In this document: positions 1 through 64,000 of the stretch, piece by piece
Position numbering within the stretch: the first letter of the stretch is position 1
Layout: each line of letters begins with the position of its first letter
Source: Panopea generosa
Taxonomy: Eukaryota > Mollusca > Bivalvia > Adapedonta > Hiatellidae
NCBI GenBank assembly: GCA_029582155.1
Contig: CM055905.1
Coordinates: forward strand, 67,787,618-67,851,617
Direction: 5' to 3'
Length of the DNA: 64,000 nucleotides
Notes under the pieces: generated by a model
What the model was told of the DNA's origin: nothing
Databases searched by the model: none
Seen by the model: the letters and a program-made list of their open reading frames with translations, nothing else
Position numbers and translations under genes: made by a program

Positions 1-42
1 CATCTAATTCATTGTTCCATATTAGACAATCATCACTGCTAT
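1..42 (-). ncRNA. Box C/D snoRNA, 28S guide family, copy 1 (partial at window edge)
   Basis: Contains the 5' half of the family described at 1,730-1,808, with the terminal stem and C box GTGATGA. The box D half with the guide lies off the left edge. Confidence 0.7.
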
Positions 43-166
43 GTAGACTTGTTACTTGGTTTCCACAGTAATACAATATCACCTCATAAAAAGCGTGTCC
101 AAAATATTCCATCATAATCAACTAATACATGGAGTGTGGCCGAGAGGGACAAGCAGAATGTACAAC

Positions 167-234
167 GCCTCAGTGAGATAGGTTCTAATCACAAATAATC
201 ATTTGTCCCTATCTATCTCTGTATCATCAATGGC
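167..234 (-). ncRNA. Box C/D snoRNA, second intron-6 family, copy 1
   Basis: Minus strand. Terminal stem GCC/GGC, C box TTGATGA (U in place of the purine), D box CTGA, and an internal stem ACAAAT/ATTTGT. Two guides are possible. The guide before box D (GAACCTATCTCA) has no rRNA match that I recognise. The inner strand ATAGGGACA pairs with 28S TGTCCCTA, about 25 nt upstream of the site of the partner family, with a mismatch further out. Confidence 0.7.
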
Positions 235-360
235 ATTTTTATTTTCTTGACGTCTATTTCAACTTTTTATACCAATATTATACATGTATTTGGTGAAGGA
301 GATGTCTTCTTTCTGAATGAGGTTCAACTCCATTTTCGACCCATGACATAAAAGGTATAT

Positions 361-1557
361 CAGGGCTCGAATTTAAGCACTCGCCACTCGCAAAATGCGA
401 GCTGTATTTTGAAAACGCGAGTTGAAATTACTTAAGCTGGCATTTTTTTGCGAGTGGATTTCAAGCTGAGAAAATTACTTATTGTATTCATTTTATTGAT
501 TTTTGAAAATAAACAAGTATTATCCTGGTAAAAATAACGAGTTCTTGTCAATTTAACCAAATTTCTTTTGCTTCTCGCGCGAAATTACCCCCTAGCAGCA
601 AGATTGTCAATGACATGTATTAAATATTTAATATGTGTAGACTGCGTCCAATTGTTTTTGATCTCAAGTTCATTCTGCAAAAAGGGAGTAAAGTTAAAAC
701 CCGTCAACAACATAATGAGTAGACTGCGTCTAGTTTGATTGATCGCGCACTCACTCTATAAAATAAAAGTAAAGTTGAAACCCGTCAAATTTATTGTTTA
801 CATATTTTGACAGCTGTTAAAGTGGCTGATAAAATAACACCTTTTTCTCCATTGTACCGACGAATGAAAGTGAGTCCCAACAAGAAAAAAAAGACAAATA
901 ATCCTTCCGTTAATACTGTAATGAAATGGGAGCGACAGCTCAATATCACACAGGGCTATAAACTTGACAATGACAAAATGGTGTGTCAATTGTAGAAACC
1001 ACCGCGATCGACAGATCATCCATAATAATTAAACTATATTACTATGATGTCACAACATTTACACATGTTAAACAATCGTCCTTGGCTAGATCTAGATCTT
1101 ATTTTAAAACGAAAGGCCATTGGCTATATTAATTCTATAAATAGAAATGTTTGTATGTCTCAATCTTAGTCTCTGTACACTTGTTATGATTTATATTTTG
1201 GTTTAGTTAAAGTGTTTATTTATGATATATCATTGTATGCATTTATTTATGGTAGTATAATAAATAACAAAGACAATTTTATTTTTTTAAATATTTTGTT
1301 TTGTAAAGTACTGCTTTGAATTGTACCTTAACATATATTATAACCTTGATACCATTGTCTATGAATAAAAAAAAGCTAATAATGCATATTAAATAACACG
1401 CAGGCTTTGAAACAATTAATTTTGGGTTTATTTAGACATTTAGGACTTCAAGTTTCTGCGAAAATTGGTTTGGCTAGCTGGTTTCAAATTTGGCCAGTTG
1501 AAATTTTAGGCACTGGCCAAAATTGCCAGTGCACAAAAAAGTTAAATTCTAGCCCTG
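361..1557. mobile_element. Non-autonomous DNA transposon with CAGGGCT ends (hAT-like)
   Basis: Terminal inverted repeats CAGGGCTCGAATTTAA and TTAAATTCTAGCCCTG bound a 1.2-kb element. The CAGGGCT start is typical of hAT-type elements. Flanks are AT-rich (GGTATAT on the left, TATATAT on the right), so the target duplication is only approximate. No transposase ORF was seen. It sits inside the SINE part of a duplicated snoRNA unit. Confidence 0.75.
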
Positions 1558-1729
1558 TATATATTCAGTTATATTGGAGGAGGAAGACCTCAGAATGAAT
1601 CTGAATAGAACCACCACCCTTCTGCAAGTAATTGGTAAACTGTCTTGTAAACGAACCGACAGCCCTCCGATCATGGGGCCGAGGCTCTGTCACCACACCA
1701 CATGCTTCACAACCAGTTTAATATTGTCA

Positions 1730-1808
1730 AGCTCAGACAGCCAAGGGAACATATATCTACGATATAATCATCTAATTCATTGTTCCATATTAGACAATCA
1801 TCACTGCT
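1730..1808 (-). ncRNA. Box C/D snoRNA with 14-nt guide to 28S rRNA, copy 2
   Basis: Minus strand, sense to RPL7A. Short terminal stem AGC/GCT, C box GTGATGA, a C'-like TAGATGA, and D box CTGA. The guide immediately above box D is the complement of ACAGCCAAGGGAAC, a stretch that I recall as invariant in eukaryotic 28S (within CCACAGCCAAGGGAACGG). The fifth base above box D is G, so the predicted 2'-O-methylation is the first C of GCC. Vertebrate RPL7A introns also carry U36 RNAs acting near this part of 28S; whether this is their orthologue could not be settled. Confidence 0.82.
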
Positions 1809-1934
1809 ATGTAGACTTGTTACTTGGTTTCCACGGTAATACAATATCACCTCATAAAAAGCGTGTCCAAAATATTCCATCATAATCAACTAATACATGG
1901 AGTGTGGCCGAGAGGGACAAGCAGAATGTACAAC

Positions 1935-2002
1935 GCCTCAGTGAGATAGGTTCTAATCACAAATAATCATTTGTCCCTATCTATCTCTGTATCATCAATG
2001 GC
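1935..2002 (-). ncRNA. Box C/D snoRNA, second intron-6 family, copy 2
   Basis: Identical to the copy at 167-234. It follows the 28S-guide snoRNA in the same duplicated unit, with about 125 bp between them. Confidence 0.7.
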
Positions 2003-2126
2003 ATTTTTATTTTCTTGACGTCTATTTCAACTTTTTATACCAATATTATACATGTATTTGGTGAAGGAGATCGTTTTCTTTTTGAATGAGATTCAACTTC
2101 ATTTTCGACCCACGACATAAAAGGTA

Positions 2127-2403
2127 TACCGTATATTCCCTTATAAACGCACCCCCCCCCCCCCCCCCCATTTTTCTGGAAAATTAAAAGATAAAACGTA
2201 CCTTTTTAAATGAAAATTCCTTTAATCCAGATACTTAAAAGCACAAACTCACATAAAAATCGTATATTAGTAATACCAATTAACACTAAACATACATTTT
2301 GATTCTATACACTTGTTAAATTTGCTTTTTTTTATCTTTAATAAACGCCCCCACCTTGTAAAATGTAACGCCCCCAGGGGCATTAATTAGGGAATATACG
2401 GTA
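2127..2403. mobile_element. MITE with TACCGTATATTCCCT ends and a poly-C tract
   Basis: The 15-bp ends TACCGTATATTCCCT and AGGGAATATACGGTA are perfect inverted repeats, flanked by TA/TATA. It contains a run of 19 C near 2,150-2,168. It is inserted at the same point of the duplicated SINE as the element at 361-1,557. Confidence 0.8.
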
Positions 2404-2571
2404 TATTCAGTTATATTGGAGGAGGAAGACCTCAGAATGAATCTGAATAGAACCAGCACCCTTCTGCAAGTAATTGGTAAACTGTCTTGTAAACGAACCG
2501 ACAGCCCTCCGATCATGGGGTCGAGGCTCTGTCACCACACCACATGCTTCACAACCAGTTTAATATTGTCA

Positions 2572-2650
2572 AGCTCAGACAGCCAAGGGAACATATATCT
2601 ACGATATAATCATCAAATTCATTGTTCCATATTAGACAATCATCACTGCT
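2572..2650 (-). ncRNA. Box C/D snoRNA with 14-nt guide to 28S rRNA, copy 3
   Basis: Differs from the copy at 1,730-1,808 by a single base. It lies in the next duplicated SINE-plus-snoRNA unit. Confidence 0.82.
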
Positions 2651-2777
2651 ATGTAGACTTGTAACTTGGTTGCCACGGTAATACAATATCACCTCATAAA
2701 AAAGCTTGTTCAAAATATTCCATCATAATCAACTAATACATGGAGTGTGGCCGAGAGGGACAAGCAGAATGTACAAC

Positions 2778-2845
2778 GCCTCAGTGAGATAGGTTCTAAT
2801 CACAAATAATCATTTGTCCCTATCTATCTCTATATCATCAATGGC
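2778..2845 (-). ncRNA. Box C/D snoRNA, second intron-6 family, copy 3
   Basis: Differs from copy 2 only next to the C box (ATATAG for ATACAG). Boxes and both guide strands are kept. Confidence 0.7.
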
Positions 2846-3176
2846 ATTTCTATTTGCTCGACATGTATTCCAACACTTTATGTCAAGAGTACACATGAAT
2901 TTGGCGAAACAAAAGAAATTATTTTCGTTTTTTAATAATATTTGACTTGATTTTCAACACATACGTGTGGCAACCATCCAGATATATTGCGGGAGGAAGA
3001 CCTCAGAATAAACCTGAATAAAACCACCATCCCCCTGCAAGTAATTGTAACTTTCTCACTTAAGTGTTTGGACCAAGTGAGGCTCGAACTTGCGACCTCA
3101 GCAGAGAGAGGTGATCTTTAGACATCATCACCTTAAAGACTTTTCAGCCATTGATGATTCCTTCTAGCAGAATAAT

Positions 3177-3462
3177 GTAAATAGTCTATGTTTAAATCAG
3201 ATCAAAACACGAGCTGGATAGGTTAATCTTGGGTGTAAATAGCCGATGCTTAAATCAGACCAAAGAATGAGCTGGATAGGTTAATCTTGGGTGTAAATAG
3301 TCGATGCTTAAATCGGGCCAAAGAATGAGCTGGATAGGTTAATCTTGGTTGTAAATAGTCGATGCTTAAATCAGACCAAAGAATGAGCTGGATAGGTTAA
3401 TCTTGGGTGTAAATAGTCGATGCTTAAATCAGACCAAAACACCAGCTGGATAGGTTAATCAG
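3177..3462. repeat. ~59-bp tandem repeat, about 5 copies
   Basis: Unit begins GTAAATAGTCGATGCTTAAA and includes GAGCTGGATAGGTTAATCTT. It contains no C box on either strand, so it is not another snoRNA array. Confidence 0.9.
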
Positions 3463-3624
3463 GTGTCTGTTTCACCAACATTTACTAAATCTTAAATTTT
3501 GACTGGGTTATTATCAATATTAATGAAACCATATGCAGTTTTACTGGAACCAGTCTGAAATCATGATCACGTGACTGCTTTTCTTACATGTAGGTTTTTA
3601 AATATATACTTTACGATATTGTAA

Positions 3625-3703
3625 AGCTCAGACAGCCAAGGGAACATATATCTACGATATAATCATCTAATTCATTGTTCCATATTAGACAATCATCACT
3701 GCT
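3625..3703 (-). ncRNA. Box C/D snoRNA with 14-nt guide to 28S rRNA, copy 4
   Basis: Boxes and guide are intact, while the surrounding unit is more diverged (the SINE part is missing upstream). Retained snoRNA sequence in a decayed unit suggests selection on the RNA. Confidence 0.82.
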
Positions 3704-3817
3704 ATATTTGGTTGCCATGGCAATACCTTTCAATATCACTTTAAAAAAACAAACCCCAAAAAACCTGTTCCAACATATTCATTCATATCTATAGAGTGTG
3801 ACCAGAGCAGTACTACA

Positions 3818-3884
3818 CCTCAGTGAGATAGATTCTAATCACAAATAATCATTTGTCCCTATCTATCTCTATATCATCAATGGC
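3818..3884 (-). ncRNA. Box C/D snoRNA, second intron-6 family, copy 4
   Basis: The D-side guide has one change (GAATCTATCTCA). The C box, D box and inner strand are kept. It pairs in position with the 28S-guide RNA at 3,625-3,703. Confidence 0.7.
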
Positions 3885-4213
3885 ATTTTTTCACTCTTTT
3901 TTAAAAATGTGGTTTAACTCCCATTTTTCACACATGACCGGTAACAATATGGCATATAAATCTGGTTATGCTGGTGAAGACACTGTCCTTCTGCAAGTAA
4001 CAGATAAATGAGACTCGATCTCACAGCCACAGCGGTGAGAGGTAAGTTTTCATTAGATGACAGCGCAATAGTCTACTCAGTCTTTGGGGACAGGAGGCAA
4101 CAGAAAAACATTTATATTCTTCCCCACGGTACTATTATATTAATATTTAGAGTATTCCATCCGACATGTTCTATTTAATCTACCAATAGTTATAAATACA
4201 TGAATGGCTGAAT

Positions 4214-4282
4214 GTCTCAGTGAGATAGATTCTAATCACATACATTCATTTGTCCCTATCTATCTCTACATCATCATTGACA
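4214..4282 (-). ncRNA. Box C/D snoRNA, second intron-6 family, copy 5
   Basis: The most diverged copy, with a better C box (ATGATGA) and a changed interior, but the same D box and the same GATAGATAGGGACA inner strand. The flanks no longer match the other units, so the conserved core stands out. Confidence 0.72.
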
Positions 4283-4675
4283 TTTAAAATCATTGTTCCA
4301 GTAAATCCATTGGGACATTCTTAAAAAATATTGTTTGCCATGCTCCTACCTACTCGCTCAAAATTGCTGCTACCCAAACTTTTTATTTGTTTTCAAAGTG
4401 TTGACCCTCCACGATTTGCACATTTTTTGTTTAAAATGAAAATACAAAATCTGGTCAAAAAATATATAGCTACCTATCTAACCAAAATGCAGAGGGCCGA
4501 AGCATAGCAAACATTTTTTTAAGGATGGCCTTAACCAGACAGACAAAAAGTACAAAGACGAGACTATGTTGTTTGCAATTATTAATTATTCCAAATCATA
4601 TCTCAATTAAGTCCAATTGTCAATTAAGTCATTTTGAATAACCAAAGAATCTTTTTTATTGTAGTTAAATATTGG

Positions 4676-4755
4676 AGCTCAGACAGCCAAGGGAACATAT
4701 TATCTATGATATAATCATCCATGTCATTGTTCCATTTTAGACAATCATCACTGCT
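4676..4755 (-). ncRNA. Box C/D snoRNA with 14-nt guide to 28S rRNA, copy 5
   Basis: The most diverged copy: the interior differs (ACATGGATGAT around C'), but C box GTGATGA, D box CTGA and the full 14-nt guide are unchanged. It lies about 420 bp downstream of RPL7A exon 6. Confidence 0.82.
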
Positions 4756-5171
4756 TTAATAACTTGAAATGTGATTTCCTTGCCAGTACCCATTCAGTAT
4801 ATTACAAGTACAGTAGAATGTCAGACTGATAAGCTTGTTCCATAGATTCAAAAGATTTTTCTCACCTTTTTATATAAGTATTTTCCTATGCCACATTGAT
4901 TCCAAGGGCAAATTAATTCTCCCAATATTAAATATACTTTAAAATTCAGAAACTTTATGGAAATTAGAGATGTTTCACATGACATTAGAACAAAGCAAAA
5001 AAAAAGTTCATGCCCTAGAACCGTCTATACATCTGACAATTTGAATTGTCATGTATACAAGTATATTAGCAAAACCACGAGGGTAATCTGGGTCCCTGCA
5101 TATAATGACCAAATAAAGAAGTTTCGACAAAATCTAAAGGCCTCAAATATTTCAAAAATGTATATATTTAC

Positions 5172-8100
5172 CTCATCCACTCGGTCATTGAAATTGGTTC
5201 TGACTGCTTCTGACACTTTGTTTAATTGATTCTTGTCCTCACTGAAATTAAAAGCATTCTTACACAAGTGTTATCATATACCACTATTACCTAGATACTA
5301 CATACAGCTGAAACTGTTGCAATATGCACTGCAGTACTGTTAATTGTTACACGTCTATCAATCCAGGGGTCGGGAGTTTGAATCCCCACCCGGCAACAGT
5401 CTCCGAGATGATTGATATACGACATTGCGTCTCATTATCATTCGTCTCTCACCGCTGATTCAAGTGGGATAAGTATCAGTTACTTGCAGAAATGGGGTGT
5501 GCTTGAGCACTGGTTAACCTTTCAGGATCCCAGGAAACAGTGTGTAGGTAAACTGATCGTCTATTAGCCTTCGATGGCATAAAAACGATGCTAAATATTC
5601 AATCAATGTTTTGAAATACAATAATGGCTGACAGGGCTCAAATTTCTTATAAAAAGATATTCCTACTTTTCCAACATTTTTAACTAAATGCTTAAAATCA
5701 AAGAAAAATAAGGCCAGTTTCTTAAATATTACTCGTCCTGACTAAATGTTCCCTCGTCACGGTGAGCAGATAAATGGAATTTTCCTGCCCCATATATTTC
5801 GCAATGAACATTGATAAATATTGTTCCAGATTATAATAAACGTATCTTAATATGAAATGTATAATAATGTTTTACATGTCTGGCCGAGACAGCAATCAAT
5901 TTTAGGCTTGATCGCTTCTGCATTGTTGAACCCACACAGATTGTTATTGCAGTGCCCCAGATTAGTATTGAACTCCTTTAATTTGTATAACTGCTAAATG
6001 TTGAGCTTAAAACCCAGGCTTTAATGTAAATATAGTTTGCAGCTTCTGGTCGACCCATAACAATCTTGTGTCGGAAACCATTTTGACCCTCAACCCACCA
6101 CTGGGAAAAAAAATTAATTCAAATGTTCTCAAGTCATTGCACATCCAGTCTGTAGCGATATTACCTACCAACCCTTAAATGGTATAGGTCGGAAATGGTA
6201 AACAAACAATTTTTTGAGTATGGCCTGATCTGCACAGGAACTGTCTACATCCCATGCTTATTTATCACCGACCTTAAATTTCAATTCTCAAATAATGCAT
6301 CTGAAGCAGTGTTAATGATATTTATTTAGCAAAATATTATATATACACATCTACTTTAGACAAACAATTTAAACAGAATCAATGTTATTGCCAGCATGTA
6401 CTGTATAGGAAGCTACAACTTCAGCTTATTACAAGCACTCAAGTAAGAACTCTTTATTACTTTAAAAAATCACAAGTAGTAATAGAAACTTTATACACTC
6501 ACGGATGAACTGTTGTTAATGCAAGACATGAAGCTGTTTTTCTATGTACAACTCGTCCCAACCTTGCTTTGCCCTTTACTATACAGTAAGGTACACCCAT
6601 CTTTCTGCATAGGGCAGGCATGAATAAAACAAGCTGAAAAAAGTTGAAAGACATCTATACACCTGAATTGAATGTTAAATGCTCCAAATGTTATTAACAT
6701 GTTTGCTCAAGATTTAAAATGCTCCAAATGTTAAATATTTACATCAGTACAAACTTGGGTTTTCTTACACAAGGTTGAGGGCCCCCTGAGGGAGAATTTT
6801 AGTATCACATCTAGTCTGTGGTTATACAGAAATTCAAAATATATGTATATAAAAGACCCATTACCCCAACCAGTTGAAGACTTCCTTATTTTCTTTAATC
6901 AGAAAATTCCCCTCTAAGAGAAATTTTCAGTAAAATTAGGGGAAAAAACTTGTATTCCAGGGCAGAGGGAAAGCACCCCCTACAAGGCCTGAAGAACAGA
7001 AGTACATGCTAATATTTATAACAAGCATTTAATGAATAAAACGAGAGACAGGACATTATATATATATATATATATATTCACATAATGCTAGATGTTGTTT
7101 TCAGCAATTTTCAGACAGGAGAACTGCCAGAAAAACATTGCAAAAAAACGTTGCTGTATTGTCTCTGCAAATTGCAATGAAGTACTGATTAACTTCAGCA
7201 AACCCAAGAGACAAAGCTGGCATACTGCCATCCTTACAGGTCAAAATTATTTTATTGCTTTCTCCCCTATCTATAATACCATTTAAAATAGGTGCCTACT
7301 CAAAATTTCGAATTTTAAAGATTGTTTTTTAAATGGGACTGAACGCCATTTCGACACATTAAAGGTTAAATATGGTATATCTAGTTTTACAGGTGGAGGA
7401 AGACCTCAGAATAAATCAGAGTAGAACCATCATTCTTCTTGGCAAATTTTCTTAAATAGAAGTTTTTGGACAGAGCTGGGCTTAATAGTGTGGTATAGAC
7501 AGACTGCCACATAGTGCCCAAACACTTGTTTTTATCCAAGCAATTAATTACCTTTATTGTATTTTTGATATTTTAAGAACTATTTCCCCTACCTACCATA
7601 TATTATCTTGCCTCACTCTATATAATAAGTTACACATTGTAATGTTGTTTATAGCAGTTTTCAGACAAACCAGATTGCCAGAAAAATATTACTTTAAAAC
7701 TTTTATATATCGCCTCTGCAAATTGCTTTGAAGTATTGAAAACTACTGCAAACCCAAGAGACGACTGGGAGGTTTTAAAGGGAATATATCAGGATTTTTC
7801 AAAATATCTTGCCTATATACTCACTGACCCCACTTGCCAAAAGACTATCTCTTTAAACATGCAAAAACAATATCTTGAAAAGAGATTTCCTTATTTGGCC
7901 TATGTACCAAGGTTAAGATTTAAATTACATATCCCACTTAAAAAGTTGCAACATGATTTCACTTTATCTGTTAGAAAGGTAATAAAAAATGGTTTCATCA
8001 TAGAAATAGTCTGAATGACACCATGAAAATCGTCAAGCAGTATTAAAGTGCCCTCTATGGGGATTTCAAGTTTACTACTCTAATAATTTAAATACTGATT

Positions 8101-11100
8101 TTGTCACGTTTTGGTGGATTTGACATATCCAAAACAATCAAGATTTTTATTTATTAATGATAATGAGATGCCTTTATAACATTTATAACATACCCCTCCC
8201 CCCACGATATACTCCCTTTAAGACTGGAGAAGGGACAATCTTCAATCAAATACCATGTTGCCGTACAGAATTTCTTTTATATGTTGTTTACAACAAATTC
8301 AAACATATCACACATGTCAGAAATACATTGTTTTAAACGTTTATGTATCGCCTCTGCAAATTGCTTTATAGTATAGATTACTACCGCAAACCCAAGAGAC
8401 GAGAGTTGACATCGTAAAATCAAATATCGTGTTCCAAATTATACCACAAATTTTACAGAACTTAATAGATCATATATTGGTTCAACTGAAAATGTATACA
8501 ACAAATAAACGACTTGCTCAGATTTAAAAAGCTCGTATTTAATTCCTCATAGTATCTCAGGAGATTTATGTTACATCATTGCAAGCCAGGTTGTATATAT
8601 GAAGAATGTAGTAACAAATTCAAGGTGAAACTTGAAATGACTTATTGTTATTTTCAATGGTATAATCCTAGCAACAAATGCTAGCATTTATTTACATGAA
8701 AAGTATTTTTGTATCGTCCCTGCAAATTGCTTTGTAGTATGATTAAACAACAGCAAACCCATAGAGACGAATACTGGGCCGTAGTACAATGGATGTAGTG
8801 ATTAACAAATTTTACAAATATATATACTCAACGGAACAGCTAACCTGCCACCCGACATTTTAGTATTTTCTCAAAAAGTATCAAATTTAGAACACATAGC
8901 CTTAGGATAACCATGATCAAATTCAAATAATGCTTCTCAATATTTTGATGAAGATATTGAAAATACAAGTGGCAGCTTAGCCGTTCCATTCAGTATATAT
9001 ATAGGCATTATATGATTTACCACGAGTCATGCTCAGACAGTCATGTATCTTCATTTTAATTGTCAGGTGAAGAAATTCTATACATCATCGCATGTTTTTA
9101 TCAGCTGTTTTTAAGGTAAAATATTGTGTCAGAGGAAAATATCTGTCTTATTGCCATTTGTCTAAGAAATGTTTTCAGTTAGTTATGAAGATTGGTGTGC
9201 TGGTTAACCTTTCAGTATCTCAAGAAAGAGTGGTTAGATTAACTGACCTAATCTTCTGTTATCCCACGAATACATAAAAATGATGCTAAATATTCAAACA
9301 TACATTAACCTACGCACTATTGTTTTTATTTTATGCTTACTTTCATTTCAGTTTAAGCTAGCCAATTATGCCTATAAACGAGTGCGCCAAAATGTGTAGA
9401 TAGACAGAAAGGAATGTAAAGCTTCAGAGATCTAGGTGGTAGAAATAATTGACATCACAACTCTCAGTCAAAATATATCATCATTGCTTTACTAACCAGT
9501 TTATTAAAATTAAGTTCCAAGAAGTTTGAGAAATACTTTTCTTGCAATTTTTTCAGTACCAAATGTACATGCTTGTTTTTTATTTGAACCGACTATATTT
9601 ACCATGCTGAACTATGTTACGGTTCATGTGAAGAAATTCTATACATCATCGCATGTTTTTATCAGCTGTATTAAAGGTAAAATATTGTGAGGAAAATATC
9701 TGTCTTATTGCCATTTGTCTAAGAAATGTTTTCAGTTAGTTATGAAGATTGGTGTGCTGGTTAACCTTTCAGTATCCCAAGAAAGAGTGGTTAGATTAAC
9801 TGACCTAATCTTCTGTTAGCCCATGAATACATAAAAATGACGCTAAATATTCAAACATACATTAACCTACGCACTATTGTTTTTATTTTATGCTTACTTT
9901 CATTTCAGTTTAAGCTAGCCAATTATGCCTATAAATGAGTGTGCCAAAATGTGTAGATAGACAGAAAGGAATGTAAAGCTTCAGAGATCTAGGTGGTAGA
10001 AATGATTGACATCACAACTCTCAGTCAAAATATATCATCATTGCTTTACTAACCAGTTTATTAAAATTAAGTTCCAAGAAGTTTGAGAAATACTTTTCTT
10101 GCAATTTTTTCAGTACCAAATGTACATGCTTGTTTTTTATTTGAACCGACTATATTTACCATGCTGAACTATGTTACGGTTCATGTGAAGAAATTCTATA
10201 CATCATCGCATGTTTTTATCAGCTGTATTAAAGGTAAAATATTGTGAGGAAAATATCTGTCTTATTGCCATTTGTCTAAGAAATGTTTTCAGTTAGTTAT
10301 GAAGATTGGTGTGCTGGTTAACCTTTCAGTATCCCAAGAAAGAGTGGTTAGATTAACTGACCTAATCTTCTGTTAGCCCATGAATACATAAAAATGACGC
10401 TAAATATTCAAACATACATTAACCTACGCACTATTGTTTTTATTTTATGCTTACTTTCATTTCAGTTTAAGCTAGCCAATTATGCCTATAAATGAGTGTG
10501 CCAAAATGTGTAGATAGACAGAAAGGAATGTAAAGCTTCAGAGATCTAGGTGGTAGAAATGATTGACATCACAACTCTCAGTCAAAATATATCATCATTG
10601 CTTTACTAACCAGTTTATTAAAATTAAGTTCCAAGAAGTTTGAGAAATACTTTTCTTGCAATTTATTTAGTACCAAATGTACATGCCTGCTTTTCATTCG
10701 AACAGACTATATTTACCATGCTGAACTATGTTATGGTTCATGTTTCCACATACCATTACTAACATGTTGTTTTTCTTTTACGGATTCCTCATCCCTTTTA
10801 AGTTCGGGGGGTCAGTAGTATATTTACCAAGGTCACCAACATAAAAAATGTTGTTGGTAACCAACTTTGGATTGACAAGGGGGTAGGCAAGTTTTTTTGT
10901 AAGAAACATATATCATTCTTTATGACCTTTTATTTTTATCAACACATTTTTAACCTGTTTTTTTCCAAGGAAACAAAACAGGAATTTACTAAGCTCATAC
11001 TGCACATAACTACATAATTTTAATAAAGGCAAAAGTAAAATGAACATGAATAACTGCACTAATTAGTTATACTAAGCCTAAATAAAAATCATCTATAGGT

Positions 11101-14100
11101 ATTTTAGATCTAATTCAAGTGTTACACAATTTCCGTTTGTAAAAATATTGTCATAAATTAATTATGTTGATGTAGAATTGTCAATAAAATGCAGTTTAAG
11201 TAAAGCTTCAGAGATCTAGGTGGTAGAAATGATTGACATCACAACGCTCAGTCAGAAGATATCATCATTGCTTTACTAACCAGCTTATAAAAAAATTAAG
11301 TTCCAAGAAGTTTGAGCCCTCTAAATAAAATCATCTATAGGAACTAGATCCAATTAAAGTTACATAATTGCTTTTACACATAAATTTGTCACAAGGCCTT
11401 AATAGTGTGGTTCCTATTACATGGAAATATACAAAATAGGGTAGGTAGGTAAATTATTTATTTTGCGTTGTTGATACTATCCGTTTTCTGCAAGTATATG
11501 TTACGTCTGTATGGACACACTGGTCATACACGATGACGAGGCAGCTCTTGCTGGAGGCAGCCATGTTGCTGCTATCTTTACTATGATCACTTCCGGCAAT
11601 CAGGTATAAAAGATTAAGGCCAACAATACAGCCAAACCATCGCCACTGGGAGGAATATTGTGGACACCGACAGATATGGCAGATTTTTTAATTTTTTTAA
11701 AAATAAATGTTTAGGGTCAGTGGGAAAACAGAACCCCACAATTATTTAATTTAGGCCTAAAATATTTATGTTGATATAGAATTGTCAATAAAATGCAGTT
11801 CAAGTAAAGCTTCAGAGATCTAGGTGGTAGAAATGATTGACATCACAACTCTCAGTCAGAAGATATCATCATTGCTTAACTTTACAATTTTAATTAGAAC
11901 TGAACACAGAAATATTCAACTACTGTATGCCTTAATGACAGAAAATAACTTCACTTTGAAATCCACATACCCGTACATAAAATATATGTATACTAAAGAC
12001 AGGACGCTAGAGGTTGCGGGTTTGATCCCAGCAATATGCAGTGTTGGTTCTACCCAGAGAGCGGACTCGAGACTGTTCATATAAGCACTGAGCTTTCTTT
12101 GCAATCGGGCTAAAATAAATTAGAATGAACTAAAACATGTGCATGATTCAGACAAGTATATATCATTCTATACCTCCAATGGGTCAACGTCATGAGCTAT
12201 GACAACCAGCTGGGCCTTCTTCTGTTCTACCAAAGTAGTGACTGTGTTGGTACCTGCTCGTACAACTGGTGGACGCTTTGTTGGTGCATCAGCTTTACCT
12301 TTAGCACGTTCCTCAGCCCGGGCCTTCAGTCTAGTCTTCTTTTGTTGCTTAGTTTCTGGCCTGTATTTGTCCAACAAACGGAAGAGCTGGGAGGCTGCAC
12401 AAAAATGTACAAATAAATTCAGCATGAAAATTATTATAAATGGTGTTCAACTTGTACAAAGATTCAAACTTTCATAGCAAAAAATAAAGCAACCAGTCTT
12501 TGAAAGATAATAAATCTATAACAATATATTAAAATTTGAAATAAAAAACTATCTTACACCAAATGACTTCCAGTTTACAACTTTTGAGCCAATTGTCACA
12601 CATGCAAGCAAACATTAATTTCATACTCTTCCAGTAGTTCCTGTTACAATTTTTGTACTAAGCCATATAAGGATTTTAACAATATACTTGTATATAAAAA
12701 GGAAAGTCAAACCTTGGGTATACCTGTTTGTCTGTCAAGTGCTTGTGTAAACTGGTTGATTGGAGGTGGAACCTTCAGTCTCTGTAACAAAACTGCCTTC
12801 TGTCTCTGCAGACGAATGTACTTGGGCCATTTTACAAACCTACTAAGATCACGCTTTGGTTGAATGTCCTGACCTAAGATAAAACAGAAATATTTTACCA
12901 TCAGCATTACTCTTCAGTCCTGAAATATAACTTGTTTTTTATGTTACTTCCAACCAACCCACAACATATAATAACTATGTTATAATATGTTGCCTTAATA
13001 TTGTCAAAAATATTAAAGAAGAATGTTCACTTCTTAGATATGACCCACGGCCTGCCATAGGTGAGGTAGCGCTCTACCACTAGACCACCATTGCGGTAAT
13101 TTCATAACGAGGAGCAAATCTGCTTAGCTGTTGTTCCTTTTTCAACAACAGTTTACAAAACCAGTCGTGATGACTGTCACTTAGTAAATTAAAATAATAA
13201 TTGTTCTGTTTTAGTATGGGTTAATGTGCTCTGCCATTGATAGTCAGTGAAATCGCAATTAACTTACCTGTTATGCATTTGCCAATAAAAAAAATCAGCA
13301 GGTGCGCAGCAAGTTCAATGGGAAAACATATATCAAGAAATAAACAACCCTGATTCAGGCATGCAGGACTGGTGCTTTGACCACGAACAGCAAAGGATTC
13401 AGAGCTATCACACTGTTACTTATCCACATGTAAGCCTTTTAAGCACAGGGGTTCGACTAATAGAAATGGTATTCCCCTAGCGCACAAATTCTTTATCTAT
13501 CTATCTATCTTTATATTTTGCCACACGCCTTCACAGGCATAATCGGGCAGCTGCGCGCCGTGTCTTATAAAAAGTTATATTAATAGAACAAGAAAAAGTA
13601 AAGCATAATAAGGATAAGGGTAAATAAACAACAAGATTTTGCAAAAGTTTACTTTCCTTTAAAGCATTGTTTTTCATTGTATATCTTTTTTCATTTTAAT
13701 GCCTTAAATGAAACATACTAAATATGATGACATGAACTGATTAATACAGGTTTTACTAGTGAAATATATTTCAATGAGTGCCTTACACAGCGCTTGAGCA
13801 TGTGTTGAAAGTGTTAACGCACTCTTTCCCCAGAACTTGCATTCCTTCCTCTAGAAAACTTAAAGAAATTTAATTAACAACATTACTAAGCTTGTGGCGT
13901 CATAATGGTAAATTAATCTACTGATACATGTTACTTTATCGCCAAACTAAAATATTAATGCAAATAACTTTACCAATGCCAAAGTTCTTTGCCCTCTTCT
14001 CGAACAGGGGATTGACAACCTTCTTCGGGTCTGCTGCCTTCTTTGCCTTCAGCGGCGCAGCTGCGACCTTCTTCTTCCCCTTCTTTTTGGGTGGCTAAAG

Positions 14101-14369
14101 AAATAGGAAATACCAATGACACGATGTACGATAATTTGAAAGTGATGACAAATATTGCGAATAATTCAACTATAATTTCAATCAATTGCAAAGTTCCCTT
14201 TCGTTTATAAACATAAAACGGTTTTAGAATAGATAGATAATCAATAATTGTATATGTTTCTAAAGAGATACACAGCATAAATTAGATGATGACTTAGATT
14301 TTTAACGGATTTCATATGTAGTCTTAAATAGTATCACTGCCTACCATGTTGATATTACAGGAAAAGGCC
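5172..14369 (-). CDS. RPL7A: Ribosomal protein L7a (eL8), six exons seen, 3' end off window
   Basis: Large-subunit ribosomal protein eL8 of the cytosolic ribosome. Exons read on the minus strand: exon 1, 5'UTR plus ATG (14,345-14,347 is the start codon, followed at once by donor GTAGGC); exon 2, 13,974-14,094 (Lys-rich tail beginning PPKKKGKKK); exon 3, 12,724-12,873 ([20 protein letters not shown]); exon 4, 12,174-12,394 ([19 protein letters not shown]); exon 5, 6,503-6,633 ([20 protein letters not shown]); exon 6, 5,172-5,241 ([20 protein letters not shown]). All junctions are GT-AG and keep phase. The C-terminal exon (usually around an RxHWGG motif) was not found in 1-5,170, so it should lie to the left. 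The gene is divergent from MED22, as SURF3 and SURF5 are in vertebrates. Introns 4 and 6 are snoRNA hosts. Confidence 0.96.
5340..5610 (+). mobile_element. tRNA-derived SINE (family B), 5' part degraded
   Basis: Reads on the plus strand from a B-box-like GAGTTTGAATCCCCACC to a 3' end GATGCTAAATATTCAATCAA. The same family is present in full at 41,010-41,308 (minus) and in part at 9,185-9,295, 22,090-22,330, 44,345-44,615 and 49,080-49,150. Confidence 0.75.
7093..7216 (-). ncRNA. H/ACA snoRNA copy 1, intron 4 of RPL7A
   Basis: Two-hairpin box H/ACA RNA in the sense orientation of the host gene. The 5' hairpin has an 8-bp lower stem (TTGTCTCT with AGAGACAA), pocket strands TGGGT and TTTGC, and an upper stem TTGC/GCAA continued by TGAAGT/ACTTCA. 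H box ACAGCA (ANANNA) lies 14 nt after the upper stem, the correct spacing. The 3' hairpin has CAGCAA/TTGCTG below and GGCAG/CTGTC above, then ACA three bases from the predicted end. The pocket fits 18S rRNA GCAAA-UU-ACCCA, with the first U as the predicted pseudouridine. The rRNA sequence is recalled from general knowledge, not aligned here. Confidence 0.85.
7643..7766 (-). ncRNA. H/ACA snoRNA copy 2, intron 4 of RPL7A
   Basis: Paralogue of the RNA at 7,093-7,216. Lower stem TCGTCTC/GAGGCGA, the same pocket strands (TGGGT, TTTGC) and the same TTGC/GCAA upper stem base; H box ATATAA again 14 nt below. The 3' hairpin apex is GGCAA/TTGTC where copy 1 has GGCAG/CTGTC, a compensatory change. ACA lies three bases from the end. 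Same predicted 18S site. Confidence 0.85.
8282..8404 (-). ncRNA. H/ACA snoRNA copy 3, intron 4 of RPL7A
   Basis: Third paralogue. Lower stem TCGTCTC/GAGGCGA, upper stem TTGC/GCAA with a GTAGTA/TACTAT extension, invariant pocket strands, H box ACATAA at 14 nt. The 3' hairpin has GACAT/ATGTT at the apex and AACAA/TTGTT at the base, followed by the ACA box. The 3' hairpin sequence differs from the other copies while its pairing is kept. Confidence 0.83.
8643..8772 (-). ncRNA. H/ACA snoRNA copy 4, intron 4 of RPL7A
   Basis: Fourth and most diverged paralogue. Lower stem TCGTCTC/GGGACGA (one G-T pair), invariant pocket strands TGGGT and TTTGC, H box ACAAAA at 14 nt. The 3' hairpin is almost entirely different from the other copies, with CTAGCA/TGCTAG at the apex and TTTTCA/TGAAAA at the base, then ACA. 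It probably keeps only the 5' hairpin function. Confidence 0.8.
9417..9491 (-). ncRNA. SNORD24: Box C/D snoRNA U24-like, copy 1
   Basis: Minus-strand box C/D RNA, sense to RPL7A. Terminal stem TAAAGC/GCTTTA, C box ATGATGA (9,478-9,484), D' CTGA, a C'-like GTGATGT, and D box CTGA (9,424-9,427). The guide before box D contains ACCACCTAGATC, one base different from the ACCACCAAGATC of human U24. It pairs with 28S GATCTTGGTGGTAG except at one position. The fifth base above box D is G, pointing to the C of GATC, the same residue as U24. Vertebrate U24 also lies in an RPL7A intron. The D' guide does not match the vertebrate one. rRNA and human snoRNA sequences are from memory. Confidence 0.85.
9974..10048 (-). 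ncRNA. SNORD24: Box C/D snoRNA U24-like, copy 2
   Basis: Identical in all boxes and guides to the copy at 9,417-9,491, apart from one base between the D guide and C'. It lies in the second unit of the ~557-bp tandem duplication. Confidence 0.85.
10531..10605 (-). ncRNA. SNORD24: Box C/D snoRNA U24-like, copy 3
   Basis: Third tandem copy, identical to copy 2 over the snoRNA. The surrounding unit diverges only in its final ~100 bases, so the duplication is recent. Confidence 0.85.
11201..11275 (-). ncRNA. SNORD24: Box C/D snoRNA U24-like, copy 4
   Basis: C box, D box, terminal stem and the U24-type guide are unchanged. The segment between C and D' differs from copies 1-3 (ATCTTCTGA before box D' in place of ATTTTGA). 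It is preceded by a segment shared with copy 5. Confidence 0.83.
11380..11760. repeat. Dispersed repeat of unknown class between U24-like copies 4 and 5
   Basis: Begins near AAGGCCTTAATAGTGTGG and ends near AATTTAGGCCTAAA. A related GGGTAGGTAGGTAAATT segment and a similar poly-A/T-flanked body occur at 19,670-19,925. It probably belongs to a MITE family; the ends are not sharply defined. Confidence 0.4.
11805..11878 (-). ncRNA. SNORD24: Box C/D snoRNA U24-like, copy 5 (nearest the 5' splice site)
   Basis: Same boxes and guide as copy 4. The terminal stem is weakened because plus-strand GCTTTA is GCTTAA here, leaving only part of the stem paired. About 295 bp downstream of exon 4. It may be less efficiently processed. 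Confidence 0.75.
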
Positions 14370-14553
14370 AATTCTCGCGAATTTTGGCGAGACGAGAAAA
14401 TAATGATGACTGGTTCTCTAAATCAGAGCAATTATCAAAGAAAGGATAACTTTAGTCGTACCGAAATATTTTTAAATCAGTCTATGCCGATCAATGTTTT
14501 ACAAACGATTGCAGTTAACCGCCAAAGTGATACAGAGAAAATCGTGAGTTGCT
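14340..14553. promoter_or_regulatory. RPL7A 5'-TOP promoter region, possibly shared with MED22
   Basis: On the minus strand the RPL7A leader carries a pyrimidine run (CCTTTTC, 14,361-14,367) about 14 bases before the ATG. This is the expected form of a terminal oligopyrimidine start for a translationally regulated ribosomal protein mRNA, so transcription probably starts near 14,367. MED22 lies divergently, but its first visible exon is 5.6 kb away with an acceptor before the ATG. A 5'UTR exon for MED22 in this area would fit a bidirectional promoter. That exon was not identified, so sharing is inference. Confidence 0.5.
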
Positions 14554-17138
14554 GGTCAGCTACCACCATTGCGTTTTCCATAGACTTACATTATAACGTT
14601 TGACCAAATTTTCACATTTTCTAACATTGGCGGACCAAAAAGTCCTATATCATATTAAAGTACTGTCCTAGACTCAAATAAAAATGTCCCCAAAATGGGG
14701 TCAAAAGTACCACTTTTTACCACTTTTTGCCCCCTGAAGTTGGGTACCCCCACTTTCAGCATGAAAAAAAGTAAATTTCACCAATTTTACTTTCCATGCA
14801 GTTTCCTTGATAAAATGAATCAAGACAGTCACAGAAACATAATTCTAATTTTTTATTGACACAAACATAATAAACTTATATTTTATTGTGATCATTTGCC
14901 AGTTTCACATTTTCATCCAACCACAATTAAGCTTACTATAAAAATATATGCCCTGAACATCCCTATACTTTTTTCAGCCAATCAGAGAGCTCGTCTCAAT
15001 GGTGGTAGCTGACCTAAAGGGGCATTTAATTTCGCTTTTTTATTATTCCACTGATGCAAATTCATAGAATAAATATTTCTGAACAAAATGATACCATTTT
15101 TATTTTTCTGCTACATAATTTGATGAAAATGTGGCCTTTTCCAGGCACAAAAAAGTATACATAATTTTACCAAATTCCCAATGACAAAACTGTACTTCAG
15201 TTCAAATTTACTTAGACACTTGACCTACAATATTTGATCTAATCATTCTTGTTTTTTTATATAATTATGGAAACAGGTATATAAACATGTAATGATAGCT
15301 TTGCATATCAACTTTTAAGATTCCTTTGCATAAAAAATGTGTATACATGATAATTTCATACCCCACCCACTAAAATTATATGAAAAAAGGCTAAATTGAC
15401 CATTTGCTCTAATTTCATAATAAATGTGTTGATATTTTTATAAAGAAGTTGTCGAATGCATTTGATCGAATAAAATTAACAACGGAATGATAAATTAAAC
15501 CATTTCGTAAAATTTCATTGTCGCTTCGGTTAAAGGATTACATTTGGATTACACACTTTCCGGTAGAAAGAGAGCCTTTCGGAACATCGGTTACCAAGAT
15601 AGAAGAAATGTCATATTTATTTAGTGGTTTAATATTTCTTTAATCCAGTGGAATGGGTATACATCCTTTTCTATGTCTTATATTAAAAAATATGTAAAGA
15701 TGACAGAAATTATATCAAAATCAGTCAAGCATGAAAATTCATAATTTTTAGTAGTAAATCACAATTATTACCATTTCTAGGGAATTTGGGGCACAAAACC
15801 CACAATTTTCTTGCACTACAACATTCTATTTACAAATTATCCATCAAATGTTACATTTAAGTAAAAAAAATGTCAGACAAGATAGGGCAAAATGGAAAAT
15901 ATTTCCAAAATTATATAACTCAAGTATTTCTTGAATGTAATATGTTTAGATTGTGAAGTGATTTAGCAACATTGAAGTGCAATAGATACAACCAGGCACC
16001 CATTATTGCAACTATTCAACTGGCTCTACTTATAACTGCACAATAAAAGAGGTTAAATGTGAAAAATTGCTATATAATATGGCATGGCATGCTGGTTCTG
16101 AGTGGATAAAAATGAAAAAAATGTCAAAAGTGGGCCATTTTCAGCTCAAAATCCAAATTCAGTACCTAAGTACATATATTTTGAGCTTGGAATTCAAAAT
16201 CAGTTCTTAAACCTACTATTTCATGTGTATTTTTGTTTCCCAATGCAATTAAGATCATTTCTAGTGTTTTCAATGGTTCTTGAGTGTGCGATTTCAGCGG
16301 ACAAGGCGCAAGTTATCGCGACAAACTGAACCTGGTATTTTAACCAAATTTTCCTAAAATGGCCTTATACGGTACCTTAAAATAAAATAAAACAGTATAT
16401 TTTGTCAAAATTTAACATATCTATCATCATTCCGCTGTATTTCACTTAAATGCACTTAAAATTCTGAGTAGAACATTCTGTGGGCTATTTAAAGCCATAT
16501 GGCCCTTATTTTTAATAAAAACCTCTAAAAAAAAAGAAAAAATGGCGAAAATTGATCAACCTGCGGAATTTTTTTTTATTTTATTGCCATTTCCCTACAA
16601 GCACCCCAGTTGCACTATTTACAGAAAAAAAGAAGCTAATGCGATGAAAATTTAGAAAATGTTGTCGCGGTTGTTTAGGTCAGCTACCACCATTGCGTTT
16701 TCCATAGACTTACATTATAACGTTTGACCAAATTTTCACATTTTCTAACATTGGCGGACCAAAAAGTCCTATATCATATTAAAGTACTGTCCTAGACTCA
16801 AATAAAAATGTCCCCAAAATGGGGTCAAAAGTACCACTTTTTACCACTTTTTGCCCCCTGAAGTTGGGTACCCCCACTTTCAGCATGAAAAAAAGTAAAT
16901 TTCACCAATTTTACTTTCCATGCAGTTTCCTTGATAAAATGAATTAAGACAGTCACAGAAACATAATTCTAATTTTTTATTGACACAAACATAATAAACT
17001 TATATTTTATTGTGATCATTTGCCAGTTTCACATTTTCATCCAACCACAATTAAGCTTACTATAAAAATATATGCCCTGAACATCCCTATACTTTTTTCA
17101 GCCAATCAGAGAGCTCGTCTCAATGGTGGTAGCTGACC
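14554..17138. mobile_element. Composite element with 461-bp terminal direct repeats (LTR-like)
   Basis: Two 461-bp repeats in the same orientation (14,554-15,014 and 16,678-17,138) differ at one noticed base. Each begins GGTCAGCTACCACCATTG and ends with its inverse. The pair is bounded by a 4-bp target duplication TGCT (14,550-14,553 and 17,139-17,142), while the inner edges lack one. The whole 2.6 kb therefore inserted as a unit. The 1.66-kb interior has no gag, pol or transposase ORF. A short non-autonomous LTR element is one reading; the 18-bp inverted ends are unusual for LTRs. Confidence 0.7.
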
Positions 17139-18612
17139 TGCTGACTGTTGTTTTGTTTAGACATATGTCCAAAGAATTCCCTATTGTAACTTTGTCATTT
17201 TGCAAAGTTTGTTATTTGGGTATCTTTTTTTTTTAAATTGAAACTATCTGTTGTTAAATTGTTATTTGTGCGTTTATCTGAAATATGTTAACATGTTACC
17301 GGATAATTCGTGGTTCGGATAGTTTTTTCTTCTGTTATTTCCAGCAATCACTTTCTTATTATTAAGCCGATGGAGGTGTAGTATTTTCTTATTTACTAAT
17401 GTGTGCCCCCCAACTTCATCAGTGTTAAACCCAGAATGGAATTTGAAGGGGCTTTCGGTTAATCAGTGGTGGTTTATTGGTTTTTGTATGATTTGTTGTA
17501 GTCAATACACACTTTGTATACTTCAACCAACCAAATTTATCAAGCCATTTACCTTAAAACGTTCATGACACACCAGTTTTACTGTCATTTTTTACCCCGA
17601 AGTAACAAGGAGATAATAAACGGTCATCAGATATAAATTTATAGTATATATTAGTCAACGACTTGCATGGAAGAATAGGAAACTTGCATCTCCTTACTAT
17701 ATGTTGATGAAACAGCACACAAACGATTCATAATTTGCCATCTTGATTCAGATATACAATATAGTCAATGATCTTCAATGCTTTCATTTTATTTGCAAAA
17801 CATTGAAATAAGTTCTTCTGCGTTGCAGGATTTTCACAGTTAATAATGTGTTGACCTATGAAATCGCACTTATAATAAATTAGTAACCAATTGTGGTTGA
17901 GTTCACACAGTACAAATACTCAAGTGCAACTGAATCATGAAGTTGCGATTTTGTGTGCGCCCCAGTTTATTTTGTGCCATTTGTGGTAAGTTAGCATCCA
18001 AGGCACAAAGGCAAAGCCTAGATCAAACACTGCCCCAGATTAAGTCACAAACTCTGATTGATCTGAGTGCTTAGACACATTACTAACTGATTTTGGTTTG
18101 TTATAGCGCAGGGTGGTTAGAAGGCATGGACTTTTTTAATAGTATTCTCAAAAATTGTCTTTTATAAATTTCACATCAATTTCCTTGAAATTACTAACTT
18201 AATTACTAACTTACTAACTTTACTAACTTCATGTAAATATATTTGAATAAAGATATGTAATATTTCTAAATATCATCTAGTAAATGACTTTTGACACACA
18301 TATAAATTTCACCCTGAACGATTTTCGTACCGGCAGGCACATATCCTGGCAAATGCCTTAAGTCAATGTGTACAATTTGCCAGTAAAATTAAAAAACATA
18401 CAAGTTTCACATATGCAATAAAAATTGATGGCTGAGGTGGGTATGGGCTAAATTTTTCATTCTTAATGTTTTTAATGGGGTTTAATGCCAGTCTTACAGT
18501 AATAATATTACAATTAAGAACAGGCATGTTGACCTGTAAACTGCTTTAAACATATATACTTGAGATTTTAATTGTGTTATTTTTTTCCCCTATGTCGTCT
18601 GTTAAACTAGCA
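17139..18612. other. Region upstream of MED22 without a recognised gene
   Basis: AT-rich sequence between the composite element and the MITE at 18,613. No ORF of note and no convincing splice-bounded exon was seen. A 5'UTR exon of MED22 could lie here or nearer to 14.5 kb, but cannot be recognised without transcript data. Confidence 0.5.
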
Positions 18613-18960
18613 TTAACTCTTTTGGCACCAATGTCACCACACAGCGACTAATGCCAACCCAGTGAAAAAATGGTTTTATGCTTTATTTGATGCACCTGTC
18701 CTTATTTTTTCCATGAGTTTTACCTGTTAAACAGGTTAGTCAGTCAGAAAATTGCTAAATGATACATAAAAAAAAACTTTTATTTTATATGTCCTGAAAG
18801 AAGAATGTATAAACAACAGACCTGAAAAGTTTCATTCATATATCTCAAATAGTTTTTATTTAACATCAGCTTATTTAGATACACTGTTATATATTGCAAT
18901 ATAATGATATTTGGCTCTGGCAGTAGTGAATTGTGAGAAATTTGGTGCTGAAAGAGTTAA
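18613..18960. mobile_element. MITE flanked by TTAA
   Basis: Left end TTAACTCTTTTGGCACCAA and right end TTTGGTGCTGAAAGAGTTAA form inverted repeats bounded by TTAA, the target preference of piggyBac-type transposases. The 348-bp body has no coding potential. Confidence 0.75.
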
Positions 18961-19299
18961 ATTCAGCTAGAAAGTTGTTGTTGTTGTTTTTTATGGGAAT
19001 TTTTTCTTACATTAGGAGAGAAAAAAACATATGGGATGGGGCCGAAATTCAGCCCCGAAATCGGCAATAAAATCACATGACTATTCAAGGCTTGAAATTT
19101 CTTATAAAAGCTACTTGTCCTCCCTTTCCAGTATTTTTTATTGAATGCTAAAAATCAAAGAAATTTTAAGAACAGGTTCTGCAAAATGTCCAGCCCTGCT
19201 GTTGATAATTATATACATAATGATCGAAAAGGGAAGACATATGGGTCTTGATAGAATTTACTATTTTGCTTATTTTGTCATAATTCAAATGTATATGTA

Positions 19300-19680
19300 A
19301 TTGAAGATGAGTTTCATTTCTTTTTCAAATGCCCAATTTATGAACACCTTAGACTTCTAAGCTTTAAAGATGCCTGGCTAAGATCTAGACCTTTAGATCT
19401 ATTTTATAAAATTATGTCCTCATCAGACAAACATGATATTATCTCTTTATCAAAGTACTTGTTAAATGCTTTTGATAAAAGAAAACTGGAATTAAAAAAT
19501 ATAACTCTATAAATGTAACCTAACAAATACTTATTTAAAGTTAATGTATGTTTTCAATTTGTTTGTTCCATCCTAATTGGTTGCTGCTCCAATGTTTGTT
19601 GACAAAATATAATGTTTATTGTATTTGGGCCAGTGACCTAGGCCACCCTTAATAAATTGCTTGTTTGCCACTTCCGACCC
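19300..19680 (+). pseudogene. 3' end of a non-LTR retrotransposon (LINE) ORF2
   Basis: An open frame ending at the TAA at 19,510-19,512 encodes the C-terminal tail common to LINE reverse transcriptases, with the pattern FHFFFKCPIYEHLR (His and Cys-Pro-x-Tyr) followed by about 50 residues. Upstream no reverse transcriptase domain is left, so this is a 5'-truncated copy. A 3'UTR follows, ending near CCCTTAATAAATTGCTTG. Confidence 0.7.
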
Positions 19681-19972
19681 ACCATCTAGAGGTGGGTAGG
19701 TAGGTAAATTCTTTTCTTTTTTTTATCAATCAGAGAATCTTTTTAAGGACATGTTATGACTGAGAATATTTTAAATGAACACCAAAAAAAAAAATGTTTT
19801 TGCCTGTTTTTTTTTCGAAAAAAAAAAATTTGAAAAAAAAACAGGCAAATTTTTTTTTCTTTGCGGCGATATTGTTCTGGATCAGATGGAAGCGGCAAAC
19901 ACACAATTTTTTAATTAAGGCCTTATATTACTGAATAAACTATGTCTATGTCTATAAATATTCATATTTCAG

Positions 19973-22900
19973 CTATCTGGGATGTAGTAGAGAATGTCTC
20001 AGCCTCAGTCTTCAAAACAACGGACTCTACCACAAAGTAAAGAAGCACTGCTCAAGTCTTACACTCTCCGTCTGAAGGAAGATGTCAAGTCTATGTTAGA
20101 GAACTTCACCAATATCATCAAACTTGCACGGGTAACTTAAGTACAAACTGACTGCACAGAAGTGTAGTATGCCTTTAAATTGTTTGTTTTAATATTTACA
20201 ACATAAATTTAGTGTAATTTTTAAGGGCAAACAGAGGATCAGTTCAGGGTTTTTTTTACCTAAATAAACAAAGAACGATATTCAGTGACTTCCCAATTAA
20301 AAAATCATGTTTTTTTCCTGAATTGAGGCAAAAAAAATTCCCAAAATGGAGAAAAAAATAGCACTGGATTTTTTGTTAAATTTTTTCGTACATTTACAGG
20401 ATAAAACACCAAACAGGAAGTATTATTGAACCGTAATATCTGATAATTATAGGTTAGAACATGATCTTAACAGTATAACACTTTATTTTCCAGTTTGCTA
20501 AACCCTTTAAAAAATCCCAATTTTCCTGCAATCACACTGTTTTTTCCCCAATCTTGAAAGCTTGGGCCTCTTCCAAATTTCCAGAAAAAAGGCTCTGCAG
20601 TTAACGTAAACATTCTTTCCCTAGGTGTAGAGAGCCCGCCATGCATGCAGAAGGTCCTGGATTCAATCCCTGGTCGGGTCATCATACAAAGACTTAGTAC
20701 TTGTAGCTTCTTACTCGGCGCTCAGTGTTTAGAGGATAGTTCTAGGTCTGGTCAGCAAGGTGTCAGTATAATGTGACCGGGTGGTATGTCATACCATGTG
20801 TCAGTGGCATGATACTAAAGTGTGACAGTGCTCAGAATACTGCCTCAAGTAGACACCGTCACAGTATAACTGAAACATTGTTGAAAGGAATGCTAAACAC
20901 CATACAACTACTACTATCCAGAAAGACTTCAAGCGTGACTTGTCTAAGACTCTTTAAGTTGTAAGAAGTAGTTTCACAATTGATGTAAATAAATAAATAA
21001 GTTTATATATAATTGCTTACTGTTCAATGGTCATGACAGAAAGCATCATTTTGCTGTTGACTTTGGCAAGTAGCTGAATTGTTCATCACTGCAGGTAGAA
21101 GAAGACAGCCAGGTGTCGAGGGCCACTCAAGCAGAACAGGACCAGTATGAGATGCAAGTGAGGGCCGCCAATATTGTAAGTTTATATACAGTTAAACTTA
21201 ACGACCACCCCACTATTACGGGCATTTATTTTAGGGATGGATTTTTTCCTTCTTTATTCAAAGGTTGTTACATCTGATAATATGGGCACCTCGCTAATCC
21301 AGTATAACAAATCTGTCCCGAGCACAATCTTTGTTCTATTTTCACACCCTTAATTACGGAAAAAATTAAATGCGTATAATTTGCTTTTTAAATATCAAAA
21401 TGCCAAAAATAACGTAATAATTTTATCTAAAATAGTTAGAAATATAATGTAATTATAAGGATTGAAAGCAGTTTAATGTTGCCGTGAAGCCCCTTCAGGC
21501 TTCACGAACATTAAACTGAACTTATGTTTTGCATCACCTTACGAAAACTAAAAATTTGGCCTTTAATCCTTAAAGCAACACATCCACGTTTGAACTTTTA
21601 AAAAAAAAAAATTTAATTGAGTTATGAGCACATTTCCCATACAAACATATGATCAATTAGCTGTATATGAGCATATAAACACAATCCCGAACAAAATGAT
21701 GGCCAAATTATAATGCGTGACTAACACTTTATAAAACAAGCGTGTAACTCACCCGAGTAAAAAAAATTTGTCAAAATGACTTTCAAGGCAGGTAAAGTAC
21801 ACTACGCACTAAAACGTGAAGTTTTTTAATACGACTCGCATAATTCAATTTGAAGCCAAGTTGGAATCCTCGGCAATTTAAAAATAATTTATAAAGCGTT
21901 TGTCACGCTTTATAATTTGGACATCTTTTTTTATAATTCTAAAGCGTTCTGGATAGTATTTGTTAGCACATATACAGCTCACTGACCATATATTTATGTA
22001 TGGGAAATGTGCTCACAACTCAATTGAAAAACTTTTTAAAAAAGTTTAAACGTGGATGTGTTGCTTTAATTGTTTGAATATTTAGTATCTCTTTTATGCC
22101 ACCAAGCAGTTAAGCTAACCACTCTTTCCTAGGATCCTGTAATGCTAACCAGCACTTGAGCACACCCTATTTCAAATAAATGATAACTTTCCCACTTGAT
22201 TCAGCTGTGAGAGACAAATGACAGAAGAGATTCATTCATATATCAATCCTCACAGAGACTGGCCTGTCAGGGATTCGAACGCACAACCCCTAAATTGATA
22301 GTCGCTTCCTCTGCAGACTGAGGCAACTAGGCGAGGCCTATATTGTAAGCCCGGGAACTAGTTATTATCACTACAATGTTATTATCAGTCGTATTTCTTT
22401 ATTGCCAAGAAAGGTTAAGGTTCACCTAGCACTGTTCCTAATAAGCATGTCAATGTCATTATAGGGTCATCCTAGACAAAGTCAACTAGAGCATTTCCCT
22501 ATCAACGCTGAGGATTTAGATATGGTCAAAACAAACTGTTTGTGAGAATGGTACTCAACTTGGTTCAGTGTATACTGTATACATCTGGAGGTTTATCCAC
22601 CGATAAAACTAGCTACCATGCATAACTGAGATGTGTGAACCCATTATAAATTTCAGCTGATTGTAAACTTTCAAAAGCTACAGGAGTTATTGTTAGTAAA
22701 ATGTATAAGCATAGAGCAAAGGCATTCATTTCATATAAACACACTTTTAGTTTTTATCAAAACTACAATAGGCCATAATGAATTAATTGCTAGAATATCC
22801 ACCCCCCAATTTTCATGCCACCCTGACCCTTTTTATTGTCATGAAAATAAATAAATAAATAACTTTGAATTGTCTAGAAAAAGAATACTCTGTGTTATCA

Positions 22901-23407
22901 TTTATACAGTGAAACTGTCTTAGAAGCCAGACAAGGAAAGAAACAAAAGTTACTTTTTAAGACAGGTTGTTGCTTACTATAGGTTAATAAACTCTGAAAG
23001 CATAGAAATGGGAAATAGTAAATGTGACAGCTTAAGAAGCCACATTTGCTATTACCTATTTCGATGCTTTCAGAGCAAATTAACCTGTATTAAGCAACAG
23101 CCTGTTTTAAAAGGCCTCTTTCGCTCATTCCCTTGTCTGGCTGCTTAAGACAGGTTTTACTGTATTACAATATCTAATCTATTTCCAGGTAAGAGCTGGC
23201 GAATCTCTAATGAAACTTGTTTCCGATTTGAAAATCTTCCTCATATTAAACGACTTCCCGTCAGTGAACGAGTCGATCTCAAACAAGACGCAGCTATACA
23301 AACACATGCAGAACGAGCTGGACGCCAAATTACTGAGTTTACGAGACGAGTTGGCAAACGATTTGTACGAACTTGAGGACGAATATTATTCTTCGGTGCA
23401 TAAGTAA
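19973..23407 (+). CDS. MED22: Mediator subunit 22 (Surfeit locus protein 5), three coding exons
   Basis: Head-module subunit of Mediator, the co-activator linking transcription factors to RNA polymerase II in the nucleus. Coding exons: 19,994-20,131 (ATG after an acceptor at 19,971-19,972, starting [20 protein letters not shown]), 21,095-21,175 ([20 protein letters not shown]) and 23,189-23,407 ([19 protein letters not shown], stop TAA). The total is 145 residues, mostly helical as expected, with the conserved [14 protein letters not shown] segment at about residues 24-37. That is close to the shorter human isoform (about 140 residues). An acceptor ahead of the ATG implies a 5'UTR exon further up. 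Intron 2 is filled with MITEs. Divergent from RPL7A, as in the vertebrate Surfeit locus. Confidence 0.96.
20600..20925 (+). mobile_element. tRNA-derived SINE (family C) in MED22 intron 1
   Basis: Partial head (GAAGGTCCTGGATTCAATCCC, a B-box form), then the family body CTCAGTGTTTAGAGGATAGTT and CAGTATAATGTGACCGGG, and the 3' end ATTGTTGAAAGGAATGCTAAAC. A fuller copy lies at 51,538-51,846. Confidence 0.8.
21469..21518. repeat. Near-perfect 50-nt hairpin in MED22 intron 2
   Basis: Arms CAGTTTAATGTT...CGTGAAGCC and GGCTTCACG...AACATTAAACTG pair over 21 bp with a 2-nt bulge (GC) and a 6-nt loop CCTTCA. The length is like a miRNA precursor stem, but a decayed palindromic transposon end is equally possible. 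Confidence 0.7.
21570..22069. mobile_element. MITE with long inverted repeats flanked by TTAA
   Basis: Left arm from TTAAAGCAACACATCCACGT through ATTTCCCATACA is repeated in inverse at the right end (TATGGGAAATGTGCTCA...GTGGATGTGTTGCTTTAA), giving roughly 70-bp arms around a 350-bp core. TTAA borders suggest a piggyBac-type partner. Confidence 0.8.
22090..22330 (-). mobile_element. tRNA-derived SINE (family B), diverged, MED22 intron 2
   Basis: On the minus strand a B-box-like GCGTTCGAATCCC lies within 70 bases of the head, and the body matches family B (CAAGTGGGAAAGTTATCA). Several indels. Confidence 0.7.
22905..23164. mobile_element. MITE family TACAGTCAAACCTGT, 25 bp before MED22 exon 3
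   Basis: The ends TACAGTGAAACTGTC and GGTTTTACTGTA are inverted repeats. The body carries the family words CTTAAGAAGCCACATTTGC and GGAAATAGTAAATG. It ends 24 bases before the exon 3 start, so it lies in the polypyrimidine and branch-point zone. Confidence 0.8.
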
Positions 23408-23640
23408 ATTGTAACAGATAGCAATATTAAGTAAGAGAAGTAGCTTCATAGTTCAAAAGTGCTCAAGTAAAGGTATAAAGAATCATTCGAAAATTAAATG
23501 TAAAATTCAGTAAAGGATTTCATAAATGATCATTTCATATACCTGCTACATTTACTTAAAAAGGTTACGGAGAATTCATTCATTTTAAGTATTAAGAATA
23601 CTGATTTTGTTTCGGGTAAACCACTGAACATTTAATTACA

Positions 23641-24051
23641 ATGCAGTCAATAATCAAAGAATTGCGCTCTCTGAAACAAGAGGAGATGACCATGGTGAAC
23701 TTGGCATCCAAAATCAGCGATCAGCTCAACAGGTTAAAGGTAGAGGAGCTGGCATTGCAAAATCTTGTCAGGATTCAAAATGAAGATGAGGAGAAACAGG
23801 CAGAAAGTGACGGCGTAAGTGACGGACCTGATGGTTCACCCGATGCTGGTAAGACAGACGAAATGGAGCTGATGGATTACAGGGAGCCGCAAAATATTGT
23901 TCCACTTGACTTGGTTGTTAATCATCATAACAAAGAGCATGATTGGGGGATAAAAGAGGAGGAGGAAGAAGAAGAAGAAGATGAGTATGAAGATATGGAT
24001 GACAATGGAGTGCATGATGATATTGAACAGTTTGTAAAACAGCTGTCCTGA
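23641..24051 (+). CDS. SNAPC5: snRNA-activating protein complex subunit 5 (SNAP19), intronless
   Basis: Small subunit of SNAPc, the complex that binds the proximal sequence element of snRNA promoters for RNA polymerases II and III. The 136-residue frame has an N-terminal coiled coil (about residues 1-45) with the family signature DQLNRLKVEELALQ at 27-40, which matches vertebrate SNAPC5 nearly exactly, then a polar linker and a run of about ten acidic residues near 106-118, also a family trait. Human SNAPC5 is about 98 residues; this one is longer in the linker. The ATG lies 233 bp after the MED22 stop on the same strand, with no AATAAA between them (an ATTAAA is present near 23,494). The last ~18 residues come from a unit that is then repeated downstream. 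Confidence 0.87.
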   Translation: MQSIIKELRSLKQEEMTMVNLASKISDQLNRLKVEELALQNLVRIQNEDEEKQAESDGVSDGPDGSPDAGKTDEMELMDYREPQNIVPLDLVVNHHNKEHDWGIKEEEEEEEEDEYEDMDDNGVHDDIEQFVKQLS

Positions 24052-24282
24052 TATTTGTGAACTGGACTTTGATGACAATGGAGTGCATGGTGATATTGAA
24101 CAGTTTGTAAAACAGCTATCCTGATATTTGTGAACTGGACTTTGATGACAATGGAGTGCATGGTGATATTGAACAGTTTGTAAAACAGCTGTCCTGATAG
24201 TGAAATAAACTTGGATGAAAATGGAGTGCATGATAATATTGAACAGCTTGTAAAACCGCTGTCCTAATAGTGAAATGAACTT
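23998..24282 (+). repeat. 70-73-bp tandem repeat formed from the 3' end of SNAPC5
   Basis: Copies start at 23,998 (coding), 24,071, 24,144 and 24,214, with a fifth at 25,513-25,590 beyond an inserted transposon. Each contains GATGACAATGGAGTGCATG and the frame for IEQFVKQLS followed by TGA or TAA. Only the first is translated; the rest form the 3'UTR. Copy 4 supplies an AATAAA at 24,204-24,209 just upstream of it. Confidence 0.92.
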
Positions 24283-25512
24283 CAGTGTTTTCTCCAGAGC
24301 GCGTTTCTTGCGTTTTTGACGCAATTAAATCTCATTTGACACAATCAAGTTTGTTCAGTGCGTCCACGATGACGCAACCTTAAAAATACAGGAATTCAAA
24401 TTACGCATGCTGGTTTCAGAGTTATTTTTACAATGCAAGCTGTTTTGGTAGAACACGTGGTCTGATTCAAGGAAACCCCGGTCATGCGGCTCTACTTAGT
24501 TACGTAAACGCTTTAATTCGCTATTAACGCTATATTGATGCAATCGCATAGACGATTATGATCACATACATAATTTTCCGCGAAGCAATATTATAGTTTG
24601 AAGACAAACTTGTTAAAACAAACGTATGCTGCAACAATAGCACTGATATATACCCAGTTTTAGGTTGTTTGTATATATATATATAAAGATGAAATGTTGA
24701 AATTGTGAAACTTTTCAAGAATGTTGTTTGAAATGTACGGACAATACTCTATCTGAAAACCTTTTTATTTTGTTTTCTATAAGGTATCGAGATGCGCATG
24801 CGTGACATTTTAATACCAGTTTAAACATAGGCCAGTCCATGTTTGTACGGCGGTATTCCCGACGCCGTTTATGTTTCTTTAACGGATGTTTTAAAGGTTA
24901 TGGAAAAAAGAAAATAAACTTTTCGAAAATTATATTCATTTTGAAAAATGACTAATTAAATAAAGTAACCATTAAAATGTTTTTATATTAAGGTAACATT
25001 ACTCTAAAATGAGTAGCTATAAGCCAGAAGAGAAATGGTTTTGGGAAAAAGAAAACAACAAAGTTTTGTTTTCCAAAGAGTATAATGCTTAGTAATGGTA
25101 AACGTGAAGCTCAGCTGAAATATAAAATGTTGAAATAATTTAGTGTTTTTCATTATAATTAGGGTCACGGTGACCAAGCTGAGGCCATAACATTTGAAAA
25201 GTTAATGGCCCTGTGGCCATGATCATAAAAACAACTTGTTTCTAGTTGTTGTAACTTGTTGCCAGAAGTGAAACATTTGTTTGAAGTTAAATTGTTTTGA
25301 ATTTTTTTAACTTGCAGTTTTGATTGAGAAATTTGTGTGAAACAGGAATTAAAACTGTTTCAGTAAATTATGTATTTTTACCACCATTAATTCAAGTTGA
25401 TTAAATTTAAAACTACTCAACTGATGACCCCAAAATTTTGAAAATGACCCCCAGATTTTAAGTTAGTGGGTCATGAATGACCCCTGAAAAATTGGAGCTG
25501 GAGAAAACACTG
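24283..25512. mobile_element. DNA transposon with CAGTGTTTTCTCCAG ends in the SNAPC5 tail array
   Basis: The perfect 15-bp inverted ends CAGTGTTTTCTCCAG and CTGGAGAAAACACTG, with GAGC/GAGCT-like extension, bound 1,230 bp. Both sides carry GAACTT (24,277-24,282 and 25,513-25,518) as target duplication. It separates repeat copies 4 and 5. No transposase frame seen. The CAG...CTG ends recall hAT, but 6 bp rather than 8 bp are duplicated. Confidence 0.88.
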
Positions 25513-25839
25513 GAACTTGGATGAAAATTGAATGCACAATGATGTTGAACAGTTTGTAGAACAGTTGTTCTGATAGCGACATTTGTGTTTATTTCGCTGT
25601 CTGACTTGGTACTTTGTGGAGTCATTGTAAAAATTTCCTCAAAAAACTTTTTTTATTACATACAATTGTATGCTAGTTTACATGGAGATTAATTAATAGA
25701 CATTCATTTTAAGTGGATAATGCTAGTAATGAACAATATGTCAAACAATAGAATTTTTGAAATACAAGAGAATGATACTTTATGTTTTGATATTTTGAAT
25801 TGGCTTATATTAAAAAATGGTATATACGACATGTCTATT

Positions 25840-26885
25840 GTTAGCTCGTCTTTTTGAGAGAAAAAAGAAGAGCGATTGTTAGCACTCTGGTGTTGGCGTT
25901 GTTGTCTTTTCTATTTTTCAGAACAAACTACTTTTGTCATAGTGACTAAACTTCAAAAATATATTTATTTATATGCAAACAATATATATATATATATGTT
26001 TTCATACTTTAAGCTCTAAACGGTAGGATAAAGATTTTTGTTTAGCTCGGGTTTAGATTTTTTGTTCTTTTTTTTAATCTACCCGTATTTTGTTTTTCTG
26101 TAATAGTATTGATTCTGTAAATGGACCACCATCATATTAAAAAAATTTACATCACTGACCATGACCTACTTAATGGATTAAACTCAAAATATTTTTTACA
26201 ATATTAACATGTCAATATTTATCCGATTTAGCTAGTTCAAAAAACGCAGAATTTGTAGTTAAAACTATAATCTCAAGAGTTATGGTCATTGAATCTACAT
26301 TGTTTGATGTTGTGTGCAGTATAGCACTGGCAATTTTGATAGGATCCTCATTAAACATAAACAGTAGTAATATATAACCATAATATCTCAGAAAAGTGCT
26401 TGTACTGTCAAAATTGGAAAAATTAATGTTGATAGTTGTGACCCTTGAATAATGAAAAGATGGGCGAACACTAGCACATGCAGTTTGAATTTGATCTTCA
26501 CCAAACTTGCTTATAGCTGCATAACCGTAATATCTTGAGACAAGTTTTTTAAACTTACCAAATTGGAATTTTTGTCCAAGTTACAACCCTTTAATCATCA
26601 AAACTTGTATTGTTTGATGTAACGTGCACTTTAGCATCCGCAGTTTTCATTAATTTTGTTCTTCATCAAAGTTTCACAGTAGTTATATGTATATAATATC
26701 TTGGCTGACGAACTTGTCCGATGTATGGCCTTTGACTTATCTGAAATTGCCGTCTTTGGCAGTCTCCTCTGCAACAGGTGAACGATTTAGAGCCAAATGT
26801 GGCGCTTCCGTTTTTAATGTGTTTTTTATATATATAAAATGTGTGAAATGTAAAAAACGTATCTTATGTCGAGATCTGCAATTTT
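25840..26885. repeat. Old dispersed repeat, class unknown
   Basis: Starts near GTTAGCTCGTCTTTTTGAGAG and shows internally repeating phrases (ATATCTTGAG, CATAATATCTCAG, TTTGATGT about every 150-200 bases). No protein relic was found. Probably a decayed mobile element. Confidence 0.4.
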
Positions 26886-27059
26886 AACCGAACTTGATAA
26901 TGGTGTAGACGCCATTCATTACTTATGATATAATCATCCTCACATATCCAAATAAACTACAAGTGAAAGAAAAATCAACATATTTTTATTTTTATTATTG
27001 TGTTTATTTCATATTTAAGTGACCTTGATGTGGCTAAGTGAATAAGTGATTTGCATTAC

Positions 27060-27215
27060 CATTTTTTTAATGGGGTTTAATGCCATTTTCAACACACTTT
27101 AGGTTATATACGACATATTCAGTTTAATTGTTGGAGGAAGACATCGGAATGAATCTTAAGAAGTACTACCATACTTCTGCAAGTATTGAGCACAATATGA
27201 CCTGACCAGTCGGTT
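27060..27215 (-). mobile_element. tRNA-derived SINE (family A), 3' part only
   Basis: Contains the family tail (AATGGGGTTTAATGCCATTT, reading as the 3' end on the minus strand) and TTGGAGGAAGACATCGGAATG. The tRNA-like head is missing. Confidence 0.7.
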
Positions 27216-27315
27216 ATCTAAAGAGCAGTTGGCTTAACAGACCGTTAAATGGTATTTATTTATTATGAAAGGTTGCACACATAGTTAAAGTAATTCTTTT
27301 CTTGAAACTTTTGAA

Positions 27316-28145
27316 CTCGTTTGGTTCTGGGTAAGAATCAATCTCTGCAGAGGGGTAGGAATCATCCAAACGGGTGCCATGTTCATTTTATCATTTATGT
27401 GTGGTTCCAGGGAGTCATATAAATGGCAAAAATAGGATCACTGTGGCTCATGCATGTCGTAAGAAGCGACAGTTTGAGTAATACAATAGACATGCTGAAA
27501 CTGCAAGTATCAAGGTTCTAGGTTCATTCTGCATATTCATTTGTTGATTTTTTTCTATCTGTATGTCTCCATTGTTGTTGTTTTTAACATGTATAGTGAA
27601 CCTGGAATCTTCCTTGACGTTAAATAACCTACAATGTTTTGGTACACCGTAAAACCCCATTCCTTCTTGAAACTTTGGCAACAGTATCATTAATAATCTA
27701 TCATATATTTATACTCCACTTTATAAAAATGTAGCCCATGTGGTTCCGGCTAAGAATAGAATCACTGTCGATCTCTGCAGAGGGATAGGAATCTTCCGAA
27801 TGGGTGTCATGTTCATTTTATCATTTTTCGTCATGTTCACTATTGTGGTTAAATTATCAACCCCTGTGTGGTACCAGAGAGTCATGAGTGATGACAAGAA
27901 TAGGATCACTGTGGCTTATGCATGTAGTAAGAAGCTACAAATTGAGTAATATGATAGAATTTGCTGAAACTTTGCAGTTCTGCAGGTATCAAGGTTCTAG
28001 GTTCATTCTGCATATTCATTTGTTTACGTTTTTTTTTTTAATCTGTATGTTAATTTGTTGTTTTTGTACATGTAGAGTGAACCTGGAATCTTCCTTCCTG
28101 TTGGCATCGAATAACCTATAATGTGTTGGTACGCCGTAAAACCCT
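27316..28145. repeat. Two-copy direct duplication of about 430 bp
   Basis: Segments 27,316-27,660 and 27,740-28,145 share GATCTCTGCAGAGGGATAGG, GGTTCTAGGTTCATTCTGC and GTGAACCTGGAATCTTCCTT in the same order, with several indels. It reads like a dispersed element duplicated in tandem. No coding capacity is supported. Confidence 0.75.
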
Positions 28146-28629
28146 ATTCATTCATTCATTATAAAAATGCAAGTATTAGCATAACCTGCACACAGTAGTT
28201 GGTCTACATATCTCAACTGTGACTCCTGCTTCAACTTACATCCATTGAAAATGGGGAAAAACTAATATTTCATGATGTATTAATCTTTTAGCACGTTTAT
28301 CAAAAGTTTAATGTTGATCTTTTTCAAAAATGTAGTTTATTTAAGAATGTCAATATTTGTGCCAGATGTTCAGCCTGTATGATTTTTATTGGTTACAATT
28401 GGGCATGCAAGATAGAGATAAACTTGTGAAAACACTTTCCATTCATAAATAAATATTGAAGCCCAAACAAGTCCTCATGGCATCAAACAGATATGTAAAC
28501 AAAGTTCTGATGCCGGAACTACCTTGCAGAATGGGACTAAATTAGCAGGTTTGCATTGCATTTGGTCTGCTTATTATACCCAGCATTCAATGTAAGATTG
28601 CCACAGAGCTGGAAACCAGTATTCCAACA

Positions 28630-29730
28630 AAATGGTAGTCAAATGCGATAGTGTTCGCTTTCTCCAAACCGGAAGTAGAGTAAACCAGTCCATGGTGTTT
28701 GGTATGAGTATTGTATCAAATCGTGATATGACAGTAATGTTAAATCAAGACGAAACTTTCATACCTTGTTTTTCAATTTTATTCCAACAATTTCATCACT
28801 TTAAAACACAAATTGAACAAATTAATTGCAGTCGACACATATCAACTAATAAAAATGGTAGCAGATCTGGCATAAAAAAAAATTTCATTCAATTTAAAAA
28901 AACTTGTTTTTTAAAGCGTTGTGTAACAGTATACTCTGCTGTACAGGGAGGAGTTTTGTTTATTGATCTTTTCTACAACTGGACATAATCAGTTTGAAAC
29001 AAATGATGATTGGAATAATAGATCATATACAAAATGAAACAACAAGAATGAAAAGTGCAAATATTTAAATAAATTATATTCTACATGTAAACAATATACT
29101 TGGGCGTGTGCACGTTTAGGTACTATTTAAAGCACAATATCATAGTCTGACAAAAATAACGCATTCATAAAAGAACAATTTATAAATCGGTATTCAAAGC
29201 ACAGTCAATAAAATGAACAACTATATTAAACAATCTTATAACAAATGTATATAAATTGACAAATTATAATATATACCATTAATGCACACATTAGTTTTTC
29301 TCAAGCTTTAAAGTTAAAAAAACAATTTATTTTTTATTAATTAATCTATTGTACAAAAAAAGACTTCTTTAAAATAACACATTAAATGCATTTTTTGCAA
29401 CATCCTGTCGTCTTCAAAAATACGATAGTTGCAAAGAAAGTTAATAATTTCCTCGCTGGAGAGTTTTTAATTAATTTATTAATTTAGTTTTCAAACAATA
29501 TCTCTTTGATATGATAAATTCAAGTACAGGAATTTAGATCACACACGATGATACTACGATTAAGACAAAACAGTCCTACATGTATCTTATCAGCTGATAT
29601 AATCAATCGATACAAAAACAATTTTAAATTAATCTCCAAATTTTTTATATTGGGAAGTCTAAATCAACTTTTATGTGACACCTGATTTTGTAACATAAAA
29701 ATGTAAAAAAAAATTACAAATAGCTAAAGT
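28630..29730. other. Intergenic stretch with no supported gene
   Basis: A 118-codon plus-strand open frame (28,632-28,988) has no recognisable domain, no repeats and no splice context. The rest is very AT-rich. I see no RNA gene or mobile element here. Confidence 0.5.
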
Positions 29731-29734
29731 GAAT

Positions 29735-30245
29735 GTACACAAGTCCTGTGGAATCATGCAATTTTACATATTGTATACATCACAAAATCCAGTGTTGTTT
29801 CTCACAAATACTGTGTGGTATCGCATACCTCCAGTTTAATATCACAAATAATCATGATAAAGCAAGTTTGGTTTCACACAAATACAGTAATATACTATTG
29901 TACACATCCAGTTTGGTTTCACAAAAAAAAATACCTCCAGTTTTGTATCACAAAAAATAGTGATACCTCCAGTTTGGTATCACAAACAAATAGTGGTACC
30001 TCCAGATTGATATCACAAAAAATGGTGATACTTCCAGTTTAGTATTACAAAAAGTAGTTTGATATCGCACACATCCATTTTGGTATTACAAAGTAGTGAT
30101 AATTCCTGTTTGGTATCACAAAAAATATTGTGTGATATCGCAAACATCCAGTTTGATATAAAAAAATACAACGTGATATCACAAACATCCAGTTTGGTAT
30201 TATAAAATAGTGATAGCTCCCATTTGGTATTACAAAAACTGTTAT
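29735..30245. repeat. Minisatellite, ~32-40-bp unit downstream of the STKLD1-like gene
   Basis: About thirteen degenerate copies of CCTCCAGTTTGGTATCACAAA with variable spacers such as AAATAGTGATA. It ends about 345 bp before the stop codon side of the minus-strand gene. Confidence 0.85.
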
Positions 30246-30589
30246 TGCTACTATTGTTTTAAACGTTTTTCAGGATTAGAATTACGATAATAGATAAACT
30301 CTCCATCAAAAACTTCTACTTAATACTTGGAGGTAGCAGCACCATTCAAAATGGGTTAAAAAATACTGAAAAGAAAAATAAGTATAAAGTACCAATATTA
30401 AAGGCCTTTGTAGAAGTTTTTTAAAACTGGATATAAAGTTGTTTTTTCACTTAATATGTATGCACACATTAAAAAACACCATTGGTTTTATCACAAAATC
30501 ACAAAAACTTTCTAAGTTCGAATGAATGGGAAAGAAAGTTCAAATTTACAATTGGCTTAAATTATACAAAGACTCATATGGGAGCGTAA

Positions 30590-33500
30590 TCAGGCTTCAG
30601 CTGCCACCTGCTGTGCGGGTGTTTGTAGATCTGGACTCGGCGTGAGTGGAACAACTGGTCGCTTCACATTTCTTAATCTGTCTAACGCCCGCTCACATGG
30701 GCCCATAATATCCTGAAAGGGTTATGTTCAAAGATAAGTTGTAAAAATGTTTCATGGGTTATCTGCCCATAATTAACAATCCAGTTAAAATTGCATATAA
30801 ACATCATACAATTTTATCAAAACTAATTTAAAATTCAATTATGGTACTTATGCTTTACACTTACGATCATTGCTTTTAATAGTATCAATTTTGATACAAA
30901 ATCAATAGATTTGATGGTTCAGGATGTCTGTTCAGGACATTGTCATTTACATGTATTGATATTGAAAAAAAAAGTCTGGACTTAAAATTTCATAAGCTTA
31001 AAAACCATCACAGATGTCATGGTTGTTCAGCAACTGTTAATGCCAAGATGTTGTTGTCTAGAAGCCACCAATGTCACAGTATGATTGTCTGGCTACAGGA
31101 ATAGCCAAAATGGATGAGCTGAAAGACACTACTACTCTATAAAATAAACCTACATATTTATAGTTATTTAAACACTGTCTAAATACTTACATATTTAAAA
31201 GCTAAAACAAAACAGCAAAAGTGTAAATTTGTGAGAGATAGTCTAAGGCCATTATAAATTAATTGCTAGATTATCATCAAAATTTTTCTTAAAAATGGGG
31301 AGGGCGGGAGGATTTTCTAAATTTGAAAATAAAAAGGATCAGGGCGGCATCAAAATTAGGGGGATGGCGGGGATGACAATCTAGCAATTGATTCATTATG
31401 GCCTAAAAGAAGACACCTACAGCCTATTGTAAAAGCAAATATTTTTGCTGGGTTTTATATTCATGTGTTGTAACCAAGTGTTGTAAGTATGAGATAAGAA
31501 CCCCAGAGTCATCCTGCATTTTTTGTTTTATAAGTTGGGATTCGTAAAATTTACAAAATATAAAAGCAGTCAACATATAATGATAATTTTGCAGGCAATT
31601 GGAGGTGTCGCAGTAATATAAATATATTAAACAAATGTTCCTCATCATAATCCAGTTATATACAGTCAAACCTGTCTTAAGCAACCAGTCAAGGGAAGGA
31701 GCAAAAGTGACCTTTTAAGACAGGTTGTTGTTTAATACAGGTAAATTTGCTCTGAAAACAAAGAAATGGGAAACAGCAAATGTGGCTACTTAAGACAAGT
31801 GGATGCTTAATACAGGTGACTGCTTACAAAGGATCGGCTGTATTGTATTCGTCTCAAAATTATAAACTGCTATAGTAGTTACTGCTATTGTTCGCGAGGC
31901 AATTGTCGTCATGAATGTAGCAAAATTATCAAACCCTCTGCTAAAATTTCGGCTTGTTAGTGGGAAAACTTTACGTGAAGATAACTGTTTTCGAGGCAAT
32001 TATGGTTGCGAATACAATGAAAATTAAACCCTGGGTAAAATTTCTGCTTTAACATTAATACATTTGTATTTTTTCTGTACACCAGTTTTCAATTTCATCT
32101 CTATGTGAAGGATAGTTATAAAATCAGTTGCAATTTTTTAAATCTGCATAAAGAAAATTGTGTGTTTATTGTCTTGACTGGCTCTCATATTTCTTAAAAA
32201 AATTTGTTCCCTAAGTCGGTTCAAGTAATAATTTACCAAACTCTTACTTTAACAATTAAATACCAACTGAAGAATTCTTTTTTTATAAATGTCACATAAT
32301 GAACTGAAGTGTAAAATCAAAAACTTTTTTCCAGGTGTATATAAAGAATGAATATAGGCTAGGTTATGTAAACGGTATAGAATGCATTTAAAATAAATGA
32401 AAAACCATCACAATAGCCCACGCGAGCCTTTGGCCTTCAGACTAATACTCTGCAGTGTTTTCTATTAGTTTATATATTATAACATGAATTTCAATATTTG
32501 GCGGCCATCTTTGATTTGTGACCAAAAGCCCCAACAGCGGTTAGTAAGAAATGGATTTTCGAACTCAGTGTAAAAAGTAAAATAAAGTAAATAAACACCC
32601 CCCTATCTCTGGGACTTCTAAGGTGAGCTTAAAATCTAAATTTAAATTTTTATTGTTTTACCCTTAAGTATATTGTCATTTTGAAGAAAAAAAAATAACA
32701 ACAATACCAAACACAGTCATTAAAACAAATTTGTGATCATTATAACATAATGCAGGGGTCATTTAAGCAAGACTTTGATTACCTCAAGAGAACCAAGATC
32801 ACCATAATTAGTTTAAACATATTTATTTTACTTCGATTGTGAAACATTGAAGTCATGCTCCAAGTCTTCCTGTGTACAACCAGTACTAAGCATATGAGGA
32901 AAAACTGTCTTGCTCATGGACGCCAAACATAGCCAATGGGGGGTGGGGGTGGGGGGAATGAACTCCTGTCCCTCTGATCCTGGTTTGATACTCTACCACT
33001 GGACCATGCACTTGACCACATAAGTTTATATAAACATGATTATAAAAAAAAGTCATGTTAGATGAAAATCGTTTTAATTTTCATTCACATTCAAACCTAT
33101 CTTAAGCAGCCAGTCAAGTGAGGTGGCAAAAGTGGCCTTTTAAGACAGGTTGTTGTTTATTGCAGGTTAATTTGCTCTAAAGGCATAAAAAATTAGGGGA
33201 AATAACAAATGTGGCTGCTTAAGACAAATGGCTGCTTAATAAAGGTGAACACTTCTACAGGTTTGACTGTATTGCCAAAATAAAATTCTCAACACATTTT
33301 AGTTTATATATGGTAAATTTAGTTTTATTGGTGGAGGAAGACCTCAGAATGTATTTGAGTAGAACCACCTTCCTTTTGCAAGTAACTCGCAAACTTTCTC
33401 AGATAAAATTTTTGGAGTGAACGGGACTCGAACCTACGACCTTAACGGTGAGAGGTAAAGTAATCTTGAGATGGCACCTTAGACCACTTGGCCATGGAGG

Positions 33501-35907
33501 ACCCTCCTTTATATATCTCAAACTTGGATAATGTTTGACTTATAATTTATAAAGAACTCTTTCTTGTACAAATATTGAGTACATTGTAAATATCAAAATG
33601 ATGATTTTATAAAGAAGTTAAGGACCTGGCTTCAAGTTCATCAAATAAAAGCATCCAGGTGATCATGATTTTAGATTGGCTCTAGAAAAACTGCATTTGG
33701 TTTCATTGACATTGATTAAAGAATATTAAATCAAGCAGTCAAAAATAAGTTAAGATTTTAAGTATTTAAGTAAAACTGATGAAAATATTGGTGAAACAGA
33801 AGCCTGGTTGAAATACAGTCACACCTGTCTTAAGCAGCCACTCAAGGGAAATAGTCAAAAGGACCCCTGAAGGCAGGTGGCTGCTTAATACAGGTTGATT
33901 AAAACTAAAATTATATAAAATGTGGCTGTTTGAAAGAAGTCGTTGCTTTATAGAGGTAGCCACTGACACAGGTTTGGCTGCATATAGATTTTTTAAAGAA
34001 AGATATAATAAACTATGGTAGTATACAGTTTTCCAATAAAGACCAAGAATTATAAGTTTGTTATATGCATAAACATGTAGAAAGAGTGCTCTTGGAGAAG
34101 GGAAAACAAAAAAGTGTTTATAAAATTACTAAAGAGTGCTCTGGGTATAAAAACGGTGTATTCTTGGTTAAACATTGTTTTACATCTTACCACGTTCTCT
34201 TTAAATCGTTTAAATATTTCTGACAAAAGACCTGGTCCTATGTTCAGGTGAACCATTTCTGCTTGCACGTCATCTGATTAGCACGAATAACAGTATATTA
34301 TAAGCAACAACAACAACCTGCATACATTTTGTACTGTGAAACTCTTCACAATGATACGTTGAACACTTGTATCAGCAGCCATTTCAAGTGTTTGATGAAA
34401 AAAAGTAGTCAGAAGTCATTAATTCCTAGATTTCCATATAAATTATAGGGGGGGGGGGGGGGGGGGGGGGGGGGAATCTAGGAATTTATTTATTATAGCC
34501 TAAACAAGAATGACCTTTGACTATGCTGATGTTGAAGTTAGTGTCCTGGTATGAACAAGCAAAAACACATCAAAGACAATACATGTAACATCAAAGCAGG
34601 CTGTAATATAAAATGAGCATTAATTATACATACACATAGCATCTACAGTCAAACCTGTCTTAAGCAGCCAGCCAAAGGAAGGAGCAAAAGTGGTCTTTTA
34701 AGACAGGCCGTTGCTTAATACTGGTGAATCATAGAAATGGGAAATAGTAAATGTGGCTGCTTAAGACAAGTGACTGCTTAACAGAGGTGACTGCATGCAC
34801 AGGGTTGGCTATATTTATAAACACTGTTACAAAATAATAAATTATATATTTTAAGTGGCCTAAATTATCAGTGTCGTCAAATCCAAGGTTTTCAAAACTG
34901 TATAGACATCATTTTGGCATGTAGGGTAAGTTATTCACTGTTTTGTTAAAACTTATCGCTATATAGATAGGGAAAAAGTGTTTTAAAGATATTTTTAAAT
35001 TCATTTTTGGTATAAATAATAAGAAAACCCTTAGACTGAATCTGAGCTACAACATCTGCAAATAACTTGGCTTGAACCCACAACCTCTATGGAGAGTGGT
35101 ATTTAAAGGGATGATCAGACCTCACCATTAACTACTTGCCCATGGAAAACTTATTATCAATTAAAATTGTTAATTAATATAATTATAAAGTAATTTCTTT
35201 ACCATATTTGGCTCCTGTTTCACCAACTGTTTCTCAAGTTGTATTTAAATACATAAAAACTTAACTTAATTTTGATTGGTAATTTATCTTTTGTTTTATC
35301 AATATCAATAAAACCATATGCAGTTCTACTGGAACCAGTCTAAAATCATGATCACCTGAGTGCTTTTCTTAGATTTAAGTTTTTATGTATTTAAGTATAT
35401 GCGAAACAGAAGCCATTTTACAGTTTATTGACTAAAGAGCATTCTTCAATGAGAGTCACTGGTCTCCCACCAGGGTTCATATACAAACAACAACAGCAGC
35501 AATTTAGTAGACACAACAAACACTATAATATTGCCACTCGCCAAACATGCACGATTCAATCCAACACAAGCATAAATAATATTACCATTCGTCAAATATG
35601 CATGATTCAATCCAACACAAGCATATGTACTATAATATTGCCACTCGCCAAATATGCATGATTCAATCCAACACAAGCGTAATTATGTACTATAATATTG
35701 CCACTCGCCAAACATGCATGATTCAATCCAACATAAGCATAATTATGCATTATAACATTGTCACTCGCCAAACATGCATGATACCAGCCAACACAAGCAC
35801 ATGTACTGATTTATCTATACATCTCACCTTGTTCATGTTGAACTTTTTGATGACCTCCTCTATTTGTACGCTGATCTTATAGCTATATAGATCTGAGCAA
35901 ATCTCGG
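30590..35907 (-). CDS. STKLD1: STKLD1-like C-terminal exons
   Basis: 35,821-35,907 (VQIEEVIKKFNMNK), 34,191-34,273 (AEMVHLNIGPGLLSEIFKR) and 30,590-30,712 (ERALDRLRNVKRPVVPLTPS, ending AAEA then TGA). The last 25 residues are proline-rich and probably disordered. The strongest donor of the first exon (AAG|GTGAGA, exon end 35,828) would shift the frame into the next exon; the weaker one at 35,821 (AGAT|GTATAG) keeps it. Confidence 0.78.
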
Positions 35908-38900
35908 CTACAGGGAATAGATAGAAAAGATAGACAGAGATGGACAGATAGAACTGGCTCATGTTTCACCACGATTTTCTGAAGTTTTACTTAAATACTT
36001 AAAAATTTAACCAACTTCTGACTGGTTACTGGTGTATTACTTAAACAAAATCCATTAAATCATAATGAACTAGACTGTAGAATGGACCAAGCTCTCCCAG
36101 TCTGAATCCGTCACACAGCAGTGAGATTTGAGCACGTTGATTTGTCAGTTACTTTGAACAGTGAAATTGAAAGACATCACAGTTTGGTAAGCGCTGCATT
36201 ACTATGAATTATGGGACAGTTACAGAATTCCCTGCTTTTTCCATTGGGGATTAACAGACCTGGTTCTGGAGATTCAGGGAGTGGGATAAACTATATTTGC
36301 ATTGGAGCAAGTCTAAAATCATAGTCACCTGGATGTTTTTTTCAAAGTTTTTAAATTTTTTTTTTAATGGTTTTAACACCATTTTCAACACATATCAGGT
36401 TAAATATGGCATATCCAATTTTGACTGGTGGAGGAAGACCTCAGACTGAGTAGAACCACCGTAGTGACTAGAAACTTTCTCATAATTTTTTTAGAGTGAG
36501 TGAGACTTGAACCTACGACCTTAGCGATGAGAGGTAAGTGATCTTGATACGGCACCTTAGACCACTCGGCCACAGAAGACCCTCTTAAGTTTTTAAGTAT
36601 TTTATATATTATGTTGGTGAAACAGACGCCATTTTACAGTTTTGATGGAGTGACTTCATGGTTTTACCATTGCTTCGGTGAAAAAGAAACAACAGTGCTA
36701 CCATTAGGCCATTATAAATTTATTGCTAGATTATCATCCAAATCTATTTAAAGGGGGGTGGGGGAATTATTTTTTTTTGATTTTTTTTATGAAAATAAAA
36801 AGGGTCGGGGTAGCATGAAAATAAGTGGGTGGGTGGGGATGATATCCTAGAAATTAATTTATTATGGTCTTAAATAAAATGAGACACCTTCGAGAAGAAA
36901 TTAACCTTCAACAAATAGACTGAAAGACCATAACTGTCAGAATAAAACAAATACAGGAATATGAGATTGTAGAAGAGGTGAATCATTAATAGAAGAGAAA
37001 AAAGAAATGAATAGATTAGGCAAAAAATGAATAGAACAGGAGGGAAATGAATAGAAGAGGCAAAAAATGAATAGAACGGGCAAAAAATGAATAGATGAGG
37101 AAAAAATTAACAGAACAGGCAAAAAAAGAACAGAAAAGGTAAACCATGAATAGAACAGGGAGAAAAAAAATAGAAGAGGCAAAAAATTATAAAAGAGGCG
37201 AAAAATGTATAGAAGAGGTGAATCATGAATAGAAAAAAAGGAACAGAAGATGCAAAAAATAAATAGAACAGGGGGAAAATGAATAGAAGAGGCAAAAAAT
37301 GAATAGAAGAGGCAAAAAATGAATAAAAGAGGGTGGGGGTGGAAAGAGCAGGTATAAGTGTATATATTCTTTTAGAAATAGATTTACTTGTAAAATGAGT
37401 AGCTGAGATAAAAAAAAAAAGAATATATTTTTAAATGATTATAGCTAAAGAGATACAACAAAAGAGTATCGGTACATGGAAAAGTTTTAAGTTTCGATCA
37501 GTCATCATATGATGTAATGTTTCAAAATAATGTCATTTTACCATGACAAATCGATGTCGTTTATATATTAAGGCCTACCAAAAAGTGGTTTGGCATTTTA
37601 CATTCGACAGCAGAGTAATACAGAATATAAAAAATATATCATGGGTTTATTACATTTCTGCACCATAAATTATGTGATAAATATTAATTTATTATTATAA
37701 TTTTTTTTTATGAATGGGGTTTAATGCCATTTTCAACACATTTCAGATTGTATATTATGGCATATCCAGTTTTTATTGTGGAGGAAAACGTCAGAATGAA
37801 TCTGAGTAGAACCACCATCCTTCCGCAAGTAACTTGCAAATTTTCTCTCATCAAGTTTTTGGAACAAACGAGACTCGAATCTACAACATAAGCGGTGAGA
37901 GGTAAATCATCTTGAACCCCCATCACCAACCCCTCCCTCCCCGCAAATAAATGGCAAGCTTTCTCACATAAAGTTATTGGAGCAAGCGGGATTCGGACCT
38001 ACGACCTTAGCAGTGAAAGGTAAGTGATCTTGAGACATTAGACCACTGAGCCGTTGAAGGCCTCCCTCATTCTGGAGAGTAAACCAATTCTTGTGAGAAA
38101 TTATACAGGATTGATTATTGAGTTAAGGGTTACCTTCAATGACAAAGGTTATACTAAAAAGGGGAAAGGACTGATAAGAGCTAAAATATTAACAACACTA
38201 TAAACGGAGATAAATCTTTGCAAATCGATACCATAATGTTATTTATCAATTAAAATTCCCCAAATTAATTGCCCGTTTCCTCTATTCTTCCTGTGGTGGA
38301 CGACAATTAACTTTTATCTCTCTGTCGCAGAGCAAGGAGTGGTTATTCCTTTATCTAAGTACATGTACATGTGACCAGAGAAGGTTGTAACAAAAGTAAC
38401 CTACTGCAATATAACATTCAATTCAATACCTGTAATGCTAAAATATAAATAAAGAATATCTAAACAAAGCCCCAAAGAAACATTAACATTACGAACCAAA
38501 ATGTTTTAATCACATACATGCAAGTACTGAACACATGAAAATTCTATATTGACTTTAATTATAAATATAAAACAAAAACATTTAATATTCAATTTATTTG
38601 TTATTTTGATCTGTCCGAAAATTATCGAAATTATCTTAAAATATCTCTCTCTCTCTCATATAATAATCTCGAATAATTTCAATGACAAAAATCAAAAAAA
38701 TCTACACAACGTACCATATTCTGCGAGTTCCATTAACAGAGTGACAACACTTTCGACGACCTCTGCGTTATCTTTGTGTAGTTCATAAGTCTTCATGATG
38801 ATTGGTACGCCTGCTATATGTGTGTTGTTTGGCCCCTCATTGGTCAACACTCTGTATGCAGATTCCTCTGTAAAGACAGATTATATTATTATGAGACAAA

Positions 38901-41900
38901 GCATCTCATTGGTCAACACTCTGTATGCAGACTCCTTTGCAAAGTCAGATAACAAAACTATGTGACAAAGCATCTCATTGGTCAACGCTCTGTATGCAGA
39001 CTCCTATGCAAAGTCAGATAACAGGACTTTGAGACAAAGCATCTCATTGGTCAGCACTGTATGCAAATTCCTCTGCCAAGACAAATAACAGTTTTATGAG
39101 ACAAAGCATCTCATTGGTCAACACTCTGTATGCAGATTTCTCTGCCAAGACAGATAACATTACTATGAGACAAAGCATCTCATTGGTCAACACTCTGTAT
39201 GCAGACTCCTCTGCAAAGACAGACAACAGTTTAATGAGACATAGCATCTCATAACTGCAAAGACAGATAACAGTTTTAGGAGACAAAACATCTCTTTGGT
39301 CAACACTCTGTATGCAGACTCCTCTGCAAAGACAGATAACAGTTTTATAAGACAAAGCATCTCATTGGTCAACACTCTGTATGCAGACAGATAACATTAC
39401 TATGAGCTAGCTTTTAGCGGATGCTAACTTGAGGGCACGGACTAGCAGTAAACATTGAACCCAGGAATGATGTTGTGTCCTTGAGCAAGATGCTTTCTCC
39501 AAATCAGTATGAAGCATATCACTGTGTTGAGATTGTGCTTTAGTGGGAGAGTACCTGACCTAGGTTTAAAGGGCCATGGGTTCAATCCTTGTGCCATAGC
39601 CATGTGTGGTGTCCTTGAGAAAGACCCTTTATAGTATTGACTTTTCTCTGGAAGACATTAAGTATATCATGTGGTCCAATGGTAGAGTATTGGATAACCC
39701 AGAATAGGGGGTAAATCCCCATGTTATAGCCATGTGTCCTTGAGCAAGATCCTCACTGTTAGTATTGGTTCTTCCCAGGAAGACATCAAGCATTATCACT
39801 GTGTGGGGCATGTGGTCCAGGGGTAGAGCACGGAACCCTGGATTGAAGGGCCATGTGTTTAATCCCTGTGCAAAGGCCATGTGTGGTGTCATTAAGCAAG
39901 ACATTTTATTCATATACAGTCGAACCTATGTAAGTGGTCACCTATTAAGAAACAACTTGTCTTAAGCAGCCACATTTGCTATTTCCCAATTTTATGCTTT
40001 CAAAGCAAATTAACCTTGTTATAAGCAAAAACCTTTCTTAAAAGGCCATTTTTGCTCTTTTACTTGACTAGTTGCTTAAGACAGGTTGGACTGTATATGC
40101 TGAGGACCATTTCTATCCAGGAAGACTTGAAACGTGATTTGTCTAAGTTGTAAGAACATGTTTCACAATCGATGTAAAATGAATAACTGTAAACCATACC
40201 ATCTATTTCTACAAGACTGGCGAGAGCGAGACAGGAGTTTTTGACAACTTTGGAGTTCTTGGCGTGAACGGAGATTGTTGATATGAGGAGACCTACACCA
40301 TCCAACTCACAGATTAGTTCTAAGTTCTCTTCTGAAATGAAATACAAAATGTACATGTGTAACATTTTTGAAATGACAATTTTATCAAAATGTTCAGCAA
40401 CACAATAACTGGCAGAAAGACGATGTGTTAAAAAGGCAGTAAACAACATTCAACAACAAAATAATAAGTATGTTCATAATTAATTAGTAAACATGCCTGC
40501 CCACCCCCTAAAAAAATATATTTAAAAACAAAATTGATAAAATTCCTCCCCCTCCCTTCCCCTTTTTAAGAAAAAATTGAATGATAATCTAGCAATTAAT
40601 TAATAATTGCTTATTGAAAATATTTGAATTTTATTTCTCCTACAAAATATTATGTTTATATAATAATTCAAATTGTTATTTGCAGCACAAGTCACAGTTC
40701 AGATACATACACTGATTACAGCATGTCAGGGTTAGGAATCATGTGACACTTACCATCCAATGAAAGAGCTAACATTGCAGCACACGCAGCCTCTGCTACC
40801 TCGGGGGAATTCATGTGAAGTTTGAGAATGTTGCATACTTCCTGTATACCTTTCATTTCTGTTGCTAGTTTCACGTTGTTGTCTGAAAAATGGTGGAAAT
40901 CTTAAAAGAACCTGCTCTATGTACACTGTATATGTCACATTTGGAAACCAGCTAAGTTACCTTAGACGATTTTAAGATGATCCATTATAGCTTCACTTGT
41001 AAGTAGTATTGATTGATTGATTGATTGACTGATTGAATATTTAGCGTCATTTTTATGCCATCGAGGGCTAACAGACAATCAGTTAACCTAACCACTGTTT
41101 CCTGGGATTAACCAGTACTCGAGCACATCCCATCTCCGCAAGTAACTGATAACTTTCCCACTTGAATCAGTGGCGAGAGACGAATGATAATGAGACACAA
41201 TGTCGTATATCAATCATCACGGAGACTGTTGCCGGGCGGGGGATTCGAACTCACGTCCCCCTGGATTGTTAGTCAGACGCGTAACCGACTGAACTAATCG
41301 TGCCCAGTAGTAAATGGAATGAATAATATGTGGGAAGAGCATTTTTTTTTAATTCTTTTCCACCAACTTTGAGTTGTGGTGAAAAGACCTTACAATTATG
41401 ATTATTATTTGTAGTCAGTTTTATTAAATAAATTAGTTCATCTAAATATTGATTTGTTCAATAAGTGTTATTTTATAAACAACTGAAATTGTAAAATAAT
41501 ATTTATACTGCAAAATGTAAATTTTATTTATTTAGTTTTATAATTTTGCATATTATAAAATATATAATTTAATGTGTTTAGTATGCAAGAAAAAGAATCA
41601 TTCAGGACCTTTTAGTTTCGGTTAAATAAAAATCTCTGTTCCATGGGATAACTGTTCCTGCCAAAACAGCTGTTCATTGGAATGAAATTTTCTACCCTAG
41701 CCTCAAACCCATGTTAGATAGTTATATGTATTGCAACAATTGAAGTCTTGATGGTCAACTTACTTCTTCCTGCTTTTTACAGCACTGAATTAACCTGATG
41801 TGAGAACAACTAACGCTCTGCCCACTGGCTACGCGGCATTGCTTGTCCAAGTAAATCCAATGTAGTGTTGAATTAGACATTGTTTGTCTAAGGAAAATGG

Positions 41901-44900
41901 CATTTTAGCAACCAATACTGATCGCTGATTGGATTATCGATTTGTTTGATTGACAGCCCACACCAGGTTAATTATGGACACATAAAAAAAACAAACTAGT
42001 ACATTTATATGCAATCAAACCTGTCTTAAACAGCCAGTCAAGACAAGGAACAAAAGTGACGTTTTAAGACAGATTGTTGCTTAATACAGGTTAGTGTGCT
42101 CCGAAAGCATAGAAATGAGAAAGAGAAAATGTGGCTGCTTTAGGCAAATGGCTGCTCAACAGAGGTGACCACTTGCACAGGTTTGATTGTATATCATTTT
42201 GTGTGCATTATTGACTTTTGTAATTTAAATGAAACTTACCATACACATTTAGACCCCAGAGTGCATTTAGACATGTGCTGCACAGCTGGGCATTGTTCTG
42301 GTGATTCTTCAGTGCCTGCAGTATATCCTGCACCCCGCCCAGGTGGCCTATCACCATACCAGCATTGCCTACAACACATGCAAGCTTTTTTATTTCATCA
42401 ACAAGCAAGTCAAAATACAATTTACACCCAGTTCTCATACTTTGCATAAATGAAAATGATGTGACTAAAACTTACAATATATCACTTTGCATAAAAAAGC
42501 TCACCAGATAGTTTTAAACTTAATTATTTCACTTCGATTGTGCAACAAGCTATTACAACTTATACAAATCATGCTCGAAGTCTTCCTGGGTTGAACCAGT
42601 ACTAAGCACATGTGGAAAAGGTGTGTTAATCAAGGACACCACACATAGCCATTGGGAAGTTTCAAATCAATGACCCTTCAATCCTGGGTTTGATGTTCTA
42701 CCACTGGACCATGGACTCCACTCATCAGATTAAATAACACTGTCAGATTAGTGGGGTGAGGTGGGGAGGCAAGGCTTCAGAATCCCTGTTCCTCAATGAG
42801 ATTCTAAAATGTGACAACCCCAATCGATTGAATATAGTTAAAAATCTATACGTTCAAAATCAGTGTCTGAGGCTATAAAACTTTGTTCCCTGCTCAACTC
42901 ATGAGTCAGTGCTTAACTCAAGAGTCAGAGTTCAACTCAAGAGTCAGAGCTCAACTCAACCTTCAGTGCTCAACTCAAGAGTCAGAGCTCACATAAAGAG
43001 TCAGTGTTCAACTCAACCATCAGTGCTCAACTAAAGAGTCAGCACTCAACTCAACCTTCAGTGCTCAACTCAAGAGTCAGAGCTCACATAAAGAGTCAGT
43101 GTTCAACTCAACTATCAGTGCTCAACTAAAGAGTCAGTGCTCAACTCAAGAGTCAGAGCTCAACTAAAAAGTCTGCTCAAGAGTCAGAGCTCAACTAAAA
43201 AGTCTGCTTAACTCAAGAGTCAGTGCTCAACTCAACAGTCAGAGCTCAATTCAACACTCAGAGCTCAACTAAAGAGTCAGTGCTCAATGCAAGGGTCAGT
43301 GCTAAACTCAAGAGTCAGTGCTCAACTAAAGAGTCAGTGCTCAACTCAACAGTCAGTGCTCAACTTAAGAGTCAGTGCTCAACTCAACAGTCAGGGCTCA
43401 ACTCAACAGTCAGAGCTCAACTAAAGAGTCAGTGCTCAACTCAACAGTCAGTGCTCAACTCAAGAGTCAGAGCTCAACTCAAGTGTCAGTTCTCAACTCA
43501 AGAGTCAGTGCTGAACTAAAGAGTCAGTGCTCAACTCAAGAGTCAGAGCTCAACTCAACAGTCAGAGCTCAACTCAAGAATAAGTGCTCAACTTAAGAGT
43601 CAGAGCTTAACTCAACAGTCAGTGCTCAACTAAAGAGTCAGTGCTCAGTGCTCAACTCAAGAGTCAGTGCTCAACTCAAGAGTCAGAGCTCAACTCAAGT
43701 GTCAGTTCTCAACTCAAGAGCCAGTGCTGAACTAAAGAGTCAGCACTCAACTCAAGAGTCAGAGCTCAACTCAAGAGTCAGTGCTCAACTCAAGAGTCAG
43801 AGCTCAACTCAAGAGTCAGTGCTCAACTTAAGAGTCAGAGCTCAACTCAACAGTCAGTGCTCAACTAAAGAGTCAGTGCTCAAGTCAAGAGTCAGTGCTC
43901 AACTTTAGAGTCAGTGCTGAACTCAAGAGTCAGTGCTCAACTAAAGAGTCAGTGCTGAACTCAAGAGTCAAGAGTCAGTGCTCAACTATAGAGTCAGTGC
44001 TGAACTCAAGAGTCAGTGCTCAACTAAAGAGTCAGTGCTCAAGTCAAGAGTCAGTGCTCAACTTTAGAGTCAGTGCTGAACTCAAGAGTCAGTGCTCAAC
44101 TAAAGAGTCAGTGCTGAACTCAAGAGTCAGTGTTCAACTCAAGAGTCAGTGCTCAACTAAAGAGTCAGTACCCCAAAATGAATGTAATGTCTCTTGTTTT
44201 CTACCTAATAGTACAATCCCAAATCTTGACAAGGCCGATTTCATCAAACGTGCCAAAATGGCTGTTCATGGGTACAAGTTCTTGGGAAATGATCGAAAAA
44301 AAAATCTTTATGTGTTCAATGAAGGAGTTATGTAAATCTTTGTTTGTTTGAATGTTTATGCCATCGAGGGCTGACAGATGATCAGTTAAACCGAACCAGC
44401 TAACCACTCCTTCCTCGGATTCTGAGAGGTTAACCAGTGCTACAGCACACCCAAGTAACTGATAACTTTCCCACTTGAATCAGTGATGAGAAATAAATGA
44501 CAATGAAATGCCATGTAGTATATCAATCATAACAGATACTATGGTCGGGTTAGGGTTCAAACTCATGACCTCTTGACTGATAGTCAGACACGCTACCGAC
44601 TAATGGAATTTGTTATGCCACAAAAGTAAATAATTACCATTGGCTGCCATTGCCATCAACAATGAGGCTGCCACAAACTGGACATCTGCATCATCTTTGT
44701 GTGACTGCAATACAAATAGGTGGTAAAATAAATAAACATGTATAAGGCCATAATAGATTAATTGCTAGATTATCACCCCACCCTAATTTTCATGCCACTC
44801 TGACCCTTTTTATTTTCATAAAAAAAAAATAATAAAAAAAAAATAAAATCCCCCCTTCCTCTCCCCTTGGCCTGAATAATAATCTAGTAATTAATTTATA

Positions 44901-47900
44901 ATGGCCTAACCCACCCAACTATCCTCAATTCAGGTCCAAGTAATCAAAAGACAAAAGTCATCAGTAAAAAGAAACCTGCAAACTGTTAAACTTAAAAGTA
45001 AGGCCATTATCAATTAATTATTAACTGCTATATTCTCATCCAAATTTTTCTTAATAATGGGGAGAGGTGTGTGGGGTGGGTGTGTTATTTTTTAAAAAAA
45101 ATATACATTCTTTTTTTTTAATAATTTAAATTTTCTTTTTATGAAAATAAAAGGGTCAGAGAGGCATGCAAATTAGGGGAGGGGCGGGGATGATAATCAA
45201 GCAATAAATTTATTATGGCACAAGTGCAAAACGTATTAATTTTGTTTGTGAAACAATTGTCAAACATGATTGAGACACAAAAAAATAATCATATAATAGC
45301 ACTGATGTAGATTTGAAGTAAAAAGTTATAGGTTTTATACATTTACATGTTCAGTCAAACCTGTGTTAGTGGCCACCTCTATTAAGCAATCACTTGTCTT
45401 AAACAGCCACATTTTTTAAAACATTTTTAATCCAAATTTTTCTTAAAAAGGGAGAGTGGGTGAGGATTTTATTTTTTGTTTTATTTTTTTTTATAATTTG
45501 TTTTTTTATAAAAATAAAAAGTGTCAGGGCAGCATGAAAATTAGGGGATGGGCAGGGATGATAATCTAGCAATTAATTTATTATGGACTTAAGTTTGAAT
45601 CTCATCTAAAAATGGTCAAACTGAGATGAATCAAATTCTGGTACACATACAGTCAAGCCTGTCTTAAGCAGCTAGTCATGACATAGAAGTGAGATTTAAA
45701 CATGTTGATTGGTCAGTGGCTTCAATGCAAGTTGAATGACAACACAGTTTGGTAAGAGTTAATGTGCTATGAATTGTGGGACAGGCATGGAATTCCCTGC
45801 TTTTTCATTGGGATTTAACAGACCTGGTTAGGGAGACAGCAGGGACTGGGATAGACTGGGACTGGGATAGACAGGGACTGGGATAGACAGGGACTGGGAC
45901 AGACAGGGACAGGAACAGACAGGGACTGGGACAGACAGGAACTGGGACAGACAGGGACTGGGATAGACAGGGACTGGGACAGACAGTGACTGGGATAGAC
46001 AGGGACTGAGACAGACAGGGACTGGATAGACAGGGACTGAGACAGACAGGGACTAGGATAGACAGGGACAGGGACAGACAGGGACTGGGATAGACAGGGA
46101 CTGAGACAGACAGGGACTGGGATAGACAGGGACTGGGACAGACAGCGACTGGAACAGACAGGGACTGGGATAGACAGGGACTGGGACAGACAGCGACTGG
46201 AACAGACAGGGACTGGATAGACAGGGACTGGGACTTTTGTGATGTTATTTTGGCGTATTCAACAAACGCAAAATTTCATCAGACAACCAGTCAGAAAGCA
46301 GGAAATTTATAAAGTGGATTATAATCATGTATACAACATACCTCCATGGCTAATGGTATCACTGCCACTATATCCGCTGAAAACAGAACATCATCAATGT
46401 CCGCTGAAACAGAAACAATTAATTATTTCAACAACTATAGTTTAGGCCATTATAGATTAATTGCTAGATTATCATCCCGCCCGTCCCCTTTTCAAGCCAC
46501 CATGACCCTTTTATTTTCATAAAAATAAAAACAATAATAATGAAAAAAAATTTCTCCTCCACTCCCCCTTTTTAAGAAAATTTGGACGATAATCTAGCAA
46601 TTAATTTATAATGGCCTTATTTCAAAGATTATTACAATTTGACAACATTCTGAAACAGACTAAATTAGCTTGTACAAGCCATTCTCTATGACATGTAAAG
46701 AAAGGTCTGATTATTACACCAGGGGCATGTTCAATTGTGACAAACAAATCTAGAAGTGCACATTTCCAATGCTTACAAATAATAAGTTACCAGTATACAA
46801 TATTTATTTTGAAAAAAAAAAAAATTATTTGATTCGGATGCACCATTTAGATTTCACAATTTCTGTTCCTTTACGTTCAATTGATGAATGTTCTGGAACA
46901 AGTTCTGGGAGAAGTAGTGACCCTGCCGATGCTGTCCACTGGCAATATAATCATCCTTGTATTGCTCACCAAAATGCAACAGGCAAGGAGCGAGGGTAAA
47001 GAAAAACCCAACAACAAAATCAGATAATTTTGTATTGTAAATGTCAAGGTTATTTGTGCAGTGAATGTTAAGGTCATTTGGCACAGTAGAGGTCAAAGGA
47101 AGGTCAAAGTAATTTTGGAGTGTTCAGTACAGAAGAACAGTATCGGAATAACATTTTAAACAAAGAAAATGCTAAGAACATTTTGCATTCACCCATTTAT
47201 ATAAATGTATCAGTTATTTGGCACCTTGTAGGTCAAGGTTATTTGGCACTGTAAAAATCAAGGATATTTGTCATTGGAAAGGTGTAGGTTATTTTACACT
47301 GTAAGGGTTAAGGATATTTGGCACTTTGTAGGTTTTAGGTTATTTGACACTGTAAGGGTTAAGGATATTTGGCACTTTGTAGGTCAAGGTTATTTGACAC
47401 TGGAAGGGTCAAGGTTATTTGGCAGTGTTAAAGGTCAAGATAAATGATGGTTATAAACGTTTAAACAAGGGTGAAATTGCTAATTGCTTTAATTAAATAT
47501 AGTAAAATCATAGTTTGTCGTCAGGCCAATACCGACAACTTACTTTATAGCGCCACATAAGTAGGAGATTGAGAACTCTACTGATTTAATGTTACTGCTC
47601 AAAGGCTAGTTTTCAAACAATTAAAAAGTAGTGAGGTCAAATTTGATCCCATTGATACCATTTGTACTATAAGTTTGAGAAAGCACCAGATTCAGAACAA
47701 ATAATCTTTGCAACCAAATGTAAAACTAATTTTCTTGGGACAGAACTGAATTCAGTACAGAGACCCAACAAAACCTATGCTATAAAAAAAAATTCAGAGC
47801 TCTCACTCTCCGGGCCTTTCAGGTCTTCGAAAGTTGAATTTTGTAAATATATTTATATATTAGTATAGCTTTATATCACACTATGGACCCTTGGATGGGG

Positions 47901-48461
47901 TCATGATTACCATAAAAAACTCCCCCCCCCCCACTCCCATAATAATCTCATAACACCAAGTGAATATTTGTGTTAAGGGACACTATTTTTGATAAACTTG
48001 TAGGATTATATCTAGTCTAGTCACCATTTCTCAACAAGTTTTTTTTTATTGAAGCAGTTTTCCAAGGGAAGATTTTTAATTGTTTTAAAATTACTAGAAA
48101 TTGCTGCTTATGTTATAATATGTAAAGCAGACGGACAACAGGTGCCCTCCCATCATGTAAACTTGTCTTGCATTTAGAAAGCAGATCTAACTTGTGTGTT
48201 TGAAGGATTCTAAACCAAAGGGATTTTGATATTTAATGTCGAAAGTGAACTTTCACAGTAAGTTTCCATGTGCAATTTTCGGGAAAAAAAATATCCTAAC
48301 TTACTGAACTTTTTTCTTCTCATGTTCCGCAAAAATACTGTAATAACAAACAATGCAGACTGATATTCTACAATGTCTGAGGATAATTTCCACAAGTCAA
48401 CTGTAACATTCTTCATTAATTTTTTTAATGGATTGATTGATTGATTGATTGATTGACTGAC

Positions 48462-48493
<32 letters not shown>

Positions 48494-51400
48494 AGTTTTT
48501 AAGAAGGTCTCCTTTATTACCCTCAGTGTATTATAATGAACTGGAACCATTGAGCATGTAAATGACGAATCGTTCATATAAAATAACAAAAAAAAATTTT
48601 TTTTAATAACTGTACTAAACAAACCACTCTTGGTAGCCTCTCAGTATTGACTGCAGTAAAGTGATTTGTGACGTAATAGCGCATGTGATAATATCACGCA
48701 TATATGCAAGGGAGGATACTGAGCAAGAGTAACTTGACCAAACTAGTATTCCGTACTCATTGATTTTCAGTGCGTATAAATAATATAATGTGTACTACAT
48801 TTGATACAGTTTAATTGCAGACATCAATATTATATATTTTAAACAAAGAATAACGATACATAATATTAGTGAAGCCATAACTTTTGTTAATGAACCCCTT
48901 TGAAAGTTTGGTCCGCTCGTCTAAGAAACACACATTTCGATCAAAGTTATTTATTTTCTCGCCTTTTTTAAAAACAGTCACTAAGAAGTCTACAGGAATA
49001 GTTTAAGCAATACTATAAACACATTTAATTACAATCATTTTTGTTATAATCAAAAAGTGTGCATTTCGGGAAGTTTAATGAGGCTTTAACCCATACTGAG
49101 CACACCCATCTCCACAAGTAACTGATAACTTTACCATGAGACTGAGGCCAAAAGGTGATACAAACTCACGAACTTTGGTTTCTTTTTTTTAAGTTGTGTC
49201 CATGTGAAATTTGCAAAGGTAAGTCAAAACCAGCTGTCGGTGTTTGCTTGAATTTACAAAGAAAGTGAAATATAGGTCGTAATTTAACCCATTTTTGCCA
49301 AAGCACCATCCCGTCCAGCCAAACTCTTCCCTGCAGCCAATCATTATCTTATAAAACTGATTCATAACTCATCCAGGTATGATCTGATAAGATTGCATTC
49401 AAGAGCATAACACTGGGTACATATTGTATTTTTTCACAAAGAATGATAAAGTTCAGAAGAATGATGGTGACGCTGTTTTGATGTTTAAATTATATGATTT
49501 TTGACAATTATTCAGACGTAATTTCAGATTTGGCCATTTCAAGACCTTGTCTAACATCTTCTGCTGATCTACTGAATAAAGAAAAACTTGAAAAATGGTC
49601 CTAGAACCTTCCTCGCTAGGCACTCAGCATTAAGAGGATAGTTCTAGATCTGGTTGGCTCGGTGTCAGTATAATGAGACTGGGTGGGGTATCATACAATG
49701 TGTCTATGGCACCATATTTCAGTGTGGCAGTGCTTAGAATGCTGTCTGAAGTAGACACTGTAGCAATAGGATTGAAAAATTGAAAAAAGTGATGCTTAAC
49801 ACCATACAACAATAAAACTGAATATTCCATAATACTTAATATTCCATAATTATATAACCTGAAATATATTCGAAATGGCATTAAACACCATTGAAAAAAT
49901 AGTAAATATGCAAAGGGCAATGCATAATGATTCCAATTAGCGCATAAAAACGCCACAATCAATTGCTACACACCACCACATTTGCATGGCCGGGTTTAAG
50001 TATCAATTACGGTTTGTACACTCCCATAATGCACTGTTTTGAAAAGCAATGGTGACCCTCTTGTATTGAATGCCGTGTTTTTAACACATGGTCATGACAT
50101 TTCAATATGGCAGCACCCAGAGTCAATTTCTACAGTAACCCTTATATAAGGTTCGGTCGCTCATGCGACCTAACCAATAAAATGTAAACACAATATAGAA
50201 AGACATTTACCACTCATAACGAGACTGTTAAGCACTTTACATCCAACCACTTGTATGTCTTTGTCTGTCATGTTGTTCTTCATTGCCATGGCAACCAGCT
50301 TCTTTCCCCTAAAAACAGATGGACATTGAAATCCCCATTCTTAAAATAGATGATACTTAACTACTGCTTGACGACCTTCGTCATTTGGATTCTTTCTAAT
50401 CTAAGATGAAACAAGTTTTACTACGTGTAAACCAGTATAATGAAATAAATTTAAAATTAAAATGAAATCACGTGACTCATTTAATACGTTACAAAATATG
50501 CATATATATAGGAATGATAATCAAGCAATTAATCTATAATGGCCTTAGTAAAGTTCAAAACCAATAACGTTTATTCAAAAAATTATTTGTATTTGTTGAA
50601 TATTCATGCGACATGAATTTACACAATCATGCGACGTGCAAATTAAGTGACCCACAAAGTTGGGGGAACGCATGGTCAAGTGGTAGAGCATCGAACCTAG
50701 GATCGGAGGAAGGTGGATTTGATCCTTCCTCACGGCTAAGTGTGGTATTGAGCAAGACACTTTATTTGCATGTGCTTAGTATTGGTAAGTGTCTTGTTAA
50801 GGACACCACACATAGCTGTGGGAGGCAGGAGATCGAACCATAGACCCTCCTATTCTGGGTCTGTTGCTCTATCACTGGATCACACACTCCACATAAAAAA
50901 ATTAATGTAAACATAAATCAATAACAAACACTACTGTACTACCTGGGATCCAATGCCAATCCTTCGTCAGATTTTGAGAGTTCAAGCAGATAACCAAGCG
51001 CATCTTTAACGCATGTTTCATAGTCGACCATACGAGCGAGGTACTCCAGCACACACATCACACCCTGGTCTCTTGGTACAGGCCCTGTAGGCATGACAGA
51101 TTGGAATCAATAAATATTACATCCATAGTTATTGTAAAATAATTATTTCAAGTGGCCACATTCCATTTTATCTTGTATACCTTGTTGTTCCTAATAAACA
51201 CCCCCAGTGGCATTACGTTATAGAAAGGGGGTTAGAAGAGCAACATTTGTTCCACAACTACCTAATTTGACACAAAAAGATTAAACCTAAGCTATTTTTC
51301 ATTGTTTTTCGAAATCTAAGGCAAAATGAAAAAATATTTTGTTTCCTGTGACATGCTGGAAAAATATTGGGTCAGCAGGTTGGAACTTCTTTTTTCTTTC

Positions 51401-54400
51401 TTTTTTCCCCTCCATGGTTCATAGATAATAGACCAATGTGTTTCTTCAGATGTTGTGAGTTGTCCTCATATTGCCCGAAAATTATAAACTGTTGTCACTT
51501 TTATTACTTTTGGAAAGATGACTGGCTTCTGCTTCACTGCAGCGGTGGTTTAGTGGGAGAGCGTCCACCTCACATGCAGAAGGTTGTATGTTCAATCCCC
51601 AGCTGGGTCATACTAAAGACTTGCAAAATGGTACCAGAAGCTTCCTCGCTTGCCGCTCAGCATTTAGAGGATAGTTATAGGTCTGGTCGACCCGGTGTCA
51701 GTATAATGTGACTGGGTGGGGTATCATACCATGTGTCTGTAGCATGATTCTCTAGTGTGGCAGCGCTCAGAATACTGTCTCAAGTAGACACGTCGTGATA
51801 TGACTGAAAAATTGCTGAAAGCGACGCTAAACATCATACAACAATTCACCAGCATATTTAAGTATATCCAATAAAAGCAGGTAGATGATCATGATTTTAG
51901 ACTGGTTCCAGTTAAAATGCATTTGTTTTCCTTGATACTGATTATGTAATAAATTTAAGTTTTTTAAGTACAGTCAAACCTGTATAAATTGTCACCTCTA
52001 TTAAGCAGCCACTTGTCTTAAGCAGCCACATTTGTTACCATATTTCCCATTTATATGCTTTCAGATCAAATTTACATGCATTTAACAACAACCTGTCTTA
52101 AATGGCCACTTTTACTCCTTCCCTTGACTGGCTGCTTAAGACAGGTTTGACTGTATTTAATATAAATGAATGTGAAATAGAAGCCTGTTAATTAAAATGA
52201 TTTTTTTTGTATCCGACCTTTGCAGAAAAAAACAATTGAAAATCAATATGAGTAGCATAATTAAGAAATGGCTAACCCGTCACCCTCAGCAACGTTCCCA
52301 CTACATCCTCAAATAATTGGGTGGATGTTACAACTTTAAGTGAACGCATTAGAAACCCGTAAGGATTTGGAATGGTCTCCATAGACATGGAGTATGTGGT
52401 CAAACTTTGGACAGGTTAAAAACAAACGTAGTGAGGATGTGGTCGAATCATGTAGGATGCAGTAAGGACATAATAAGGATGTAGTAACGACGGCATTGAC
52501 GTAGTATCAATGTAACTAAAACCTATTAGGGACTTCATTGACAAATAAAAGCATGGCGCTGATGGGAAAGATTGCATGGAATAGAATTTGCATTGAAAGT
52601 ATGAACATGGGATATAGCAAATGTGACTGCTTAAGACAAGTGGCTGCTTAATAGAGAAGCAGTTTAAACAGGTTTGATTAAAAAAAAAATCCATTTTAAC
52701 CCCTACAATTTTTCAACATTTAAAAGGACACATGGAAATTTTGAAAATGACTTTTACTTCTGTAAACACGTCATATTAATATTAGAACTAGATATATAAC
52801 CATAATGAATATATAAATGTACAATTTACTATCATGACCGTAGCCAAAGGTCAAAGTTGAATTTTACAGGAGTCTCGAACCCCAAACCATGTTAGAGGTG
52901 TTCGGGGTGAGGTGGGGCTGGGGAGTCACCCCCACCCACTGAAGAACTCTAAGCTTTTAGAATGCATTTCCTGTGTTTTTCTGATGGCCGGGATACATTT
53001 TAAGCCTTTCAAATTGATAAAATAAACTGCATTTTATACAGTTGCCGATGATTACACCATTATCTTGAATACACATTGGTAGCCTTTTAGACCTGATATA
53101 ATTGTACATATCAATTCTTAGTAGATCTAATAAGAATATTGTTTTTTTATTATGATATATTAGTACCGGTACTGAAAATATGATAATGTGAAGGATACGA
53201 AATTTTGTTGCAAAAGCAATTCATATTTTCAGGATAACTATATTAAATTTTGTTTTACAAAATTACTAAATAAAATTTCGAACCCTCAAAATTTTTACCA
53301 GAGGCAAGTGCCTCCATCTGCCTCAGTGTGGCTACAGTCATGATTATCTGAAAATTCGTATTTAAAGGGATTATATTGGCATACTACCGTCAATTGCCTG
53401 TTCTAAATACACATGCCCAGCATAAAGATACACTTATAACTTAGAGATATACGCGTCTTAAGTGTCTAATTGCATAATCTCTTTGTTGCAAACATCGAGT
53501 TTTGAAGCCACGTTTTTGTTTTTGTTTTTGTTTACATTTGCCATTTTCAACGAACCGCTTTCAAGTTTCCGATCAATCATCGGATAACATCGTGAAGACT
53601 CGTTTCCGATCTCGTTTTCGAGGCTTTGTTCGGGAAGTTTCAGAGTTCAATGTAAACATTGCGCAATACTTTAATGCAGGACGTATTTCAAGTAAATAAA
53701 GGTTATACGTCAAAACATATGCATTATTATGTGCACACTGCATACAGGAAAAGTCTGGATAAACAGCGTGTTTGTGTTACTTGCCAACATAATCCCTTTA
53801 AGAATTAACAATTTTAATAAGACTAGTGAGACATGGATTAGACTGGGGCCAATAAACAACATAAATAAGTAACCAATCTAAAAAAACAGAATTATTTTTA
53901 AATAAAAGTGAAATAAAAAGAATCCTAAACAGTAGGTGAAACTGAGGCCTGATTTATTCATATTTATCTCTGCAAAATATAAAAAAATATACCGATATAC
54001 CTGTAAAGTCATGCTATAATAATGAAATGACACAAATCTGGTCTGCCTTCGATACTACATACTATACTGTCCCTATTTCCTGTGTGTGTGAAGTGCTAAA
54101 ACTAATTGTGCAACAAGCAACCACTGTGTGCATTGATTGGTAAGGATGTGGGAAATTAGTCACCAAACTTCTGAACGCTTTTGACCAAACTTGTGTTCAT
54201 AGTGAAAGTTTCTGATATTCTGAAATAACTTACAAAAGTGTCTCCATTTTATAATTAACAAGGCTCTCTCTAATGCAGAATGCAGGATAATGTTTAGTTA
54301 GTTTACATATAGCCTTTCATCAAGAAACAGCATTACTGAATGTGCATTGTTATGCATCCTTAATAAGCCCCGCAGTAGATGCTTCCCAATATTTTAGCAG

Positions 54401-57400
54401 GTGTGTGGAGAAAATAAATGTAATTGCAAAGCTGGAAGAGCATGAATGTAATTGTGAAGCTGGAAGAACATGAATGTAATTGCAAAACTGGCACAATGTG
54501 AATGTAATTGCAAAGCTGGGAGAACATAAATGTAATTGCAAAGCTGGCAGAATGTGAATGTAATTGTAAAACTGGGAGAACATGAATGTAATTGCAAAGC
54601 TGGGAGAACATGAATGTGTATAATGACAAATAATGATGTTGGGAGAACTTGTATCACGGGAGTATTTTCCTGAATTGATGAAGAATTTAAATTTCAGGGA
54701 AACTATTTATGATATTGGAGTAACTACAATGGGTTTAGCAGATGAATGTTGGAGTAAATTTAATGGTTTAACAGATGAATGTTGGAGTAAATACAATGGT
54801 ATAACAGATAAATGCTGGAGTAACAACAATAGTATAACAGATGAATATTGGAGTAACAACAATAGTATAACAGATGAATGTTGGAGTCACTACAATGGTA
54901 TAACAGATGAATGTTGGAGTAACTACAATGGTATAACAGATGAATGTTAGATTAAATACAACGGTATAACAGATGAATGTTGGAGTAACTATAATGGTAT
55001 AACAGATGAATGTTGGAGTCACTACAATGGTATAACAGATGAATGTTGGAGTAACTACAATGGTATAACAGATGAATGTTAGATTAAATACAACGGTATA
55101 ACAGATGAATGTTGGAGTAACTATAATGGTATAACAGATGAATGTTGGAGTAACAACAATAGTATAACAGATGAATGTTGGAGTAACTACAATGGTATAA
55201 CAGTTGAATGTTGGAGTAACTACAATGGTATAACAGATGAATGTTGGAGTAACTACAATGGTATAACAGATGAATGTAAAAATGTAAGAACGTTTTTAGA
55301 AGAAACTGGATTGTGATGACAGACAAACTAAAAGTATGTGATAAATAAATGTTACAATAGTCTGAACATTGCATTCAAAAGTTTGGTGAATATAAGTCAA
55401 TGCCTGGCTACTGTTAGATACAGATTAAGGTAGTTTAGAGGGATCCTGCTGGACTTACATCGGCTCTGCTCCTCCTCCTTAATGGCTGTTATAAATCAGA
55501 ACGTGTTAACACTAGGCAAATGAGATACATTATTGTTTACATGTTATCAAGCAGCTACATGTATTACAATTTAAAACTATAGTTTTCAACATGAATTACT
55601 AGAACTGAAAAAAATAATTTTATAACCAAAAAAAATTATTTTTTTTCATTCAAGCATGTGTTAAATTGTAGACATCACTCACATGCAAATGTTAAATCTG
55701 AACTAAATGAAACACGTGCCTCTACAAATGAAGCCAAAAAAAATGTCACTGAAACTTAAATAATTAGTGTTCACTACAAAAGAAGTTGAAATAATAATGT
55801 CACTGAAATATAATTGTGTCACTACCAAAGGGGCTAAAACACCTGTCACTGAAACATTAATGTGTCACTACCAATGATAGATTGAAACACCTGTCAATGA
55901 AACATGATCATGTCACTACCAATGACACTGAAATATCTGTCACAGAAACATGATCATGTCACTACCAATGACACTGAAATATCTGTCACAGAAACATGAC
56001 TCTGTCACTACCAATGACACTGAAATACCTGTCACAGAAACATGATTCTGTCACTACCAATGACACTGAATTATCTTTCACAAAAACATGATTCTGTCAC
56101 TTCCAATGACACTGAAATATCTGTCACAGAAACATGATTCTGTCACTACCAATGACACTGAAATACCTGTCACAGAAACATGATCATGTCACTACCAATG
56201 ACACTGAAATATCTGTCACAGAAACATGATTCTGTCACTACCAATGACACTGAAATATCTTTCACAAAAACATGATCATGTCACTACCAATGACACGGAA
56301 ATATATGTCACAGAAACATGATTCTGTCACTACCAATGACACTGAAATACCTGTCACAGAAACATGATCATGTCACTAACAATGACACTGAAATATCTGT
56401 CACAGAAACATGATTCTGTCACTACCAATGACACTGAAATATCTGTCACAGAAACATGATCATGTCACTACCAATGACACTGAAATATCTGTCACAGAAA
56501 CATGATCACGTCACTACCAATGACACCGAAATATCTGTCACAAAAACATGATTTTGAAATATCTGTCACAGAAACATGATCACGTCACTACCAATGACAC
56601 CGAAATATCTGTCACAAAAACATGATTTTGAAATATCTGTCACAGAAACATGATTGTGTCACTAATGAAGCTAAAATACCATACTGCTTCACAGATACCA
56701 GTAAACCCCACCCAATTTATGCAGCAGGGCAAAAAACACAACATCAATTGTATGGTAACGGATGGTAATTACATACTTATATCTGTTTTGGTTGTAGATG
56801 CAGACTGGAGTCTCTTCCTCTTCTCTAGCTGTGTGGCATCACTCATCTCCACACAAGATCTTATGTATGCGTTACTGAGCAGACCGCTGGAATGTACAAC
56901 AACACTCAGTAATAGTTCTACCCAAAAAGAAGGGTCAACAGGGGGTCAAGTAAGGTTTGAGCTTTTTCACAATCAAGCTTAAATAAATAAGAATCAATTT
57001 AAGAATAGATATTAGGCCATAATAAATTAATTGCTAGATTATCAATCCCAATACCCGCTTATTTTCATGCCACCCGACCCTTTTTATTTTCATTAAAAAA
57101 AAGATTTAAAAAAAAAAAAGTAAAACAAAATTTTATTTTAAACAACATAAAAAATTTTATAAATAAAAAAAAAAATTAATAAAAAAAATCTAGCAATTAA
57201 TTTATAAAGGTAGTACAGATAAACCTGCGTAAGCGATAACCTCTATTAAGCAGCCACTTGTCTTAAGCAGCCACATTTGTTATGTTCCATTTTTGTTTTC
57301 AGTACAAATTAACCTGTATTAACAGTTTATAGTTAATACATGTATCGTTTGACAGAATACAGTTAAACCTGTGTAAGCAGTCACCTCTATTAAGCTGCCA

Positions 57401-60400
57401 CTTGTCTTAAGCAGCCACATTTGTTATGTACCATTTTTTATGTTATCAGTGCAAATTAACCTGTATTAAGCAAAAACCTGTCTTAAAGGGTCACTTTTGC
57501 TCCTTCCTATGACTGGCTTCTTAACACAGGTTTGACTGTACATGTATGTGAAGTTTCTATATCCAGTCTACATAAATTCTGTATATCATGTAATGGGAAA
57601 ACACTTCTGGTCAGTTATAGTTAATTTGTATATAATGTTAATGTTATATGACAATTATTCTGTCCAGCTATCGAAAGTGTGAGCTTGGCTTAGTAGGTAA
57701 CATCTCTGCCTGAACAACAACAGAAGAAGAAGCACAGTGGTAGTGTAGCGGATAGAGTGTTGGTTGCTCATACCAGAGGTTGAAGGTTCAGTTCAGTTCA
57801 GTTAAAATGAATTAGTATAGATGAAACTAAGGCCATTATAAATTAATTGGCTTAAAAGTGCATATATACTGGCAAATCAATGCACGCTTCCATGCACCTG
57901 TACTTACGAGGCAGTCGGTCTCTGAGCGTGGTTCAATTTCAGCATAGATCCAAGCACTGATATGAGGGCATCTGAGAAATGCTGCAATTTACAAATATAA
58001 TAAATATACAGTCAAACCTGTATAAGCAGTCACCTCTATTAAACAGGCACTTGTATTAAGCAGCCACATTTGTAATTTCCCATGTGTATGCATTAAACAA
58101 CAACCTGTTTTAAAAGCTAATAGTTAAAGGGATTATATTGGCATATTACCGTCAATTCCCTGTCCTAAATACACACGCCCAGCATATAGATACACTTATA
58201 ACTTAGAGATATACGCGTCTAAAGTGTCTAATTGCATAACCTCTTTATTACAAACATCGGGTTTCTGAAGCCACGGTTTTGTATTTGTTTACATTCGCCA
58301 TTTTCAACGAGCTGCTTTCGGGTTTCCGATCAATCATCAGATAACATCCCTTAGTCAGTGTGTGAAGATTCAACAAAATCCCTCTACTAGTTTTGGAGTT
58401 ATGCTTCAGACAATTATATTTAATAAAGGGAGATAATTAAAAAAGTAAGCAAGGTAGAGTCATGGTTCTAATACAATGAACTTCCTCACAATGTCCTCTG
58501 TCATTATGTGAAGATTCAACAAAACCCCTTGAATAGTTTTGTAGTAATGCTTCGGACATTAAATTTAATAAAGGGAGATAATTAAAAAAATAAGCAAGAT
58601 AGAGTTATGGTTTTTGCACACTGCACTTCCTCTCAATGTCCTCTGTCATTGTGTGAAAATTCAACAAAATCGCTTGAACAGTTTTGTGGTTATGCTTCGG
58701 ACAAAAGTGTTACCGACGGACAGATGCACACAGCCACACACAGATGGACGGAGACCATTATCATATCCCATTTCACCTTCAGTGGGGGGATAAATTCTGT
58801 TCAATGGTTTCAGCATAAGTTCTACATATGGATCACATGGAATGACAATGAATGGACAACAGAAAACTCTCTCACATAAACACTTGTGACCTGTTACATG
58901 TTAAAGGATGGAGATCCTACTCAGATTCATTTGTAAGTGTTCCTCCACCAATAAAACAAAATAACATATAATGTGCTAAAACATATGTAAAACCCATTAA
59001 AAATGAGTGTCTGCTTGAGACAGTATTCAAAGCACTACCACACTGGAGTATCATGCTGCAGATACATGGAATGATGCCCCATCTAGTCACATTATACCGA
59101 CACTGGGCCCTCTAGGCCTAGAACTATCCTCTAAATGCTGAGCGTCAAGCGAGGAAGCTACTAATACCATTTTTAAAGTCTTTGGTATGACTTGACTGGG
59201 GATCAAACCCACAAACGCTCTACCACTAGACCATGCTGCAGCGTAAGATCAGAAGATCTTAAAAATGAAGTTGATTTTCCAATGTTAAAACTTATATAAA
59301 AATAAAATAAAACTACAATCAAGGAATTATATAGAGAAGGAACTACAACTGATTGAGATGTTATGAACGCTCGCGTATTTATGCAAAATATTGCAAAATC
59401 TTGTTTTCAAATATCTTAACTTTCATTCATCTCAGAAATACAAATCAAAATTCTTTCTTTGGGCAATGGAATTATCTACATACGAGACCGTTCCCAGCAA
59501 TAGTTTTTAAAGTTGTTGAAGTACTTGTGATTACAAAATGTGTATACTGCAACTGAAAAACCAAGGAAAGTATTTGAAATTTCACTTCAAACTGCAATAT
59601 TTTAAATTCATGATCATATTGCGTATTTAAAACATCATAAAACATCTAAGGTTACATACATCTTACATTTTATGTAATAGAAACCTGTTGAAAGCCTGTG
59701 AAATTTGATTGATCGATTTGAACAAATTATTAGTTCTTTGTATGCTGTTTTATCAACATTTAGTAGAGAGATTCTTATCCTTCTGTATAAGTCCTTACTA
59801 CAATGTACCTTGGCAATATCCTCAAAGACCTCATCCAAAACTCCTGGATTTTCTTGTATCTCTTGCAGTTTTTCTATCACTTCTTCACCATCATAAAGCC
59901 AGGTAGTGACCAGCTCAAACAAGATACAGCCCAGCGACCACACGTCACTGCTCTCACTGTAACCATGGCTACACACTTCTGGGGCCATGTACTTCATAGA
60001 ACCTTAAAAAACATATAATCCTTTGTTATTTACTGGCATTTTATTAAGCAGTAAATTTGTAAATCAATTTAGAGTGATATTTCTATCACATAAAAACAAT
60101 ACAATGTTTGTGGTTCTGTTGTACACAAGTAATACAATGTTTGTAGTTTATTCGCATACAAACAACACAATGTTTGTAGATCATTCGCATAAAAACAATA
60201 CAATGTTTGTAGTTCTGTCGTAAACCAGCAATATCATATTTGTGGTTCTATTGCATACAAGCAATACAATGTTTGTAGTTCATTCGCATAAAAACAATAC
60301 AATGTTTGTAGTTCTTTTGCATACAAACAACATAATGTTTGTAGTTCTATTGCATACAAACAACACAATATTTGTAGATCAAATGCATACAAACAGCACA

Positions 60401-63400
60401 AAGTTTGTGGTTATATTGTAAAAAAACATTACATTGTTTGTCGTTCTGTGTTGAGAACAAACAATACAATGTTTCTAGTTATATTGTAAACAGTAAAATG
60501 TATGTAGTTAATTATATTGAAAACAATCAGTACATGTATATTAATGAAACACATTCTGGGTAATGCAATATGTTCCAAAATATTATATCAATAAACCTAG
60601 TATGTTCAAATTCATTTATCTTTTGTAGTCAAACAAAAAGTCTGTCTGAAACAAACTTGCATCATATTGTATCAAAGCATTTAAAATGCAAGAACAGATG
60701 CTTAATGCAAACAGCTAATTAGATAAGATTTGTGATTATATTATGATTTGTCATATTTAAATAACAAGTCAACCAGCCATGTTTTTCACTCTCACTATAA
60801 TTACTATTACCACTATAATTACTGTTACTACCATATTTTTTAAAATGTTTGTATTTAATATTGATATGTACTTTTTCATGTGCCTTATGTATTTGAATAT
60901 GTTATTTATGGTTAAAAGCTTTTGTAATGAATGTTCTATTCATATATAAGCATTTCTTGCTTTATGCTGGGATATCAGTTAGGATCAGCTTGCGCATTTT
61001 TTCTGAGCTGATAGTTCAGTATATAGCGTAAAATAATGAATTGCCATCCTATTACCATCCATTGTGAGACATGAGTTGTTCATTTTTTATGTTTGTCATG
61101 TTCTTTGTGTAATACTATTATATATGCTGCTCTCCAACACTGGAGGAAATAAAGAATAAATAATTATATCACTTTAAATTTTAAATTATTTCTTAAAGTG
61201 ATTGTTTTGAAATGCTCACTTTATAAACATTCTGAAACAAATTATGGAAATGCTCACTTTACAACAACTCTGAAACAAATTACAGAAATGCTCATTTTAC
61301 AACAATTCTGAAACAAATTATGGAAAATTGATATTCTAATCATGCTGATCATCAGACAATATTTTTTTTTATTTACAAACTCAAAAGTGCCAGTCTTTTC
61401 ATAGACTTTTTGGAGAATGCATAGATTTCATTGATAATCTCTAAACTTCCCTGATATTGATAAATATTACATTTCCCTCACCAATTTAAATTTAGCTCAT
61501 GCTAATGAATGCTAATGTCAACAAGATAGATTAACAGTAACAGAAGTATCCAGGGAGGTAGTTGGCTGTGGAGCCTTTCTGGGGTGGAGTAGGGTGAGGT
61601 GAGGTGGAAGGAAAAAAACATTTGTTTAATGATTATAACTTACTTCAATGTGTTTAAATACTTACTCCCTTGAAAAGGATGAGAAAAAATACATATGTCA
61701 GTGTCTGTTCTAGCGTTTGCACAATGAAAGCGCAAAATTAGAAAAACAGTTTGAAATGTCCAAGACAAGGCTTCACATAATTATTCTATTGTTAGATGCA
61801 ATGTATTAAGTGTAACTTACTTGCTGTAGCTCTGGTGCAGGTGACTGCATCGCCCATAACTGTGGCCACTCCAAAATCTCCCAATACAAGGCTTTCATCC
61901 GGTTGAACATACATATTGTTTGGGCGAACATCCCTGAAATTATGATTATATCATACAAAACTTAATATAATTTGTCAACATTCTTGGTTGCCAATGTAGA
62001 GTTCAACCACCTGTAAATTGGTGCAGTTAAAGGCCCATTAAGCCTCGAAATGGTCGTTTTTAATAATAATCTAAGTCAGTTTTACTCATCAAGATGACAG
62101 ATTATATGTTTATTCGACCACTGAGAAAGCTTGCAAATAAAAAAGTAAATATACAGTAAATTATCTTACAAAATTACAAATTAATGGTCGTCTATTTCTA
62201 AAAGACACCTTCGGCAGACAACAGGGACTCACGAAGCTTGTTCGGAATTGCAGCGGTCGGTCATTCATGCACAAATTATTTCAAGAGAGCACAGCACGAG
62301 GGATTGTAGGGGATGTGTTTAGAAACTATCAAATGCTTGCAGATAGACAGTTATTAAACACATCCCTTTTATTCTCCTCAGCGTAGACCAAGAATTTATT
62401 ATTTAATTTGTTGACTGTACTAAGCCAAAACCCCATTGGTATCCTCTCAATATTAGCAGTAAGAAAATGATTCATTACATAATAGTGTGTGCGAGAATAT
62501 TAAATACATTTGTATATATTATGATTGTGGATCCTCGGCAAAAGTTACCAGACCAAACAAGCATAATACCGAGCATTCGGTGCTCATTGTTTTTCAAACA
62601 TGGAATAAATAATATATGCTGCCTGCGCTCATGAAAACGATACATTTTTATCGCAGACATCAATATTTATTTTTCGAAAAAAAAAATTTAAAAAACAAGA
62701 ATTCGATAATTCTAAATAAAAAAAAATGTACCTGTGGATTATTTTCTTCTTGTGAACATAAACAAGGGCCTCTATGATCTGTCCCATCCATTGTTTAATC
62801 TTCTGTAATACAAATACAGCATCTAAATCAATGCAATATATTCGTTTTATATTTTTGTAGAGGATGTTTTACATAAACTCAATATAAAGTGTGACCTGTT
62901 TGATTCAGTCCATAGTGTGTCTTACTTTCAATCCAGGGGTCGTGTGTTGGAACCCCCACCCATACTGTAGTTCTATCATGGAGTACATGTGTACCAGTTT
63001 ATCTGCAATTTCCGTAATTAGGAAAGTATTATTTTGACTTTTTAAAGTTTTCAGTTGTCTTAATTGTAAAAGTAACTCATTATCAGACCAGTTTTACTTA
63101 GTGCTTATGTTAATATTGAAAATAAATCATCACATGTGATACCACTGACCACAACGAGCATAATCAAAATGGCAGATGAATAGGTAATTGTTCACAACAA
63201 GCGCGGCAAATCCGATATTTTAAAACATTTAAAACATGTCACCGAAGAGATGTTAGGATGCAAACAGACAAGCCCATCAACAACCATTTTGTAGGACATG
63301 TTGATGATGATATCCAGTAGCCATTGTACAGAAAATATACAATGAGGGGAAAACATACAGGCTTCTTGTGGAAGACATTTGGATGCAAAGTCTAAACACA

Positions 63401-64000
63401 AAAACACCAAATGGATATAATGTTAAATCAAATTTTACATACTAGCTCTGTAAATGACTTACTTATAATTGGAACTCTGTATGTATCTTAATGTCAATTG
63501 ATGTTGCTAACGTCATGTCATTTCCTTTTTAATGTTTTGACATTACGTCATTTCCTGTCAGTTATTCAGTTAAACTTTACAAAATGGATGTGACATAGTT
63601 CTTAAAAGACTGTGATTTTCCTGATGAAGGCGTAAGCCAAATATTTGTGAAAAAAAAAAGAGTTTATTATAGACATTGATATTATATTTTCTTCCATTCG
63701 GAATACTGATAGTAATTTTTTAACACTTGTTTTTCTCATGGTACCCACCTCTATATACAGTTTATCTAAGCTTGATAAATCATCCAATTAGAAAAGACTT
63801 TCAAAACAAGATCAAAAGTGCACTGATGACAGACGGTGCTATAGGCAATGTAAGCACTTAGTAACTGACCTTTGGCCTGTGGCTTGTAGAGCTACAACAA
63901 TACAATGAGTGCCCAATTATTCTACTTACTGTTTCATCTATGACCTCTTTTTTCTCCCGACACTTTGAAAGAACATTTTCCAGGGTGCCTTTCGGAAAGT
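30590..64000 (-). CDS. STKLD1: Kinase-like plus armadillo-repeat protein, STKLD1-like, 18 exons seen
   Basis: Protein kinase-like domain followed by armadillo repeats, about 620 residues visible with the N-lobe start off the right edge. Exons from 5' to 3' on the minus strand: 63,930-64,000+; 62,732-62,802; 61,821-61,933; 59,809-60,002; 57,908-57,981; 56,777-56,886; 55,459-55,485; 50,943-51,084; 50,211-50,308; 46,342-46,403; 44,638-44,704; 42,240-42,368; 40,754-40,882; 40,200-40,331; 38,715-38,867; 35,821-35,907; 34,191-34,273; 30,590-30,712 (stop TGA). Junctions are GT-AG and phases agree throughout; only the donor at 35,821/35,828 is ambiguous. Human STKLD1 (about 680 residues) has this architecture and sits by the Surfeit genes, which supports the name. 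The assignment is by architecture and neighbourhood, without alignment. Confidence 0.85.
31244..31406. mobile_element. MITE family GGCCATTATAAATTAATTGC
   Basis: Inverted ends of about 35 bp read TAAGGCCATTATAAATTAAT and, inverted, ATTCATTATGGCCTAA, around a G-rich core (GGGGAGGGCGGGAGG). Further copies: 36,705-36,871; 44,743-44,908; 45,000-45,220; 45,420-45,592; 46,443-46,619; 57,012-57,210. Fragments at 22,767, 40,490, 50,515 and 57,829. Confidence 0.85.
31661..31842. mobile_element. MITE family TACAGTCAAACCTGT
   Basis: About 180 bp with ends TACAGTCAAACCTGTCTTAA and its inverse (here decayed to GGATCGGCTGTA). The body contains AAGACAGGTTGTTG and TGGCTGCTTAAGACAAGTGG. TA is duplicated at both ends, as for Tc1/mariner-type elements. 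Other copies: 33,088-33,271; 33,814-33,983; 34,644-34,813; 39,915-40,095; 42,009-42,191; 51,969-52,155; 57,358-57,540, and partial ones at 45,349, 45,649, 52,590, 57,213 and 58,007. Confidence 0.88.
33088..33271. mobile_element. MITE family TACAGTCAAACCTGT
   Basis: Copy with a damaged left end (ATTCAAACCTATCTTAAGC) and an intact right end (CACAGGTTTGACTGTA form). Directly followed by a family A SINE at 33,285. Confidence 0.8.
33285..33510 (-). mobile_element. tRNA-derived SINE (family A), full length
   Basis: Minus-strand head has an A box TGGCCAAGTGGTCTAAGG and a B box GGTTCGAGTCC about 50 bases apart, typical of a tRNA-derived RNA polymerase III promoter with a long variable arm (Leu/Ser-like). 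The 3' tail is GAGAATTTTATTTTGGC-like. Other copies: 2,980-3,130, 3,955-4,070, 7,320-7,500, 36,352-36,590, 37,705-37,915 and 37,950-38,070. Confidence 0.85.
33814..33983. mobile_element. MITE family TACAGTCAAACCTGT
   Basis: Inserted immediately beside a third MITE type whose end reads TTGGTGAAACAGAAGCC. Ends TACAGTCACACCTGT and GGTTTGGCTGCATA. Confidence 0.8.
34448..34474 (+). repeat. 27-base poly-G tract
   Basis: An unbroken run of 27 G inside a degenerate GGCC-type MITE (flanks CTAGATTTCCATATAAATTA and AATCTAGGAATTTATTTATT). It can form G-quadruplexes, and its exact length is prone to assembly error. Confidence 0.95.
34644..34813. mobile_element. MITE family TACAGTCAAACCTGT
   Basis: Left end perfect (TACAGTCAAACCTGTC), right end decayed (AGGGTTGGCTATA). 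Lies between STKLD1-like exons 16 and 17. Confidence 0.8.
35214..35413. mobile_element. MITE with CTGTTTCACCAAC ends
   Basis: Left end GGCTCCTGTTTCACCAACTG, right end with the inverse of CTTCTGTTTCGC. The core contains CATATGCAGTTCTACTGGAA and CATGATCACCTG. The same core recurs at 3,463-3,600, 33,610-33,808, 35,957-36,070, 36,290-36,625 and 51,850-52,190, so this is a moderately abundant family. Confidence 0.75.
35520..35805. repeat. ~59-bp tandem repeat next to a STKLD1-like exon
   Basis: About five copies of a unit containing TATAATATTGCCACTCGCCA and GCATGATTCAATCCAACACA. It ends about 15 bp from the exon at 35,821-35,907, in the donor-side intron. Confidence 0.9.
36352..36590 (-). mobile_element. 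Family A SINE nested in a MITE
   Basis: Complete SINE (A box TGGCCGAGTGGTCTAAGG, B box GGTTCAAGTCT on minus) inserted in a MITE of the CTGTTTCACCAAC family, whose halves lie at about 36,290-36,351 and 36,591-36,625 (ending GTTGGTGAAACAGACGCC). Confidence 0.8.
36935..37335. repeat. Purine-rich minisatellite
   Basis: Degenerate ~18-20-bp units of the form GAATAGAAGAGGCAAAAAAT. The two strands show strong purine/pyrimidine asymmetry over 400 bp. Confidence 0.9.
37705..38070 (-). mobile_element. Two family A SINEs, one truncated, in tandem
   Basis: The first (37,705-37,915) keeps the tail AATGGGGTTTAATGCCATTT and a B box GATTCGAGTCTCG. The second (37,950-38,070) keeps head features (B box GGTCCGAATCCC and CTCAGTGGTCTAATG) without a tail. 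Confidence 0.75.
38715..46403 (-). CDS. STKLD1: STKLD1-like armadillo-repeat exons
   Basis: 46,342-46,403 and 44,638-44,704 together form one repeat (DVQFVAASLLMAMAAN). 42,240-42,368 (AQLCSTCLNALWGLNV), 40,754-40,882 (VAEAACAAMLALSLD), 40,200-40,331 (KVVKNSCLALASLVEID) and 38,715-38,867 (NAEVVESVVTLLMELAEY) each carry about one armadillo repeat of 42-51 residues ending in a helix of the ALxxL type. All four begin and end in phase 1. Confidence 0.9.
38868..39400. repeat. ~69-bp tandem repeat copied from an exon and its acceptor
   Basis: About eight units directly upstream (on the minus strand) of the exon at 38,715-38,867. Each repeats the last intron bases with the AG, then the first ~35 exon bases (ACTCTGTATGCAGACTCCTC on the plus strand), then a spacer AGACAGATAACAGTTTTATG. 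Each unit therefore carries a copy of the acceptor and the first eleven codons. Confidence 0.92.
39527..39905 (+). mobile_element. Three head-to-tail tRNA-like SINE units (family D)
   Basis: Each unit has an A-box-like form (TGGTCCAGGGGTAGAGCA at 39,810), a B-box-like TTCAATCC or TTTAATCC, then GTGTCCTTGAGCAAGA. Related single copies: 50,660-50,770 (plus), 42,590-42,715 (minus), 32,875-33,015 (minus) and the short head at 13,045-13,095 (minus). Confidence 0.7.
39915..40095. mobile_element. MITE family TACAGTCAAACCTGT
   Basis: Near-complete copy ending about 105 bp from the exon at 40,200-40,331. Right end GACAGGTTGGACTGTA. Confidence 0.85.
41010..41308 (-). mobile_element. tRNA-derived SINE (family B), full length
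   Basis: The minus-strand head begins GGGCACGATTAGTTCAGTCG, with A-box-like TTAGTTCAGTCGGTTA and B box GAGTTCGAATCCCCC. The body runs through GAGTACTGGTTAATCCCAGG to the 3' end GACGCTAAATATTCAATCAG and a (CAAT)n tail. This is the most complete copy in the window. Confidence 0.88.
42009..42191. mobile_element. MITE family TACAGTCAAACCTGT
   Basis: Ends TGCAATCAAACCTGT and CAGGTTTGATTGTATA. Ends 49 bp from the exon at 42,240-42,368, on its donor side. Confidence 0.82.
42890..44170. repeat. 1.3-kb minisatellite, 19-bp unit
   Basis: About 65 units of GTCAGTGCTCAACTCAAGA with recurrent variants (GTGCT/GAGCT, ACTCAA/ACTAAA). Long open frames on the plus strand are a by-product of the short stop-poor unit and are not genes. 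Confidence 0.95.
44345..44615 (-). mobile_element. tRNA-derived SINE (family B), diverged
   Basis: The body matches the copy at 41,010-41,308 (CACTTGAATCAGTGATGAGA on plus). The B-box area reads GAGTTTGAACCCTAACC on minus and is decayed. Confidence 0.75.
45835..46232. repeat. 0.4-kb minisatellite, 16-bp unit
   Basis: About 25 units of GGGACTGGGATAGACA / GGGACTGGGACAGACA, G-rich on the plus strand, ending 110 bp before the exon at 46,342-46,403. Confidence 0.95.
46443..46619. mobile_element. MITE family GGCCATTATAAATTAATTGC
   Basis: Complete copy, 40 bp from the acceptor of the exon at 46,342-46,403. Confidence 0.85.
47040..47440. repeat. Minisatellite with TTATTTGGCACTGTAA units
   Basis: Roughly twelve degenerate 25-30-bp units of the form AGGTCAAGGTTATTTGGCAC, interrupted once near 47,110-47,200. 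Confidence 0.85.
48429..48494. repeat. (TTGA)n microsatellite
   Basis: About 16 tetranucleotide units with two CTGA variants. Confidence 0.95.
48615..49090. mobile_element. Dispersed repeat shared with 62,027-62,700
   Basis: Both copies contain the order CTCTCA(G/A)TATT, GCATAT/GTATAT, CTCATTG(A/T)TTTTCA, GCAGACATCAATAT. One end reads TTTAATGAGGCTTTAA (49,073-49,090). The other copy starts TTAAAGGCCCATTAAGCCTC (62,027), which is its inverse. Probably a TIR element truncated at opposite ends. Confidence 0.55.
49595..49815 (+). mobile_element. tRNA-derived SINE (family C), head missing
   Basis: Begins at the body (ACCTTCCTCGCTAGGCACTC) and runs to TGATGCTTAACACCATACAA. Confidence 0.78.
50211..56886 (-). 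CDS. STKLD1: STKLD1-like linker and first helical-repeat exons, with a 27-nt microexon
   Basis: 56,777-56,886 encodes a charged linker (EMSDATQLEKRKRLQSAST). 55,459-55,485 is a 27-nt microexon (IKEEEQSR) bounded by AG and GTAAGT. 50,943-51,084 starts the helical repeats (VMCVLEYLARMVDYETCVKD), and 50,211-50,308 continues them (VVGCKVLNSLVMS). Removing the microexon keeps the reading frame, since its length is a multiple of three with the same phase on both sides. Confidence 0.85.
51538..51846 (+). mobile_element. tRNA-derived SINE (family C), full length
   Basis: Head GCAGCGGTGGTTTAGTGGGA contains an A box (TGGTTTAGTGGGAGAGCG). The B box is TGTTCAATCCCC. The body ends in GAAAGCGACGCTAAACATCA. 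Other copies: 20,600-20,925 and 49,595-49,815 (plus), 59,006-59,240 (minus). Confidence 0.88.
51850..52190. mobile_element. CTGTTTCACCAAC-type MITE split by a TACAGTCAAACCTGT MITE
   Basis: The outer element is present as 51,850-51,968 and 52,156-52,190. The inner one (51,969-52,155) is complete and flanked by TA on both sides, showing insertion order and a TA target. Confidence 0.8.
53363..53811. mobile_element. MITE with TTAAAGGGATTATATTGGC ends, TTAA-flanked
   Basis: Left TTAAAGGGATTATATTGGCA and right TTGCCAACATAATCCCTTTAA are inverted repeats with TTAA borders, 449 bp. A 5' part of a second copy lies at 58,134-58,345. Confidence 0.85.
54405..54620. repeat. 32-bp minisatellite
   Basis: Seven units of GAACATGAATGTAATTGCAA with AGCTGGGA/AACTGGCA variants. 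Confidence 0.9.
54715..55275. repeat. 33-bp minisatellite
   Basis: About 17 units of GGAGTAACTACAATGGTATA followed by ACAGATGAATGTT. The period is a multiple of three, so it appears open in two frames, but a TAG-bearing unit variant (GTTAGATT) breaks the longest frame and there is no splice context. Confidence 0.93.
55690..56660. repeat. 46-bp minisatellite
   Basis: About 19 units of CACTGAAATATCTGTCACAG followed by AAACATGATTCTGTCACTACCAATGA in part. The array runs to about 120 bp before the donor side of the exon at 56,777-56,886. Confidence 0.93.
57213..57540. mobile_element. Two adjacent TACAGTCAAACCTGT MITEs, first one truncated
   Basis: A partial copy (57,213-57,345) is followed by a full one (57,358-57,540, right end CACAGGTTTGACTGTA). 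The partial copy directly abuts a GGCC-type MITE (57,012-57,210). Confidence 0.8.
57908..64000 (-). CDS. STKLD1: STKLD1-like kinase domain exons
   Basis: Five exons. 63,930-64,000 encodes the hinge side (KGTLENVLSKCREKKEVIDE). 62,732-62,802 encodes helix E (WMGQIIEALVYVHKKKIIH) and the start of HRD. 61,821-61,933 gives the catalytic loop HRDVRPNN and metal-binding DFG (VLGDFGVAT). 59,809-60,002 gives the APE motif (MKYMAPEV) and DVWSLGCILFELVT. 57,908-57,981 ends the C-lobe with LNHAQRPTA. The loop Lys of HRDxKxxN is Arg, while HRD Asp, Asn and DFG Asp are kept. Activity is therefore uncertain and may be weak or absent. Confidence 0.9.
58350..58705. repeat. ~135-bp direct repeat, 2.6 copies
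   Basis: Units contain GTGAAGATTCAACAAAA, ATAAAGGGAGATAATTAAAA and CTTCCTCACAATGTCCTCTG in order. Likely the end of a dispersed element. No coding evidence. Confidence 0.75.
59006..59240 (-). mobile_element. tRNA-derived SINE (family C), minus strand
   Basis: Head at the right end (minus TGGTCTAGTGGTAGAGCG form), body ending at TGAGACAGTATTCAAAGCAC on the plus strand. Confidence 0.78.
60090..60500. repeat. ~31-bp minisatellite, ACAATGTTTGTAGTT unit
   Basis: About thirteen units of ACAATACAATGTTTGTAGTT with variable CTGTTGCATACAA / CATTCGCATAAAA spacers. Begins about 90 bp from the acceptor of the kinase exon at 59,809-60,002. Confidence 0.93.
60500..61820. other. STKLD1-like intron without recognised elements
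   Basis: AT-rich intron sequence. A short triple repeat of GAAATGCTCACTTTA / ACAAATTA(T/C)(G/A)GAA at 61,210-61,325 is the only structure noticed. Confidence 0.5.

What the first reader, a model, noticed from the sequence alone, without database searches (positions are those of the whole stretch)
1..12173. Nineteen predicted snoRNAs of four families packed into two introns of RPL7A
Four H/ACA and fifteen box C/D RNAs, all on the host strand, occupy introns 4 and 6. Box motifs, spacing and guides are visible in every complete copy. Vertebrate RPL7A carries only a handful (U24 and the U36 family). Here each family was multiplied locally (4, 5, 5 and 5 copies), making this a dosage-type expansion of rRNA modification guides in a ribosomal protein gene.
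Basis: partly seen in the sequence, partly recalled or inferred. Interest (0 to 1): 0.87.

Follow-up and report, generated by a model that had tools for sequence, protein, structure and literature searches.

The report
snoRNA tandem arrays in RPL7A introns
The introns of one ribosomal-protein gene in an unnamed animal carry about 27 small guide RNAs for modifying ribosomal RNA, up to 16 of them in a single intron, where most animal introns with such RNAs carry one; the guides are of known kinds, but this crowding raises the open question of how they are cut out.

Summary
The host is an intact 266-aa RPL7A (minus strand, 7 exons). Intron 6 runs past the window and adds 3+3 copies: 27 complete in all, 16 in intron 6, 11 in intron 4. 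A C/D scan of the opposite strand gives 0. Functional elements hardly vary between copies while other positions do. Guides reach 28S C3848 and A3703 and 18S A668 equivalents by long pairing; the C3820 and SNORD24-like guides match poorly with the rRNA in hand. Whole-genome DNA searches matched only here. 'RPL7A expansion' is too narrow: a convergent GAS5-like cluster next door holds 21 more C/D RNAs, and both control families tested (U14; U27, sub-threshold) also show six-copy local arrays. Expression, release of interior copies and dosage are untested. The H/ACA 3' hairpin has no consensus support.

The parts
14345..14367 (-). RPL7A exon 1 from the 5' TOP-like CCTTTTCC to ATG (true transcript start not known)
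13974..14094 (-). RPL7A exon 2
12724..12873 (-). RPL7A exon 3
12174..12394 (-). RPL7A exon 4
6503..6633 (-). RPL7A exon 5
5172..5241 (-). RPL7A exon 6 (coding part of exon 7 lies outside the window at -2470..-2366)
6634..12173 (-). RPL7A intron 4, 5540 nt, 11 complete snoRNAs and 2 degenerate ones
1..5171 (-). part of RPL7A intron 6 inside the window (whole intron 7537 nt, to -2365, 16 C/D snoRNAs)
7090..7215 (-). H/ACA-like copy a
   Evidence: 5' hairpin with pocket, H box ACAGCA 14 nt from it, ACA; 3' hairpin from single-sequence fold only
7640..7765 (-). H/ACA-like copy b
   Evidence: H box ATATAA
8279..8403 (-). H/ACA-like copy c
   Evidence: H box ACATAA
8643..8771 (-). H/ACA-like copy d
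   Evidence: H box ACAAAA
8512..8585 (-). SNORD36 copy that keeps the 18S guide (A668 equivalent)
   Evidence: 62 bits (cut-off 30); 14 bp
9027..9094 (-). SNORD36 copy that keeps the 28S guide (A3703 equivalent)
   Evidence: 36.8 bits; 12 bp
9603..9655 (-). degenerate SNORD36 copy, 28S guide kept, box D lost
10160..10212 (-). degenerate SNORD36 copy, 28S guide kept, box D lost
9418..9490 (-). SNORD24-like copy 1
   Evidence: 32.2 bits (cut-off 41)
9975..10047 (-). SNORD24-like copy 2
   Evidence: 31.4 bits
10532..10604 (-). SNORD24-like copy 3
   Evidence: 31.4 bits
11202..11274 (-). SNORD24-like copy 4
   Evidence: 25.6 bits
11806..11878 (-). SNORD24-like copy 5
   Evidence: 27.2 bits
164..236 (-). 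SNORD74-like copy
   Evidence: 28.1 bits (cut-off 41)
1932..2004 (-). SNORD74-like copy
   Evidence: 28.1 bits
2775..2847 (-). SNORD74-like copy
   Evidence: 26.8 bits
3814..3886 (-). SNORD74-like copy (not listed as SNORD74 by Rfam)
4211..4283 (-). SNORD74-like copy, most diverged of the RPL7A ones
   Evidence: 24.8 bits
1..41 (-). SNORD53-like copy cut by the window start (continues to -39)
1729..1809 (-). SNORD53-like copy
   Evidence: 31.2 bits (cut-off 46)
2571..2651 (-). SNORD53-like copy
   Evidence: 32.2 bits
3624..3704 (-). SNORD53-like copy
   Evidence: 31.2 bits
4675..4756 (-). SNORD53-like copy
   Evidence: 30.7 bits

Best explanation
Introns 4 and 6 of an intact RPL7A gene are arrays of intron-encoded snoRNA genes. 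Shown here by sequence: 27 complete copies of five families (four C/D, one H/ACA-like), all in host orientation; the guide of the SNORD53-like family and those of the two SNORD36 copies pair well with conserved modification sites of 28S and 18S. Indicated by shared spacers: many copies arose by tandem duplication of units (three 557-bp units with SNORD24-like plus SNORD36; SNORD74/SNORD53-like units 566 to 1768 bp apart). Inferred: they are co-transcribed with RPL7A, assembled into snoRNPs and released from the excised introns, the interior ones by endonuclease cuts in addition to exonuclease trimming. Inferred: several copies matter together (dosage, or making up for inefficient release), within a genome-wide habit of local tandem snoRNA amplification.
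For: RPL7A intact: 266 aa, 7 exons, GT-AG, 436.5 bits to solved L7a. Rfam: SNORD36 62 and 36.8 bits, above cut-off; SNORD24, SNORD74, SNORD53/92 below cut-off. Density: 33 strict C/D hits against 1-4 expected; 0 on the strands opposite to the two clusters, 2 in the other 49 kb of the window. Guides: SNORD53-like D guide pairs 15 nt (one G.U) with N+5 on C3848; SNORD36 guides 12 and 14 bp on the A3703 and 18S A668 equivalents; 0, 1 and 1 of 2000 shuffled guides do as well. Constraint: variable columns in functional elements 0/23, 1/25, 0/31, 0/24 (SNORD74-, SNORD53-, SNORD24-, H/ACA-like) against 13/51, 13/58, 5/42, 67/105 elsewhere; Fisher p 0.0046, 0.034, 0.057, 1.3e-9; I named the elements with the alignments in view. 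H/ACA-like: H box 14 nt from the pocket in 4 of 4; 8 pairs with two-sided changes against 3.6 in shuffles, 2 of 500. Genome habit: U14 and U27 arrays.
Against: No RNA data. Three of four C/D families score below Rfam cut-offs. The SNORD74-like D' guide has an 8-nt run (420 of 2000 shuffles reach it) and the SNORD24-like D guide 7 (1516 of 2000); the other guides tested, SNORD74-like D and the D' guides of SNORD53- and SNORD24-like, have 8, 6 and 6 nt (505, 1932 and 1963 of 2000). The animal's intact 28S was not found in the assembly. RNAalifold gives no consensus 3' hairpin for the H/ACA-like copies, and copy b folds no better than 20 of 200 shuffles. Redundant copies need not all be used; two SNORD36 copies have decayed. 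Only imperfect inverted repeats, no RNase III-type hairpins, were seen in the window parts searched.
Confidence: 0.77

Rival explanations
1. Neutral amplification: one or two copies per family do the work; the others are recent tandem copies or passengers kept alike by gene conversion and lost at random (constrained drift).
For: Recent units are about 90-100% identical in the flanks too, so they say nothing about selection; two SNORD36 copies have already lost box D; U14 and U27 show the same kind of arrays; drift of snoRNA copy number is proposed in PMC3511168 (passages read).
Against: C/D copies with mostly unalignable flanks still have bodies 86-100% identical, and functional elements are spared. 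Weakened because unrelated flanks may mark duplication breakpoints rather than age, and because all copies of one genome do not replace a comparison between species.
Confidence: 0.4
2. The introns are not fully cut up: trimming stops at the outermost snoRNPs and leaves long RNAs with many internal snoRNPs (multi-headed sno-lncRNAs).
For: Two snoRNAs in one intron give sno-lncRNAs in mammals, also at RPL13A (PMC11028025 and PMC4234469, passages read); 16 snoRNAs share one 7537-nt intron; no clear processing hairpins in the parts searched.
Against: No RNA data; unannotated exons could split the intron; several snoRNAs in one intron occur elsewhere (PMC2656528, passages read).
Confidence: 0.12
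3. Sequence repeats that only look like snoRNAs.
For: Short stretches beside the SNORD53-like copies (about 1560-1647) recur elsewhere in the window like a dispersed repeat.
Against: DNA searches with the snoRNA bodies matched only this locus in 1.47 Gb; C/D boxes lie on the host strand only; three guides fit rRNA sites at box+5.
Confidence: 0.03
4. Assembly artefact: haplotypes or repeat units multiplied in assembly.
For: Some units are nearly identical, such as the 557-bp ones (98%).
Against: Copies differ by substitutions, indels and flanking insertions, and more diverged copies exist in each family.
Confidence: 0.04

Closest known systems
Vertebrate RPL7A with SNORD24 and SNORD36 (chicken: introns 1, 3, 4; PMC2653536 section 5 read)
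   Same: Same host gene; SNORD24- and SNORD36-type guides; SNORD36 copies split between the 18S and the 28S guide, as that paper says of human U36A and U36C
   Different: Here 5 SNORD24-like copies plus SNORD74- and SNORD53-like families, which the chicken C/D table places in other hosts; 11 and 16 snoRNAs in one intron. Whether chicken RPL7A has H/ACA RNAs I did not check
GAS5 / gas5-like snoRNA host (PMC2653536, passages read, calls it a hotspot of snoRNA expansion)
   Same: SNORD79 and SNORD74-, SNORD81-like RNAs occur in the adjacent convergent cluster; SNORD74-like RNAs are shared between that cluster and RPL7A
   Different: In chicken the U74 guide sits in the gas5-like gene; here eight of the nine copies found are in RPL7A
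snoRNA clusters in single introns of plants and Plasmodium (PMC2656528, passages read)
   Same: Several snoRNAs within one intron
   Different: Here an animal, with repeated copies of the same few guides
Mammalian SNORD115/116 tandem arrays and sno-lncRNAs (PMC11028025, PMC4234469, passages read)
   Same: Local tandem amplification of C/D RNAs; two snoRNAs in one intron can leave a sno-lncRNA
   Different: Those arrays are imprinted and, as I recall, noncoding hosts with orphan guides; here a ribosomal-protein gene with rRNA guides

Membership tests
box C/D snoRNA | box C (RUGAUGA-like) and box D (CUGA), 35-90 nt between them, with terminal stem | tested here: met
   for SNORD74-, SNORD24-like and SNORD36; SNORD53-like copies have the boxes but too short a stem for the scan; the two degenerate SNORD36 copies fail box D
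box C/D snoRNA | guide of 10 or more nt with N+5 on an rRNA nucleotide | tested here: inconclusive
   Met for SNORD53-like and both SNORD36 copies; 8-nt run only for SNORD74-like and a mismatch in SNORD24-like; own intact 28S not found
box C/D snoRNA | stable RNA bound by NOP58/fibrillarin | not testable with these tools
   no RNA data
SNORD36 (RF00049) | Rfam gathering score 30 | tested here: met
   62 and 36.8 bits; the two degenerate copies 25.1 bits each, not met
SNORD24 (RF00069) | Rfam gathering score 41 | tested here: not met
   25.6-32.2 bits in 5 of 5 copies; filed only as SNORD24-like
SNORD74 (RF00284) | Rfam gathering score 41 | tested here: not met
   24.8-28.1 bits in the 7 of 8 RPL7A copies listed; filed only as SNORD74-like; N+5 falls on C3820
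SNORD53/92 (RF00325) | Rfam gathering score 46 | tested here: not met
   26.9-32.2 bits in the 7 of 8 copies listed (the copy across the window edge was not scanned whole); filed only as SNORD53-like; N+5 falls on C3848
box H/ACA snoRNA | 5' hairpin with pocket and H box ANANNA about 14 nt from it | tested here: met
   4 of 4 copies; consensus fold of the 5' hairpin
box H/ACA snoRNA | 3' hairpin followed by ACA three nt from the end | tested here: inconclusive
   ACA conserved in 4 of 4, but the 3' end was set by me three nt after it; single-sequence folds give a 3' hairpin, RNAalifold gives none; cells pair 72-79% in the structure I drew from copy a
box H/ACA snoRNA | bipartite pocket complementary to rRNA | tested here: inconclusive
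   5' pocket UGGGU/UUUGC fits 18S GCAAA-UU-ACCCA (18S letters recalled); the decayed rDNA copy reads ACAAATTACCCA

The most novel reading that the evidence does not exclude
One intron of a ribosomal-protein gene yields a single long RNA studded with up to 16 C/D snoRNPs, a multi-headed sno-lncRNA or a polycistronic snoRNA precursor that needs its own endonuclease. The mostly alternating SNORD74/SNORD53-like units would then deliver, at fixed ratio to RPL7A, guides for two 28S nucleotides 28 nt apart.
Probability: 0.12. Interest if true: 0.8.

Novelty: new variant of a known kind. Interest (0 to 1): 0.5.

Why it matters
Animal snoRNAs follow predominantly a one-per-intron rule (PMC11028025, passages read). 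An excised intron is trimmed from its ends up to the protected snoRNPs, so by inference interior snoRNAs need another way out. An RP-gene intron with 16 C/D snoRNAs, in a genome where two other guide families are arrayed too, makes the question testable: how are interior snoRNAs released, and does copy number set rRNA methylation? It also shows, within one gene, the split of a two-guide snoRNA (SNORD36) into two single-guide copies while two-guide copies survive next door.

Tried and rejected
Rfam alone: only 2 window hits pass the cut-offs, so most family names rest on sub-threshold hits, boxes and guides. Intact own 28S: not found (the best 5.8S hit leads to decayed rDNA; exact 28-nt pattern 0 matches; a 261-nt query hit three fragments). 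Exact 30-nt 28S pattern in viral contigs: 0. Processing hairpins: no inverted pair of 30 nt or more in 1-13000; five imperfect ones of 16-27 nt in 1-5171 and 6634-12173; the part of intron 6 left of the window was not searched. An alignment with one unoriented locus was useless and was dropped. Body-versus-flank identity is weaker than it looks, because lost flank homology may mark duplication breakpoints. The NCBIfam hit of the host protein is below that model's cut-off (59.2 of 134.6 bits); the identification rests. Naming the species and cross-species comparison: no animal genomes are held. Literature: ten listings, of which held no paper; I saw in them no report of such an RPL7A or of so many snoRNAs in one animal intron, which is not proof of absence. 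Passages of PMC12508059 and PMC12309372 added nothing on this point. Two Drosophila snoRNA papers cited elsewhere are not held.


Full report
What was given. Positions left of the window are given as negative window coordinates.

The host gene. Joining seven exons with GT-AG borders gives a 266-aa protein that matches solved 60S L7a chains over its whole length (best 436.5 bits). Exon 1 ends with ATG after CCTTTTCC, a 5' TOP-like start. Intron 4 is 5540 nt (12173-6634). Intron 6 is 7537 nt (5171 to -2365), so it extends past the window; the coding part of exon 7 is at -2366..-2470.

Inventory. Rfam at cut-off gives two SNORD36 genes. At relaxed E-value it gives SNORD24-, SNORD74- and SNORD53/92-like hits, all below their cut-offs. 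A nhmmer search with one copy of each family gives in RPL7A: SNORD74-like 8, SNORD53-like 8, SNORD24-like 5, H/ACA-like 4, SNORD36 2 complete and 2 truncated. That is 27 complete copies: 16 in intron 6 and 11 in intron 4. Of these, 20 lie whole inside the window and one SNORD53-like copy crosses its edge.

More than chance. A strict C/D scan of 111,999 bases found 33 hits; ten Markov-1 simulations gave 1-4 each. Eighteen hits fall in the neighbouring cluster, 14 in RPL7A and one elsewhere. The scan does not catch the SNORD53-like copies, whose terminal stem is short. With looser rules the strand opposite to RPL7A and the strand opposite to the neighbouring cluster gave 0 hits each, and the rest of the window 2.

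H/ACA-like RNAs. All four copies have a 5' hairpin with the same pocket and an ANANNA H box exactly 14 nt from it; the consensus fold supports this hairpin. Folded singly, a 3' hairpin and a conserved ACA follow; I set the 3' end three nt after ACA. RNAalifold finds no consensus 3' hairpin. With the structure that I drew from copy a, 8 pairs have changes on both sides against 3.6 in shuffles (2 of 500 reach it), while the 3' helices pair in only 72-79% of cells. Over slightly different stretches, the folding z-scores of the four copies are -2.5, -1.6, -2.4 and -3.4. The 5' pocket fits 18S GCAAA-UU-ACCCA; the 18S letters are recalled, and the only 18S copy in hand, a decayed one, reads ACAAATTACCCA.

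C/D guides. Shuffle control: 0, 1 and 1 of 2000 shuffled guides match as long as the SNORD53-like guide and the two SNORD36 guides. The SNORD74-like D' guide (8 nt, 420 of 2000) and the SNORD24-like D guide (7 nt, 1516 of 2000) are not significant against the sequences in hand, nor are the other three guides tested (505, 1932, 1963 of 2000). The SNORD24-like guide differs from the Rfam consensus by an A-to-U change in its middle, which leaves a U.U mismatch if the 28S reads AGATCTTGG; the decayed copy also has AGATCTT.

Constraint. Across the copies, functional columns vary in 0 of 23 (SNORD74-like, 9 sequences with the neighbouring copy), 1 of 25 (SNORD53-like, 8), 0 of 31 (SNORD24-like, 5) and 0 of 24 (H/ACA-like, 4), against 13 of 51, 13 of 58, 5 of 42 and 67 of 105 other columns; I chose the elements with the alignments in view. 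The one functional change is a G-to-A at the purine of box C. C/D bodies are 86-100% alike also where 80-nt flanks are mostly near the level of unrelated sequence (0.31 on average; the lowest flanks 0.09, some one-sided values up to 0.71). H/ACA-like bodies are 56-73% alike with flanks at 21-45%. Lost flanks can also mark duplication borders. In the SNORD74-like terminal stem one pair changes from C-G to U-A on both sides in 2 of 9 sequences.

Duplication history. Three 557-bp units, 98% alike, carry SNORD24-like RNAs; the first also holds the intact 28S-guide SNORD36, the other two its degenerate copies. SNORD74- and SNORD53-like copies mostly alternate; five units share 95-99% identical spacers, while the outer copies have unrelated flanks. 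SNORD36 shows a split of functions: the two neighbouring copies keep both guides, RPL7A copy 8585 keeps the 18S guide, and 9094 keeps the 28S guide.

Where else. A DNA search of the whole genome with SNORD74-like plus SNORD53-like sequence gave 17 matches, all here: 16 in RPL7A and 1 next door. A query with SNORD24-like, H/ACA-like and SNORD36 sequence gave 12, all here: 11 in RPL7A and 1 next door. The second missed one neighbouring SNORD36 copy and the two truncated ones, and the tool scores only its best candidates, so diverged copies can escape.

Neighbour. Between the 3' end of RPL7A and an HSP70/BiP-like gene on the minus strand (L008 215-2244, named by eye from its ORFs) lies a plus-strand cluster of 21 C/D RNAs in 8 families at -24409..-10108. 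SNORD36 (2) and SNORD79 (2 of 3) pass Rfam's cut-offs; SNORD81-like hits do not, and the SNORD74-like copy was found with the RPL7A copies as query. The set recalls vertebrate GAS5. Among ORFs of at least 70-75 aa I recognised no other coding gene there (by eye); no transcript is known.

Generality. Two further families were chosen as controls. U14 has 9 matches (8 above cut-off), 6 of them within 4.2 kb on one strand; 120 of 21,014 candidates were scored. For U27 the genome search gave 3 neighbouring matches and a local scan 6 on one strand within 3.7 kb, all below cut-off. Local arrays are therefore not special to RPL7A. Whether those arrays lie in single introns was not settled.

Mechanism. 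Reported for intronic snoRNAs: splicing, debranching, and trimming up to the snoRNP-protected ends; two snoRNAs in one intron can leave a sno-lncRNA (PMC11028025, PMC4234469, passages read). With 16 in one intron, interior copies by inference need endonuclease cuts, hidden exons, or stay joined. Only imperfect inverted repeats were found in the window parts. I favour release by endonuclease plus trimming, with copies kept partly by dosage; drift is a serious rival.

Verdict. Real by sequence, larger than reported, made of known RNA types in an unusual arrangement: a new variant of a known kind.

Noticed in passing
-24409..-10108 (L008, L007; + strand): Convergent GAS5-like cluster of 21 C/D RNAs in 8 families, including a SNORD74-like copy and two-guide SNORD36 copies; next to a BiP-like gene on the minus strand.
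   Followed up: partly
L038 2604-6811 (G000:C8:74035104-74039311): Six U14 (SNORD14) copies on one strand; bodies identical except one base in the first copy.
   Followed up: partly
L041 2821-6545 (G000:C8): Six SNORD27-like hits on one strand within 3.7 kb, all below Rfam's cut-off.
   Followed up: partly
3176-3523: 58-bp tandem repeat inside RPL7A intron 6.
   Followed up: no
about 14555-15015 and 16680-17140: Two near-identical stretches with inverted ends (CAGCTACCACCATTG ... CAATGGTGGTAGCTG), likely a short transposable element; read by eye.
   Followed up: no
L013 (G000:C4) and L034 (G000:C18): Decayed rDNA copy, and a 28S fragment with a 5-base gap just before TAACTATGACTCTCTTAAGGTAGCC, a stretch that I recall as the target of R2-type elements.
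   Followed up: no
164-4283, SNORD74-like copies: Internal helix GAGAUAG/CUAUCUC between the D' guide side and box D, invariant in the 9 copies; the Rfam SNORD74 consensus could form a different-sequence helix at a similar place (by eye).
   Followed up: partly
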